Shown one piece after another: positions 1 through 47,021 of a stretch of DNA of 47,021 nt. Within the stretch, counting starts at the first letter, position 1. Each line of letters starts with the position of its first letter. The notes beneath the pieces are model-generated. The model saw nothing but the letters and a program-made list of their open reading frames with translations. It did no database searches and was not told the origin of the DNA. The DNA comes from Bacteroidales bacterium. Its GTDB lineage: Bacteria; Bacteroidota; Bacteroidia; Bacteroidales; P3. The stretch spans positions 1 to 47,021 of the forward strand of contig JAFTBM010000049.1 of assembly GCA_017455205.1 (NCBI GenBank), read 5' to 3'. Both the position numbers and the translations under genes were made by a program.

Positions 1-531
1 GGCTGGGAGGCAAAGATTGTATCTTCGCCACATCATAGCGAAGTTAGAGACTACGCCTCCTTGACCACTATGCCGATGCCTACCCGAGACAGGAGGAAAA
101 TGGGGCAGGCGACTGGGAGGCGAAGATTGTATCTTCGCCACATCACAGCGAAGTTAAAAACTTCGCCTCCTTGCCCACTATGCCGATGCCTACCCGAGAC
201 AGGAGGAAAATGGGGCAGGTGGCTGGGAGGCAAAGATTGTATCTTCGCCACATCATAGCGAAGTTAGAAACTTCGCCTCCTTGCCCACTATGCCGATGCC
301 CACCCGAGACAGGAGGAAAATGGGGCAGGCGACTGGGAGGCGAAGATTGTATCTTCGCCACATCACAGCGAAGTTAGAAACTTCGCCTCCTTGCCCACTA
401 TGCCGATGCCTACCCGAGACAGGAGGGAAATGGGGCAGGCGGCTGGGAGGCAAAGATTGTATCTTCGCCACATCATAGCGAAGTTAGAAACTTCGCCTCC
501 TTGACCACTATGCCGATGCCTACCCGAAACG
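1..531. repeat. 110-bp tandem repeat array, about 4.8 copies
   Basis: Units begin at 1, 111, 221, 331 and 441, an exact 110-bp period; the last copy decays near 527. Copies 1, 3 and 5 share one variant (ggctgggaggcaaag, catcatag) and copies 2 and 4 another (gactgggaggcgaag, catcacag), so the higher-order period is 220 bp. Most units carry two short hairpins: ggcgaagat-tgt-atcttcgcc (119-139 in copy 2, one mismatch in the other variant) and gcgaagtt-nnn-aacttcgc (148-166). Short ORFs through the array are side effects of the periodicity. The array touches the window edge and may continue to the left. Confidence 0.95.
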
Positions 532-579
532 GTGGGAGATGAGGTGGAAAACGGAGGGTGAGAAGGACTGGAGCATAAG

Positions 580-615
580 AAAGCGAGCCTCCACCGATGT
601 GCGAAGGCTCGCTTT
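580..615. terminator. Hairpin terminator downstream of rpsU, probably bidirectional
   Basis: An 11-bp stem, aaagcgagcct pairing with aggctcgcttt, encloses a 14-nt loop. On the plus strand it runs into a T tract (gctttttt), so it would stop transcription coming out of the repeat array. On the minus strand it lies about 45 nt past the rpsU stop, with a weaker T tract. Confidence 0.75.
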
Positions 616-657
616 TTTCAATGGCGTTGCTCCAGATGGGAGCGCTCGGTGGAAAGC

Positions 658-855
658 CTACTTGTCGAGCTCTTGCTGACGCAGGTGCTGCACGTAGATG
701 GCTTTCAGCCTTTTTTCGCGATTGACCACGCTGGGCTTGGTGAATTGCTGCCGACGGCGCATTTCTCTCACCACGCCTGTTTTGTCGAATTTGCGTTTCA
801 GCTTTTTCAGCGCTCTCTCAAGGTTTTCACCTTCTTTTACGGGAACTACGATCAT
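658..855 (-). CDS. rpsU: 30S ribosomal protein bS21
   Basis: Small basic ribosomal protein of the 30S subunit; in the family it helps mRNA engagement at initiation. The 65-residue product begins MIVVPVKEGENLERALKKLK and has the characteristic arginine/lysine-rich middle (KTGVVREMRRRQQF) of Bacteroidetes S21; the length is normal. A purine-rich stretch (aagaaagagg) lies just upstream of the ATG. It sits 71 nt downstream of rpmB on the same strand and probably shares its promoter. A hairpin terminator follows at 580-615. Confidence 0.97.
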   Translation of the reverse strand: MIVVPVKEGENLERALKKLKRKFDKTGVVREMRRRQQFTKPSVVNREKRLKAIYVQHLRQQELDK

Positions 856-926
856 TGCTAATACCTCTTTCTTGTTAGGGTTAATACTGAATTGGTTTTA
901 TCAAGACTTTTATGGGTCTTCTGCAT

Positions 927-1166
927 TTAGAACATCAAATGGCCTTGGGAGGCGGCATCGTTGAGGGCGGCGATGATGCCCTTCTTGTTGATGATGCGCA
1001 TTCCTTTGGCCGAGACTTTCAAGGTGATCCACATATCCTCCTCGGGAATGTAGAACTTTTTGGTCTGCAGGTTGGGGGCGAAGGTGCGCTTGGTGTGGAT
1101 ACGCGAGTGCGACACGTTGTTGCCTACGATGACTTTCTTGCCAGTGATTTCACATTTCTTTGACAT
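927..1166 (-). CDS. rpmB: 50S ribosomal protein bL28
   Basis: Large-subunit ribosomal protein, 79 residues, opening MSKKCEITGKKVIVGNNVSH, the signature start of L28. The open frame continues upstream to 1361, but the start is set at 1166: that is where homology to L28 begins, and a good Bacteroidetes promoter lies at 1221-1254 inside the longer frame. The RIINKKG and AALNDA motifs near the C-terminus are typical. The gene after it is rpsU; no L33 gene follows here, unlike the arrangement common in related genomes. Confidence 0.96.
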   Translation of the reverse strand: MSKKCEITGKKVIVGNNVSHSRIHTKRTFAPNLQTKKFYIPEEDMWITLKVSAKGMRIINKKGIIAALNDAASQGHLMF

Positions 1167-1220
1167 AACAATATACTTTTTGTTGTTCGTTAGCGTTAGC
1201 GTTCCGTATCGGAAACGGAG

Positions 1221-1254
1221 TGCAAAGGTAAAACCTTTTTTCGATACGACAAAA
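1221..1254 (-). promoter_or_regulatory. Promoter of rpmB-rpsU
   Basis: On the minus strand TTTTG (complement of 1250-1254) is followed after 19 nt by TACCTTTG, extended by CA (complement of 1221-1230). This fits the Bacteroidetes sigma-ABfr consensus (-33 TTTG, -7 TAnnTTTG). The predicted start of transcription is about 50 nt before the rpmB ATG. Confidence 0.75.
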
Positions 1255-1414
1255 TGCGACAGGGGGCAAATGTGCAGTTTTTGGATTTTTTTAACTTTTC
1301 GTGAATTACATATTGCTGTCATTAAATTTATTATAAATTTTGATTTGGAAAGATTTAACATTATTTTTTCAGACAGTTATGTGCGATTTAGGGTGCTAAA
1401 AGGGAGGTTTTAGG

Positions 1415-2461
1415 ATGGTTTTTTCAGAAAAATTGGAGCATTGGTATGCGGAATTTGGGCGGAGTCTCCCTTGGCGGGGGATAAGCGACCCCTACCGTAT
1501 CTGGGTTTCAGAGATTATCCTGCAGCAGACGCGCATTGAGCAGGGTTGGACCTACTACGAGCGGTTCGTCGAATCCTTACCCACGGTAGAGGCATTGGCT
1601 GCTGCCAGCGAGGAGGAGGTGCTGGCTCTGTGGCAAGGGTTGGGCTACTACTCGCGGGCACGCAATATGCACACAGCCGCCCGACAGATTGTGGAGCAAT
1701 GCGGTGGGCATTTCCCCGACAGCTACGAGGGTCTGCTATCGCTCAAGGGCGTGGGTCGTTATACAGCGGCGGCAGTGGCCTCGTTTGCCTATCGGCTACC
1801 CTGCCCGGTGATCGACGGCAATGTGTACCGCTTCATCAGCCGATTGTATGGTATCGCCACGCCGATTGCCACCGACAGAGCATATAGTGAATTTGATGCA
1901 CTCCTGCGGAAGCTGATGGGCGACTGCCGCCCCGATGTGTTCAATGCCGCACTGATGGATTTTGGGTCGCTACAGTGCAAAGTGGTGCCACAATGTGAGA
2001 CTTGTCCTTTCGCTGTAGAATGTGTGGCACGGCGCGAGGCGAAGGTCGGACTGCTGCCGGTGAAGGTCGAGAAGCGTCCACCCACTGACCGTTGGTTTAT
2101 CTACTTGGATATGCGTAGACACGACTCATTATTGCTTCACCAGCGGACGGAGAAAGACATCTGGCGGGGGTTATGGGAGTTGCCGCTGCTGGAGTGCGAA
2201 GGGGAATGCTCGCCAAGCGAGGCCGAAACGAAAGCGGCGGCGTTCGCTGCCGAGGTGCTGGGGTTACAAGGGACGAGATTCCGCTTCGCTGGCAGCTTTG
2301 TGCATAAGCTTACCCACCGCACCATCCATGCCACCTTCGTCAGGGCAGAAATAGCCAAATGGCCTTCGAAATGGCTCCCAAATATGAAAGTGGCGACAGC
2401 CGAGGAGCGGGGAAAAATGCCAGTGTCACGTTTGATAGATAGGTATTTGCGCGGAATGTGA
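1415..2461 (+). CDS. mutY: Adenine DNA glycosylase MutY
   Basis: Base-excision repair enzyme that removes A mispaired with 8-oxoguanine. The 348-residue product has the endonuclease III fold: the SEIILQQT helix with the expected catalytic Glu33, the helix-hairpin-helix LKGVGRYTAAA (about 110-120), and Asp134 in PVIDGNVYR. Four iron-sulfur cysteines follow at 188, 194, 197 and 203. The C-terminal third (about 225-340) is the NUDIX-like 8-oxoG recognition domain. The cysteine spacing is C-X5-C-X2-C-X5-C, one residue shorter in the first gap than the usual C-X6-C. An AGGGAGG box 8 nt before the ATG supports this start. It is divergent from rpmB and 114 nt upstream of ssb. Confidence 0.97.
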   Translation: MVFSEKLEHWYAEFGRSLPWRGISDPYRIWVSEIILQQTRIEQGWTYYERFVESLPTVEALAAASEEEVLALWQGLGYYSRARNMHTAARQIVEQCGGHFPDSYEGLLSLKGVGRYTAAAVASFAYRLPCPVIDGNVYRFISRLYGIATPIATDRAYSEFDALLRKLMGDCRPDVFNAALMDFGSLQCKVVPQCETCPFAVECVARREAKVGLLPVKVEKRPPTDRWFIYLDMRRHDSLLLHQRTEKDIWRGLWELPLLECEGECSPSEAETKAAAFAAEVLGLQGTRFRFAGSFVHKLTHRTIHATFVRAEIAKWPSKWLPNMKVATAEERGKMPVSRLIDRYLRGM

Positions 2462-2575
2462 AAATCTTTGTCGGGCGAAGTTGGGGAAAAAGTCGTAACT
2501 TCGCACCGCGAAAATGGCGTTAGACAAGAGGGTAGACAGACAAACAGGCTAACAATTAAACAAAGCATAAGAAGT

Positions 2576-3007
2576 ATGATAGGCGTAAACAAAGTGATAC
2601 TGGTAGGAAATGTAGGGAAGACCCCCGATGTGGTCAGTTTCCCGTCGGACGGTGGCGTGGCGGTGAAGAAAGTGTCGTTTCCGCTGGCCACTACCGAGAG
2701 TCGCAAAAACAGGGAGAACGAGAAGGTGGACATCACCGAGTGGCACAACGTGGTGTGCTGGCGCGGCTTGGCCGACATCGCGGAACGGATACTGACAAAG
2801 GGTTCACAAGTGTATATCGAGGGTCGGTTGCAAAGCCGCTCGTGGGAAGACAAGGAGGGAAACAAGCGGCACGTAACCGAGGTGGTGGCCGACAACCTGC
2901 TGCTTCTCTCCGCACGGCAGCGGAGCGAGGATTATGCCGCCAAAAGCAACCCGCTGATGGACATCCTCAACGCCGACACTGAACCTTTGGGCGATCTGCC
3001 ATTTTAG
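2576..3007 (+). CDS. ssb: Single-stranded DNA-binding protein
   Basis: Coats single-stranded DNA during replication, repair and recombination. The 143-residue product starts MIGVNKVILVGNVGKTPD, the usual beginning of the OB-fold, and ends in the SSB C-terminal tip DLPF, which docks partner proteins. Aromatic and basic OB-fold positions are present (WHNVVCWRGLADIAERILTK). The open frame extends upstream to 2468, but those 36 codons resemble nothing and the family start is at 2576. A weak promoter-like taacttcgca occurs near 2497. It lies behind mutY, so the two may form a small repair unit. Confidence 0.96.
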   Translation: MIGVNKVILVGNVGKTPDVVSFPSDGGVAVKKVSFPLATTESRKNRENEKVDITEWHNVVCWRGLADIAERILTKGSQVYIEGRLQSRSWEDKEGNKRHVTEVVADNLLLLSARQRSEDYAAKSNPLMDILNADTEPLGDLPF

Positions 3008-3325
3008 CAGGTACTTATTCTGACATATCACGCCGATGCGCCACCCTTGATTGTTGTGCAATCTGATAAGGGGGCAGTGTGGATTGGCTCTGCTTCACCG
3101 CAACAAGTCATCGGATTGCAAATTCCTACAGTCTCTCGTTGCCAATTCGGCCAACATAGAGCGTAATGAGCCTGTGTCCCTATGCTGAAGCCAACGCTGG
3201 AGTTTAGCCATCGCAGCACCCGTTTAGCAAATCACAGGCAGGCGAGAATTGCTCCCGTTGGGATACTATTGACAATCAACCACAAGTGTTTTAACATCGT
3301 TTATGAAAAAACACATTCGAACACG
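3008..3325. other. Intergenic stretch, no gene recognised
   Basis: About 320 nt between the ssb stop and the next promoter. No terminator hairpin with a T tract, no tRNA and no convincing reading frame could be seen. Short open frames on both strands have no recognisable content. Confidence 0.5.
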
Positions 3326-3356
3326 TTGTTTTTTTGCAGGAGTTCGCCTATATTTG
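3326..3356 (+). promoter_or_regulatory. Promoter of the 3459 lipoprotein gene
   Basis: TTG at 3326-3328 is followed after 20 nt by TATATTTG (3349-3356) and CAC, a close match to the Bacteroidetes -33/-7 consensus. The 5' leader would be about 95 nt. Confidence 0.7.
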
Positions 3357-3458
3357 CACAAATATTATTAGATAGTTCAGTCTCGATGCTCCTATCCAAA
3401 CTCACTGATTTCATGATACTAACATTAGAATACAGGCAATGTCAAAAACACATATATC

Positions 3459-4169
3459 ATGAAAAGAAAACTATCAATTATGGTGATGGCATCGGTGGTC
3501 TGCTTGGCTTTAACGGTGGGGTGCGATAAGGAGAAAGACAATGAGAGGCAAACACCTGGCACTGGGACGACTGCCACAACCGACACCATCCCTACTCCTG
3601 GGGTTGACACCATTCCTGCTCCTGGAAGCGACACTATTCCCACTCCCGAAACCCGAGCCGCACAAATCCAGCGGTGGCTGTATGGGACTTGGGAACTACA
3701 GCAGGCAAGATATTTGCTCTTTTTTAGCGACACCACGAGCTACGAAGAGTTCCCTTGGATGATAGATGACCAATACCGATGGGTTATTGTGGACGAGCCG
3801 ATATACAAGGAGTGCATTGTGTCGGACGAGACAGAGATTGTCAATTTCTCGTACAACACCGTGTACTTCAGCCAGCAAGGAGGTTACCAGAAGCCCTACG
3901 ATATTGAGGAAGACGGGGTGGTGGTGATAGACCGAGGAACTGAATACCACTATGAGAGAGCCTATCCAGGTTCTGCGCGGACAGATTATCGCCTGCACGG
4001 AATCAGGGTGTATGTAGCCGACTCAAACAACTTGCTCATGTACAATTATACTCCGTACAAGACAGTTGGCGACTCGGTTGTCCGTATGGAATATCCCATT
4101 TCCTACCATTTCGTGAAAATTCCCAAAGAGCCACCCCGTCCCTGCCCATTCGGGATGGGTTGCCTCTAA
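3459..4169 (+). CDS. Uncharacterised lipoprotein with a Pro-Thr repeat linker
   Basis: 236 residues. The N-terminus is a lipoprotein signal (MKRKLSIMVMASVVCLALTVGC), with the lipidated Cys at position 22 followed by DKEKD, so it is probably anchored in the outer membrane and may be surface-exposed. Next comes a linker made of three 8-residue repeats of the type DTIPTPGV (about 42-65; 24-bp repeats at DNA level). The rest is rich in aromatic and acidic residues (GTWELQQARYLLFF) and could be a lipocalin-like fold, but no family was recognised. It ends with a Cys-containing tail, CPFGMGCL. It is monocistronic: own promoter at 3326, strong terminator at 4203. Confidence 0.85.
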   Translation: MKRKLSIMVMASVVCLALTVGCDKEKDNERQTPGTGTTATTDTIPTPGVDTIPAPGSDTIPTPETRAAQIQRWLYGTWELQQARYLLFFSDTTSYEEFPWMIDDQYRWVIVDEPIYKECIVSDETEIVNFSYNTVYFSQQGGYQKPYDIEEDGVVVIDRGTEYHYERAYPGSARTDYRLHGIRVYVADSNNLLMYNYTPYKTVGDSVVRMEYPISYHFVKIPKEPPRPCPFGMGCL

Positions 4170-4202
4170 TGGCAGTGGACTAACGGTTTCCAGCCACACA
4201 TG

Positions 4203-4256
4203 AAAGGAAGCCGACTGGAGCTTTTTCACGCGAAAAAACTCCAGTCGGCTTCCTTT
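4203..4256. terminator. Strong bidirectional terminator between convergent genes
   Basis: A perfect 18-bp stem (aaaggaagccgactggag with its complement ending in cttccttt) encloses an internal gctttttcacgcgaaaaaac that can extend the pairing. It separates the plus-strand lipoprotein gene from minus-strand pgi and serves both. Confidence 0.9.
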
Positions 4257-4276
4257 GTTATGGCAGCTGTGATTGG

Positions 4277-5575
4277 TTAGCACCCCGGCTTACCCAACAG
4301 GCGGAACATATTCTTCTTGTATGCCTCCACGCCGGGCTGGTTGAAAGGATTGACTCCAAGAGTGTAGCCACTGACGCCACAGGCAAACTCGAAAAAGTAG
4401 ATGAGTTGTCCGAGCGAGTACTCGTTGATAGCCTCCATGCCGATTTCCACCACAGGCACACCGCCAGCGGCATGAGCCTCGGCAGTACCCTCGGCGGCAC
4501 AGTCGTTGATAGCCGTCAGGCGGCGGCCAGCGAGATAGTTGAGTCCATCGAGGTTGACTCCGTCGGAGGGGACTGCCACGGTTGCCGTAGGCCGTGCAAC
4601 CCGAATCATGGTTTCCATCAACAAGCGTTCACCCTCTTGGACGTATTGCCCCATCGAGTGGAGGTCGGTGGTAATACTGATACTGTGGGGCAACAGACCT
4701 TTACCTTCCTTACCCTCGCTCTCGCCATAAAGCTGTTTCCACCATTCGGCCACATAGCGAAGGTTGGGTTGGCAGACGGTGAGCATCTCCACCTTGATTC
4801 CACTGCGGTAGAGCGCATTGCGGACGGCCGCATACATCAAGGCAGGATTGCTGTCGAGAGTATTAGCCTCAAGGCACAGCCTCCGCATGTCGCTTGCGCC
4901 AGCAATCAGACGCTCGATATCGTAACCAGCAGCGGCAATGGGGAGCAAGCCGACGGGGGTGAGTACAGAAAAGCGCCCCCCCACATCGTCGGGGATGGCA
5001 TAAGTTGGGTAGCCCTCCTGCAAAGCGATGTTGTGGAGTGCTCCCCGATGGGCATCCGTGATAGCCACAATTCGGCTGGAGGCTTCGGCTTGACCATACT
5101 TCTTCTCCAAATGGCTTTTCAGCAGGCGGAAAGCCACGGCAGGCTCGGTGGTGGTGCCGCTCTTCGAGATGACCACCACGGAATAGTCCTCGCGGTCGAG
5201 GAAACCGAGCAATTGGGCGTAGTAGTCCTCGCTGAGGGTATGGCCAGCATAGACCACTCGAGGCAAATCAGCTGATGGATAAGCCGATTGCAACGCCTCT
5301 ATGACCATTCTAGCCCCAAGGTAGGAGCCTCCAATACCCACCACCACTATCACTCGACCTTTGCTGCGAAGCCGTGCAGCCTCGGCACAGATACCTGCGA
5401 TAACCTCGGGAGTAATCGCTTCTGGCAAATTGATCCAACCAAGAAAATCACTGCCAGGGGCATCGCCGCTCAAAAGATGTTCACGGGCAGCAAGCACCTC
5501 GGAGGTCAACGCCTCAACTTGGGAAAGGGGCAACTTATGAGAAGCCCACTGGATGTTGATGTTAATGTGTTCCAT
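4277..5575 (-). CDS. pgi: Glucose-6-phosphate isomerase
   Basis: Interconverts glucose-6-phosphate and fructose-6-phosphate in glycolysis and gluconeogenesis; cytoplasmic. The 432-residue product belongs to the shorter bacterial form of the family. It shows the sugar-phosphate-binding VVGIGGSYLGA loop (about 79-88), SKSGTTTEP (137-145), LYGESEGKEGKGLLP with the catalytic-region glutamate, and the C-terminal GVNPFNQPGVEAYK signature. The start ATG at 5575 opens directly into a typical N-terminus. It is transcribed alone and divergently from the OmpA gene at 5784; a shared bidirectional terminator follows it. Confidence 0.97.
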   Translation of the reverse strand: MEHININIQWASHKLPLSQVEALTSEVLAAREHLLSGDAPGSDFLGWINLPEAITPEVIAGICAEAARLRSKGRVIVVVGIGGSYLGARMVIEALQSAYPSADLPRVVYAGHTLSEDYYAQLLGFLDREDYSVVVISKSGTTTEPAVAFRLLKSHLEKKYGQAEASSRIVAITDAHRGALHNIALQEGYPTYAIPDDVGGRFSVLTPVGLLPIAAAGYDIERLIAGASDMRRLCLEANTLDSNPALMYAAVRNALYRSGIKVEMLTVCQPNLRYVAEWWKQLYGESEGKEGKGLLPHSISITTDLHSMGQYVQEGERLLMETMIRVARPTATVAVPSDGVNLDGLNYLAGRRLTAINDCAAEGTAEAHAAGGVPVVEIGMEAINEYSLGQLIYFFEFACGVSGYTLGVNPFNQPGVEAYKKNMFRLLGKPGC

Positions 5576-5719
5576 TTCAATTTCAATTGTTCATAAAATG
5601 TTCATTATTTGCTTTCTTTCGTGTGGCGAGTTAAAAAAATATTCGTTTGCAACTATCGTATTTTCTTTGCCTTAACGTGTACGAAAAAAAAAAATTTTTT
5701 CAGATTTGAAAAATGTGTG

Positions 5720-5727
5720 TAACTTTG
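5720..5727 (+). promoter_or_regulatory. -7 box for the OmpA-family gene
   Basis: TAACTTTG followed by CA fits the Bacteroidetes -7 box. The -33 region is a T-rich run (about 5695-5701) without a clear TTG. The leader would be about 50 nt. Confidence 0.6.
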
Positions 5728-5783
5728 CAAACTGATTGACTGCAAGAAGTGAGAAATTAATCAACACATAAAACAATAAGGAT

Positions 5784-7091
5784 ATGCTGAAAAAACTTAT
5801 CAAAATGAGCGTTGTGGTGTCGCTGGTAGTGACCTCCATGACTGCTTTTGCCCAGAACACTGGCAAGCCCGAGTATCCGCGCTATGGTTTCTGGAGCAAC
5901 TGGTCGATTGGTGGGTCGCTTGACCTGAACCACGAGTTGAACCAAGGCTACCCCATTTTCGGTAGCGGCTGGCGTCAGAATGCCAACATTGGTATGGACA
6001 TTTTTGCCCAGCAGAAGTTGAACCATGTGTTTGACTGGCGTCTGCGCTTTGGCTTCCCCAGCTTTGGCGAGCCTAAAGGCACTGTCAGCGACAACACTGG
6101 CTTCAAGCTGAACCGCAACTTCTCGCTGACTTTGGATGTGCTGTTCTCGCTCAACGATGCACTGATGGGTTACGACCCCGACCGCAAATGGAGTTTCTAC
6201 TTCTTCGGCGGTGCTGGTGCCCGTTTCAACGGCTTGAGCAAGGATGAGTACACCACCACGGCCAACACCAAGCCCAACCACGCCGAGGACAAAAAGCGTG
6301 AAATTGAGGGCGAGAACAAGGGTATTGCCCAAGTAATGGTAACTTTCGGTCAGGGTTTCCGCTACAACCTCAGCGAGAGCCACACCGTGTTTGCCGAGTA
6401 CTCTTTCGACATTGCTGACATTGTCAACATTTTCGATGCCAAGTTCTACAACGGTTGGCACGACATCAACAGCATCTTCCGTCTTGGCTATGCCTACAAC
6501 TTTGGTGTAACGGCTGCCGACCAGGCTATCGCCGCTCAGAAGAACATGCTCACCCAGGAGAACTTCGGTGCCATGAACACCCAAGTCAACAACTTGGAGA
6601 CCCAAGTGGCTGCTGCCAAGAACAAAGAGAAGAAACTTGAGAAGCGCATCAGCGAACTCGAGCAGCAATTGGCCAACGCACAGACCCGTCCGAGCAATGG
6701 TGCTTCCAACAGCGAGCTTCAGAGTGTGATTGATCAAATCAAGGCCGACCAGCTCACTTTCTACGCCATGCCTTTCTCGGTGCAATACGATGTGAACCAG
6801 TGGGAAGTCTCCGAGGCTGAAATGGACAAGGTGAAAGCCGTTGCCCGCGTGCTGAAAGACAATCCTGATGTGAAGATCACCGTGGTTGGCTTCGCCGACT
6901 ACACTGGCAGCGACCAGTACAACATGAAGCTCTCCGAGAAGCGTGCCAACGAGGTGAAGCGCCTCCTCACCAAGAAGTATGGCATTGCCGAGAGCCGCAT
7001 CAGCACCGACTACAAGGGTAAGAGCGTTGCCTTCGGCGACATTCAATACTCCCTCAACCGTCGCGTGAGCTTCTACCGCGTGATTGAATAG
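5784..7091 (+). CDS. OmpA family outer membrane protein with coiled coil
   Basis: 435 residues. A signal peptide (MLKKLIKMSVVVSLVVTSMTAFA, cleavage before Q24) is followed by a beta-barrel-like region of alternating aromatic/polar strands (about 35-250). Then comes a charged coiled coil (about 255-303, KEKKLEKRISELEQQLANAQ) and a C-terminal OmpA-like peptidoglycan-binding domain (about 328-435) with VVGFADYTGSDQYNMKLSEKRA and the closing LNRRV. The overall order matches the abundant Porphyromonas/Bacteroides OmpA-like porins that tie the outer membrane to the cell wall. Its neat codon use, strong -7 box and strong terminator at 7112 suggest high expression. The specific paralog cannot be named. 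Confidence 0.92.
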   Translation: MLKKLIKMSVVVSLVVTSMTAFAQNTGKPEYPRYGFWSNWSIGGSLDLNHELNQGYPIFGSGWRQNANIGMDIFAQQKLNHVFDWRLRFGFPSFGEPKGTVSDNTGFKLNRNFSLTLDVLFSLNDALMGYDPDRKWSFYFFGGAGARFNGLSKDEYTTTANTKPNHAEDKKREIEGENKGIAQVMVTFGQGFRYNLSESHTVFAEYSFDIADIVNIFDAKFYNGWHDINSIFRLGYAYNFGVTAADQAIAAQKNMLTQENFGAMNTQVNNLETQVAAAKNKEKKLEKRISELEQQLANAQTRPSNGASNSELQSVIDQIKADQLTFYAMPFSVQYDVNQWEVSEAEMDKVKAVARVLKDNPDVKITVVGFADYTGSDQYNMKLSEKRANEVKRLLTKKYGIAESRISTDYKGKSVAFGDIQYSLNRRVSFYRVIE

Positions 7092-7111
7092 TCGCGCCGC
7101 AGAATGCGAGG

Positions 7112-7157
7112 AAAAGCGTTTGCGGATTTCCACATGGGAAATCCGCAAACGCTTTTT
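7112..7157. terminator. Strong terminator after the OmpA-family gene
   Basis: A 20-bp stem, aaaagcgtttgcggatttcc pairing with ggaaatccgcaaacgctttt, with a 5-nt loop and a T run on the plus strand. It lies between convergent genes, so it may also stop minus-strand transcripts from the OmpA-like gene at 7195. Confidence 0.92.
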
Positions 7158-7194
7158 ATTTGGCATCACTAAGATACTCTACCCGACGGCAGAC

Positions 7195-8328
7195 TTATCG
7201 GACGGAAATCACGCGATACTCCACACGGCGGTTGCGACTGCGCCCTTCGGGGGTAAGATTGCTGTCAATCGGCATTGACTTACCCATTCCAACAGCTTTC
7301 ACTCGCTCACGGCTTATCCCTTGTTTTACCAAATAATCGGCCACTGCGGCCGCCCTATCACGTGAGAGCTGGAGATTGAAATTAACCGTCCCTTGGTCAT
7401 CGGTGTGTCCACGCAATTCGATAGTCATATTGGGATAGGCATCAAGTAGCTCTTTTAGGCGGTGCAGCTCGTTGAACGATTGAGGAAGCACATCACTTTT
7501 ACCTGTTGCAAACAACACCCCCCACAGCGGCACAATATCGCCCTCCGAGAGCATAGAAACTTCAGCAGGCCCTACCATCTCCACATCAAGTGGCACCACC
7601 TCTACATCGTCCACATAATAATATGCACCAGGCAGCACGCCATCTGGGGCATCGGTGGACACCACGTGAGATTGATTGAACGGACGGAAGTTGCCGATAG
7701 TGAGAAATCGCTCACCTCCATCGGCCACTATCTCACCACCGATGTAAACCCACTGCTTTGTGTCAGTAACAGGTTGGTGGGCAGAATGCTCGATTTGAGG
7801 GATATATGGGGTGGAAAACACCTGGTGCTTATCGTCGAATAGGGGAGCCTCCTCCTTTTGCATAAGCAGCCCCCACGTGCTGTCGCTGACACGGTTGCAA
7901 GTTAGCAGAAGACCGAGGGTGGCTACTGCATGGGGAGACTTTTCCGCCAAACTCACCCAAAATCCTACGCGATAGCGATGCCCCGCAACGAGGGGCTGCA
8001 CGAGTTCGGTCTGCAAGTATTCGCGATAATTCTCCTGTGAGCAATAGATGCCACAATAGGCATTGCCCGAATGTGCCGTCTGCACACCCATCTTGTTGCG
8101 GGGGACAGAACATTCTCGTCCACCACAAGGGTCAAAATGGTCGCTACTTCCCAGTGTCGGTTGCCACCAGGCATCCACACCACTCATAATTCCCGCAGCA
8201 TCAATACGCTCTGGACAGTGGCCGTGGGCTTCAAATGAGCTATTAAACACCCAGTTGGTATCCGACTGTGCACGGGCGCATAGAGCAGATATCAAAAAGC
8301 AAAAGAGAGTTGTCCAGCTGATTTTCAT
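7195..8328 (-). CDS. OmpA-family protein with N-terminal secreted beta domain
   Basis: 377 residues from the chosen start. Signal peptide MKISWTTLFCFLISALCARA, then a 200-odd-residue Cys-rich domain (NWVFNSSFEAHGHCPERI, several aromatic-rich strands, YYYVDDVEVVPL) that resembles galactose-binding-like folds. It ends with an OmpA-like domain (about 270-377) carrying the peptidoglycan-binding motifs ELRGHTDDQGTVNFNLQLSRDRA and RNRRVEYRV. The start at 8328 is preferred over the upstream one because its ATG overlaps the stop of the glycosyltransferase gene (ATGA) and it opens a proper signal peptide. It is the last gene of the purN operon. It probably attaches a ligand-binding head to the cell envelope; the ligand is unknown. 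Confidence 0.88.
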   Translation of the reverse strand: MKISWTTLFCFLISALCARAQSDTNWVFNSSFEAHGHCPERIDAAGIMSGVDAWWQPTLGSSDHFDPCGGRECSVPRNKMGVQTAHSGNAYCGIYCSQENYREYLQTELVQPLVAGHRYRVGFWVSLAEKSPHAVATLGLLLTCNRVSDSTWGLLMQKEEAPLFDDKHQVFSTPYIPQIEHSAHQPVTDTKQWVYIGGEIVADGGERFLTIGNFRPFNQSHVVSTDAPDGVLPGAYYYVDDVEVVPLDVEMVGPAEVSMLSEGDIVPLWGVLFATGKSDVLPQSFNELHRLKELLDAYPNMTIELRGHTDDQGTVNFNLQLSRDRAAAVADYLVKQGISRERVKAVGMGKSMPIDSNLTPEGRSRNRRVEYRVISVR

Positions 8329-9452
8329 CGGTCGGAGTAGGCATGCATTAGACTCTCCCACAGCAGGTCTGCGGTCTTATCCCAACTAAACAGCGTGCGC
8401 TGCTTGCGACCTTTCTCCACAAGGGCATCACGCATCGCCGCATCCTGCAATTCCATGATGGCTTGTGCAATATCTTCTGGCGAATGGGGATTAATATAGC
8501 GAGCGGCATCGCCTCCCACCTCTGGCATGGAAGTGGTAGACGAACATATCACTGGCACTTCAGCGTGCATGGCTTCAAGTATCGGAATACCGAAGCCTTC
8601 AAACAACGAGGGATAAACGAGCATTTCGGAGGCAGCTAATAGTGAGGAGAGTTCCTGCGTCTCTTGACGACCCACGAAGACCACATCCTCCTTGTGCTGC
8701 ATCTGCCCATAGGCGGTGGCCAATTCCTCGCCCCACCACGCACGGCTTCCTGCCACCACAAGCTTCAGGCTCCTTTGGTCGGCATCTTTCACCCTGTCGA
8801 ATGCCAACAGGAGGTTGGCGAGGTTTTTCCTCCGCAGAATGGTGCTGATGAATATCAGATAAGGATGCCCTTCGGTATACTTGCTGCGCACATGCTCTTT
8901 CTCTGCTTCGGAAAGGGGGTGGTAAGCCTCGTGTGCACCATCGTAGACCACATCAATCTTGTCCAGTGGCACACCATAAGTGGCCGCAATATCGCACTTG
9001 GAATACTCCGACACCGTCGCCACACGGGATGCTTTCCGTGCAAAGCGTGGGAAGAAGTATTTCATATATCGCTGATGCGAGGGGCGAAGGTTGTCTGTGG
9101 CATGCTCGAAATTCAAGTCGTGGATGACACTCAACGTAGGCACACCCGTGTGCAACGGCATCATTCCATCGGGCGAAAGGTAAAGGTCAATGTGGTGGTG
9201 CTTCAGAGCCCAAGGTGTAGCCACTTCAAAATAAAGCTGCCACAGCAGAGGGTGGCGAGCCTGCGGGCAGAGGACTACAGGCACCACATTGCTGGCATAG
9301 AGGAACTCGGGCGATGGCCGTCGGTCAAACAGCAGGTAGAACTGATGTTCGGGGTGCGACTGCACTATGCGGCGTGTAGTTTCGGCGGTGAACCAACCGA
9401 TGCCGTCGAGGCGGTGGGGCAGAAGCAGCCGTGTGTTAATGGCTATCCGCAT
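8325..9452 (-). CDS. GT4-family glycosyltransferase
   Basis: 375 residues, GT-B fold. The N-terminal half begins MRIAINTRLLLPHRLDGIGW, with the glycine-containing acceptor-side loop. The C-terminal half has STILRRKNLANLLLAF and the EX7E motif EGFGIPILE in YPSLFEGFGIPILEAM, typical of retaining GT4 enzymes (mannosyl or related transfer from nucleotide sugars). It starts 2 nt after the purN stop and its stop overlaps the next start by 4 nt, so the three genes are co-translated. The substrate cannot be told from sequence; a role in envelope polysaccharide or glycoprotein assembly is inferred. Confidence 0.93.
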   Translation of the reverse strand: MRIAINTRLLLPHRLDGIGWFTAETTRRIVQSHPEHQFYLLFDRRPSPEFLYASNVVPVVLCPQARHPLLWQLYFEVATPWALKHHHIDLYLSPDGMMPLHTGVPTLSVIHDLNFEHATDNLRPSHQRYMKYFFPRFARKASRVATVSEYSKCDIAATYGVPLDKIDVVYDGAHEAYHPLSEAEKEHVRSKYTEGHPYLIFISTILRRKNLANLLLAFDRVKDADQRSLKLVVAGSRAWWGEELATAYGQMQHKEDVVFVGRQETQELSSLLAASEMLVYPSLFEGFGIPILEAMHAEVPVICSSTTSMPEVGGDAARYINPHSPEDIAQAIMELQDAAMRDALVEKGRKQRTLFSWDKTADLLWESLMHAYSDR

Positions 9453-9454
9453 AA

Positions 9455-10036
9455 CTACTGCTGGCGATGTATCGTCTCGTCTATCACACGGGGGAAATAC
9501 TCCTTTTCCAGCAGGTGTATCTTTGCAGCAAGGGTGTCGGGCGTATCATCCGATGCCACCTCGCATTTCGCCTGAAATAGCATGGTGCCACAATCGTAGC
9601 GATTGTCTACAATATGGATGGTGATACCACTCTCCTTTTCGCCATGCTCCACAACTGCTTCATGCACATGGTGGCCATACATCCCCTTCCCCCCATATTT
9701 TGGCAGCAGCGCGGGGTGAATATTGATAACCCTGTTGGGATAAGCTTCCAATATAGCCTCTGGCACCAACCACAGGAAACCTGCCAAGATTACCCAGTCC
9801 ACCTCTCTCTGGCGCAGATAGTCGAGCACAGCCGAGCTTTGATAAAAATCTTTCCACCCGAAGTAATGACCTTCAATGCCGAGATTTCTTGCCCTTTGGG
9901 CAATAAATGCATCTTTCTTGTTGTAGATGATGCAAGCCACCTCCACATCGTCGCGCCCCGCGAAGTATTCGCTTATCTGCTGTGCATTAGTACCGTTCCC
10001 CGATCCCAGGATGGCCAGTCGAATAATATTTCCCAT
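9455..10036 (-). CDS. purN: Phosphoribosylglycinamide formyltransferase
   Basis: Transfers a formyl group from 10-formyltetrahydrofolate to GAR, the third step of purine synthesis. The 193-residue product has GSGNGTNAQ (11-19), NIHPALLP with Asn105 and His107, SGITIH, and Asp144 in HIVDNRYDCG, matching the E. coli catalytic triad (Asn106, His108, Asp144). The start at 10036 is chosen over the in-frame ATG at 10054 because the family begins right before the first beta strand and the promoter at 10071 would leave almost no leader for the longer form. It is the first gene of an operon with a glycosyltransferase and an OmpA-like protein, an unusual pairing. Confidence 0.95.
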   Translation of the reverse strand: MGNIIRLAILGSGNGTNAQQISEYFAGRDDVEVACIIYNKKDAFIAQRARNLGIEGHYFGWKDFYQSSAVLDYLRQREVDWVILAGFLWLVPEAILEAYPNRVINIHPALLPKYGGKGMYGHHVHEAVVEHGEKESGITIHIVDNRYDCGTMLFQAKCEVASDDTPDTLAAKIHLLEKEYFPRVIDETIHRQQ

Positions 10037-10070
10037 AGTTAAGCGATCTAACATTTGCTTTTTCCAAATG

Positions 10071-10102
10071 CAAATTTACACAAAAAAACCGAAACACCCC
10101 AA
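10071..10102 (-). promoter_or_regulatory. Promoter of the purN operon
   Basis: Minus-strand TTG (complement of 10100-10102), 21 nt, then TAAATTTG with CA (complement of 10071-10078). This fits the Bacteroidetes consensus and gives a leader of about 28 nt to the 10036 ATG. Confidence 0.65.
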
Positions 10103-10138
10103 CCTTTCTTCCCCCCTTTCTTTGCGTTTACCATCAAT

Positions 10139-10527
10139 AGTGCCCTAAACGTTTTAGCTGACAATCACCGCTGGGAGCTGTAGCTGCAAGGCGTTTGAGG
10201 CATCCCGCGAGCAGAGGTGCTGCTGGTAAGGACTTGGCGCGTGTTTGCTCCGTGCATGGTCCGTGGTTGGTTCGTGTTAAGTCCGACTCCACTCGGAGGT
10301 GACACGGACCTGACACGGAGTTGACACGGAGATGACACGGACCAAGTGGCAATGGAGAATTGAAAATTGAGAATTGAAAATTATCCCTGTGAATTGCTGA
10401 TTACGGTTGTCACTTTTGCGTCCTGCGGCTGGTTTCAGTTGTCAGAGAAAGTCCGGACACTCCACGTCTCTACACAAGAAAATAATCTTCCCAACTGCGG
10501 CATTTCCGATAAAACGTTTAGGACACT
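10139..10527. repeat. Non-coding segment bounded by 18-bp imperfect inverted repeats
   Basis: AGTGCCCTAAACGTTTTA at 10139-10156 and its near-perfect complement (one mismatch) at 10510-10527 enclose 353 nt with no gene. A related, more degraded copy (ttgtcagagaaagtccggacact) lies at about 10439-10461. Inside are an 11-bp-period array (10300-10343) and runs of gaattgaaaattgagaattg (about 10357-10380). The layout suggests a small non-autonomous element or a decayed insertion, but no transposase or clear target duplication is visible. Confidence 0.5.
10300..10343. repeat. 11-bp-period array, four units
   Basis: Four contiguous 11-mers: tgacacggacc, tgacacggagt, tgacacggaga, tgacacggacc. They are preceded by aagtccgactccactcggagg and followed by aagt. 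A near-identical block is at 35762-35805 and a diverged one at 16221-16275. Confidence 0.9.
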
Positions 10528-10584
10528 GCTGGTTTATCCTGGGCATTTTCTTGCTTTCTTTATTTCCAGTTGAGAATTTTTGCG

Positions 10585-10592
10585 TACCTTTG
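10585..10592 (+). promoter_or_regulatory. -7 box upstream of the poly-C lipoprotein gene
   Basis: TACCTTTG followed by CACC is a perfect TAnnTTTG box; the -33 region is only T-rich. Transcription would begin near 10599, about 29 nt before the ATG at 10628. Confidence 0.65.
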
Positions 10593-10647
10593 CACCGCAA
10601 TTGAGGAACGGCATAAGGACACGTATTATGCGTAAGTTGTTGATTAT

Positions 10648-10660
10648 CCCCCCCCCCCCC
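10648..10660 (+). repeat. 13-C homopolymer inside the 5' end of a reading frame
   Basis: Thirteen consecutive C residues seven codons into a frame that starts ATGCGTAAGTTGTTG at 10628. As sequenced the frame stops at TAA 10673-10675. With 12 (or 15) C it runs without interruption into the lipoprotein gene read from 10719. A candidate slipped-strand phase switch, or a homopolymer length error in the assembly. Confidence 0.9.
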
Positions 10661-10718
10661 AAGCGAGGGATGTAATGGTGTAGCCCACAAGCATCATCGC
10701 GGCGGCAAGCCGCAGCGG

Positions 10719-11309
10719 GTGCTGGTGGCAGTGGCGGCGTTGCTATTGGCCGCAGGGTGCATCAAGGATAGTGGAGAGACTGTTTTACTTCCCGTCAGGC
10801 CCACGGCGGTACCCAAATGGGCGATGAGCAAAGAGGTGCGACAAGTGGTGGAGGAATACATGCCCATCTACGAGGGCAATCATCCCCCCAATGTCGAAGG
10901 CTGCTACTGGGTATCCCCCGTGCAGTTGCTGTATGCGTCCGACGGCTGCGATGCCGAGTTCTACGACATGCTTTTTTCGGTGGGAAGTCCCGATGGCATG
11001 GGGCGCACCCCCTACCGCGAGCGTCAGCACCACGTGTCGGGCGATGGCACGCCAGCCTGCATTGTGGGACACGCCGATTGTTTCACGCTCTACACCCTCG
11101 AGCAGGTAGATATGGCCGAGGGTGAAGTCACCTACCAGACGATGACCATCGTCTCGGGGCGTAAACGTGCGGAAGGCATCGTCGACTATCGGCTGGCGCT
11201 GATTATGGTGGAGAAAAGTGCCGACCACGGCCTGCTGGCCGACCAGCAGGTGGTGCGCATCTTTGCCGACGGCGACGGAATAGCCAGAGAAACGGAGGAA
11301 CGCCCATGA
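10719..11309 (+). CDS. Uncharacterised lipoprotein, out of frame with its start codon (candidate phase-variable)
   Basis: 196 residues from the in-frame GTG. It opens VLVAVAALLLAAGC, a lipobox with the Cys at 14, but with no basic n-region. Removing one C from the 13-C tract fuses the frame to ATG 10628, giving MRKLLIIPPPP, then a basic segment (HKHHRGGKPQR) directly before the hydrophobic core. No other ATG lies in this frame between the tract and 10719, so the true start is very likely 10628 and the sequenced allele is OFF. The mature part has no family I recognise; it contains PTAVPKWAMSKEVRQVVEEY and several Cys/Trp/Tyr-rich strands. Its stop overlaps the next start (ATGA at 11306), so the switch could also affect the downstream genes. 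Confidence 0.75.
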   Translation: MLVAVAALLLAAGCIKDSGETVLLPVRPTAVPKWAMSKEVRQVVEEYMPIYEGNHPPNVEGCYWVSPVQLLYASDGCDAEFYDMLFSVGSPDGMGRTPYRERQHHVSGDGTPACIVGHADCFTLYTLEQVDMAEGEVTYQTMTIVSGRKRAEGIVDYRLALIMVEKSADHGLLADQQVVRIFADGDGIARETEERP

Positions 11310-12097
11310 AGCAGACCCACGCGGCAAAGGCTCTCATCGCAGTGGCCATCGCCCTGCTTTTGGCCACCAATGTGCAGGCTCAAGGACGGCGACACTTGCA
11401 GGCATTCTCGGCTGGGGCAAAAGTGGCTGCAGGGCTGACTGATATGCACCTCACAGCAGAATGCTACGAGATGTATAGCCACCACCCCGTACCCGAAGGA
11501 GGCTTCGGCGGCTGGCTGCAATGGCGCTCTTCGCAAGGAATCACCCTTCGGGCAGAAGCCATGATGCACACACCAGGTGCTCACCTCACATGGGACGACA
11601 TCGACTATCAGTTGCGGGAATATGCACTGGGTCTTAGGCTCTACTTTCAAGTGGACATCCCAGTCGACTATTCGTTTGCCCTTTTCTACATCGCAGCTGC
11701 CCCTGGATTGAACAGCATCCTCGGCGGCGATGTACGCTTCACCTCCGATGCCACTGGCGATGTGGCGATGGCACTCAACACCAGCGACACCCGCTCCGCC
11801 GACCTCGACCTCTACATCGGTCTCGGTGCCGAAATGCCACTCGCCGCAGGCAGCCGCAGCTATCCCGTGGCCATCGAAGTGGGCTACCATTGGGGACTGC
11901 GAAACAGCTTCTCGGGCATCGATATGAATGAACTGACAGTGCTCAACCGCACCATCAACACTTGGCCTGCCACTGGCGACCGCCTACGCCGAGGCTTCGA
12001 GCTCTCGGTGCGCATAGGCATCCCCTTCGGCGGGAAAGTCCACATCGCACGCCGCCGCCCCACCGCACGGTTCTCGCGGCGCGAATGTGGGCAGTGA
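11306..12097 (+). CDS. Secreted outer-membrane beta-barrel-like protein
   Basis: 263 residues. Signal peptide MKQTHAAKALIAVAIALLLATNVQA, cleavage before Q26. The body alternates short amphipathic strands (FGGWLQWRSSQGITLRAEAM, YALGLRLYFQVDI, FALFYIAAAPGLNSIL, YPVAIEVGYHWGLRNSF, FELSVRIGIPF) as in 8-strand barrels of the PorT/OmpA type. After the last strand comes an arginine-rich tail (ARRRPTARFSRR), unusual for a barrel end. It overlaps the preceding lipoprotein gene by 4 bp and is followed by the T9SS protein gene, so it is probably part of one surface operon. No specific function assigned. Confidence 0.85.
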   Translation: MKQTHAAKALIAVAIALLLATNVQAQGRRHLQAFSAGAKVAAGLTDMHLTAECYEMYSHHPVPEGGFGGWLQWRSSQGITLRAEAMMHTPGAHLTWDDIDYQLREYALGLRLYFQVDIPVDYSFALFYIAAAPGLNSILGGDVRFTSDATGDVAMALNTSDTRSADLDLYIGLGAEMPLAAGSRSYPVAIEVGYHWGLRNSFSGIDMNELTVLNRTINTWPATGDRLRRGFELSVRIGIPFGGKVHIARRRPTARFSRRECGQ

Positions 12098-12123
12098 ATG
12101 GTGAATAGTAAACTAAATGGCAC

Positions 12124-12657
12124 ATGACGAAAAAGACCAACAAAAAACACCCCGTAATGAAAACACCCATGACGAAGTGCGGCTGTGCCCTCCTCCTCCT
12201 TTTTGCAGCCGCAGCCACCGCCTCGGCACAGACAGCCATAGCTCCCAGTGGAGGCTACGCCACCGCTGGGAGCGGGAGCCTCAGCTTCACGCTCGGCCAG
12301 GTGGCCACTGCCTTCGCCCGTGGCCGCTTCACCAATATGCAGCTCCGCTCGCAAAGCATCAACGAGGGCGTGCAGCAGACCTATCAAGTGGAAGCCATCA
12401 GCGATAGCAAACGTGCCGACGCCCTGGCCGAGGTGCGCGTCTTCCCCAATCCGACGGTGGACGGCGTAACAGTGGAGGCAGCACCCGACCTGCCCCTCGG
12501 CTTCGTGCTCTATACCCTCTCTGGCAGCCGCCTCGCCGAAGGTGAACTCCCCGAAGGTGGATGCCATATCGACATGCTCCTGCTCCCCACTGGAGCCTAT
12601 ATGCTGCACCTCACCTCAGGCCAGGATTCCAAGAACTGGAAGATAGTGAAAAAATAA
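12124..12657 (+). CDS. Secreted protein with T9SS type A sorting domain
   Basis: 177 residues. A long basic n-region and hydrophobic core end in ATASAQ; an alternative ATG at 12157 (MKTPMTKCGCALLLL) gives a more ordinary signal peptide and may be the real start. The middle has APSGGYATAGSGSLSFTLGQV, a short beta segment often found before sorting domains. The last ~75 residues form a type A C-terminal domain: VRVFPNPTVDGVTVEA, FVLYTLSGSRLAEGEL, LPTGAYMLHLTSG, WKIVKK. The protein would cross the outer membrane by the type IX system and be attached to the surface. It carries little besides the signal and sorting domain. Confidence 0.9.
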   Translation: MTKKTNKKHPVMKTPMTKCGCALLLLFAAAATASAQTAIAPSGGYATAGSGSLSFTLGQVATAFARGRFTNMQLRSQSINEGVQQTYQVEAISDSKRADALAEVRVFPNPTVDGVTVEAAPDLPLGFVLYTLSGSRLAEGELPEGGCHIDMLLLPTGAYMLHLTSGQDSKNWKIVKK

Positions 12658-12692
12658 TCCGCAAACTGACAACCAGGAAAATAAACAACACA

Positions 12693-15600
12693 ATGATGAA
12701 ACATATCCTTTCAACGGGCATCCGCCTGGCTGTGACCCTGCTGGCTCTGCTACCAGCAGCCACATCCCTTGCCCAAGCCCCGCAAGGCTTCACCTACCAA
12801 GCCGTAGTCTGCAACGCCATGGGTCGCATAGTGAGCAACAGCACCGTGGGCGTGCGCATCAGCATCCTGCAAGGCTCCGAAAACGGCACCGCCGTCTACA
12901 CCGACGAGCAGCAAGTGCGCACCAACGAGAATGGCCTCTTCACCCTCATCGTGGGTAGCACCACTCAACCCTTGAGCCGTATCGACTGGGCACACGGCCC
13001 CTTCTACCTCCGCAGCGAGGTAGACCCCACTGGCGGAAGCAACTACGACATCGTGGCCACCGAACGCATCTTCTCCGTCCCCTACGCCATCCACAGCCGT
13101 GTGGCCGACAGCCTCTCCAGTCGCGCCTACTACCATGAAACCGACCCCCTCTTCTCCGCCTGGGACAAGAACTACTACGACCTCACCAACCGCCCCAACA
13201 TCTTCAGCGGACGCTACGACGACCTCACTGGCAAACCCATCTTCGCTCCTATCGCCCTCAGCGGTAGCTACAACGACCTGCGCGACAAACCTCTCCTCTT
13301 CTCGGGCAACTATGCCGACCTCGCTGGCAAACCCGCCATCCCACAGCGCATAAGCGAACTCATCAACGACGCTGGCTACCTCACCTCCTTCACCGAGCAG
13401 CAAGTCCTCACCATCAGCCACGACACCCTCTTCCTCACTGGTGGCTCCTTCGTCGTGCTACCAGCCTCGGGTGCCACCATTCGCTATGCCGACAGCACCG
13501 CCCGAGCCATCGCCGACAGCACAGCCAAGTCCAAGACCGACAGCCTCGGCCTCCTCTTCCCCACCGTGCCGACCCGTGTCAGTGCCTTCATCAACGACGC
13601 TGGCTACCTCACCTCATTCACCGAGCAGCAAGTCCTCACCATCGGCCACGACACCCTCTTCCTCACCGGCGGCAGCTATGTGAAGCTTCCTGCAGGCTTC
13701 AGCGGCGACTGGAACGACCTTGCCAACCGACCCGTCCTCTTCTCTGGCAACTATGACGACCTCACAGGCAAGCCCACCATCCCCACCCGCGTCAGCGACC
13801 TCACCAACGACGCTGGCTACCTAACCTCCTTCACCGAGCAGCAAACCCTTGGCGACGTGGCCACACTGAACAACAATGTGAACTCCCAGATAAAGAGTCT
13901 CACCGACCCCACTGACCCGCAAGATGCCGTCAACCTCCGCACCCTCACCGCTGCGATTGCCGACCTCACCCACCGCTACGACTCACTTCTCGCCCGCCAG
14001 GCACGAACCATTGACTCGTTGCGCCACGTCGTGGCGAATGGCGGCGGTTCTGACGAGACCATTGTACCACCAGGAGCCATACCATCGCAATTCAGCGTAG
14101 CCGCCGACCGCAAAGTGTATTTTTCAAAGGGCAACCTGCAATACAACGCTGCTCAAGGCACTCACTCCACCGCCGACGGTAGTACCGCCCAAGGCATATG
14201 GCGCTTGGCCGAACACCAGTACGACTACATCGGCACTGCAAACAACAATGCTTCCTCCACCTACAACGGCTGGATAGACCTCTTCGGCTGGGGAACCAGC
14301 GGATGGAACAGTGGCGCGGTGGCCTACCAACCCTGGAGTACCTCCACCAATAACGCCGACTACTACCCTGGGGGTGACTATACTAACAGCCTGACGGGCA
14401 GCTTCGCCAACGCCGACTGGGGCGTATACAACGCCATCAGCAACGGTTGCAACACTCCCGGACAATGGCGCACACCGACCCGAGATGAGTGGATCTACCT
14501 GCTCACTACCCGTGCAGCCTCCACCGTGAACGGCACTGCCAACGCCCGCTACGCCAAAGCTACCGTTGCAGGATGCTACGGAATTATTGTCTTTCCTGAT
14601 GTCTATTCACACCCGGCAGTACTTTTATCCCCAACTAACATCAATGTGTCCAGCGGGGCATTCACCCTGAACAACTACAGCGTAGACCAGTGGTCGTTAA
14701 TGGAAGCGGCTGGCTGTGTATTCCTTCCACTGGCAGGCTATCGGTACAGCACCAACATTAACGACATCACCTCCACATGGCGTTCTGGGAACTACTGGTC
14801 TTCCACATATCGCAACAATATTGATGCCTGCAATCTAGATATATACGAGACAACTGTCAATCCTGCTGACGACGAAGACGATGAACGCTGCTACGGGATG
14901 TCAATCCGTCTAGTGCAGGACTTTACACCATCCTGCACTACCACCACGGGCGACACCACGGCCACGGCTTGCGACAGCTTCACCTGGCACGGCGACACCT
15001 ATACTAACACCCCCTCCACTGCTCCCACCTATACCCATACCAATGCCGCAGGTTGCGATAGCGTGGTAACTTTACACTTGACGATAAATAATTCCACCAC
15101 AGGCGACACCGCGGCCACCGCTACGGGCAGCTTCACCTGGCACGGCACTACCTACACCGAAACTCCGGCCACCGCTCCCACCTTCACCCTCACCAACGCC
15201 GCAGGCTGCGACAGCATAGTTACCCTCCACCTCACCATCACCCCACTTATCGTCAATGGCGCACTGCCAGGCACTTTCACCGTGGCCAGCGGCAGAATGG
15301 TGCACTTCTCGCAAGGCAACCTGCAATATATTGCCACCCAAGGATCGCACGCTGTCTATGGCGGCGGTACCGCACAAGGCACCTGGCGATTCGCCGAACA
15401 TCAATATGACTACATCGGCTCGCCCAACGGCAATGCTTCTTCATCCTACAGCGGCTGGATCGACCTCTTCGGCTGGGGAACCAGCGGCTGGGACAAATAC
15501 ACCACCTCCTACCAACCCTACCACACCACCACTGGTCCTTACGACTACAGCTCCTCCAACAGCAACCTTACTGGAAGCTACGCCAAGGCCGACTGGGGCG

Positions 15601-16094
15601 TATACAATGCCATAAGCAACGGGGGCAACACCCCAGGCCAATGGCGGACACTGCTCGAAAGCGAATGGGCATACGTATTCAACTCCCGCACCAACACCAC
15701 CCTCAACGGAGTGGCTAACGCACGCTATGCCAAGGCTGTGGTCAATGGAATCAAAGGCGTGGTACTTTTCCCCGACAATTATGCCCACCCCACAGGCGTA
15801 AAACTCCCCGAAGGCATCAATTCCAGCAACAGCACTGGTTGGAATAGCAACAGCTACACCACCGCTGACTGGACACAAATGGAAGCGGCGGGCTGTGTGT
15901 TCCTCCCCGCTGCAGGCACACGCTACGGGACGAGCGTGAGCAATGTCGGAACAGAAGGCCACTACTGGTCAGCCTCCTACTACCCCTGGGGGACTTACTA
16001 CTCCGTATCCATCAACTTCTCAAACAACAGCATCTCAACATCCAACGCTGGCTTCCAGTACTACGGCTTCTCCATCCGCTTGGTAAAAGAATAA
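12693..16094 (+). CDS. Large modular secreted protein with tail-fibre-like repeats and two FISUMP-like domains
   Basis: 1133 residues from ATG 12693; the frame continues upstream but MMKHILSTGIRLAVTLLALL is the natural signal peptide start. Order: signal (1-26); a beta domain opening QGFTYQAVVCNAMGRIV; a region (about 145-400) of repeats of the kind SGSYNDLRDKP and NDAGYLTSFTEQQVLTI, as in tail-fibre-like proteins; a short helical linker; a FISUMP-like domain (about 461-746: GNLQYN, AEHQYDYIG, GWIDLFGWGTSGW, GMSIRLVQ); two CDSFTWHG...GCDSVVTLHLTI repeats (about 747-849); and a second FISUMP-like domain (853-1133). No T9SS sorting domain is seen, although the gene before it encodes one. Long stretches repeat nearly exactly at DNA level. 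Probably a surface or extracellular adhesin; ligand unknown. Confidence 0.88.
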   Translation: MMKHILSTGIRLAVTLLALLPAATSLAQAPQGFTYQAVVCNAMGRIVSNSTVGVRISILQGSENGTAVYTDEQQVRTNENGLFTLIVGSTTQPLSRIDWAHGPFYLRSEVDPTGGSNYDIVATERIFSVPYAIHSRVADSLSSRAYYHETDPLFSAWDKNYYDLTNRPNIFSGRYDDLTGKPIFAPIALSGSYNDLRDKPLLFSGNYADLAGKPAIPQRISELINDAGYLTSFTEQQVLTISHDTLFLTGGSFVVLPASGATIRYADSTARAIADSTAKSKTDSLGLLFPTVPTRVSAFINDAGYLTSFTEQQVLTIGHDTLFLTGGSYVKLPAGFSGDWNDLANRPVLFSGNYDDLTGKPTIPTRVSDLTNDAGYLTSFTEQQTLGDVATLNNNVNSQIKSLTDPTDPQDAVNLRTLTAAIADLTHRYDSLLARQARTIDSLRHVVANGGGSDETIVPPGAIPSQFSVAADRKVYFSKGNLQYNAAQGTHSTADGSTAQGIWRLAEHQYDYIGTANNNASSTYNGWIDLFGWGTSGWNSGAVAYQPWSTSTNNADYYPGGDYTNSLTGSFANADWGVYNAISNGCNTPGQWRTPTRDEWIYLLTTRAASTVNGTANARYAKATVAGCYGIIVFPDVYSHPAVLLSPTNINVSSGAFTLNNYSVDQWSLMEAAGCVFLPLAGYRYSTNINDITSTWRSGNYWSSTYRNNIDACNLDIYETTVNPADDEDDERCYGMSIRLVQDFTPSCTTTTGDTTATACDSFTWHGDTYTNTPSTAPTYTHTNAAGCDSVVTLHLTINNSTTGDTAATATGSFTWHGTTYTETPATAPTFTLTNAAGCDSIVTLHLTITPLIVNGALPGTFTVASGRMVHFSQGNLQYIATQGSHAVYGGGTAQGTWRFAEHQYDYIGSPNGNASSSYSGWIDLFGWGTSGWDKYTTSYQPYHTTTGPYDYSSSNSNLTGSYAKADWGVYNAISNGGNTPGQWRTLLESEWAYVFNSRTNTTLNGVANARYAKAVVNGIKGVVLFPDNYAHPTGVKLPEGINSSNSTGWNSNSYTTADWTQMEAAGCVFLPAAGTRYGTSVSNVGTEGHYWSASYYPWGTYYSVSINFSNNSISTSNAGFQYYGFSIRLVKE

Positions 16095-16552
16095 AGGAGA
16101 CTCAACTTGCCCAACGACCCTGCCCTGCTGCCTGCTTTGGAAATGCCCATTTAGGGCGTTGGCAGCGGGGAGGCACCCGCAGGGCAGGTACACCGCAAAT
16201 GAGCCGTATCCTCCCCGCCCGAATACGGACTTGATACGGAGCGGATACGGAGTGGATACGGAGCGGATACGGAGCGGGTGGCTCTCCAAAATTGAAAATT
16301 GAGAATTAACCCCACAAAAAAGGAAGGGGCTGAAGATGGGGAATTGAGAATTGAAAATTGAGAATTGAAAAAAGAAGCAACCCGGATGGTTGGGGCTAAA
16401 GGGAGACTCGCGACTGCTGCAAAAGAGGAGATGCAGAGGTGCAGAGGGTGTAGGGCTGAGGTGCAGAGGAGACGGGGAAGGAAGGCGGAGGGGGCGAAGA
16501 GGAACCGTGAAGGTAGGTTGGCGTAGGATTGAGGAAGAAGTTGGGGAGGGAG
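16095..16552. other. Intergenic region with inverted and 11-bp repeats
   Basis: Between the ends of two convergent genes. CCTGCCCTGC (16119-16128) pairs with GCAGGGCAGG (16179-16188), and gcccatttagggc lies between them; there is no T tract, so this is not a standard terminator. Then come the 11-bp array at 16221-16275 and two blocks of gaattgaaaattgagaattg (about 16290-16307 and 16340-16370). No reading frame here is convincing. Confidence 0.6.
16221..16275. repeat. 11-bp-period array, five units
   Basis: Five contiguous 11-mers: gaatacggact, tgatacggagc, ggatacggagt, ggatacggagc, ggatacggagc. It has the same period and a related core (ACGGA) to the arrays at 10300 and 35762. Confidence 0.9.
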
Positions 16553-17293
16553 TCAGCGGGCAAAGTCGTAGCGGAGGCCGAGGCAGAGCATGTTCTGCGG
16601 GGCGGCAACCTGCATTTCCTGGAAGTATTTGCCGTAGAAGGTGATGGAACTACGGCGGTTGAGGAGGTGAGTGGCTTCGAGGGTAGCACGCCATTCGTCG
16701 GCGAAGGCACCGCGGGGGTCGTTGGCGCGATAGAAGAGCTCGGCGTGGGCGGAGAATTTCCAGGGGTGGTCGGGCAGGGCGTAGGTGGCAGAGATGCGAG
16801 TGCGGAGGGCGAGCTTGGGGTTGTAGCGGTAGGAGCCACGGCTTTCGTCGCGGAAGGTGGATTGGAAGCGCACCCGAGCAGCGAAGCGCCAGAAGCCGCG
16901 GGAGTGGGCAAGGGAGGCCTGCAGCATGGCACGGTGCTGGTTTTCGTAGTAGTGGGTGTGGCTGGTGTTGAGTCGGTTGATGAAGGTGTAGCCGCCGCCG
17001 ACGCGCAGGCGGAGGTCGTAGAGGGAGAGTGGGCGAGCGAGGAGGCGCTGCTGGACGACGGCGGAGGTTTTGGATTGGCTGTAGGCGAGGCTTTCGCCTG
17101 CCCAGCGAGCTTTTTCGCCGAGTTGAAGGTCGGCACCGCGCCACGGCTTGAGGGAGTAGGAGGCCGAGAGTTCGGCTCCGAGGCCATCGAGCTGCGCCTC
17201 TGCTGTGTGTGCCACAAGCAGCAGCAGGAGCAGCAGGGAGCCGATGGCGACGGGTGCGGCCGAGAGGTTATGTGCCAACGAGGGGGAGTTCAT
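16553..17293 (-). CDS. DUF2490-like outer membrane protein (first of two)
   Basis: 246 residues. Signal peptide with a Leu-rich core (LLLLLLLVAHTAEA), cleavage before Q34. The rest is strand-rich with basic turns (YDLRLRVGGGYTFINRLNT, FWRFAARVRFQSTFRDES, YNPKLALRTRISATYAL, WKFSAHAELFYRAND) and ends in a terminal aromatic strand, LCLGLRYDFAR, typical of barrels. The pattern matches DUF2490 proteins and resembles the product of 23715-24542 in the same operon. Its ATG overlaps the stop of the DUF4956 gene by 4 bp. It is the last gene of the nine-gene operon. Function unknown. Confidence 0.8.
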   Translation of the reverse strand: MNSPSLAHNLSAAPVAIGSLLLLLLLVAHTAEAQLDGLGAELSASYSLKPWRGADLQLGEKARWAGESLAYSQSKTSAVVQQRLLARPLSLYDLRLRVGGGYTFINRLNTSHTHYYENQHRAMLQASLAHSRGFWRFAARVRFQSTFRDESRGSYRYNPKLALRTRISATYALPDHPWKFSAHAELFYRANDPRGAFADEWRATLEATHLLNRRSSITFYGKYFQEMQVAAPQNMLCLGLRYDFAR

Positions 17294-18012
17294 TTTTTCT
17301 TGAACTTGGTAATCATGTCGATGTCGTTGGGTTCGGGGTCGTCGGGGATGTAGGTTGCTTTGATGAAGGCGGTGTCCTTGAGGAAGTTGATGCTGCCGAT
17401 TTGGATTTTGACGATGTCGAGGCCAGTGCGTTCCTTGAGGTCGGCGAGGAGCTCGGCACGGCGGTCGGGGTGGATGAGGGCTATCTTCTCGTAGGTGATG
17501 ATTTTGTTGGCTTCGCGGCGGCTGAAGCCGAGGGTTTCGAGCAGCCAGATGATGAGGATGAAGAGGAGGTTGGTTACGATGAAGGCGGCATAGCTCGAGG
17601 TGAGGGCGGCTCCGTTGATGATGCTGATGCCGATGAGGACAAAGAGGTAGGTCATCTCGCGGATGGGGAGCTGTTCGGTGCGGTAGCGAATCATGCTGAA
17701 GATGCCGAAGAGGCCGAGTGCGATGCCGACTTCAATCTTCATATTCTGCAACTGGTAGAGGATGAAGAAGATGGCGGTGGAGAAGAGGATGTAGGTGAAG
17801 TAGTAGTCGCGGCGGTGGGATTTGCGATAGTAGAAGAAGTGGGTGATGATCCAGCACACCAGGAGGTTGATGCCAAAGCGGATGAGCATGGCCCAAAGGC
17901 CGGGGCCATCGAAAATCGGTGTGTCGCCGAGGATGTTGATGGATTGGTCGCCGATTTGGTCGGCAAACTGGCTGGCGATGCTGGGGTCGAAATCTGTTTG
18001 CAGGAGTTTCAT
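17290..18012 (-). CDS. DUF4956 integral membrane protein
   Basis: 240 residues. After about 35 polar residues there are four or five membrane segments: GLWAMLIRFGINLLVCWII, YYFTYILFSTAIFFILYQL, VGIALGLFGIFSMI, MTYLFVLIGISIINGA and AAFIVTNLLFILIIWLLETL. A C-terminal cytoplasmic domain of about 75 residues follows (ELLADLKERTGLDIVKIQIG). The GLFGIFSMIRYRTEQLPIREMT segment is characteristic of DUF4956. The family is commonly encoded next to VTC-type proteins, as here, where the two genes overlap by 4 bp. Function unproven; a membrane partner for the VTC protein is the natural inference. Confidence 0.88.
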   Translation of the reverse strand: MKLLQTDFDPSIASQFADQIGDQSINILGDTPIFDGPGLWAMLIRFGINLLVCWIITHFFYYRKSHRRDYYFTYILFSTAIFFILYQLQNMKIEVGIALGLFGIFSMIRYRTEQLPIREMTYLFVLIGISIINGAALTSSYAAFIVTNLLFILIIWLLETLGFSRREANKIITYEKIALIHPDRRAELLADLKERTGLDIVKIQIGSINFLKDTAFIKATYIPDDPEPNDIDMITKFKKK

Positions 18013-18800
18013 TTTCTATGGATTTTTTCGATGAATAATAATTTCGGTTTGAAGCGGCCGTACTTGGCCGAGGGGTCGGTGAGGGCGGTGCCGATGCAGT
18101 ATTTGCTCATGCGGCGTGGAAGGATGTGCATCTCGTGGAGGGCTTGCTCGATGGCCGACATGGGGGCACCGACTTCGTGTTTGACTTCGATGACCAGCAG
18201 CTGGCTGATGTCGGCATCGCGGCCAGTAGCACGGTTGTGGAAAGTGATGCCGCGGTCGATGGTGATGCGCTCGGTCATGCCTTTATCGACCAAGGTGATG
18301 CGCTCGAAGCGGTTTTCGAGGCATTCGTGGAGTGCCAGAGGACGGGTATCAGCGGGGGCACTGGGGGCTGGTAGGGGGAAATAGGGGGTGTGTTGTAACA
18401 CAAAGTCCTTCACCTCGGGCACCTCAAGCACATGGTCGAACTGGCTGACGTCGACGGGGATGCGCACTTTGCGGGTTTTCTTCTTGTTGTCCTTGTTTTT
18501 GATTTCGAAGAAGGTGGTGTCGGTGGCGCGGTAGGTGCGGACGCGGAGCTTTTGGCGGTTGAGCTTTTGGTTGTGGTGCATGGTGTACATGCGGAGGTCG
18601 GCGGTGTCGAAATAGAGGGTGCGGTAGGGTGCGAGGGGGTTGCCCTGGATGTGTTGGACGTAGTAGTCGCCTGCCACACGACCAAGCAGCTCTTCCAGTC
18701 CGCTGGCCGAGGCCATATACTTTTGGTCGATGCGGTTCATCAGGCGGACGGCCTTCATATCGTCGAGGCCGATGGGTGCCATCTGGTCGAGGATGCTCAT
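18009..18800 (-). CDS. VTC-domain (CYTH-like) polyphosphate polymerase-like protein
   Basis: 263 residues, no signal peptide, predicted cytoplasmic. It matches the VTC domain, which in yeast Vtc4 makes polyphosphate from ATP inside a basic tunnel. Visible tunnel-type residues include Arg23/Lys27 (NRIDQKYM), YFDT (63-66), the alternating basic strand KLRVRTYR (84-91), FFEIKNK with Glu99 and Lys101, RKVRIPV (110-116) and the late IEVKHE. The length is normal for bacterial members. It overlaps the DUF4956 gene downstream and a small secreted protein gene upstream by 4 bp each, so translation is coupled. Activity in bacterial versions is not established; polyphosphate or another triphosphate substrate is inferred. 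Confidence 0.88.
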   Translation of the reverse strand: MSILDQMAPIGLDDMKAVRLMNRIDQKYMASASGLEELLGRVAGDYYVQHIQGNPLAPYRTLYFDTADLRMYTMHHNQKLNRQKLRVRTYRATDTTFFEIKNKDNKKKTRKVRIPVDVSQFDHVLEVPEVKDFVLQHTPYFPLPAPSAPADTRPLALHECLENRFERITLVDKGMTERITIDRGITFHNRATGRDADISQLLVIEVKHEVGAPMSAIEQALHEMHILPRRMSKYCIGTALTDPSAKYGRFKPKLLFIEKIHRK

Positions 18801-19207
18801 TTGTAGCTGTATTCGAAGTCCTTCGTGCTTTCCAGCTTGCCGTTGGGCTTGTAGTTGTATTGCCGCTTGCGGGAGCCGTCGTCGTTGTACTCAAACTTCT
18901 TGATGCGCACGGGGTGGTTTTTGTCGTCGTATTCCACCTGGCTGACGCACTTGTTGCCTTCGCCCTCGTACTGGTAGGTGGTACGCTTTTTTTGGCCGTA
19001 GGAGGCGTATTCTATCTCTTCGATTTTGCGTCCCAACTCGTCGTAGGTGATTTGGTTGTCGAGGTAGGGTTTGCTGGTGCCTGCGCGGGTGTTCCACTCT
19101 TTGACTACAAGGTTTTTCTTGCGTTCGCGCTTGCCAGGCTTGTCCTGCGCCAGGGCTGCCCCTCCGACGAGGCAGAGGGCGAGCAGGAGGAGTAGGTGCT
19201 TTTTCAT
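18797..19207 (-). CDS. Small secreted protein with RHS-like YD repeats
   Basis: 136 residues. Signal peptide MKKHLLLLLALCLVGGAALA, then a very basic mature start (QDKPGKRERKKNL). The body has three to four imperfect repeats of the form ITYDELGRKIEEIEYASYGQ, TTYQYEGEGNKCVSQVEYDD and FEYNDDGSRKRQYNYKPNG, which resemble RHS/YD-type hairpins. It lies within the periplasmic or surface set of the operon and overlaps the VTC gene by 4 bp. Function unknown; a periplasmic accessory is plausible. Confidence 0.8.
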   Translation of the reverse strand: MKKHLLLLLALCLVGGAALAQDKPGKRERKKNLVVKEWNTRAGTSKPYLDNQITYDELGRKIEEIEYASYGQKKRTTYQYEGEGNKCVSQVEYDDKNHPVRIKKFEYNDDGSRKRQYNYKPNGKLESTKDFEYSYK

Positions 19208-19213
19208 AGTGTA

Positions 19214-19942
19214 TTAAGATTTAAGGTAAATACTCATGATGGCGTTGTGGATAGTGTAGACGGTATCGGTTTTGCTCACTGTGATAGTGTCGCTCACTGG
19301 CACGGGGGACTCCATGTTGGTGGTGTTGGTCGGATCTTCGCCGAAGGTGAAGACGATGTAGGTGTCGGGCTGGAGCTTTTGGAAATAAAAGAGGCCGTTG
19401 AGGCCGACGCGGGTGTCGTCGAAGTAGTAGGGTTCGCCGAGGCGCTGAATGTAGACACGCTGGCCGTAGGCCCAGTCGGTATTGAGCGAGACGCCGTTTT
19501 TGTTGAAGTAGGTGGCGCGTACCCAGCCTTTGACCATTGAGGTACCATTGGCCTTGCCAGTATGGATGTAGATGTCGGGGACGGTGGTGGTACTGCCACG
19601 GTCGACGCTGACGGTCTGGCTGACGGCCACTTTTTCGCCCGAGGCGAGCTCGCTGTAGGCGTAGACGGTGTAGTTGCCAGCGGTGAGGTAGCGGAAGCGG
19701 TAGCTGCCGTCTTCGCCAGTCTCCACGTCGTCGCCCACGTAGCCTTCGCTGCCATAGACGATGAATACGTCCTGCTTAGCGGCCACGATAGTGTCGAGGC
19801 TGAGGTCGTAGTTGTCGTCGGAATGGATGACCTTGTAGATACGTCCCTGAATGGTAGCCGAGCCACCTACGCCTTCATCCTTGTTGCAGGCCGAGAGGCC
19901 GAGGGCAAGTAGGAGGGCTATTATCGGAAGTGTGTGTTTCAT
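19214..19942 (-). CDS. Lipoprotein with carboxypeptidase-regulatory/SpaA-like beta domains
   Basis: 242 residues from the ATG at 19942, which starts the lipoprotein signal MKHTLPIIALLLALGLSAC; the upstream frame is rejected because it only adds a hydrophilic extension. After the lipidated Cys (19) come two Ig-like prealbumin/CarboxypepD-regulatory type domains: SATIQGRIYKVIH with GEDGSYRFRYLTAGNYTVYAYSE, and SMVKGWVRATYFNKNG with GLNGLFYFQKLQPDTYIVFTF. Such domains act as spacers or structural stalks at the cell surface. It lies 6 nt before the next gene of the operon and 73 nt after the large carbohydrate-binding protein gene. Confidence 0.85.
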   Translation of the reverse strand: MKHTLPIIALLLALGLSACNKDEGVGGSATIQGRIYKVIHSDDNYDLSLDTIVAAKQDVFIVYGSEGYVGDDVETGEDGSYRFRYLTAGNYTVYAYSELASGEKVAVSQTVSVDRGSTTTVPDIYIHTGKANGTSMVKGWVRATYFNKNGVSLNTDWAYGQRVYIQRLGEPYYFDDTRVGLNGLFYFQKLQPDTYIVFTFGEDPTNTTNMESPVPVSDTITVSKTDTVYTIHNAIMSIYLKS

Positions 19943-20015
19943 ATTTCGTTTGTGTTGTGTTGGCTTCACTATGCCCACCCGCCCCCTTGTGGAAGGGTGG
20001 GCATTTCGTTTGTGG

Positions 20016-23000
20016 TTATTGTGCCGTTACGCTGGTGCCACTACCCGAAGTGGTTACCGTGGCACCGCTGTAGAGGCCGTGCCAGCTGATGCCACCGCTG
20101 ATGGTGGGTGAGCTGAAGTAGGTGTAGCTGCCCGAAGTGATAGAGGGCGAGGTAATCCACACCTTCGAACCCGACTGGCCACCGCCAGGCTGGCCACCGC
20201 CACCGCCGCCTTTGGTAGAGCTGCTGGAGGATGCCACGCTTTCGAAGCCTGAACCAGTAAAGGTGGGCCACTTGAAGGTGAAGATGGCGGTGCTGCTGCT
20301 ATTCTTCACGGTGAAGCCGTTGGTGGCGAGGTTCGAGGTGCTGCTGCCGCCTTGGCCTGGAGGTGTCATACCTCCACTGCTGCTGCTTCCAAGCGTCAGG
20401 CTCTTCTGATTGGAGACCGAGGGAGTAGCCTCGGTGGTACCCATATTGCCGCCGATAAGCACGATGGTGCCGCCCGTTACGTAGAGCTTTCCGCCATGGT
20501 CGCCATTATCGTCGATGGCCACCTCGGTGCCGCGGCATATCAGTGTCCCACCCGAGACATCTATGCGGCTTCCGTTGCAGTCCATGCCATCATTGCCGCG
20601 AGCATAGGCCCAGACGTAGCCGCCAGTTATCTTGATATAGGTGTCGGCGTTGATAGCATCGTCGTAGGCATTGGCCTCAACGTAGCCTCCATGGACGAAG
20701 AGTGAGTCTTTGGTCTCTATAGCCTCGCCAGTTGGGTCGCCACTGGTCTGCGAGCAGTAGCTCTGCAGGTAGCCACTATTGACCACTATGTTGCCCTCTA
20801 TCTTCACACCCTTTGGAAGCCCCTTCCAATAGTCGCTGCTGCTGTTGCTCGAGGTGGCATTGACCGCAGCTCCACTGGTGGTTACGTAGATTTGCAGCAG
20901 GCTATTTTCAGCATTGAGCGTTCCCACCGTCAGCAGGCTATCTCCCACAATGCCGCGTCCGCCCGTACCGGTGCTGGTGCCGCTAAACGAGCCTGCCGTG
21001 AAGGTGATGTTGCTATCAGCTTTCAAGCAGGCAGGGGCAAAGCCATCGGTGCAGGAGGTGCCAGAGCCTGTAATGGTGAAGCCAGAGGCCGAGGTGCTGG
21101 TGGTAACCGTTCCGCCAGTCTGCGTATAGTGTTTGTCGGCATTGATCGCACGTCCACCTGCCGTTGCCGTTACCGTACCACCACTGATTGTTATACTGCC
21201 GTTGCTCTTGAGGCACTGCGAGGAGTAGCTGTCGTAGGTGCTGCTACTGGCTTGATACTTGGCACACGTACCCTGTGCCGTCAGTGAAAGTGTACCTCCG
21301 CCAATCACGATGTTACCATCGGCCGAAATAGCTTTGCCGCCAGCATTGGTAGAGGCACAGGTGGCGGTGAGGCTGCCCGAAAGCATACGCATCATGCCAT
21401 CCACCTTCACTCCTGTGCAGTACGAAGGTTCATAGTTGGCGATATATACCGTCCCATTAGCCTTCACAGTGGTGTTGCCACCATTGACCACAAGGTTGCC
21501 ATCGGTCTTGATGCCCTTCGAGGCGAGGCCAGATACGGTGATGGTGGCCGTTCCGCCGGTGATAGTGAGGGTGCTGTTGCAGCTGATGCCCTTGCAGGTG
21601 TCGCCAGTGCTGGTGATTTCTATCGTACCTCCGTTGAGGAACATAGCACTGTCGCTCTTGATACCTTTCGAGTCGTAGCCACTCAAGGCAATAGTGATGT
21701 TGCCTCCGCTAATGGTCAAGGTGCTGTCGCAGCAGAGACCCTTCACATCGTTGCCCGAACAGTTGATGCTGATGGTACCGTCGGTTATCTTGATGTATCC
21801 TTGGTCGGCATCAATACCATCACCGTTGGGGTTGGTTACATTCACCGTACCACCATTCATAACGAAGTTGTCCACATTCATGCCGTCTTTCACCGCAGTG
21901 AGGATGTTGATGGTGCCACTGCTGATGGTGGTCTTCCCGCTGCTTTGGATGCCGTGCTTTTTCAGCCCACTGACGTTGAGCGTGCCGCTTCCCTGGAAAG
22001 TGAACTTGTCGGTGGTCTGCAGGGTGCCTTTGCCTGTGCTTGAAGTGCCATCGGAGAGCGTACTTGTCCCCACCAATTCCACAGTGGTCTTCTTGCTGCT
22101 ACTGATGCTGATGGCCGAGCTGGAGGGCGAGGTCAGTGTGAGGCTGTTGAGTCGCATGACTATAGCACTATCGGTGGTCAGCGTCAGCGACCCGTTGCTG
22201 CTGGTGCCTGACAGGATGTAGGTTATCTTGCTGCTGTCAATGGTGGAGGCCACGACCACATGCCCGCCCGAGGCCGTTACGGTGATGCCTCGCGTGGCAT
22301 AGGGGTTTACCACGGTGGTGGAAGTCCCATCCCAAGTGATACGCACCGCACTGCCTGTATCGGTCTGCGAGGAAGATGAGTTGATGGTCAGTGCAAGGGT
22401 CAATGCACTATCGCAGCCTGCCACCGAGGTCAGGTGCAACGTGTAGACGGTACTTGCCGTGAATGTGCTGTCGTGCCATGTGTAGCTCCCCGTGGCCGAC
22501 ACCGTTGCAGTGTCCTTATACACGGGATTGACCGTGAGGGTCAGCACCACCGAGGTGTCGTTGCTGATGCTGTGGCTATACATGCCGGCCGTGGTGAGCG
22601 TGGTGTCGTAGAAGGTGTAGGTGCCACCCTCACAGATGTCTGCCGTGCGCGAGAGTACTACCCTGCCCGAAGGTGTAGCATTCACCGTCAGCACCAGCAC
22701 CAGCACGCTGTCGCAACCCTTGGAGCTTGTCAGCCGCGTGGTATAAGTCCCGCTGGTGGTGTAGGTAGAACCTTGCCACAGGTAGCTTCCGATGGCCGTA
22801 TAGGTCGTGGTGTCGCGATAGGTGGGATTAATTGCCACAGTGAGCACCTCTATGGTGTCGTTGCCAGTGTCGTGGGTGTAGGTACCAGCAGAGGTAATCG
22901 TGGTTCCATAGAATGACAAACTTTCCCCGCTGCATATCGCCGTGTCGGCGTACTGGTAAATGCTACCCGACGTAGAAAATATCATGCTGTCGATACTACT

Positions 23001-23195
23001 TATTGCCGACGACCACGCGGTGCCGTTGTGGTTGAACACCGCATTGCTCCCACTGAACGTGATGCTGTTGCTGCCCGAGGTGGTACTGCTATACACTACC
23101 GTGCCACCAGAATAAACATTGACGTAACGCTCCTGTGCCGAGGCTGACCAAGAAACCATCAATGCTACTACTGCCAATATGATTGTCCTTTTCAT
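20016..23195 (-). CDS. Large secreted beta-helix carbohydrate-binding-domain protein
   Basis: 1059 residues. Signal peptide MKRTIILAVVALMVSWSASA, then a short beta domain ending ISSIDSMIFS. Next come several repeats of the form SYLWQGSTYTTSGTY...GCDSVLVLVLTVN (about 80-275), related to repeats in the genes at 12693 and 45624. From about 280 to 930 is a long right-handed beta-helix built of turns such as LTISGGNITIALSGYDSKGI and LVVNGGNTTVKANGTVYI, with DGIDADQG and NDGMDCNGS segments. These match the Cthe_2159-type carbohydrate-binding family (pectin/polygalacturonate binding in the founding member, with calcium sites). The C-terminus is a Gly/Ser-rich stretch with GGGGGGQPGGGQ. No T9SS domain is visible. 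Likely extracellular polysaccharide-binding protein. Confidence 0.85.
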   Translation of the reverse strand: MKRTIILAVVALMVSWSASAQERYVNVYSGGTVVYSSTTSGSNSITFSGSNAVFNHNGTAWSSAISSIDSMIFSTSGSIYQYADTAICSGESLSFYGTTITSAGTYTHDTGNDTIEVLTVAINPTYRDTTTYTAIGSYLWQGSTYTTSGTYTTRLTSSKGCDSVLVLVLTVNATPSGRVVLSRTADICEGGTYTFYDTTLTTAGMYSHSISNDTSVVLTLTVNPVYKDTATVSATGSYTWHDSTFTASTVYTLHLTSVAGCDSALTLALTINSSSSQTDTGSAVRITWDGTSTTVVNPYATRGITVTASGGHVVVASTIDSSKITYILSGTSSNGSLTLTTDSAIVMRLNSLTLTSPSSSAISISSSKKTTVELVGTSTLSDGTSSTGKGTLQTTDKFTFQGSGTLNVSGLKKHGIQSSGKTTISSGTINILTAVKDGMNVDNFVMNGGTVNVTNPNGDGIDADQGYIKITDGTISINCSGNDVKGLCCDSTLTISGGNITIALSGYDSKGIKSDSAMFLNGGTIEITSTGDTCKGISCNSTLTITGGTATITVSGLASKGIKTDGNLVVNGGNTTVKANGTVYIANYEPSYCTGVKVDGMMRMLSGSLTATCASTNAGGKAISADGNIVIGGGTLSLTAQGTCAKYQASSSTYDSYSSQCLKSNGSITISGGTVTATAGGRAINADKHYTQTGGTVTTSTSASGFTITGSGTSCTDGFAPACLKADSNITFTAGSFSGTSTGTGGRGIVGDSLLTVGTLNAENSLLQIYVTTSGAAVNATSSNSSSDYWKGLPKGVKIEGNIVVNSGYLQSYCSQTSGDPTGEAIETKDSLFVHGGYVEANAYDDAINADTYIKITGGYVWAYARGNDGMDCNGSRIDVSGGTLICRGTEVAIDDNGDHGGKLYVTGGTIVLIGGNMGTTEATPSVSNQKSLTLGSSSSGGMTPPGQGGSSTSNLATNGFTVKNSSSTAIFTFKWPTFTGSGFESVASSSSSTKGGGGGGQPGGGQSGSKVWITSPSITSGSYTYFSSPTISGGISWHGLYSGATVTTSGSGTSVTAQ

Positions 23196-23208
23196 CGTCT
23201 GCCTCCTT

Positions 23209-23688
23209 TCATTGTTTTACAATCCTGCAGAAGCCATCCTCTATCCTCACCAGATATACCCCACTGGGCAGCCCATCAACATCTATTTTCGTGCCTTCTG
23301 TGCAAGTTTTTTTCATCACCTGCACTCCACTGACATCATATATCTGCACCTCCTTCACTCCTTCACCGATGCCTTCCACCGTGAAACTCTGCTCCACTAC
23401 TGTGGGATACACCTTCAGCGGCAATGCTTCCCTCACTCCACCGATGCCCTCTGTGCCATTGCTGAATAGCACTTTCCTAATATTGTCAAGAGCATAACTG
23501 TAGGTATTACCCGTATTGGCACTGGTCATCACCACCATCAAGCTCGTGCTGATATAGATTTCGCCGCTACTTTCGAGTGCAATCTGCTGCGGGTCGCCAC
23601 TTGTGGGCACTACCGTGACAGTTACCTGTGCCTGTAGGCCGCAGAACATAAGCAGCCCAAGAACTGCCAAAAATAACTTTCGTTTCAT
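23209..23688 (-). CDS. Small T9SS-sorted surface protein
   Basis: 159 residues. Signal peptide MKRKLFLAVLGLLMFCGLQA, then a ~65-residue beta segment (QVTVTVVPTSGDPQQIAL... YSYALDNIRKVLFS) of the kind that precedes secreted modules in this order; the neighbour at 20016 begins with a related segment. The last ~70 residues form a type A T9SS C-terminal domain: PLKVYPTVVEQSFTVEG, VQIYDVSGVQVMKK, GLPSGVYLVRIEDG. There is almost no cargo between signal and sorting domain. It starts 26 nt downstream of the DUF2490 gene and ends 13 nt before the large carbohydrate-binding gene. It may serve as an anchor or docking piece for the unsorted neighbour; that is inference. Confidence 0.9.
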   Translation of the reverse strand: MKRKLFLAVLGLLMFCGLQAQVTVTVVPTSGDPQQIALESSGEIYISTSLMVVMTSANTGNTYSYALDNIRKVLFSNGTEGIGGVREALPLKVYPTVVEQSFTVEGIGEGVKEVQIYDVSGVQVMKKTCTEGTKIDVDGLPSGVYLVRIEDGFCRIVKQ

Positions 23689-23714
23689 AACCTAATTATT
23701 TTGTCTATATTTAT

Positions 23715-24542
23715 TCACAATGCTAATTTATAACCCACCGTCAGCCAGCCTTTGAAGCCAGTCTCTTTGGTATAGCTCTTGAGCCTCGTACCCGTACTGT
23801 TGGCATCCACCACATAATCGGTCGTCCAGTCGGCCATCACCGCTGCTCCCAGGCTATTCCTCCTGTCTATCCTCCAGTCCACCCCCACTGTAGCTCGCAG
23901 CCGATTGACATACCAGCTCGTCCAACTGCCTATAAACCACCCTGCTTCTCCCGTACGCACATAGGCATCGGTGAGATAGTATGTGCCATCATAATTGGCA
24001 TTGATTGCAGGAGCATTGAGCGTGCTGCGAAGCTCACCGCTGAGGTATGGCTCCACCCTCCCGAAACCTTTATAGGCAACCTTCACCCTGCTTTTCAACT
24101 CCAACACCATACGCCGTGCCTGATACTCATTGAAACTGCCAGTTCTTATCGTCCCCTGCAGACGCTCTTTGAGCGAAAAACTCCAGTCGCCGTACCTCAT
24201 CGTTCCAGTGGCATCCAGCATCAGCCGGTGGCGAGGGAACTTGAAACTGCCAGTCGCCGTGTCGCAACGGTTTATCAACGCATAGCCAAACCCTACCTTC
24301 ACCCCTGGTATCACCTTGTAGGTAACCCCAAGTGTGGTATGAAACCTCCCCAGCGACTTGAAGTCGTTCCTAAACCTTATCTCCTCATCACCATACACAT
24401 GCAGACCCTTGGCTAACTTCTTGTCCACCTGCACCGACAGCCGTGCCCCAAATTCGTTGCCCAAGTCCTCATCTGTCTGTGCCTGAACCACTCCCGCTGC
24501 TCCAAAAAGCAGCATTCCCAATATGATAGTTTTGGTTTTCAT
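23715..24542 (-). CDS. DUF2490-like outer membrane protein (second of two)
   Basis: 275 residues. Signal peptide MKTKTIILGMLLFGAAGVVQA, then a DUF2490-like barrel: FGARLSVQVDKKLAKGLHVY, EIRFRNDFKSLGRFHTTLGV, VKVGFGYALINRCDT, FPRHRLMLDATGTMRYGDW, RVEPYLSGELRSTL, RLRATVGVDWRIDRRNSL, and the closing strand KGWLTVGYKLAL. It is clearly the same type as the protein at 16553 but only distantly similar, so not a recent duplication. It probably sits in the outer membrane and supports export or anchoring of operon products. Gaps to neighbours are 83 and 26 nt. Confidence 0.85.
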   Translation of the reverse strand: MKTKTIILGMLLFGAAGVVQAQTDEDLGNEFGARLSVQVDKKLAKGLHVYGDEEIRFRNDFKSLGRFHTTLGVTYKVIPGVKVGFGYALINRCDTATGSFKFPRHRLMLDATGTMRYGDWSFSLKERLQGTIRTGSFNEYQARRMVLELKSRVKVAYKGFGRVEPYLSGELRSTLNAPAINANYDGTYYLTDAYVRTGEAGWFIGSWTSWYVNRLRATVGVDWRIDRRNSLGAAVMADWTTDYVVDANSTGTRLKSYTKETGFKGWLTVGYKLAL

Positions 24543-24625
24543 TCTGTAACTCCTGCAATGTTAGACGCGCAGTGCCCTGTTATGTTGCCCTAAAAAGATG
24601 ATTTTTTCACCTATGGCATTTCAAA

Positions 24626-26170
24626 CTAATGTCTTCCACCACCTCCAGGCTGTCCACCGCCACCTCCACTATTGCCACCCGAATACTGCGAAAGGCTCAC
24701 CGTCGAACCTCCGCTGACCGTGCATCCTTCCAACAGCATACCTCCAAAATGCGAAGTCCCACCACTGGTGCTGACACCGCTTTTCAGCGATGGAGTGGAA
24801 CTGCCCGACACCACCAGCGTACTACCACCACTCGAGGGAGTCTTGAAAGCATACTGGGTGCTACCCACCGTGAGCCCATACCAAGCATTGCTGCTCCACG
24901 ACGAAGATGAATAGCAAGTCTGCGAAAGCGAAGCCCCACTCTCAAGCCCTCCGATGGCTATCAGAGTTCCACCAGTTACATATAGCTTATAGCCACCCTC
25001 GGTGTTGGCATCCACCGCCACCTCGGGCGAACTGGCACCTATGGCATACACTACACCTCCCTTGATGTATAGGTTACCATTGGCATCCAAGCCATCGTTG
25101 CCACTCGAATGTGCACACACATACCCTCCGCTGATGGTCATCGTGGAAGCCGAGTTGATGGCATCATCCGATGCCGTGCTATACACCTCACCTCCCGTAA
25201 CCACAATCTCCCCCTTCGACTCTATTCCCTCGTGGTTGGCACTGCTCACACTCACCGTGCTTCCGCTGAACGTGATGCTCCCGTCAAACTTGATGCCCTT
25301 CGCCTGCACAGCCGAGCTGGACTTTCTTCCACCAAATCCACCACCCCCTCCGCTGCTCGACCCATAATTGCTCCCGCTGACCGCAACACTCACTGTGCCA
25401 TCAGCAAATGTTGCTGTACCGTCGCCACTAATTCCTTTGCATCCCTGCCCTGTGCAACTCACCGTCAATGTCCCGTCCTGCATCTCGAAACCATCTTTGG
25501 CTTTTACCCCCGACACCTTGGTTGTGTCCGTACCCGACACCTTCACACTGCTGCTTGAATTGACCGTGATAGTGCCGCTCATTACCTTCACATAGTCATC
25601 ACTCACTATACCACTCTTCCCACTGGCTGTTACTGTCAGGCTGCCACTGCCGCTGAATATCAACGACCCTTCACCAAACACCGCCCCTTTTTCGTCCTCA
25701 TCCGAAGGCGTGCTGCTGTATGTGCTGCCATCGGCCAGCGTACTACTCCCATTCAACACCACGTAGGTAACCTCACCATCGGCTGGCGAATCCTCTGGCC
25801 CCTGCAAGTTGATGGCCGCACCTGTGGAATTAGTAATACTGACACTATTCAGCACCAACTTCTGTGTTACGCCACTATATATCTTAAGGTATCCATTCGA
25901 GGTAGTGCCACTGAGCTGATACTCCAGCACCTTGCTTCCCGTATAACTGATGGTAACCTTTCCCGATGAGTTCTCTTTTACCGTCAGCCCGTCCGTACTC
26001 CCACTCACCGTTGCTGCCCCAGTGCCATTCCAAGCTATCGTCACCGTAGCACCAGTAAGCACTTGGCTCACATCATCCACCTGTGTGCTGCTAATCTCTG
26101 TGATGCTATCCTTACCACAACTTGCTGCCAGCAGCGATGCCACAATCCATAGATAAAACATCCTTTTCAT
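24626..26170 (-). CDS. Carbohydrate-binding beta-helix lipoprotein
   Basis: 514 residues from the ATG at 26170, which begins the lipoprotein signal MKRMFYLWIVASLLAASC. The mature protein has VTIAWNGTGAATVSGSTDGLTV, then a beta-helix with turns such as GSLTVTASGKSGIVSDDYVK and TMTISGGYVCAHSSGNDGLDANGN. It closes with YKLYVTGGTLIAIGGLESGASLS, a segment shared in form with the 1059-residue neighbour and with the Cthe_2159 carbohydrate-binding family. Acidic turns (SDDAINSAS, GNDGLDANGN) are candidate calcium sites. The tail is Gly-rich (GGNSGGGGGQPGGGGRH). It is the first gene of the operon, behind a promoter at 26206. Likely a surface lipoprotein that binds polysaccharide. Confidence 0.87.
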   Translation of the reverse strand: MKRMFYLWIVASLLAASCGKDSITEISSTQVDDVSQVLTGATVTIAWNGTGAATVSGSTDGLTVKENSSGKVTISYTGSKVLEYQLSGTTSNGYLKIYSGVTQKLVLNSVSITNSTGAAINLQGPEDSPADGEVTYVVLNGSSTLADGSTYSSTPSDEDEKGAVFGEGSLIFSGSGSLTVTASGKSGIVSDDYVKVMSGTITVNSSSSVKVSGTDTTKVSGVKAKDGFEMQDGTLTVSCTGQGCKGISGDGTATFADGTVSVAVSGSNYGSSSGGGGGFGGRKSSSAVQAKGIKFDGSITFSGSTVSVSSANHEGIESKGEIVVTGGEVYSTASDDAINSASTMTISGGYVCAHSSGNDGLDANGNLYIKGGVVYAIGASSPEVAVDANTEGGYKLYVTGGTLIAIGGLESGASLSQTCYSSSSWSSNAWYGLTVGSTQYAFKTPSSGGSTLVVSGSSTPSLKSGVSTSGGTSHFGGMLLEGCTVSGGSTVSLSQYSGGNSGGGGGQPGGGGRH

Positions 26171-26205
26171 TCCAAAACTTTTAGTTATCCACAAAAATCA
26201 ACCTG

Positions 26206-26233
26206 CAAAAATAATCAAAATTCCTTTATTCAA
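26206..26233 (-). promoter_or_regulatory. Candidate promoter of the VTC/carbohydrate-binding operon
   Basis: Minus-strand TTG (complement of 26231-26233), 17 nt, then TATTTTTG with CA (complement of 26206-26213). The spacing is slightly short for the consensus. The leader to the 26170 ATG is about 30 nt. Confidence 0.5.
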
Positions 26234-26826
26234 TATTTTTTTCTTCTTTTTTAATGCTTGTTGATTTGTTGAAAACTCTCTTAAGCTATCTTCTCTCTTA
26301 ATCGTTTTCATATTTTATCAACCACCTTTTAATCATTCTAAACTGATTGAAATTAATTATTTACTTGATTTATCAACCTTTTGTTGATTTCCTAATCCAA
26401 CAGCCTTTTGTTGATTACTGAAAAATCAAGTTAGCAACTCATTCCTTTGTTGAAAAACACCCCCAAAACTCTCCTCTTTTCCACATTTTCTTATTTCAGT
26501 TTTTCTTTTCTCTTTTTATTCACACTCGTATTAACCATTATCAACACCAGTTTCAACATCCTAATGTTCATTTCTCTATCCTTTCCCTCTATTCAGAATA
26601 CCGACTCTGATTGGGTACTCCAGCCGTGATACCTCTTAACAGAATACAACAATTCCTTTTATCTATTCCCACTCCATTCGTAAGTACCTTATAAATAAGC
26701 TATTTTCATTCCAAACCACCAATGTGGTAGTCCACAAACCTCCTCATTCCCCAGCTGCCGCTATTCCGTTTTGTTTCCATAGCTTTTATCTCCTTCATTT
26801 AACCTTATTTTCTCCTCACTTTCTCC
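26234..26826. other. AT-rich non-coding region
   Basis: Almost 600 nt, much more AT-rich than the flanking genes, with no convincing reading frame. The element gttgat or its complement atcaac recurs (for example near 26268, 26317, 26371, 26382, 26411 and 26540), often beside ccttttgttga. It lies between divergent operons and probably serves as their regulatory region. Confidence 0.6.
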
Positions 26827-26895
26827 TTACCAACTCTTACCTTGGTAAGGGTTGTATAAGAGTTGGTAAAGAGATGGGTAAGAGTTGGTAAAGAG
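26827..26895. repeat. Inverted and direct repeats, candidate operator
   Basis: TTACCAACTCTTACC (26827-26841) is the exact complement of GGTAAGAGTTGGTAA (26877-26891). The core aagagttggtaaagag occurs twice as a direct repeat at 26858-26873 and 26880-26895, period 22 (two helical turns). Next to the first copy lies cttacc-tt-ggtaag. The block is between the divergent carbohydrate-binding operon and rpiB. Confidence 0.8.
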
Positions 26896-27090
26896 GAGAT
26901 GCCTATAAGTGCCAGAAAAAGAGTGTATTATAAAATAAGCATTTTTGTTAATTTTACTTAATCTATTAATTTTGTTTAATTTATTGTTTTTTAGTGTGTT
27001 GAGTTTTAATTTGGATGCTTTTGGGAGTTTTTTACCCTCGTGTGTTGATAAGTTGATAAAAGGGTTGTGTGGGGTCTGCTTTTTTTGTCG

Positions 27091-27098
27091 TACTTTTG
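27091..27098 (+). promoter_or_regulatory. -7 box of rpiB-deoC
   Basis: TACTTTTG followed by CA; a TTG lies at 27065-27067, 23 nt upstream, longer than ideal spacing. Transcription from here excludes the long upstream extension of the rpiB frame. Confidence 0.6.
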
Positions 27099-27124
27099 CA
27101 GTCGCTATCGTTTATACAATGTTT

Positions 27125-27568
27125 ATGATGAAAGAAACTCTTCCTATTGCCTGCGACCACGCAGGCTTTGAACTGAAACAGAAGGTGATTACCCACTTGA
27201 AAGAGCGCGGTTTCGAGGTGCAGGATTATGGCACCTTCAGCACTGAAAGTTGTGATTATCCTGACTTTGCACATCGTGTTGGGGCTGTTGTCGAAAAAGG
27301 TGAATATCGGCGTGGAATCGTGATTTGCGGCAGTGGAAACGGTGTGCAGATGACGGTCAATAAGTATCCACATGTGCGTTGTGCACTCTGCTGGTCGGTC
27401 GAGATTGCACGGCTTGGCCGCCAGCACAACGATGCCAATGTGCTCTCGTTGCCAGCACGGTTCATCTCCGAGGCCGAGGCATTGGCTGTGGTGGATGCTT
27501 TTATTGACACCCCGTTTGAAGGGGGAAGGCACCAACGGAGGGTTGCGAAAATCAGTCAGTTGCTGTAG
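27125..27568 (+). CDS. rpiB: Ribose-5-phosphate isomerase B
   Basis: Interconverts ribose-5-phosphate and ribulose-5-phosphate in the pentose phosphate pathway. 147 residues from ATG 27125 (ATGs at 27119 and 27128 are also possible). The frame extends to 26945, but those residues precede the promoter and are hydrophobic noise. Signatures: PIACDHAGFELK with Asp11-His12, GIVICGSGNGVQMTVNK with Cys68 as the catalytic cysteine, and RQHNDANVLSLPAR. The usual anion-hole motif GTGIG is here GSGNG, as in several Bacteroidetes. Its TAG stop overlaps the deoC GTG by one base, linking both pentose-phosphate enzymes in one transcript. Confidence 0.95.
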   Translation: MMKETLPIACDHAGFELKQKVITHLKERGFEVQDYGTFSTESCDYPDFAHRVGAVVEKGEYRRGIVICGSGNGVQMTVNKYPHVRCALCWSVEIARLGRQHNDANVLSLPARFISEAEALAVVDAFIDTPFEGGRHQRRVAKISQLL

Positions 27569-27573
27569 TGGTT

Positions 27574-28329
27574 ATGGAGCATAGGTTGGAAGAAAGGGTA
27601 TTTTCCTGTATCGACAACACTACGCTTGGTGCGACCGATAGTGCAGCCTCGGTGGAGCAGTTCTGCCGCCGCACGCTGGAGATGGCGGTGGGCAGCGGTG
27701 GGCAGCGGGTGGCTGCGGTGTGTGTCTATCCGCAGTTTGTGGAGGTTGCCAAGCGGGTGCTTGATGGCAGTGGTGTGGCGGTGGCGGTGGTAGCAGGTGG
27801 TTTTCCGCATGGGCAGATACCGTTGGAGTGGAAGGTGGAGGAGGTGCGGAGGGTGATTGACCTCGGTGCCGACGAGGTGGATGTGGTCATCAATCGTGGA
27901 GCACTATTGGCTGGGGAGGAAAATATGGTGTGCGACGAGGTGGCTGCGATGAAGCAGGTTTGCAAAGGGCATCTGCTCAAAGTGATATTGGAGACGGGTG
28001 AGTTGCCCACGCAGGAGCTTATCCGCAGGGCGGCGGAACTGGCTATCGAGGGAGGTGTTGATTTCATCAAGACCTCCACGGGGAAGATAGTCCAAGGAGC
28101 CACGCTGGAGGCGGCGAGGGTGATGCTGGAATGCATACAAGATAATGTTAAATTTAAGAAAAAAACCGTTGGATTGAAGCTGTCGGGGGGCATCCGAAAG
28201 GTGGAGGATGCGGTGGAGTTTGCAACGTTGGCAAAAAAAATGATGGGCGAAGAATATATTGAAAAGCAAACGTTTAGGATTGGTGCAAGCAGTCTGACCG
28301 AAGGGATGTTTTCCTTTTTAACATTATAA
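27574..28329 (+). CDS. deoC: Deoxyribose-phosphate aldolase
   Basis: Splits 2-deoxyribose-5-phosphate into glyceraldehyde-3-phosphate and acetaldehyde, in nucleoside salvage. 251 residues from ATG 27574; a GTG at 27568 overlapping the rpiB stop is an alternative start two codons earlier. Catalytic residues line up with E. coli DeoC: Asp103 (DEVDVVIN), Schiff-base Lys166 (VDFIKTSTGK) and Lys202 (GLKLSGGIR). The C-terminus GASSLTEGMF is the usual phosphate-binding end. Together with rpiB it forms a compact pentose-phosphate/nucleoside catabolic pair. The serine palmitoyltransferase gene starts about 50 nt later, with its own weak promoter. Confidence 0.96.
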   Translation: MEHRLEERVFSCIDNTTLGATDSAASVEQFCRRTLEMAVGSGGQRVAAVCVYPQFVEVAKRVLDGSGVAVAVVAGGFPHGQIPLEWKVEEVRRVIDLGADEVDVVINRGALLAGEENMVCDEVAAMKQVCKGHLLKVILETGELPTQELIRRAAELAIEGGVDFIKTSTGKIVQGATLEAARVMLECIQDNVKFKKKTVGLKLSGGIRKVEDAVEFATLAKKMMGEEYIEKQTFRIGASSLTEGMFSFLTL

Positions 28330-28381
28330 TTGGGCTGAAATTTGAAAATTTTTTGTTACTTTGCACCCTAAAAACCGAAGT

Positions 28382-29581
28382 ATGCCCATGAAGCCGCTAC
28401 AGCAAAAATTGGCTCAATACACCTATCCCCAGGAGATGCGTGCCTTGGGGATTTATCCTTATTTCACGCCCATCTGCTCCGAACAGAACACCGAAGTCTA
28501 TGTAACTGGTATGGATCGGCCAGTGCTGATGTTCGGTAGCAACAGCTATCTTGGTCTGACCAACGACCCGCGCCTGAAAGAGGCCGCCAAGCGTGCTATC
28601 GACAAGTATGGCACTGGTTGTGCGGGTTCTCCCTTCCTCAACGGGACGTTGGATATTCACATCCAGCTCCAAGATGAGCTTGCCGAATTCCTCGGTAAGG
28701 ATGGGGTGATGCTCTTCTCGGCAGGTTTTCTGGCCAATAGCGGTGTGATACCCAACATAGTGAGTCGCGGCGATTACCTGTTCTACGATGAGCGGGTGCA
28801 TGCCTCGATTATGGAGGGCAAGCTTATCACCTATGCCAACACGCAAAAGTACAAGCACAACGATATGGTCGACCTCGAGCGCGTGCTGGGCAAGGTGCCA
28901 TTGGAAGCATCGAAGCTGGTGGTTACCGACGGTGTGTTCTCGATGGAAGGTGATGTGGCACATGTGGACAAGATGGTGGACATCTGCAATCGCTATGGAG
29001 CTACACTGATGGTGGATGAGGCTCATGGACTGGGTGTGTTCGGACGCGAAGGCCGTGGCACCTGCGACCATTTCGGAAAGCTCAAGGATGTGGAGTTGGT
29101 GATGGGTACGTTCAGCAAGAGCTTGGCATCGGTGGGCGGGTTTATCGCTACCGATAAGGAGACCATCAATTGGATGAAGCACTCGGTGCGACCCTACATC
29201 TTCACCGCCAGCATCACGCCAGCCAGTACGGCCTCGGTGCTTGAGGCACTGCAGATTATGCGCAGTGAGCCCGAGCGCAATGCAGCCCTTTGGGACAACC
29301 AGCGCTATGCCTTCAAGGCTTTCAAAGAACTCGGCTTCGAGATTGGCAATACCAGCACCCCGATTATACCGCTTTTCATACGCGACAATGTCAAGACCTT
29401 CACCATCACCCACGAATTGTTGAATGAAGGTGTGTTTGTAACCCCTGTGATTTCGCCCGCTGTCCCGAGCGACGAGACCCTCATCCGCTTTGCCCTCATG
29501 GCCACCCACACCCACGATCAGATTGATATCGGTGTGGAGAAAATCTACAAAGCCTTCAAAAAACTGGAGGTGATAAAATAG
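28382..29581 (+). CDS. spt: Serine palmitoyltransferase-type PLP enzyme
   Basis: Alpha-oxoamine synthase family; condenses serine with acyl-CoA in the first step of sphingolipid synthesis. 399 residues from ATG 28382; a TTG/ATTTTTTGTTACTTTGCA promoter-like stretch lies 20-30 nt before. It shows FGSNSYLGLT, GTGCAGSPFLNGT, DERVHASIMEG, VDEAHGLGVFG and the PLP lysine Lys246 in GTFSKSLASVGGF. FSKS in place of the TLGKA type of 2-amino-3-ketobutyrate ligases or 8-amino-7-oxononanoate synthases favours SPT, as does the neighbouring GNAT gene, a pairing seen in sphingolipid-making Bacteroides. KBL remains an alternative label. Confidence 0.88.
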   Translation: MPMKPLQQKLAQYTYPQEMRALGIYPYFTPICSEQNTEVYVTGMDRPVLMFGSNSYLGLTNDPRLKEAAKRAIDKYGTGCAGSPFLNGTLDIHIQLQDELAEFLGKDGVMLFSAGFLANSGVIPNIVSRGDYLFYDERVHASIMEGKLITYANTQKYKHNDMVDLERVLGKVPLEASKLVVTDGVFSMEGDVAHVDKMVDICNRYGATLMVDEAHGLGVFGREGRGTCDHFGKLKDVELVMGTFSKSLASVGGFIATDKETINWMKHSVRPYIFTASITPASTASVLEALQIMRSEPERNAALWDNQRYAFKAFKELGFEIGNTSTPIIPLFIRDNVKTFTITHELLNEGVFVTPVISPAVPSDETLIRFALMATHTHDQIDIGVEKIYKAFKKLEVIK

Positions 29582-29659
29582 AAGTGCAGAACATGAATGA
29601 TGGGCAATGCAATGGGCAATGTTCATCATTTTTGTTATGAAATATCATATCGAAAGAAA

Positions 29660-30784
29660 ATGGCTGATATCACGATTAAAGTTGTCAATAGTAGGCGGGA
29701 GTTGCGCAAGTTTATCGCTTTCCCCAACAGGTTGTTCAAAGATGTGCCAAGCTATATTCCGGCATTGGACTTCGATGAGGTGAACCTCCTGACCGATAAG
29801 AACCCCGCCATGGAGCATTGCTCGCGAGAGCTCTTTTTGGCCTATAGGGGCAAGGAGGTAGTGGGGCGCGTGGCAGCCATTATCAACCGCAGCGTGAACG
29901 AGCACTGGGGGAAGAGGGCTGTGCGCTTTGGATGGTTCGACTTTGTGGAAGATTACGAAGTGTTTTCCGCTTTATTGAATAAGGTGGTGGAGTATGGCAA
30001 AGCCCACGGCATGGATGAGGTGGAAGGTCCTTTCGGCTTCACCGATATGGACAAGGAGTGCTGGGCGATAGACAATTTCAATGCCCGGCAGAATACCTCC
30101 ACGCTCTACAATCCAGAGTACTATGTGCGCTACATCGAGCGTGCTGGCTATGAAATCAAATGCCGCTGGCAGCAGTATTCTATGCAGGCCAATCAGCCAG
30201 TGCCCGACAAGGTGGCTCGCCTCAATAAGCTCATTATGGAGAAGTATAAGCTTCACCTGGTGAAAGTGAAACGGCGCAAGGATATCTACCCCCACGCCTG
30301 GAAGTTCTTCCACGCTATCAACGAGAGCTTCAAGGATCTCTACGACTTTGTGCCGATGACCGAGAAGGAAATCGGTGTGTATATCAAAGAGTATATCCCC
30401 TTTGTGAACCTCGACTTTGTTCAGTTTGTGGAGGATGCTGAGGGCAACCTCGTTGCTTTCGGTCTCAGCATTCCCGACCTCACAAAGGCATACAAGAAGG
30501 CCAATGGCAAGCTGTTTCCCTTTGGCTGGTATCATATCCTGCGGGCGTTGCATAAGTTCGACACTATCGACCTGCTGCTTAACGGGGTGCTTCCCGAGTG
30601 GCAGAAGCGTGGTGTGCATAGTATCTACTATAGCGATATGAATGAGGCAGCTATTACGCATGGTGTACACACTGCCTACACCAATCCGCAAATCATCGGC
30701 AACGAGGCGGTGAAGATTTGGGAGACGCAATATCACACCACCCCCCTAATGCAGCGGGCGGTGTTCGCCAAGAAGATTGACTGA
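29660..30784 (+). CDS. GNAT-fold acyltransferase, candidate bacterial ceramide synthase
   Basis: 374 residues from ATG 29660 (the frame continues upstream into the intergenic gap). The N-terminal half is a GNAT domain with ELFLAYRGKEVVGRVAAIIN and the GPFGFTDMDKE signature, followed by TSTLYNPEYYVRYIERAGYE. The C-terminal half has a second acyltransferase-like segment (DLVFAFGLSIPD-like: NLVAFGLSIPDLTKAYKK). This family is commonly encoded next to serine palmitoyltransferase in Bacteroidetes and Caulobacter, where a GNAT protein has been shown to N-acylate the sphinganine base. The role here is inferred from homology and context. Its stop overlaps the next ATG by one base. Confidence 0.78.
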   Translation: MADITIKVVNSRRELRKFIAFPNRLFKDVPSYIPALDFDEVNLLTDKNPAMEHCSRELFLAYRGKEVVGRVAAIINRSVNEHWGKRAVRFGWFDFVEDYEVFSALLNKVVEYGKAHGMDEVEGPFGFTDMDKECWAIDNFNARQNTSTLYNPEYYVRYIERAGYEIKCRWQQYSMQANQPVPDKVARLNKLIMEKYKLHLVKVKRRKDIYPHAWKFFHAINESFKDLYDFVPMTEKEIGVYIKEYIPFVNLDFVQFVEDAEGNLVAFGLSIPDLTKAYKKANGKLFPFGWYHILRALHKFDTIDLLLNGVLPEWQKRGVHSIYYSDMNEAAITHGVHTAYTNPQIIGNEAVKIWETQYHTTPLMQRAVFAKKID

Positions 30785-31161
30785 TGATGAAGCTGGTTAG
30801 GGCATTAGCGTTGTTGTGCCTCCTCGTAGCAGCGATTTTCACTGCATCGTGCCATAAGGAGAGCAGTCTCATCGTGGGAGAGTGGAAACTGGTTGCACTC
30901 TCGGGCGACAATGTGGAGGGCAACAACGACCTCAATACCAACCTCGGTGCCACCTACAACTTTACCGCCAGCGGCAAGGTGAAGTTCACACTCGACGGCT
31001 ACCCCTTGGTGGGCAGTTACACGTATAGCGATGACCGCATAACCATTGAGGTGCTGACACGTACCTACAAGTTCAACATCGAGGAGCTGACCTCCAGCGT
31101 GTTGAAAGTGGTCTACCCCTCGGAATATGGCCTCACACGAGGCACTCTTGAGAAACAATAG
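30784..31161 (+). CDS. Lipocalin-like lipoprotein
   Basis: 125 residues. Lipoprotein signal MMKLVRALALLCLLVAAIFTASC (Cys23), then a single small beta-barrel-like domain: LIVGEWKLVALSGDNVEG, GATYNFTASGKVKFTLDG, VGSYTYSDDRITIEV. It fits the lipocalin-like/META-type lipoproteins often found in Bacteroidetes. ATG 30784 overlaps the preceding TGA, so it is translationally coupled to the acyltransferase. A lipid-binding or lipid-handling role would fit the sphingolipid context, but this is inference. Confidence 0.82.
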   Translation: MMKLVRALALLCLLVAAIFTASCHKESSLIVGEWKLVALSGDNVEGNNDLNTNLGATYNFTASGKVKFTLDGYPLVGSYTYSDDRITIEVLTRTYKFNIEELTSSVLKVVYPSEYGLTRGTLEKQ

Positions 31162-31168
31162 TTCGCAC

Positions 31169-31948
31169 ATGATGAACCGTGAGGAGAACCTCGATTTCTG
31201 TATCCACTACCTGCAGCGGCAGGAGGGTGAATCATTGCAAGGCCCCACCACATTGGAGGCAAAGCAACGCATGCTTCGGGCTTTGATGAACGTATGGCCA
31301 CCGCAGCCGTTGGATGCAGAGTATCTGTCGGCACAGGATGCCGAACTGCAGGCACAGCGAGAGGATAAAGGGGTGGTTGTTGCAGATGAGCTATTTGCCG
31401 AGGGAGACATAGTGGTTTGGCAGGGAGACATCACGCGCCTCGGAGTGGATGCCATAGTCAATGCGGCCAATAGCGGTATGCTCGGTTGCTGGTCGCCTTT
31501 GCACGACTGCATCGACAATGTGATACACTCATCAGCTGGTCTTCAATTGCGAAGCGAATGCGATGGCAAGATAAAAGCTGGCCTGTGGCGTGGCGAGAGC
31601 AGTGCCGAGGCTGGTGAGGCTATCATCACCAGTGGCTATAACCTGCCCGCGCGCTATGTGCTACACACCGTGGGTCCTATCGTCCATTCGGGCATCCCTA
31701 CCCCCCAGCAGGAGGCACAGCTGGCTCAATGCTACAAGTCTTGCCTCTCCCTGGCCGAGGCAGGTGGCTGCCGCAGCATCGCTTTCTGCTGCATCTCCAC
31801 CGGCGTGTTCAACTTTCCCCATCGCCGTGCTGCCGAGATTGCGGTGGCGACCATCCGTCAGTATAAGCCTGAAGGTATGAAAATAGTTTTCAACGTGTTC
31901 AAAAATATTGACCATGACATCTACCAAAGCCTTCTCCGAGCGGATTGA
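31169..31948 (+). CDS. Zinc-dependent macrodomain (ADP-ribosyl hydrolase)
   Basis: 259 residues from ATG 31169, 7 nt after the preceding stop. A helical N-terminal part (1-70) is followed by a macrodomain: VWQGDITRLGVDAIVNAAN (83-101), the zinc motif LGCWSPLHDCIDN with Cys107, His112 and Cys114, GEAIITSGYNLPARYVLHTVGP, and CISTGVFNFPHRRAAEIA. The Cys-X4-His-X-Cys arrangement is that of the Zn-Macro class that removes ADP-ribose from proteins. The reading frame overlaps the sirtuin gene by 35 bp. In the known operons this protein partners SirTM, as here. Confidence 0.92.
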   Translation: MMNREENLDFCIHYLQRQEGESLQGPTTLEAKQRMLRALMNVWPPQPLDAEYLSAQDAELQAQREDKGVVVADELFAEGDIVVWQGDITRLGVDAIVNAANSGMLGCWSPLHDCIDNVIHSSAGLQLRSECDGKIKAGLWRGESSAEAGEAIITSGYNLPARYVLHTVGPIVHSGIPTPQQEAQLAQCYKSCLSLAEAGGCRSIAFCCISTGVFNFPHRRAAEIAVATIRQYKPEGMKIVFNVFKNIDHDIYQSLLRAD

Positions 31949-32750
31949 CCTTCTGCGGAAAGCCATCGCCGAGGCCGATAGCATCCTCATCGGTGCGGGC
32001 AGTGGCTTAAGCACGGCTGCTGGCCTTGACTATGCGGGTGCCGACTTCAAGCGCGAATTCGCAACTGAAATCGAACGCTACGGTTTCACCGACCTCTACT
32101 CGGCAGGCTTCTACCCCTATCCTACCCCCGAGGAGTTTTGGGCTCATTGGGTCAAGCATATCTGGTTCTGCCGTTACCGCATTGGTGCCCTACCGCTCTA
32201 TCGTCAGCTGCATCGGCTTTTCCCTAATGCTTTCGTAGTTACGACCAACGTCGACGCCCAATTCGCAAAGGCTGGCTTTCCAGCCGATAGTACCTTTGCC
32301 ACGCAGGGCGACTATGGCTACTTTCAACCCGCCTCTGGCTCTCCCAAAACGCTGGTCAGCAACCACGAATGGGTGGAACGCACGCTCCCCTTAATACAAG
32401 ATTGCCGCATCCCCACCGAAAATATTCCCACCATGCCCGACGGCAGCCCTGCGGCAGTCAACCTGCGCAGCGACGATACCTTTGTGGAAGACTTCCGCTG
32501 GCATCAGCAGTCGCGTCGCTACACCACCTTCGTCGAGGAGGCTGCACAAGGTCGTCTGCTGCTGCTCGAATTTGGTATTGGCTACAATACCCCCGGCATC
32601 ATCCGCCTCCCCTTTGAACAGATGGCCCAGCGTTTCCCCCACACCACGCTCGTCCGTTTCAACCGCGACCACCCCGAGCCTTATATTCAGGACATCCCAC
32701 ACTTTATCAGTTTCACCGAAGACATCGAATACGTACTCAATAGCTTATAA
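31914..32750 (+). CDS. SirTM-like sirtuin lacking zinc-ribbon cysteines
   Basis: 278 residues from ATG 31914 (a TTG at 31908 also opens the frame). NAD-binding motifs: GAGSGLSTAAGLDYAG (27-42), DLYSAGFYPYPTPEEFW, TTNVDAQFAKAGF (110-122), TQGDYGYFQ (130-138), NLRSDDTFVEDFRWHQQSRRY and LEFGIGYNTPGIIRLPF. These match the SirTM class, reported as protein ADP-ribosyltransferases acting with the macrodomain. The zinc-ribbon cysteines expected around 138-182 (QPASGSPKTL and TMPDGSPAAVNL) are absent; the only Cys there is C164. No GcvH-like or LplA-like genes accompany it. Whether it retains catalytic activity is open. Confidence 0.87.
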   Translation: MTSTKAFSERIDLLRKAIAEADSILIGAGSGLSTAAGLDYAGADFKREFATEIERYGFTDLYSAGFYPYPTPEEFWAHWVKHIWFCRYRIGALPLYRQLHRLFPNAFVVTTNVDAQFAKAGFPADSTFATQGDYGYFQPASGSPKTLVSNHEWVERTLPLIQDCRIPTENIPTMPDGSPAAVNLRSDDTFVEDFRWHQQSRRYTTFVEEAAQGRLLLLEFGIGYNTPGIIRLPFEQMAQRFPHTTLVRFNRDHPEPYIQDIPHFISFTEDIEYVLNSL

Positions 32751-32754
32751 GTAG

Positions 32755-34638
32755 ATGAAGAAGATTTCCCTACTATCATTCCTCGTTGTATTAGCTTTGC
32801 TACCAGCCGTTGCACAGCAAGCGAAGGACACCATCGAGCTGCGCGAGGTGGTGGTAACTGGCACTCGTGAGGCTACCTCCGCCCATGGCATCCCATTCAC
32901 AGTCAGTGTGATTACCCGCGACCAAGTCGAGCAGACCCACTCGGTGGCAGTGCTGCCAAGTGCGATGCGCGAAGTGCCAGGATTGATGCTGACAGGACGC
33001 TCGGTGATGGGCTACGGTGTCTCCACTGGCGGCACTGGCGGCATCAGCTTGCGCGGCCTCTCGGGTTCGGCTGGCCAGATGCTGGTGCTCGTGGACGGTC
33101 ATCCACAATACAGCGGTATCTATGGCCACCCCGTGGCCGACAGCTACCGTTCACTCACCACCGACCGCGTAGAGGTGCTGCGCGGCCCAGCCTCGGTGCT
33201 CTACGGCAGCAATGCCATGGGCGGTGTCATCAATATCATCACCCGCAACCCCTCGCGCGACGGCGTGTGGGCAAGTGCGGAAGCTGCGGGTGGAAGCTAC
33301 AACACTTGGCAGACCAGTGCCTCGCTCTCTATGCGGCAAGGCAGGTTCAGTGCCACAGCATCGGCTCAAGCCAACCGCACCGACAACCATCGCCCCCACA
33401 TGGGCTTCGGGCAGACGAGCGGCTACCTCAACCTCGGCTACGACTTTTCCTCGCATTGGAACGCCCGTGCCAACTTCGACCTCACGCAGTGGGAAGCCTC
33501 CAATCCCGGCACCACCGACCAACCCAAGCTTGACAACGACCAGTGGATAACCCGCGGTGCTGCCAGCCTCGTGCTGGAAAACCACTATGGCCGCACCAGC
33601 GGTGCTCTGAGCCTCTACAACAACTTTGGTCGCCACAAGATCGACGATGGCTACTTGGCCACTGGCGGCACCCCGCAGACCGACTATTTCCGCTCCGAGG
33701 ATGCCCTGACGGGTCTCTCCTGGTATCAGACCCTGCACCCCTTCGAGGGCAACCGCATCACTCTCGGCTTCGACGCCTACCACATCTATGGCCACGCTTG
33801 GTACATCGACCGCCTAACCGACGCTGTGGTTACCACTCCCCGCCGGCTCAAGCAGAGTGCCAACGAGCAGAACAACGAGCTGGCAGGCTATGTCGATTGC
33901 CAGCAGAGGCTCGCTCCACAACTCACCCTCGATGCTGGCCTGCGCTACGACTACCACACCACCGCTGGCGGCGAATGGGTGCCGCAGGCAGGCCTCGTCT
34001 GGCAAGCTTTTCCCTCTGCCGAGCTGAAAGCAACCCTCGGCAAAGGCTTCCGCAACCCCAATATGAAGGAGATGTATATGTACGGCACTGCCAACCACGA
34101 CTCTCTTCGCGCCGAGCGCCTCTGGAACTACGAGCTCGCCTGGAGTCACCGCTTAAGCAGCCTCACCTACGGCCTCAACCTCTTCTATATCAAAGGCGAC
34201 AACCTTATCCAAACTGTGGCCGGCACCAATATCAACACTGGCTCGGTGGAGAATAGCGGCATTGAGCTGGAAGCCACTTGGCACGCCACCGACCACCTAC
34301 GCCTCACCACCAACCACTCGCTGCTGCAGATGGTCCACAAGGTGGTGGCTGCCCCAACCTATAAAGGCTACCTTGCCGCCCACTACCGCTGCGGTGGTTT
34401 CCAGGCCACGCTCGGGCTGCAGGGCATCGCTGGGCTCTACACCGAAGTGGGAGCCAACGAGCAGACAGCCAATTTCTGCCTCCTCGACGCCTCGGTAGGC
34501 TATGCCTTCAATCGGGGACTCTCCCTCTGGCTGCGGGGCGACAATCTGCTCAACCAGAGCTACGAGATAGTGAAAGGCTACCCCATGCCGCGAACCAACT
34601 TTATGTGCGGGGTGCGCTGGGATGTCAATCCGCAGTAG
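32755..34638 (+). CDS. TonB-dependent outer membrane receptor
   Basis: 627 residues. Signal peptide MKKISLLSFLVVLALLPAVA, a TonB-box region (DTIELREVVVTGTRE), a plug domain (about 30-150: VEQTHSVAVLPSAMREVPG, SLRGLSGSAGQMLVLVDG, VEVLRGPASVLYGSNAMGG, VINIITRNP) and a 22-strand-type barrel with AELKATLGKGFRNPNMKEMY and a last strand FMCGVRWDV. The plug-barrel layout is like BtuB or colicin-I-receptor type proteins; it lacks an N-terminal CarboxypepD extension and is not next to a SusD gene, so it is not a glycan-importing SusC. It starts 4 nt after the sirtuin stop. The substrate cannot be told. Confidence 0.92.
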   Translation: MKKISLLSFLVVLALLPAVAQQAKDTIELREVVVTGTREATSAHGIPFTVSVITRDQVEQTHSVAVLPSAMREVPGLMLTGRSVMGYGVSTGGTGGISLRGLSGSAGQMLVLVDGHPQYSGIYGHPVADSYRSLTTDRVEVLRGPASVLYGSNAMGGVINIITRNPSRDGVWASAEAAGGSYNTWQTSASLSMRQGRFSATASAQANRTDNHRPHMGFGQTSGYLNLGYDFSSHWNARANFDLTQWEASNPGTTDQPKLDNDQWITRGAASLVLENHYGRTSGALSLYNNFGRHKIDDGYLATGGTPQTDYFRSEDALTGLSWYQTLHPFEGNRITLGFDAYHIYGHAWYIDRLTDAVVTTPRRLKQSANEQNNELAGYVDCQQRLAPQLTLDAGLRYDYHTTAGGEWVPQAGLVWQAFPSAELKATLGKGFRNPNMKEMYMYGTANHDSLRAERLWNYELAWSHRLSSLTYGLNLFYIKGDNLIQTVAGTNINTGSVENSGIELEATWHATDHLRLTTNHSLLQMVHKVVAAPTYKGYLAAHYRCGGFQATLGLQGIAGLYTEVGANEQTANFCLLDASVGYAFNRGLSLWLRGDNLLNQSYEIVKGYPMPRTNFMCGVRWDVNPQ

Positions 34639-34674
34639 CCCCTCCCCTACCCTGCTTTATAAGCGATAACCTCC

Positions 34675-35691
34675 TTACAGGTGCAGCATAGCATCGCGCA
34701 CCTCGTGGTCGCTCACCGCCACGTCAATCACAGCCTCCCCCAGCGAGCGTAGCAGCACACACCGCACCTCGTCCGAAGTGCTCTTCTTGTCGTGATGCAT
34801 CAGCGGCAGCATCTTCTCCACTTCGCGCAGCGTGTATCGTGGCAGGCTCATCGTGCTGCCGAGCCAGCGAGCGTAGGCATCGTAAACGCCCTCGTCCAGT
34901 CCAGCCTTGCGCATCGAAAGATACAATGCAGCCTTCATCCCCACCCCCACAGCCAGGCCGTGGGGCAGGCGGGAATGCATCTCGATGGCATGGCCGAAGG
35001 TGTGGCCAAAGTTCAGTATCTTCCTCGCTGCGAGGTCGAAGGGGTCGGCCTTAACCACGGCGGCCTTGATTCGTGCCACCTGCTTTATATGCTCGGGCGA
35101 GAGGGTTGGCGAGGCGATAAGGTCGGCATACAATGCTGGGTCGGCCACCGCTGCGGTCTTCACCATCTCCATCCGTCCGCAAAGCAGCTGCTCGGCAGAA
35201 AGCGTCTGCAAAAACGACGGCTCCAGCACCACGGCCGCTGCCGTGCAGAACGCCCCCACGCTGTTCTTCACCCCACCGAAGTCAATGGCCGTCTTGCCAC
35301 CAATAGCAGCATCAACCATGGCCAGCAATGTGGTAGGCACGTTGATGTGGCGAATGCCCCGCTTATAGTTAGCTGCCACCCAGCCGCCGAGGTCGCACAC
35401 GCTCCCGCCCCCCAGATTAACCACCACCGCCTGTCGGTCAGCCCCATCGTCTATCAGCGTCTGCCACACCTGCGAGGCCACCTCAAGGCTTTTGCACTCC
35501 TCGCCCACTGGCACCTCAATAAACGAGGCTTCCTGCAATGCCTCCACCTCCGCCACCAGCCTCGGTAGGCAGAGCTCAAAGGTGTTCTCGTCGAGCAACA
35601 CCACAAATTTTGCTCCTTGCCATTCATCTTTGTGCAGCAGCCTGTCCAGCGACCGCAGGCCGCCATAAAGTATCCTCCCTTGCTTCATCAT
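34675..35691 (-). CDS. aroB: 3-dehydroquinate synthase
   Basis: Second step of the shikimate pathway: converts DAHP to 3-dehydroquinate with NAD and a metal ion. 338 residues (an adjacent ATG at 35688 is an alternative start). Motifs: NLGGGSVCDLGGW (92-104), NVPTTLLAMVDAAIGGKTAID (117-137), the metal-binding ARKILNFGHTFGHAIE, LPHGLAVGVGM and HHDKKS. The usual SGLAEVIKYG segment is CGRMEMVKTAAV, with the metal-binding Glu kept. It is convergent with the TonB receptor gene (36-nt gap, no clear terminator) and divergent from rlhA. Confidence 0.95.
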   Translation of the reverse strand: MMKQGRILYGGLRSLDRLLHKDEWQGAKFVVLLDENTFELCLPRLVAEVEALQEASFIEVPVGEECKSLEVASQVWQTLIDDGADRQAVVVNLGGGSVCDLGGWVAANYKRGIRHINVPTTLLAMVDAAIGGKTAIDFGGVKNSVGAFCTAAAVVLEPSFLQTLSAEQLLCGRMEMVKTAAVADPALYADLIASPTLSPEHIKQVARIKAAVVKADPFDLAARKILNFGHTFGHAIEMHSRLPHGLAVGVGMKAALYLSMRKAGLDEGVYDAYARWLGSTMSLPRYTLREVEKMLPLMHHDKKSTSDEVRCVLLRSLGEAVIDVAVSDHEVRDAMLHL

Positions 35692-35744
35692 GCACCATCA
35701 ACGTCGCAGGGGCGCGTTTAGTGTGTGGCAACGCCGTGCCAAGT

Positions 35745-35805
35745 CCGACTCGAGTCGGAGGTGACACGGACCTGACACGGACCTGACACGGAGTTGACAC
35801 GGACC
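35745..35805. repeat. Palindrome plus 11-bp-period array
   Basis: CCGACTCGAGTCGG (35745-35758), a perfect 14-bp palindrome, followed by four 11-mers at 35762-35805: tgacacggacc, tgacacggacc, tgacacggagt, tgacacggacc. The block differs by only a few bases from 10281-10343, where the palindrome is imperfect. It lies in the divergent aroB-rlhA gap. Confidence 0.9.
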
Positions 35806-35913
35806 AAGTCCCTACCGCAAGGGTGGACAATTTTGCCCCCGATGGAGGGATTTTGCCACAATATGCGACCCCGTTTTGCGTTGAAGAAAGAATTGAAACG
35901 TTCACCCTGCGAA

Positions 35914-37734
35914 ATGACTCCCGAGCTGCTCTCGCCCGCCAAAAATCTCGACTTCGGTCGCGAAGCTATCAACCACGGGGCCGATGCCCTCTATATCGGT
36001 GCCCCTGCTTTCGGTGCCCGGGCGGCCGCTACCAACACAGTGGCCGACATCGAGGCTTTGGTAGGTTATGCCCACACGTATAGAGCCAAGGTCTATGCAA
36101 CGGTGAACACCCTGCTCTTCGACAGCGAGCTGGAAGAGGCTGTGAGGATGATTCGCCGCCTCTATGAGGTGGGTGTGGATGCTCTCATCATCCAGGATAT
36201 GGGCTTGCTGGAGTGCGATTTGCCCCCCATTGAGCTGCACGCCAGCACGCAATGCCACAATGCAGAGCTGGAGCGGATTAAGTTTTTGGAGGGAGTGGGA
36301 TTTTCGCGCATAGTGCTGGCTCGCGAAACCTCGATTGAGCAGATGCGGCGGATTGGGAATGAATGCAGCGTGGAGTTGGAGGCTTTCGTCCACGGGGCAT
36401 TGTGTGTCAGCTACAGCGGGCAATGCTATATGAGCCAGTATCTTAATGGCAGGAGTGGCAACCGAGGGTGCTGCTCGCAGCCCTGTCGCTCGGCCTACGA
36501 CCTCTACACCGACAGCGGTCGCCTGCTGAAAAGGGATTTCCATCCACTATCGCTCAAGGATTTCAATGCCAGTCAGCACCTCGAGGCGATGCTCGAAGCA
36601 GGGATATGTTCGCTGAAGATTGAGGGGAGGCTCAAGGATTTGAGCTATGTGAAGAATGTAACGGCCTACTATCGGCAGCTGCTTGATTCCCTGCTGGAGG
36701 GCAGACCCCGTTCCTCGTCTGGGCGGTGCAAATTCTATTTCACGCCCGATCTGGAGCGAACGTTCAACCGTGGGTATACCGACTATTTTCTCATCCGCAG
36801 GCAGCCGATGGCCTCGCTCGCCACGCAGAAGTCGATAGGCAAGCCAGTGGGCAAGGTGGCGGCTGTGGGGCGAAAGAGCCTGGTGGTCGATGGGGAGTGC
36901 GACCTCTCCGCTGGCGATGGGCTTTGCTATTTTTCCCAAGAGGGGGTGCTGATGGGCTTTGCAGTCAATCAAGTGAGTGGGAACGAGGTGTTTCCAAACA
37001 AAATGCCCACCGTCCGGGTGGGGACAAGGATCTGGCGAAACCACGACCATCAGTTTGAAAAATTGCTTCAAGGGAAGAGTGGCGAACGGAGAATTGGCGT
37101 GGAGATGGTGTTTAAGGCCGTCTGCGGCGGTTTTGGGCTATGGCTCAGGGATGAGGACGGGGTGGAGGTGGATAGCGCAATAGAAGCGAAATTTGAGCAG
37201 TCGAATGATGCGGTGGCGATGTCGCAGCTGCTGGTGCGCCAGCTCTCGAAGCTTGGGGGAACGCCGTTGGTGGCCACTGCGGTGTCGGACGAGACCGAGG
37301 GGCGTTATTTCCTCCCTGCATCGGTGATTAATCGGCTGCGGACGAGTGCGGTGGAGAAGCTTATCGGCGAGCGGCAGCGGCTCTTTCGGCCTGCACCTTG
37401 GCGTAGGGTGGATAGGGGTCTCCCCTACCCTGCCGAGCGACTCGACAGCCGTGCCAATGTGGTCAATAGCCTCGCCGAGATGTTCTACAAAATTCATGGA
37501 GTAAGAGAGTTAGCACGCGGAGTGGAGCTGACGTGCAGCTATGGCGATATGCCGCTGATGACCACCAAGTACTGTCTGCGCTATGAGCTTGGCTGTTGCC
37601 TGCGGGGAAAAGGGGGAAAGAGTGATGCTCTGGATGTTGCACCGAGCGATGGGCTGATGCTCCACAATAATGGCAAGTGGTTCAGGCTGAAGTTCGATTG
37701 TGAAAACTGCCGTATGGGGGTGTACAGCTACTAA
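35914..37734 (+). CDS. rlhA: U32 peptidase-family RlhA-like 23S rRNA hydroxylase
   Basis: 606 residues from ATG 35914, the start of homology (TPELLSPAKNLDFGREAIN); the frame extends upstream through the repeat block but those codons are not family sequence. The U32 core shows ADALYIGAPAFGARAAATN, ELHASTQCHN, FVHGALCVSYSGQCYMS and RGCCSQPCR. The second half has the domain and late cysteines (CLRYELGCC, FDCENC) of the long RlhA/YdcP type, which in E. coli hydroxylates C2501 of 23S rRNA. Its length is a little shorter than E. coli RlhA. The last 4 bp overlap the end of the convergent MntP-like gene. Confidence 0.87.
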   Translation: MTPELLSPAKNLDFGREAINHGADALYIGAPAFGARAAATNTVADIEALVGYAHTYRAKVYATVNTLLFDSELEEAVRMIRRLYEVGVDALIIQDMGLLECDLPPIELHASTQCHNAELERIKFLEGVGFSRIVLARETSIEQMRRIGNECSVELEAFVHGALCVSYSGQCYMSQYLNGRSGNRGCCSQPCRSAYDLYTDSGRLLKRDFHPLSLKDFNASQHLEAMLEAGICSLKIEGRLKDLSYVKNVTAYYRQLLDSLLEGRPRSSSGRCKFYFTPDLERTFNRGYTDYFLIRRQPMASLATQKSIGKPVGKVAAVGRKSLVVDGECDLSAGDGLCYFSQEGVLMGFAVNQVSGNEVFPNKMPTVRVGTRIWRNHDHQFEKLLQGKSGERRIGVEMVFKAVCGGFGLWLRDEDGVEVDSAIEAKFEQSNDAVAMSQLLVRQLSKLGGTPLVATAVSDETEGRYFLPASVINRLRTSAVEKLIGERQRLFRPAPWRRVDRGLPYPAERLDSRANVVNSLAEMFYKIHGVRELARGVELTCSYGDMPLMTTKYCLRYELGCCLRGKGGKSDALDVAPSDGLMLHNNGKWFRLKFDCENCRMGVYSY

Positions 37735-38312
37735 CGGAGCTGCAGCAGTGCGGCCACGGCCAATCCAGCAAGCAGCAGCGAAGCAAATAGCATCCAGCGT
37801 TTGGGGCGGAGGGTTATGCTTCTGCGCCCCAGCATAATTCCCCAATAGGAAGCAAGCATAGTCAGGATAAGGAGAGGCCACAGGGCAGCGTGGAAGTCGA
37901 TGTAGACGAGGCGGATAAATCCGCAGCCGAGGCCGAGGAGCAGCAGGTTGATGCCCGAGGCGAAGCCGAGGGCTGCCACGGCCTGGTTCGAGTCGAGGTT
38001 GAATTCGGGCAGCACGGCTTTCTTGCGGAGGTAGGGGGAAAGCATTCGAAGCACGACGAAGAGGTCGAGGCCGATGAAAACGAGGGTGTTGGCAGTGGTA
38101 AAGGCATTTGGATTATCGGGAAGTTCGAATCGCAATAGGTTGCCTGTCCATTGCCCCAGCAAAAAAAGGGAGGTCTGCACTGATGCGATGAGGAGTGCCA
38201 CTCCAAGTCCGCGGGTGAGCCTTATGGAGGCGGATTGGGTGCAACGGTGGAGCAGAAGCATATCGGCTATGCTAAATGCCAGTGCCAGAACGAGGTAAAA
38301 GACTATTGTCAT
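37731..38312 (-). CDS. MntP-like six-helix membrane protein
   Basis: 193 residues with six predicted membrane helices: IVFYLVLALAFSIADMLLL, LGVALLIASVQTSLFLLGQW, NTLVFIGLDLFVVLRML, AVAALGFASGINLLLLGLGC, ALWPLLILTMLASYWGIML and MLFASLLLAGLAVAALL. Topology and the ALAFSIAD and AVAALGFASG segments resemble manganese efflux protein MntP, but the second motif lacks the Asp that MntP carries in its second half (ATSIDA-like). Divergent member or different transporter. Its start overlaps the rsmA stop by 4 bp, in an operon with TPR-rsmA. Confidence 0.7.
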   Translation of the reverse strand: MTIVFYLVLALAFSIADMLLLHRCTQSASIRLTRGLGVALLIASVQTSLFLLGQWTGNLLRFELPDNPNAFTTANTLVFIGLDLFVVLRMLSPYLRKKAVLPEFNLDSNQAVAALGFASGINLLLLGLGCGFIRLVYIDFHAALWPLLILTMLASYWGIMLGRRSITLRPKRWMLFASLLLAGLAVAALLQLR

Positions 38313-39070
38313 GGTGTAAGCTTTTGGGTCAGTTCTACAAAGTCGGCCACGGAGAGTTGTTCGGCACGTTTGGCGAGGGTGGGGGAGGGGAGGTTGTCGA
38401 GTGGTAGGACAAGCTGCCTAAGGGCGTTGCGGAGGGTTTTGCGCCGCTGGTTGAAGCCAGCCTTGACCACATGGAGAAATAGCTTCTCGTCGCATTCCAA
38501 GGTGGTTACAGAGTTACGACGCAGGCGGATGACGGCCGATTGCACCTGTGGAGGCGGGTTGAAGACGTGTGGGGGGACGGTGAAAAGGTATTCTATGTCG
38601 TAGAAGGCTGAGAGCAAGACGGAAAGGATGCCGTAGGTTTTGCTTCCTGGTTTGGCTGCCACACGCTCGGCCACCTCTTTCTGGAACATACCGACTACTT
38701 CGGGGATTTGATTTCGGCAGTCGTAGACGCGGAAAAGGATTTGCGAAGAGATGTTGTAGGGGAAGTTGCCGATGAGGGCGAAAGGTTCTTGGAACATGGT
38801 GGTTAGGTCGATTTTCAGGAAGTCGCCTTCCACTACGTGCAGGTTGGGGAAGTGATGGTGCAAGTAGGCTACCGATTCACGGTCGATTTCCACCACACGG
38901 AAGTCGGGGTAAGCGTTTGCTATCAGGTATTTGGTGAGGATGCCCATGCCAGGTCCCACTTCCAGCACCGAAGAGGTGGTTGGGGAGAGGCTCTCCACTA
39001 TGCGGAGGGCGATAGACTCATCGGTGAGGAAATGCTGGCCAAGGTATTTTTTTGCTTTTACTTCGCTCAT
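38309..39070 (-). CDS. rsmA: 16S rRNA dimethyladenosine transferase RsmA (KsgA)
   Basis: Dimethylates A1518 and A1519 of 16S rRNA in late 30S assembly. 253 residues: KKYLGQHFLTD (7-17), the SAM motif LEVGPGMGILTKYLI (36-50), the acidic VVEIDRES loop, EGDFLK, and the catalytic NFPYNISS at about 102-109, then FNPPPQVQSAVIRL. The length is typical. It overlaps both neighbours by 4 bp (TPR gene before, MntP-like gene after), so the three genes are translationally coupled. Confidence 0.96.
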   Translation of the reverse strand: MSEVKAKKYLGQHFLTDESIALRIVESLSPTTSSVLEVGPGMGILTKYLIANAYPDFRVVEIDRESVAYLHHHFPNLHVVEGDFLKIDLTTMFQEPFALIGNFPYNISSQILFRVYDCRNQIPEVVGMFQKEVAERVAAKPGSKTYGILSVLLSAFYDIEYLFTVPPHVFNPPPQVQSAVIRLRRNSVTTLECDEKLFLHVVKAGFNQRRKTLRNALRQLVLPLDNLPSPTLAKRAEQLSVADFVELTQKLTP

Positions 39071-40878
39071 TTGGTTTTAAGGTTGTTGTATTGTTTTCGT
39101 GCCAGGTCGGTGTGGAGGCTTGCTGGGTAGTCAATCAGCAAGCGTTGGTAGCAGTCGAGGGCTACTTCGGGGCGGTGCAGGTGTTTTTCATTCAGTTCGG
39201 CACGTTGCATAAGGGCATCGTCGGTGGTGAGCTCGTCGGGGTAATTTTCGATGAGGATGGATAGCAGACTATCGGCTTCGGTGTAGCGGGCTTGAAGGGT
39301 GCGGATTTGTGCTTTGCGCATTAGGATGTCGTCGAAGAGGGGGTGGGAGAGGGTAGAGTGGGCGATGCGGTCGAAGGCTTCCCACGCGGAGTCGAGCAGG
39401 TTGCGGTAGAGCAGAAGGTCGGCGTCGGCGAAGGGAGCGAGGTAGGTGTAGGTGCTGTCATCTTCCATGTTGTCAGATATTAGGAGCGAGAGTTGCATGG
39501 CATCGTTGGCCACAAGTTTGCTGGTGGAGGAGCGGAGGACGCGGAGTTGCGAGGTGGCCCAGGTGAAGTCGTGGTTGAAGTAGGAGAGGCGTGCATTTTT
39601 TAATTTGGCCATGGCTCCCAGTGCATCATCGGCGTTGGCCTTTTCTACCTGCATGTAGAGCAGTGAGGCATCCCAGGGTTGGCCGACGAAGAGCAGAAGG
39701 TCGCCAAGTTCGAGCTTGACCTCATCGCGTGTGTGTGGGTTGAGGCGTGGCATTTCGAGTATGTCGTCAAGCAGGTCAACGGCTGGTTGGACTTCGCCGA
39801 GGTGGTAGGCCATCAGGTGGGCGCAATGGCGCATAAGCGTGAGGGTGGTGGGTGTTTTCCCCAGTTTGTCGATAGTGGTCAAGTATTGGTCGCGAAGGGA
39901 TGTGATGGCTTTGCGGGGTGGGGTAGGGGATGTCTGGATGGTTTTGAATTTCACCTCCAGTTCGCCGATAAGGGCATCGGTGTAGTAGGGCGATTTTTCA
40001 CCTTTGCGGCACAGGTAGGCATAGGCATCGGCGGCTATGGAGAAGCTGTCGTTCTGCTCGGCGATACGAGCCACACGCAGCACCTGTTCGGCCTTGGCTG
40101 CTGGGAAGCGGGCATCGTTGGCTTTTGCCTGTTCAAGGGCGAAGGTAAAGTCTTTTTCCTGCAATGAGAACCAAAGCATCATTTCGAGGTAGGTGGGGCT
40201 TTGGGGGTTTTGCCGAAGGCGGGTTACAAGCACCTGGCGAATGCCATCGGAGAGTTGGTTGTCAGGGGCTTGAATGAGTGCGTTTTGCATGGAGATTTGC
40301 AGGCTCTGCATCATGGTGGGTTGAAGGTCAAGCAGGGTGAAGTATTCGTCCACCATGGCGGTGTAGTCGGCAGCTTGTTGGTAGATACCTATCAGTTCGC
40401 TGAAATAGAGGGTGGGGTTGTGGGCTCTTTGTCGGGCGGTGGTGTAGACTTGTGCGGCATAGGTGAATTGCTTGCTATTGGCAAAGGCTTGGGCAAGTGC
40501 AGGGATGGGTTGGAGATTGGAAGTGATTGATTCTATGGCTTTGTTGAAACTTTTTTTTGCCTTGTTGGTTTTGTTTTGGAGCAGATAGATGTTTCCTATG
40601 TCGACGTAGGGCGAAAGCTCCTGGCGGTGGTGGGCGAGTCTGCGCTCGGCAAGGTGAATGGCATCGCCGAAATGTCCTAATTCCATGTAGGATGAAAGCA
40701 GGCGTTGGTAGTGGTAGGGGTTGTCGGTTTGGCGGTAGAGGTCGGAGTAGAGATGGGCGGCCTGTTCGTATTCTCCACGACCGTAGTAGTAGGCGGCCTG
40801 TTCGTCCACAGATTGTTGGGCGTTGGCCGTCAGGTGTATAATCAGCAGCAAGGTGGCGACTATGGTGGGTTTATGCAT
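39067..40878 (-). CDS. Secreted tetratricopeptide-repeat protein
   Basis: 603 residues. Signal peptide MHKPTIVATLLLIIHLTANA, then many TPR helices through most of the length, for example YYYGRGEYEQAAHLYSDLYR, YMELGHFGDAIHLAERRL, NIYLLQNKTNKAKKSFNKA and ALMQRAELNEKHLHRPEVAL. It is probably a periplasmic scaffold. The gene starts 41 nt after the upstream tRNA-Lys, with no promoter visible between, so it may be read from the tRNA promoter. Downstream it overlaps rsmA by 4 bp. This TPR-rsmA arrangement resembles those seen in other Bacteroidales; the function of the protein is unknown. Confidence 0.9.
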   Translation of the reverse strand: MHKPTIVATLLLIIHLTANAQQSVDEQAAYYYGRGEYEQAAHLYSDLYRQTDNPYHYQRLLSSYMELGHFGDAIHLAERRLAHHRQELSPYVDIGNIYLLQNKTNKAKKSFNKAIESITSNLQPIPALAQAFANSKQFTYAAQVYTTARQRAHNPTLYFSELIGIYQQAADYTAMVDEYFTLLDLQPTMMQSLQISMQNALIQAPDNQLSDGIRQVLVTRLRQNPQSPTYLEMMLWFSLQEKDFTFALEQAKANDARFPAAKAEQVLRVARIAEQNDSFSIAADAYAYLCRKGEKSPYYTDALIGELEVKFKTIQTSPTPPRKAITSLRDQYLTTIDKLGKTPTTLTLMRHCAHLMAYHLGEVQPAVDLLDDILEMPRLNPHTRDEVKLELGDLLLFVGQPWDASLLYMQVEKANADDALGAMAKLKNARLSYFNHDFTWATSQLRVLRSSTSKLVANDAMQLSLLISDNMEDDSTYTYLAPFADADLLLYRNLLDSAWEAFDRIAHSTLSHPLFDDILMRKAQIRTLQARYTEADSLLSILIENYPDELTTDDALMQRAELNEKHLHRPEVALDCYQRLLIDYPASLHTDLARKQYNNLKTK

Positions 40879-40919
40879 TGTTATGAAAAAGCCAGACGCA
40901 TTGGTCTGGCGATGGTTGG

Positions 40920-40992
40920 TGACCCAGCTGGGGCTCGAACCCAGGACCCCAACATTAAAAGTGTTGTGCTCTACCTACTGAGCTACTGAGTC
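40920..40992 (-). tRNA. tRNA-Lys (anticodon UUU), copy 1
   Basis: A 73-nt cloverleaf: acceptor GACTCAG/CTGGGTC, D stem GCTC/GAGC, anticodon stem CAACA/TGTTG with loop CTTTTAA, T stem CTGGG/CCCAG, discriminator A. The next three minus-strand bases (40919-40917) read CCA, so the 3' end may be encoded here. The sequence is identical to copy 2. Confidence 0.98.
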
Positions 40993-41028
40993 GTTGGATA
41001 GCGAAATGAGTTGCCTCCATGTTTGTAG

Positions 41029-41101
41029 TGACCCAGCTGGGGCTCGAACCCAGGACCCCAACATTAAAAGTGTTGTGCTCTACCTACTGAGCTACTGAGT
41101 C
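41029..41101 (-). tRNA. tRNA-Lys (anticodon UUU), copy 2
   Basis: Identical in all 73 positions to copy 1 and 36 nt upstream of it on the same strand. It is followed by CTA, not CCA, so CCA must be added after transcription. It is the promoter-proximal copy (promoter at 41141-41170). Confidence 0.98.
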
Positions 41102-41140
41102 AGTGCATTTGGCATATAATTACTAACCAAATTGCGGGTG

Positions 41141-41170
41141 CAAAGGTAGTATTTTTTTTCAATGTGGCAA
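41141..41170 (-). promoter_or_regulatory. Promoter of the tRNA-Lys pair
   Basis: Minus-strand TTG (complement of 41168-41170), 19 nt, then TACCTTTG followed by CAC (complement of 41141-41148). This is one of the best consensus promoters in the window. Confidence 0.75.
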
Positions 41171-41261
41171 AATAAATGTGGGGTGTTTTGTCGTAGATTA
41201 CTTAATAACAGATGAGTATATGCGGTGTGGCATTTACTTGCATGTGTTGAAAATTGAGTAT

Positions 41262-41903
41262 TTAGTTGGTGGAAATTGATTGTTGAGGGCGGCTAATGTT
41301 GTCAAGGTAGTGGCGTGCGTCGGGACCGAGGTTCATCAGGAGGTCAAGTACGCTTAGGTTGGGAGTGAAGGGTATTCGGTCGCTAAATACTTGGTAGTAT
41401 GGTGTTAGTTGCGGGTTTGGTGACTGATGTTTGGAGGAAAATTGCAGGCGGAAGTCGTTATGAGTGCTGCTATGCGGAGTAAAATGTGTGGAAAATACGA
41501 TTTCGCAGGGTGCTTTTATCTTCTGCAAACACCATAGAGTAAGAGATTTATTAAGGTCAATCAGGTGGTGGTAGTGTGAGGTTAGTAGGGCTTCCAGTTC
41601 ATCGCAGTAGTACAGGTAGTAGGGCGATGTGTTATATGCTGTCTGTAGGGTGCGCAGATGGATGATGTTCCATCGTTCGTGGTAGGAGATTTCCACTGCG
41701 TGAGTGGGAGTGTGGTTGCCGTTTGGCCGTGAGACAGGGACAATCAGTGGAAATACGCCTGAGGAGGTCATTATCAGTGCGCGGTTGCGGATGGTTTGCT
41801 TCGGGTAGGTTTCATGTACCTCAATTACCACCTTTGAATAGCGGAGCATATTAGCCATGTAGGTTATGGGTGGAAAGTAAGCTGTGGGGAAGATAGGTGT
41901 CAT
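41262..41903 (-). CDS. WbqC-like family protein
   Basis: 213 residues, cytoplasmic. The opening TAYFPPITYMANMLRYSKVVIEVHETYPKQTIRNRALI is typical of the WbqC family, as are GVFPLIVPVSRPNGNH, ISYHERWNIIHLRTLQTAYNTSPYY and the late PFTPNLSVLDLLMNLGP. The family is found in polysaccharide clusters, but its reaction is unknown. The start ATG overlaps the stop of the preceding gene by 4 bp. It is the last gene of the ybeY-mnmG operon. Confidence 0.9.
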   Translation of the reverse strand: MTPIFPTAYFPPITYMANMLRYSKVVIEVHETYPKQTIRNRALIMTSSGVFPLIVPVSRPNGNHTPTHAVEISYHERWNIIHLRTLQTAYNTSPYYLYYCDELEALLTSHYHHLIDLNKSLTLWCLQKIKAPCEIVFSTHFTPHSSTHNDFRLQFSSKHQSPNPQLTPYYQVFSDRIPFTPNLSVLDLLMNLGPDARHYLDNISRPQQSISTN

Positions 41904-42316
41904 GGATTCATGCTGATTGAAACAAGTGTATCGTCTTCAAAGTAGAAATCAAGTCCAGCACTGGGGACGCTAAGGCTTCGCTCTCCCCAAGCCTCATCGT
42001 TTATTTCGAAGTCAGTATAGCCGTGCGTTCTTATCAATGCTTGGATTTGTTGAATGGTCATGCCGAATATTTGAGTATTCCAAATGGTGCAATTGGCGTC
42101 GGATATGTCAATGCAGGATAGCGTGCCATCGGGGGAGAAGAAAAGCGAAAGTGAGGGAGTGCTGTATTGAAGCAGGGTTACCTCTTCGCCGTCAGTCCCC
42201 TCTATTACTTCTGCTTCGTCGGACTTGCCGAGTAGACTTTCTACATACACCCGTGCCATGTGGAATTGTAGGTCTCCGATGCGGAGTTTTGGCGTTATGT
42301 CTAATGATTTTATCAT
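41900..42316 (-). CDS. Uncharacterised small cytoplasmic protein
   Basis: 138 residues, no signal peptide, no membrane segments, acidic. It opens MIKSLDITPKLRIGDLQFHM, with short strands throughout (LSLFFSPDGTLSCIDIS, NDEAWGERSLSVPSAGLDFYFED) and alternating helices (TIQQIQALIRTHGY). No family was recognised. It overlaps wbqC by 4 bp and lies 89 nt after mnmG; the gap holds a parS-like site. Confidence 0.8.
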   Translation of the reverse strand: MIKSLDITPKLRIGDLQFHMARVYVESLLGKSDEAEVIEGTDGEEVTLLQYSTPSLSLFFSPDGTLSCIDISDANCTIWNTQIFGMTIQQIQALIRTHGYTDFEINDEAWGERSLSVPSAGLDFYFEDDTLVSISMNP

Positions 42317-42383
42317 GTGGAGGGGGCTGATTTTAGAGCTGATGATTATTCATAACTATCATGGTCTATGCGAAATAGTGTGA

Positions 42384-42399
42384 TGTTTCACATGGAACA
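42384..42399. promoter_or_regulatory. parS-like palindrome
   Basis: TGTTTCACATGGAACA agrees with the ParB site TGTTNCACGTGAAACA at 13 of 15 defined positions and with its symmetric form TGTTCCACGTGGAACA at 14 of 16. It is intergenic, just downstream of mnmG. Confidence 0.45.
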
Positions 42400-42405
42400 T
42401 ATAGG

Positions 42406-44289
42406 TTATCTGCCCGAGAAATTGACCAGTAGCACTGAAATGTCGGCGGGTGATACGCCGCTGATTCGAGAAGCGGCTCCGATAGAAGTTGGGCGATGCT
42501 GCGAGAGTTTTTCGCGTGCTTCATAGCTTAGTGCAGTGAGTGAATAGTAGTCGAAGTCGTGGGGCAAAGTGACCTGTTCGAATTTTAGTATTCGGCTGGC
42601 CACCTCCTGCTCTTTGTCGATGTAGTGTTTGTATTTTATCATGATTTCGGCCTCTTCCTCCACTTCGTCCCTAATATCGTCAGGTAGATTTTCAATCGCA
42701 GTGTGGCAACTATTGGAGCATGAGGAGAGGTCGGTGAGATTTAACTCGGGGCGTTGCAGCAGTGTGGCGAGTGCGGTTTTTTGCTGGATGGGTACAGAGC
42801 AATGATTTGAGAGCATTGTATTGGTGTCGGTACTGGGGAGAAGGTGAGTGGTGTTGATTGTGTCTATTAGGCTGTTGAGGTGTAGCTTCTTCTGTTCCAC
42901 ACGTCGCATTCGTTCTTCATCAGCAAGCCCAATGCCGTATGCGAGGGGTGTCAGTCGCAGGTCGGCTGTATCTTGACGTAGCAAGATGCGGTATTCTGCG
43001 CGTGAGGTGAACATTCGATAAGGCTCATCCACGCCTTTGGTTATCAAATCATCAATTAGTACTCCAATGTATGCTTGCGACCTTTCAAGTATAAAAGGTA
43101 CTTTCCCATGCAACTTTAGTGCGGCATTGATGCCAGCCATGAGGCCTTGACAAGCTGCCTCTTCGTACCCCGTGGTGCCATTGATTTGGCCAGCAAAGTA
43201 GAGGTTCTCAATCATCTTGGTCTCAAGTGTATAGCGCAATTGTATGGGAGGAAAGTAGTCGTATTCAACAGCATAACCAGGCTTAAAAATGCGTGCATTT
43301 TCGAAACCACAGATACTATGAAGTGCCCCAAGTTGCACCTCTATAGGAAGGGATGACGAGAAGCCGTTGAGGTAGTAACTTTGGCTGTGCCACCCTTCGG
43401 GTTCAACGAATAGTTGGTGGTGGTCTTTATCTGCAAAGCGGCATATCTTGTCTTCGATTGAAGGACAGTAGCGAGGACCGCGGCCATTGATTTTGCCTGT
43501 AAACAGAGGCGACTGCTCAAATCCTTTTCGTAGTATCTCGTGTGTGGTGAGATTGGTATTAGCTATGAAGCATGAGCGTTGGTGTGAGACGGGCGGGGTG
43601 TTGGAAAATGAGAACTTTGAGGGATTTGTATCGCCCTTTTGCTCTTGCAATTTGGAGAAATCAATGGTGCGACCATCAACGCGGACGGGGGTTCCTGTCT
43701 TTAGTTTTTTTACCTCGAAACCGATGTCCTTTAGCTGGTTAGAGAGGTTTAGGCTTGCGTTTTCGCTTATTCTCCCTCCCTGCCAGTGGCTTTCACCTAT
43801 GAATATGTGGCCGTTGAGAAATGTTCCATTGGTGAGTATCACAGCGGAGGCAGGTATACGGTGTCCCATAAGGGTGCGGACACCTTTAACTGCATTTCCT
43901 TCAGTAATGAGTTCGGTTACTTCATCTTGCCAAAGGTCGAGGTTTTGGGTGGATTCCAGAATGTTTCGCCAGTGGAGCGAGAACTGCATGCGGTCGCATT
44001 GTGCACGCGGGCTCCACATGGCGGGACCTTTGGAGCGGTTGAGCATGCGGAATTGCAGTGTTGAGCGGTCGGTTACAATGCCTGACCATCCCCCCAAAGC
44101 GTCTATTTCGCGTACTATTTGTCCCTTTGCCACCCCACCCATTGCAGGGTTGCAGGACATTTGGCAGATAGTGTCGAGCATCTGTGTTACCAGCAGCACA
44201 TGGCACCCCATGCGGGCTGCTGCCGCTGCCGCTTCGGCTCCGGCGTGCCCGCCACCTACAACCACTACATCATACGTCTTAAATATCAT
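42406..44289 (-). CDS. mnmG: tRNA uridine-5-carboxymethylaminomethyl modification enzyme MnmG
   Basis: FAD protein that, with MnmE, makes the cmnm5/mnm5 group on U34 of certain tRNAs, including tRNA-Lys(UUU), which this window also encodes. 627 residues: N-terminal FAD-binding YDVVVVGGGHAGAEAAAAAARMG (6-28), NPAMGGVAKGQIVREIDALGG, RGPRYCPSIEDKICRF, FAGQINGTTGYEEAACQGLMAGINAA, GVDEPYRMFTSRAEYRILLRQDTAD, and a C-terminal helical domain ending ISGVSPADISVLLVNF. The length is normal. It starts 12 nt after ybeY. Confidence 0.97.
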   Translation of the reverse strand: MIFKTYDVVVVGGGHAGAEAAAAAARMGCHVLLVTQMLDTICQMSCNPAMGGVAKGQIVREIDALGGWSGIVTDRSTLQFRMLNRSKGPAMWSPRAQCDRMQFSLHWRNILESTQNLDLWQDEVTELITEGNAVKGVRTLMGHRIPASAVILTNGTFLNGHIFIGESHWQGGRISENASLNLSNQLKDIGFEVKKLKTGTPVRVDGRTIDFSKLQEQKGDTNPSKFSFSNTPPVSHQRSCFIANTNLTTHEILRKGFEQSPLFTGKINGRGPRYCPSIEDKICRFADKDHHQLFVEPEGWHSQSYYLNGFSSSLPIEVQLGALHSICGFENARIFKPGYAVEYDYFPPIQLRYTLETKMIENLYFAGQINGTTGYEEAACQGLMAGINAALKLHGKVPFILERSQAYIGVLIDDLITKGVDEPYRMFTSRAEYRILLRQDTADLRLTPLAYGIGLADEERMRRVEQKKLHLNSLIDTINTTHLLPSTDTNTMLSNHCSVPIQQKTALATLLQRPELNLTDLSSCSNSCHTAIENLPDDIRDEVEEEAEIMIKYKHYIDKEQEVASRILKFEQVTLPHDFDYYSLTALSYEAREKLSQHRPTSIGAASRISGVSPADISVLLVNFSGR

Positions 44290-44301
44290 AGACCATGTGT
44301 T

Positions 44302-44745
44302 TTATGCCCATTGTTCCACGGGAAACATCTGCTCCCATAGCTGCATGGCTTCCCCCTCCAGTCGGCGCATCTCCTTGGCTTCTGCCTCGCTTTTGTCGCC
44401 TTGCCCAAGGAGGTGAAGTACGCCGTGAATGATGACGCGAAGCAACTCCCTTTCAAAGGTGGTGTCATAGCCAATGGCATTCTCTTTCACCCTATCAATA
44501 TTCAGTAGGATGTCGCCCGAGATAAGATTGCCTACCACATAGTCGAAGGTGATAATGTCGGTGTAGGTATCATGGTTCAAGTAGCGTTGGTTGGCCGTGA
44601 GCATATAGTCGTCGGTGCAAAATAGATAATGAATGTTTCCAACTTGTTTATTTCGCTGTTGGATTACTTTAGTTATCCATTTTATCATACAATCTTCGTG
44701 GTGGAGTGTAAAATTTCCAGAAATATTGGAAAATTGGATGGCCAT
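44302..44745 (-). CDS. ybeY: Endoribonuclease YbeY
   Basis: Metal-dependent RNase involved in 16S rRNA 3' maturation and ribosome quality control. 147 residues. The active-site motif is RVIIHGVLHLLGQGDK: His-X3-His, with Asp in the place of the third histidine, as is common in Bacteroidetes. Upstream, DDYMLTANQRYLNHDTYTDIITFDY is the usual family strand-helix segment. It is the first gene of the mnmG operon. A parS-like sequence (44312-44327) lies inside its 3' end. Confidence 0.94.
   Translation of the reverse strand: MAIQFSNISGNFTLHHEDCMIKWITKVIQQRNKQVGNIHYLFCTDDYMLTANQRYLNHDTYTDIITFDYVVGNLISGDILLNIDRVKENAIGYDTTFERELLRVIIHGVLHLLGQGDKSEAEAKEMRRLEGEAMQLWEQMFPVEQWA
44312..44327. promoter_or_regulatory. 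parS-like palindrome inside ybeY
   Basis: TGTTCCACGGGAAACA differs from the ParB site consensus TGTTNCACGTGAAACA at one position (T to G). It lies in the last codons of ybeY. With the site at 42384 it flanks mnmG. Confidence 0.45.
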
Positions 44746-44872
44746 AATTTATCGCTATAATGCTGTACGACAGAATATTATCAAATAATTTTGAGGCTTT
44801 TTTCCTCTTTTAGAAGATGGAATTCTGCTATTTTCGGGGAAGTGGTTGCATTTTTTGACACCATTTCGGGCT

Positions 44873-45343
44873 TTAGGCCACGGGCTGTCTTTGATTGATA
44901 TGCGATAGCCAAGTGTTCAATACCGATGTGCGTGTAAGCGATAGGGTAGTATCAATTCCGCCAATTACAAATTCAAGTCTGACCGTTCTGCCTTCGTCCA
45001 GATAAATCACTCGGTCGGCAAGACTATGCATAAGGAATATCTCGCTTCCCAACATCTTGTCGCTCTGCCAATCAATCTGGCTTGTATTGTCATGTGTCTC
45101 ATCCCCATCGTCAGCAACTTCAACAAATATCCCCTTTCCCCAAGTGCCGATATACAGGTGTACTCTCTTTTGTGCGTTGCAGCAGTTCCTATTCACAATA
45201 GCATTTTCCACAGCGTGTAGGGTTGCAGTAGATACAATCGGGAAAGCATCAACGAGGTTGTACTCGTCGCAAAAGCAAAATAGCCGCTCTTCTACCAGTG
45301 GTAGGCAGGCAATATCAGATTGTACATCAAACGTTTCTGTCAT
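44873..45343 (-). CDS. GHKL/RsbW-like ATP-binding protein
   Basis: 156 residues from ATG 45343; the longer TTG-started frame is disfavoured because a -7 box at 45369 would put transcription start right at its codon. Histidine-kinase-type fold: N box ATLHAVENAIVNRNC, a D box VEVADDGDETH, then a glycine-poor G2 region KMLGSEIFLMHSLADRVIY where RsbW-type proteins usually have GRGLFLM. This suggests an anti-sigma factor or serine kinase of the RsbW kind, possibly with weakened nucleotide binding. No partner anti-anti-sigma gene is next to it. Divergent from the adhesin-like gene. Confidence 0.78.
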   Translation of the reverse strand: MTETFDVQSDIACLPLVEERLFCFCDEYNLVDAFPIVSTATLHAVENAIVNRNCCNAQKRVHLYIGTWGKGIFVEVADDGDETHDNTSQIDWQSDKMLGSEIFLMHSLADRVIYLDEGRTVRLEFVIGGIDTTLSLTRTSVLNTWLSHINQRQPVA

Positions 45344-45368
45344 ATATTCCGCTATTGTGTTCAACTAC

Positions 45369-45376
45369 AAAAGTAC
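45369..45376 (-). promoter_or_regulatory. -7 box of the GHKL protein gene
   Basis: Minus-strand TACTTTTG (complement of caaaagta). The predicted start of transcription, near 45362, supports the ATG at 45343. No clear -33 element. Confidence 0.5.
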
Positions 45377-45418
45377 ATTTTTTTTCTTATTATTTCATCT
45401 ATTCCGAAAATTAGTTGT

Positions 45419-45426
45419 ACCTTTGC
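45419..45426 (+). promoter_or_regulatory. -7 box of the poly-C adhesin-like gene
   Basis: TACCTTTG followed by CAC, a perfect TAnnTTTG box; a TTTC near 45394-45397 is a possible -33. Start of transcription near 45433, about 57 nt before ATG 45490. Confidence 0.6.
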
Positions 45427-45533
45427 ACTTTGATTATTGGAGATTTCCATGCCGTTGCGTCTGTTCTGCTCGGTTTAGATAGGTTGAAAATGGTGTATGA
45501 TATTCGCATAAATAAGTGTAAATCAACTATTTG

Positions 45534-45546
45534 CCCCCCCCCCCCC
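45534..45546 (+). repeat. 13-C homopolymer inside the 5' end of a reading frame
   Basis: Thirteen C residues, 15 codons into a frame starting ATGGTGTATGATATTCGC at 45490. As sequenced, that frame ends at TAA 45586-45588. With 14 (or 11) C it continues open through the signal peptide and into the large secreted gene. It has the same tract length as at 10648. Confidence 0.9.
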
Positions 45547-45623
45547 GCAGGGCAACCTCTCCCAAGTCAGGAGTTAAATCGCCATTAAGAGCGGTAGGGC
45601 GGAGTGTATTCCTTTCATTTCTT

Positions 45624-47021
45624 ATGGTCGTTGTAGCGTCCATTTCGGCCACTGCTTCACGGGCACAGGGATTAGGTGCGTATGTCTACTCCACTGGAGT
45701 GGATGCTGCCAAATGGATAACCATCACCAACACTACCAACCTGCTCAATGAGTCGGGCGATGCTGCGGCATCGAGCCTGAAAAACATAGGCTTCACATTT
45801 CCTTTTGGCGGTTCCACCTACACCCAGTATTCGGTTACCGTGGATGGCATCCTTCGGATAGGCTCGGATGTTGCTGATGAGAATGTTGCTCCCTACTATC
45901 CACTGGGTGATGAGTTTGGGGGAGTAGAGGATAACAATCCCAAGATTACGGGCTTCGGTGGCGATGGCTATGCCATAGACGGTGTCCACCATGTCTATGC
46001 TCAGACCTTCGGCAACCTGGCGCTCGTGGTAGAGTTTTCCATCGGGACATTTACCTCGCAGAACGACAACAGCAATTCGCTCAAATGGCAGGTACAGCTC
46101 TTCGCCGACGGCACAGTGCGGATTGTCTATGCCTCGACCACGCCAAGTCCATTGAACCCCGAAAACGACTACTTTCAGGTGGGCATGTGCATCAGTGGCA
46201 GCGATGGTTGGATAGTCGATGCCGACCATGTGGCCACCCACTTCAACTCCGATGGCAGCAACGATGTGCGTACCACATGGCCAGGAGCCAACCGCTACTA
46301 CACTTTCTTACCCATCTGCACTGGCACCCTCCCCTACAGCGAGAACTTCGACTCCTACTCTGGCACTGGTATCAGTACGGGTTCAGGCTACCCCTCCACC
46401 TATCCCAACCACCTCGCACCCACCTGCTGGCACTATCCTGCCCTCAGTGCTACCAGCGGCACCTACCCGGCAGTCTACATCACCAGCTATTCCTACTTCC
46501 GCAACGGTGCCTCGGGCAATGGCATTCGCTTCCAGACAAACTCCCGCCATCCCCGTGCCGTGGTTGTCCTTGCCAAGGACTTCGGCCTCCCCAACAGCCG
46601 TCTCGCTTTCTCTTTCGACCTCAAGGTGAACAATGCCTCCCACATGATGGAGTACGGCGTCATGTCCAACCCCGCCGACACCTCCACCTTCATCCCCCTC
46701 GGTTATTCCGACTATGTGGGCTGGAAGACTATAACCGACACGCTCTCCAAGTACGCCGACCGTATTCCCGCTGTCGGCACGCTCTACCTTGCGTTCCGCG
46801 AGTCGAAGCAGACTGCCGGTGAAGCCAACTACTCCGGCGGTCTCGACAATGTCTCCGTCCGCCGCTGGTGTGACAGCACTACCCAGAACGTTACCGCCTG
46901 CGAAAGCTACACCTGGGCCGAGAACTCCACCACCTACACCGAGACAGGCATCTACCGCAAAGTCTACACCAACGCCCACGGCGGCTGCGACTCCACCGTC
47001 CGCCTCAACCTGACCATCAAC
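45624..47021 (+). CDS. Large secreted adhesin-like protein, partial, out of frame with its likely start codon
   Basis: Runs off the window end. From the first in-frame ATG it reads MVVVASISATASRAQGLGAY, a signal-peptide core without a basic n-region. Shifting the 13-C tract by +1 joins it to ATG 45490 and supplies PLRAVGRSVFLSFL before the core. Visible parts: a beta domain (WITITNTTNLLNESGDAAAS, FTFPFGG, FADGTVRIVYAS) of the kind found in T9SS-secreted proteins; a MAM-like/cleaved-adhesin domain (LPYSENFDSYSG, AFSFDLKVNNASHMMEYGVM, GGLDNVSVRRW); then the first CDST...ACESYTWAENSTTYTETG...GCDSTVRLNLTIN repeat. More repeats and a sorting domain would be expected beyond the edge. Likely a surface adhesin, candidate phase-variable. 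Confidence 0.82.
   Translation, partial: MVVVASISATASRAQGLGAYVYSTGVDAAKWITITNTTNLLNESGDAAASSLKNIGFTFPFGGSTYTQYSVTVDGILRIGSDVADENVAPYYPLGDEFGGVEDNNPKITGFGGDGYAIDGVHHVYAQTFGNLALVVEFSIGTFTSQNDNSNSLKWQVQLFADGTVRIVYASTTPSPLNPENDYFQVGMCISGSDGWIVDADHVATHFNSDGSNDVRTTWPGANRYYTFLPICTGTLPYSENFDSYSGTGISTGSGYPSTYPNHLAPTCWHYPALSATSGTYPAVYITSYSYFRNGASGNGIRFQTNSRHPRAVVVLAKDFGLPNSRLAFSFDLKVNNASHMMEYGVMSNPADTSTFIPLGYSDYVGWKTITDTLSKYADRIPAVGTLYLAFRESKQTAGEANYSGGLDNVSVRRWCDSTTQNVTACESYTWAENSTTYTETGIYRKVYTNAHGGCDSTVRLNLTIN

Follow-up and report, generated by a model that had tools for sequence, protein, structure and literature searches.

The window analysed here, a stretch of 47,021 nucleotides, is the complete contig C30 of a 2.17-Mb, 69-contig genome that is 93% complete and probably comes from an uncultured gut or rumen member of the Bacteroidales. 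Close to its 3′ end lies a run of 13 cytosines, set between an upstream start codon and the signal peptide of a very large secreted-protein gene. The features of this locus, hereafter the 45534 locus, are as follows.

45418 to 45425, + strand: −7 promoter box TACCTTTG, of the Bacteroidota TAnnTTTG type, with the consensus as in the accessible part of PMC7366714
45490 to 45588, + strand: short ORF of 32 residues (MVYDIRINKCKSTICPPPP...), starting at the ATG, crossing the C tract, and closed by TAA, its frame given by the assembled tract length
45534 to 45546, + strand: 13-C tract, a putative slip site, proline coding in the frame of the ATG
45549 to 45665, + strand: signal-peptide part of the long frame, with a basic stretch and a hydrophobic core; cleavage site placed by eye
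45549 to 47021, + strand: 5′ part of a giant secreted-protein gene, ending at the contig end; assigned from homologous open frames

The first-pass annotation had described a box, an ATG at 45490, exactly 13 C's, and a stop at 45586 at this site, and a letter-by-letter check bears out each of these, with the TAA of the ATG frame occupying 45586 to 45588. The second open frame that it had described, running from the tract through a signal peptide into a long secreted protein, was confirmed by a check of frames and stops. In the frame offset by 2 after the tract, all 491 codons as far as position 47021, where the contig ends, are free of stops, compared to 17 and 9 stops in the other two frames of the same 1,470 nt, and this frame reads ...KSGVKSPLRAVGRSVFLSFLMVVVASISATASRAQGLGAY, a basic stretch followed by a hydrophobic core. 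Since the window is the whole of contig C30, the giant gene is truncated on its 3′ side. A codon scan of the long frame between the tract and position 45624 returned no ATG, GTG, or TTG; the first ATG after the tract is the one at 45624, within the hydrophobic core. Given this placement, with no start before 45624 and the other frames closed, a change in tract length is predicted to alter the frame of the product. The tract lies 116 nt from the −7 box, and the short ORF MVYDIRINKCKSTICPPPP contains Pro-Pro-Pro. No terminator-like sites were found in 45380 to 45900, where shuffled sequences gave a mean of 0.6.

The giant protein belongs to a family with matches in 82 of 120 genomes of the genus, and among the matches listed most homologous open frames exceed 1,000 residues, with the longest reaching 8,794. 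No close orthologue of the window's gene was found in the 119 other genomes searched (best identity, 48%), and its best match within its own genome is 56%. From other genomes of the genus we fetched 42 homologues with their N termini; the matches listed include many more. In all 42, an ATG stands directly before the signal-peptide core (MKKxxxxLxxxAAL..AQ type), mostly with Lys or Arg soon behind the start Met, and none has a run of at least 7 C's within up to 250 nt upstream. Eight family members in the window's own genome have a reachable N terminus; six of them carry their own ATG (on C21, C25, C28, C40, C41, and C53), and only those on C30 and C50 bear a tract in its place. The C50 paralogue has a tract of 11 C's that is in register with its ATG, and its frame has no stop over the 1,829 codons that the stretch taken covers; the same design is therefore also found in an in-register state. 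The paralogue on C28, which has a native start, also shows a very long stretch ahead of the core, so a long n-region seems to be tolerated.

The description of this gene as adhesin-like in the first-pass annotation is a fair guess, no more: its signal peptide is of the secreted type by eye, but searches of the fragment and its N-terminal domain against Pfam and NCBIfam returned no match. A single PDB match to the N-terminal part (E, 0.21) yields no domain identity, and a match to a Mediator model in one of 30 family members (E, 0.0063) was taken as chance. The paralogue on C41 (2,892 aa) carries fn3 repeats, choice-of-anchor J, MAM, and a T9SS sorting domain, and the genome holds 32 matches to TIGR04183 (27 above the cutoff), all of them elsewhere than in the truncated window gene. 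The window's giant protein may be exported by the T9SS, with the C30 copy putatively exposed at the surface.

Long C runs are far more frequent in this genome than chance would predict. Under a first-order Markov model of the window (53.7% GC), runs of at least 13 C's are expected 0.003 times per window and 0.12 times per genome, compared to 12 rows, or 11 loci, found in the genome, two rows of the C-run table being a single locus split by a contig break. Runs of at least 11 C's number 17 rows (16 distinct loci) against approximately 1.6 expected, while runs of at least 9 (34 rows, 33 loci, against 22.6 expected) show no clear excess. Within the window, the C or G runs other than the two of 13 are at most 7 long. 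A −7 box lies within 200 nt upstream of runs of at least 9 in 10 of 34 rows on the C strand and in 0 of 34 on the G strand, a count in which rows at contig ends contribute little flank. The first-pass annotation had proposed a genome-wide family of poly-C switches rather than chance and had given the absence of other such tracts from the genome as a case against it. The excess over chance, with 16 loci of at least 11 C's, upholds part of the proposal; the shared layout is not supported as stated, since many runs end a leader ORF, as described below.

In five exported-type genes of this genome, a C run lies between an upstream ATG and the signal peptide, an arrangement that we refer to as fused. 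These are the C30 and C50 genes, two tandem lipoprotein-type genes on C20 (L015) that were judged by eye, and a lipoprotein-type frame behind the other 13-C run of the window, laid out as follows.

10585 to 10660, + strand: −7 box, ATG at 10628, leader ORF MRKLLIIPPPP, and 13-C tract at 10648 to 10660
10662 to 11306, + strand: lipoprotein-type frame after the tract, out of register with the upstream ATG as assembled

As assembled, two of the five fused genes are in register and three are out, a split that fits random switching, though five genes are few. The four loci other than 45534 offer a GTG or TTG behind the tract from which translation could begin (at C50, TTG lies 27 and 63 nt after the tract; GTG codons at the core edge of the 10662 to 11306 frame are possible starts), and the argument for a class is weakened accordingly. 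The 45534 locus is the cleanest of the five.

Tracts of 10 to 19 C's or G's were also observed at the start of genes or inside them on C64 (L040, L041, and L042) and at the end of C27 (L017). The domains of these genes are formyl transferase (C13), acyltransferase 3 (18/19), RraA-like (19), and DUF6625 (C10); some are in register and some out, and they likely form a further, separate class of phase-variable genes. One tract is followed by the same 19 nt on contigs C27 and C64, with 18 C's on the former and at least 19 on the latter; this is the only hint of a length mixture, and it may be a sequencing or assembly error. At the end of C22 (L175) and the start of C28 (L018), promoter regions that are homologous by eye carry a C run in one case and apparently a G run on the same strand in the other, which seems to reflect misassembly or local inversion at the tract.

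We searched 119 genomes of the genus for the pattern TTTG-N40-70-C8 and afterwards fetched 40 stretches, six from the window's own genome and the remainder from relatives picked by eye. Many C runs of the relatives end a short ORF with a conserved peptide (e.g., MQKVSIYNSLIITPP, MDGIMACNRLTITPP, and MPRLLNHNCLTITPP). The pattern gave 13 rows (at most 12 tracts) in the own genome against 1 in a reversed control, but it was rejected as genus-wide evidence since several relatives had no excess, and for that reason we rely on a model and on frame tests. The leader element that emerges consists of a promoter, a short ORF ending in N-x-L-I-[IVFL]-T-P-P, sometimes a terminator-like hairpin, and, in most cases, a following exported gene that has a start of its own. 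R1, a sequence-only model, was built from 21 aligned segments chosen by eye and reaching from the box to the first C's. At an E value of 0.01 or better, it matched 75 of 121 genomes of the family, in 9 of 12 genera. At 0.001 it matched 49 of the 121 (best-E column), 42 of them in the window's own genus; in a sample of 149 genomes from the order, matches at this threshold were confined to the own genome and two more. Since matches concentrate in the family and genus and are nearly absent across the order, these searches place the leader as a family-level element centred on the genus. A scan of genome contigs for the leader pattern returned 17 stretches, 16 of which came from Bacteroidales/Bacteroidetes, Prevotellaceae, Porphyromonadaceae, or Paludibacteraceae MAGs and one from Chlorobiota; when such contigs were scanned with the fragment of the giant protein instead, no relative turned up. 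Weak R1 hits include promoter-only chance matches; 60 further ones were fetched, of which 32 show the peptide by pattern, one of these (L280) being a false positive. An Rfam family was also sought for nine tract loci, and the four matches at an E value of 1 or better were not near the gathering score.

The frame tests bear on whether the leader is translated. We recovered 44 loci with TAA-N4-[CT]TGA behind a −7 box, 40 of which are not training sequences and include related, nonindependent copies. The leader frame has an ATG and no intervening stop in 37 of these 40, compared to 6 and 9 for the other two frames. An in-frame ATG is also present in 27 of the 29 loci supplied by R1 outside the own genome (L186 to L214), three of which (L188, L190, and L191) are training loci. 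Leader residues are kept through synonymous or conservative change, with Leu encoded by CTG or TTG and the hydrophobic residue specified by ATC, TTC, CTC, or GTC. Among 54 nonredundant leaders, selected by peptide pattern and including training members, the codon ahead of Asn/Lys ends in T in 51 (CAT in 25 and CAC in none, compared to 116 CAC and 51 CAT in the window's genes), and Leu is CTG or TTG in 52; owing to these nucleotide constraints, TAA and TGA are kept in the two other frames. The spacing between the start of the box and the last base of the first Pro codon comes to 70 to 71 nt in 28 of the 54, while the position of the ATG varies, and a DNA- or RNA-level role behind this fixed spacing is possible. 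The C run itself is less constant. R1 was trained on runs of at least 8 C's, and of 32 held-out leaders 17 have at least 8 and 15 have 2 to 6, with several ending TPT, TTP, or TSP. The conserved part is the leader, not the homopolymer.

Several observations concern how leaders are arranged. In genome G020, three loci (L259, L261, and L281) have the leader motif and C run approximately 60 to 70 nt upstream of another −7 box, so the leader is not always the first element after a promoter. Four similar leader copies in the own genome (L005, L027, L028, and L031; L005 without the promoter part) have tracts of 10 to 16 C's followed by GC-rich and terminator-like stems, by eye. Leader cassettes appear to have been copied between genes, since the similar L027 and L031 precede different exported genes. 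A subfamily of leaders (L192, L195, L197, L199, L203, L208, L238, L239, L241, and L255) likewise precedes different lipoprotein or other genes across genomes, pointing to swapping of leaders between genes.

With this element defined, the two tract loci of the window can be compared. The first-pass annotation had given them the same architecture, and they do agree in having a −7 box, an ATG, and 13 C's. They differ in how far the tract lies from the box (63 nt at 10648 compared to 116 nt at 45534) and in their relation to the leader model, which matches only at 10648 (43.2 bits, as a member of the training set). At the 45534 locus, R1 gave no significant match, only two weak pieces (45418 to 45437, 6.5 bits, E of 0.84; 45502 to 45541, 3.6 bits, E of 7.1). 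Its short ORF has C-K-S-x-I-x-P-P in common with the leader consensus, and the locus may be a fused derivative of the leader element; with only 6.5 and 3.6 bits there, the case for such descent is weak.

According to a script, a signal-peptide-like gene with its own ATG follows 48 of 56 leaders at a median distance of 149 nt; the exported gene's own ATG usually lies tens to hundreds of nucleotides after the leader. The first downstream gene has a lipoprotein-type start after 27 of 52 leaders, compared to 5 of 91 genes behind other −7 boxes, and an acidic stretch follows the Cys in 20 of the 27, a feature that recalls a signal reportedly described for surface export. Plain signal peptides were counted in 40 of 52 genes after leaders and in 45 of 91 controls, the latter count being inflated by loci picked as giant-protein homologues. 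Terminator-like hairpins of −12 kcal/mol or better occur within 230 nt past the leader in 19 of 56 cases, compared to 13 of 224 shuffles and 1 of 53 stretches within genes, leaving 37 of 56 leaders with no strong hairpin. In a subfamily of eight aligned leader copies, a hairpin with one double-sided change is predicted, as is pairing of the last C's of the tract with a downstream GGG; the covariation term is unfavourable (+0.94).

Whether the leader ORF stops before the hairpin or passes it depends on the frame. Hairpins of −10 or better accompany 20 leaders; the leader ORF stops before the hairpin in 10 and passes it in 10, and in 18 of the 20 both outcomes occur among the three possible frames. 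Two pairs of near-identical leaders and genes from two genomes (L217/L158 and L118/L159) differ in having 8 and 9 C's, and their leaders end before and after the hairpin. In 30 of 48 leaders, at least one of the three frames stays open until 30 nt or less before the gene (200 shuffles: mean, 22.5; maximum, 29). For the frame in use, this applies to 16 of 48 (mean for shuffles, 11.1; maximum, 18); this frame is not significantly longer, and because it is no more open than in shuffles, a reading of the leaders as attenuators is weakened. We offer only tentatively the broader proposal of a lineage-specific regulon of phase-variable attenuators, in which a conserved [HCYRS]-N-x-L-[IT]-[IVFL]-T-P-P leader would precede many surface-lipoprotein and secreted-protein genes of the genus, the C run that often makes up its Pro codons would serve both to pause the ribosome and as a slip site setting whether translation stops before a terminator hairpin or runs through it, and the giant gene of the window, with the leader fused to it, would have been derived from this arrangement.

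For the 45534 locus itself, the best reading, to which we give a probability of roughly 60%, is that the tract is a slip-prone ON/OFF switch for translation of the giant exported-protein gene, assembled in the OFF state. Transcription would be initiated from the −7 box at 45418 and translation from the ATG at 45490, and the ribosome would have to cross the 13 C's before reaching the signal peptide. Slippage during replication would change the length of the tract and with it the frame, such that some cells would make the signal peptide and giant protein and others a dead-end peptide like the assembled one. The segment resembles the leader element (promoter, short ORF ending ..LIITPPP, exported gene) and may derive from it, the gene's own start having been lost when leader and gene were fused. 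Slippage, ON/OFF expression, and leader descent at this locus are each conjectural steps, and a long, polyproline-bearing n-region is atypical of signal peptides, which counts against the switch.

The tract might instead be the polyproline end of a regulatory leader ORF, with the giant gene permanently off after loss of its native start. Many C runs behind promoters in the genus do form the end of a conserved leader ORF, the short or broken runs in 15 of the 32 held-out leaders mean that a long run is not necessarily a switch, and the assembled frame at 45534 is off. However, a decayed gene would soon lose its openness, and here all 491 codons to the contig end are open; the C50 paralogue of the same design is in register, and the locus lacks a match to the leader model. 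We consider this reading unlikely. Still less probable is an error in the assembled tract length, with the giant gene in fact in frame and always expressed. Runs such as C13 are hard for short-read sequencing, and five contigs (C7, C22, C27, C28, and C64) end at or within approximately 20 nt of C runs, yet three of the five fused loci are out of register, and an error in length would still leave runs of 11 to 19 C's that are rare by chance.

Ribosomal frameshifting or RNA polymerase slippage on the C run could yield some protein at every length, with the tract tuning its level. CCC-C runs are known slippery sites, but the offset between start and signal-peptide frame varies among the fused loci, and a programmed shift needs one fixed offset; programmed frameshifting was rejected on these grounds, and we regard this reading as a whole as improbable. 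A protein beginning at the ATG at 45624, with the upstream part irrelevant, is the case that the first-pass annotation had itself named against a switch. That codon is the first ATG of the long frame past the tract, but it falls within the hydrophobic core and is not separated from it by any basic residue, and in all 42 fetched homologues the signal peptide begins upstream of the equivalent point. Such a start is contradicted by these comparisons and can be given hardly any weight.

Switching by poly-C tracts is already known; it is the Bacteroidales setting and the leader that set the present case apart. Phase-variable surface genes of Neisseria, Helicobacter, and Campylobacter have, as here, a poly-C or poly-G homopolymer in the 5′ part of the coding sequence whose length sets the frame, and in those organisms too there are several such genes per genome, also outside the class of surface proteins. 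The present case differs in its Bacteroidales host, in its TAnnTTTG promoter, in the placement of the tract, which follows an upstream start and precedes a signal peptide that is otherwise complete, and in being known from sequence alone. In titles, abstract openings, and a literature sample with few subscription papers, we found no account of poly-C phase variation or of a polyproline leader in Bacteroidales.

The leader family, as distinct from the 45534 locus, has a parallel in Streptococcus gallolyticus, in which, according to the accessible part of PMC3894217, the Pil1 and Pil3 pili vary through GCAGA repeats in leader peptides before the pilus operons. In both systems, the repeat lies in a leader ORF and a hairpin between leader and surface gene, and in Pil1, as in the leader family, the frame after the repeat puts the leader stop before or after that hairpin (PMC3894217, same part). 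Unlike in S. gallolyticus, the repeats here are Pro-coding C runs ahead of dispersed exported-protein genes, known from their sequences, and strong hairpins accompany only 19 of 56 leaders; the 45534 locus, unlike Pil1, has neither a separate leader nor a terminator-like site that we could find. Coupling of EF-P-dependent polyproline pausing to transcription termination has been shown in E. coli (PMC5021804, in the part available). By analogy, Pro-Pro codons near the promoter could pause the ribosome and so affect a downstream terminator (PMC5021804, likewise in part); in the present genomes, what is seen is the codons and the hairpins.

In gut Bacteroidales, phase variation is generally attributed to invertible DNA, and the invertible promoters of Bacteroides underlie ON/OFF variation of surface components in this order. 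Unlike those promoters, which are mentioned in the accessible part of PMC3090145, the leaders show no inverted copy of their motif (allowing up to five mismatches) in any of 34 loci long enough to be tested, and invertible DNA was rejected as an explanation. Around the two window loci, the only inverted match is one of 13 nt, 13 kb distant. In the parts of the literature seen, leader sORFs have been noted in 5′ UTRs of B. thetaiotaomicron (PMC7366714) and slippage has been remarked on for polysaccharide loci of B. fragilis (PMC3090145).

If the switch reading is true, a repertoire of homopolymer tracts on secreted-protein and polysaccharide-type genes would constitute a second route to surface diversity in these organisms, one accessible through metagenome reads. 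Of greater importance than the single gene may be the leader element, a candidate regulatory peptide common to many exported-protein genes. With its conserved Pro-Pro end, and a terminator-like hairpin in a third of the cases tested, the leader permits a direct test of whether ribosome pausing at proline controls surface composition in Bacteroidota.
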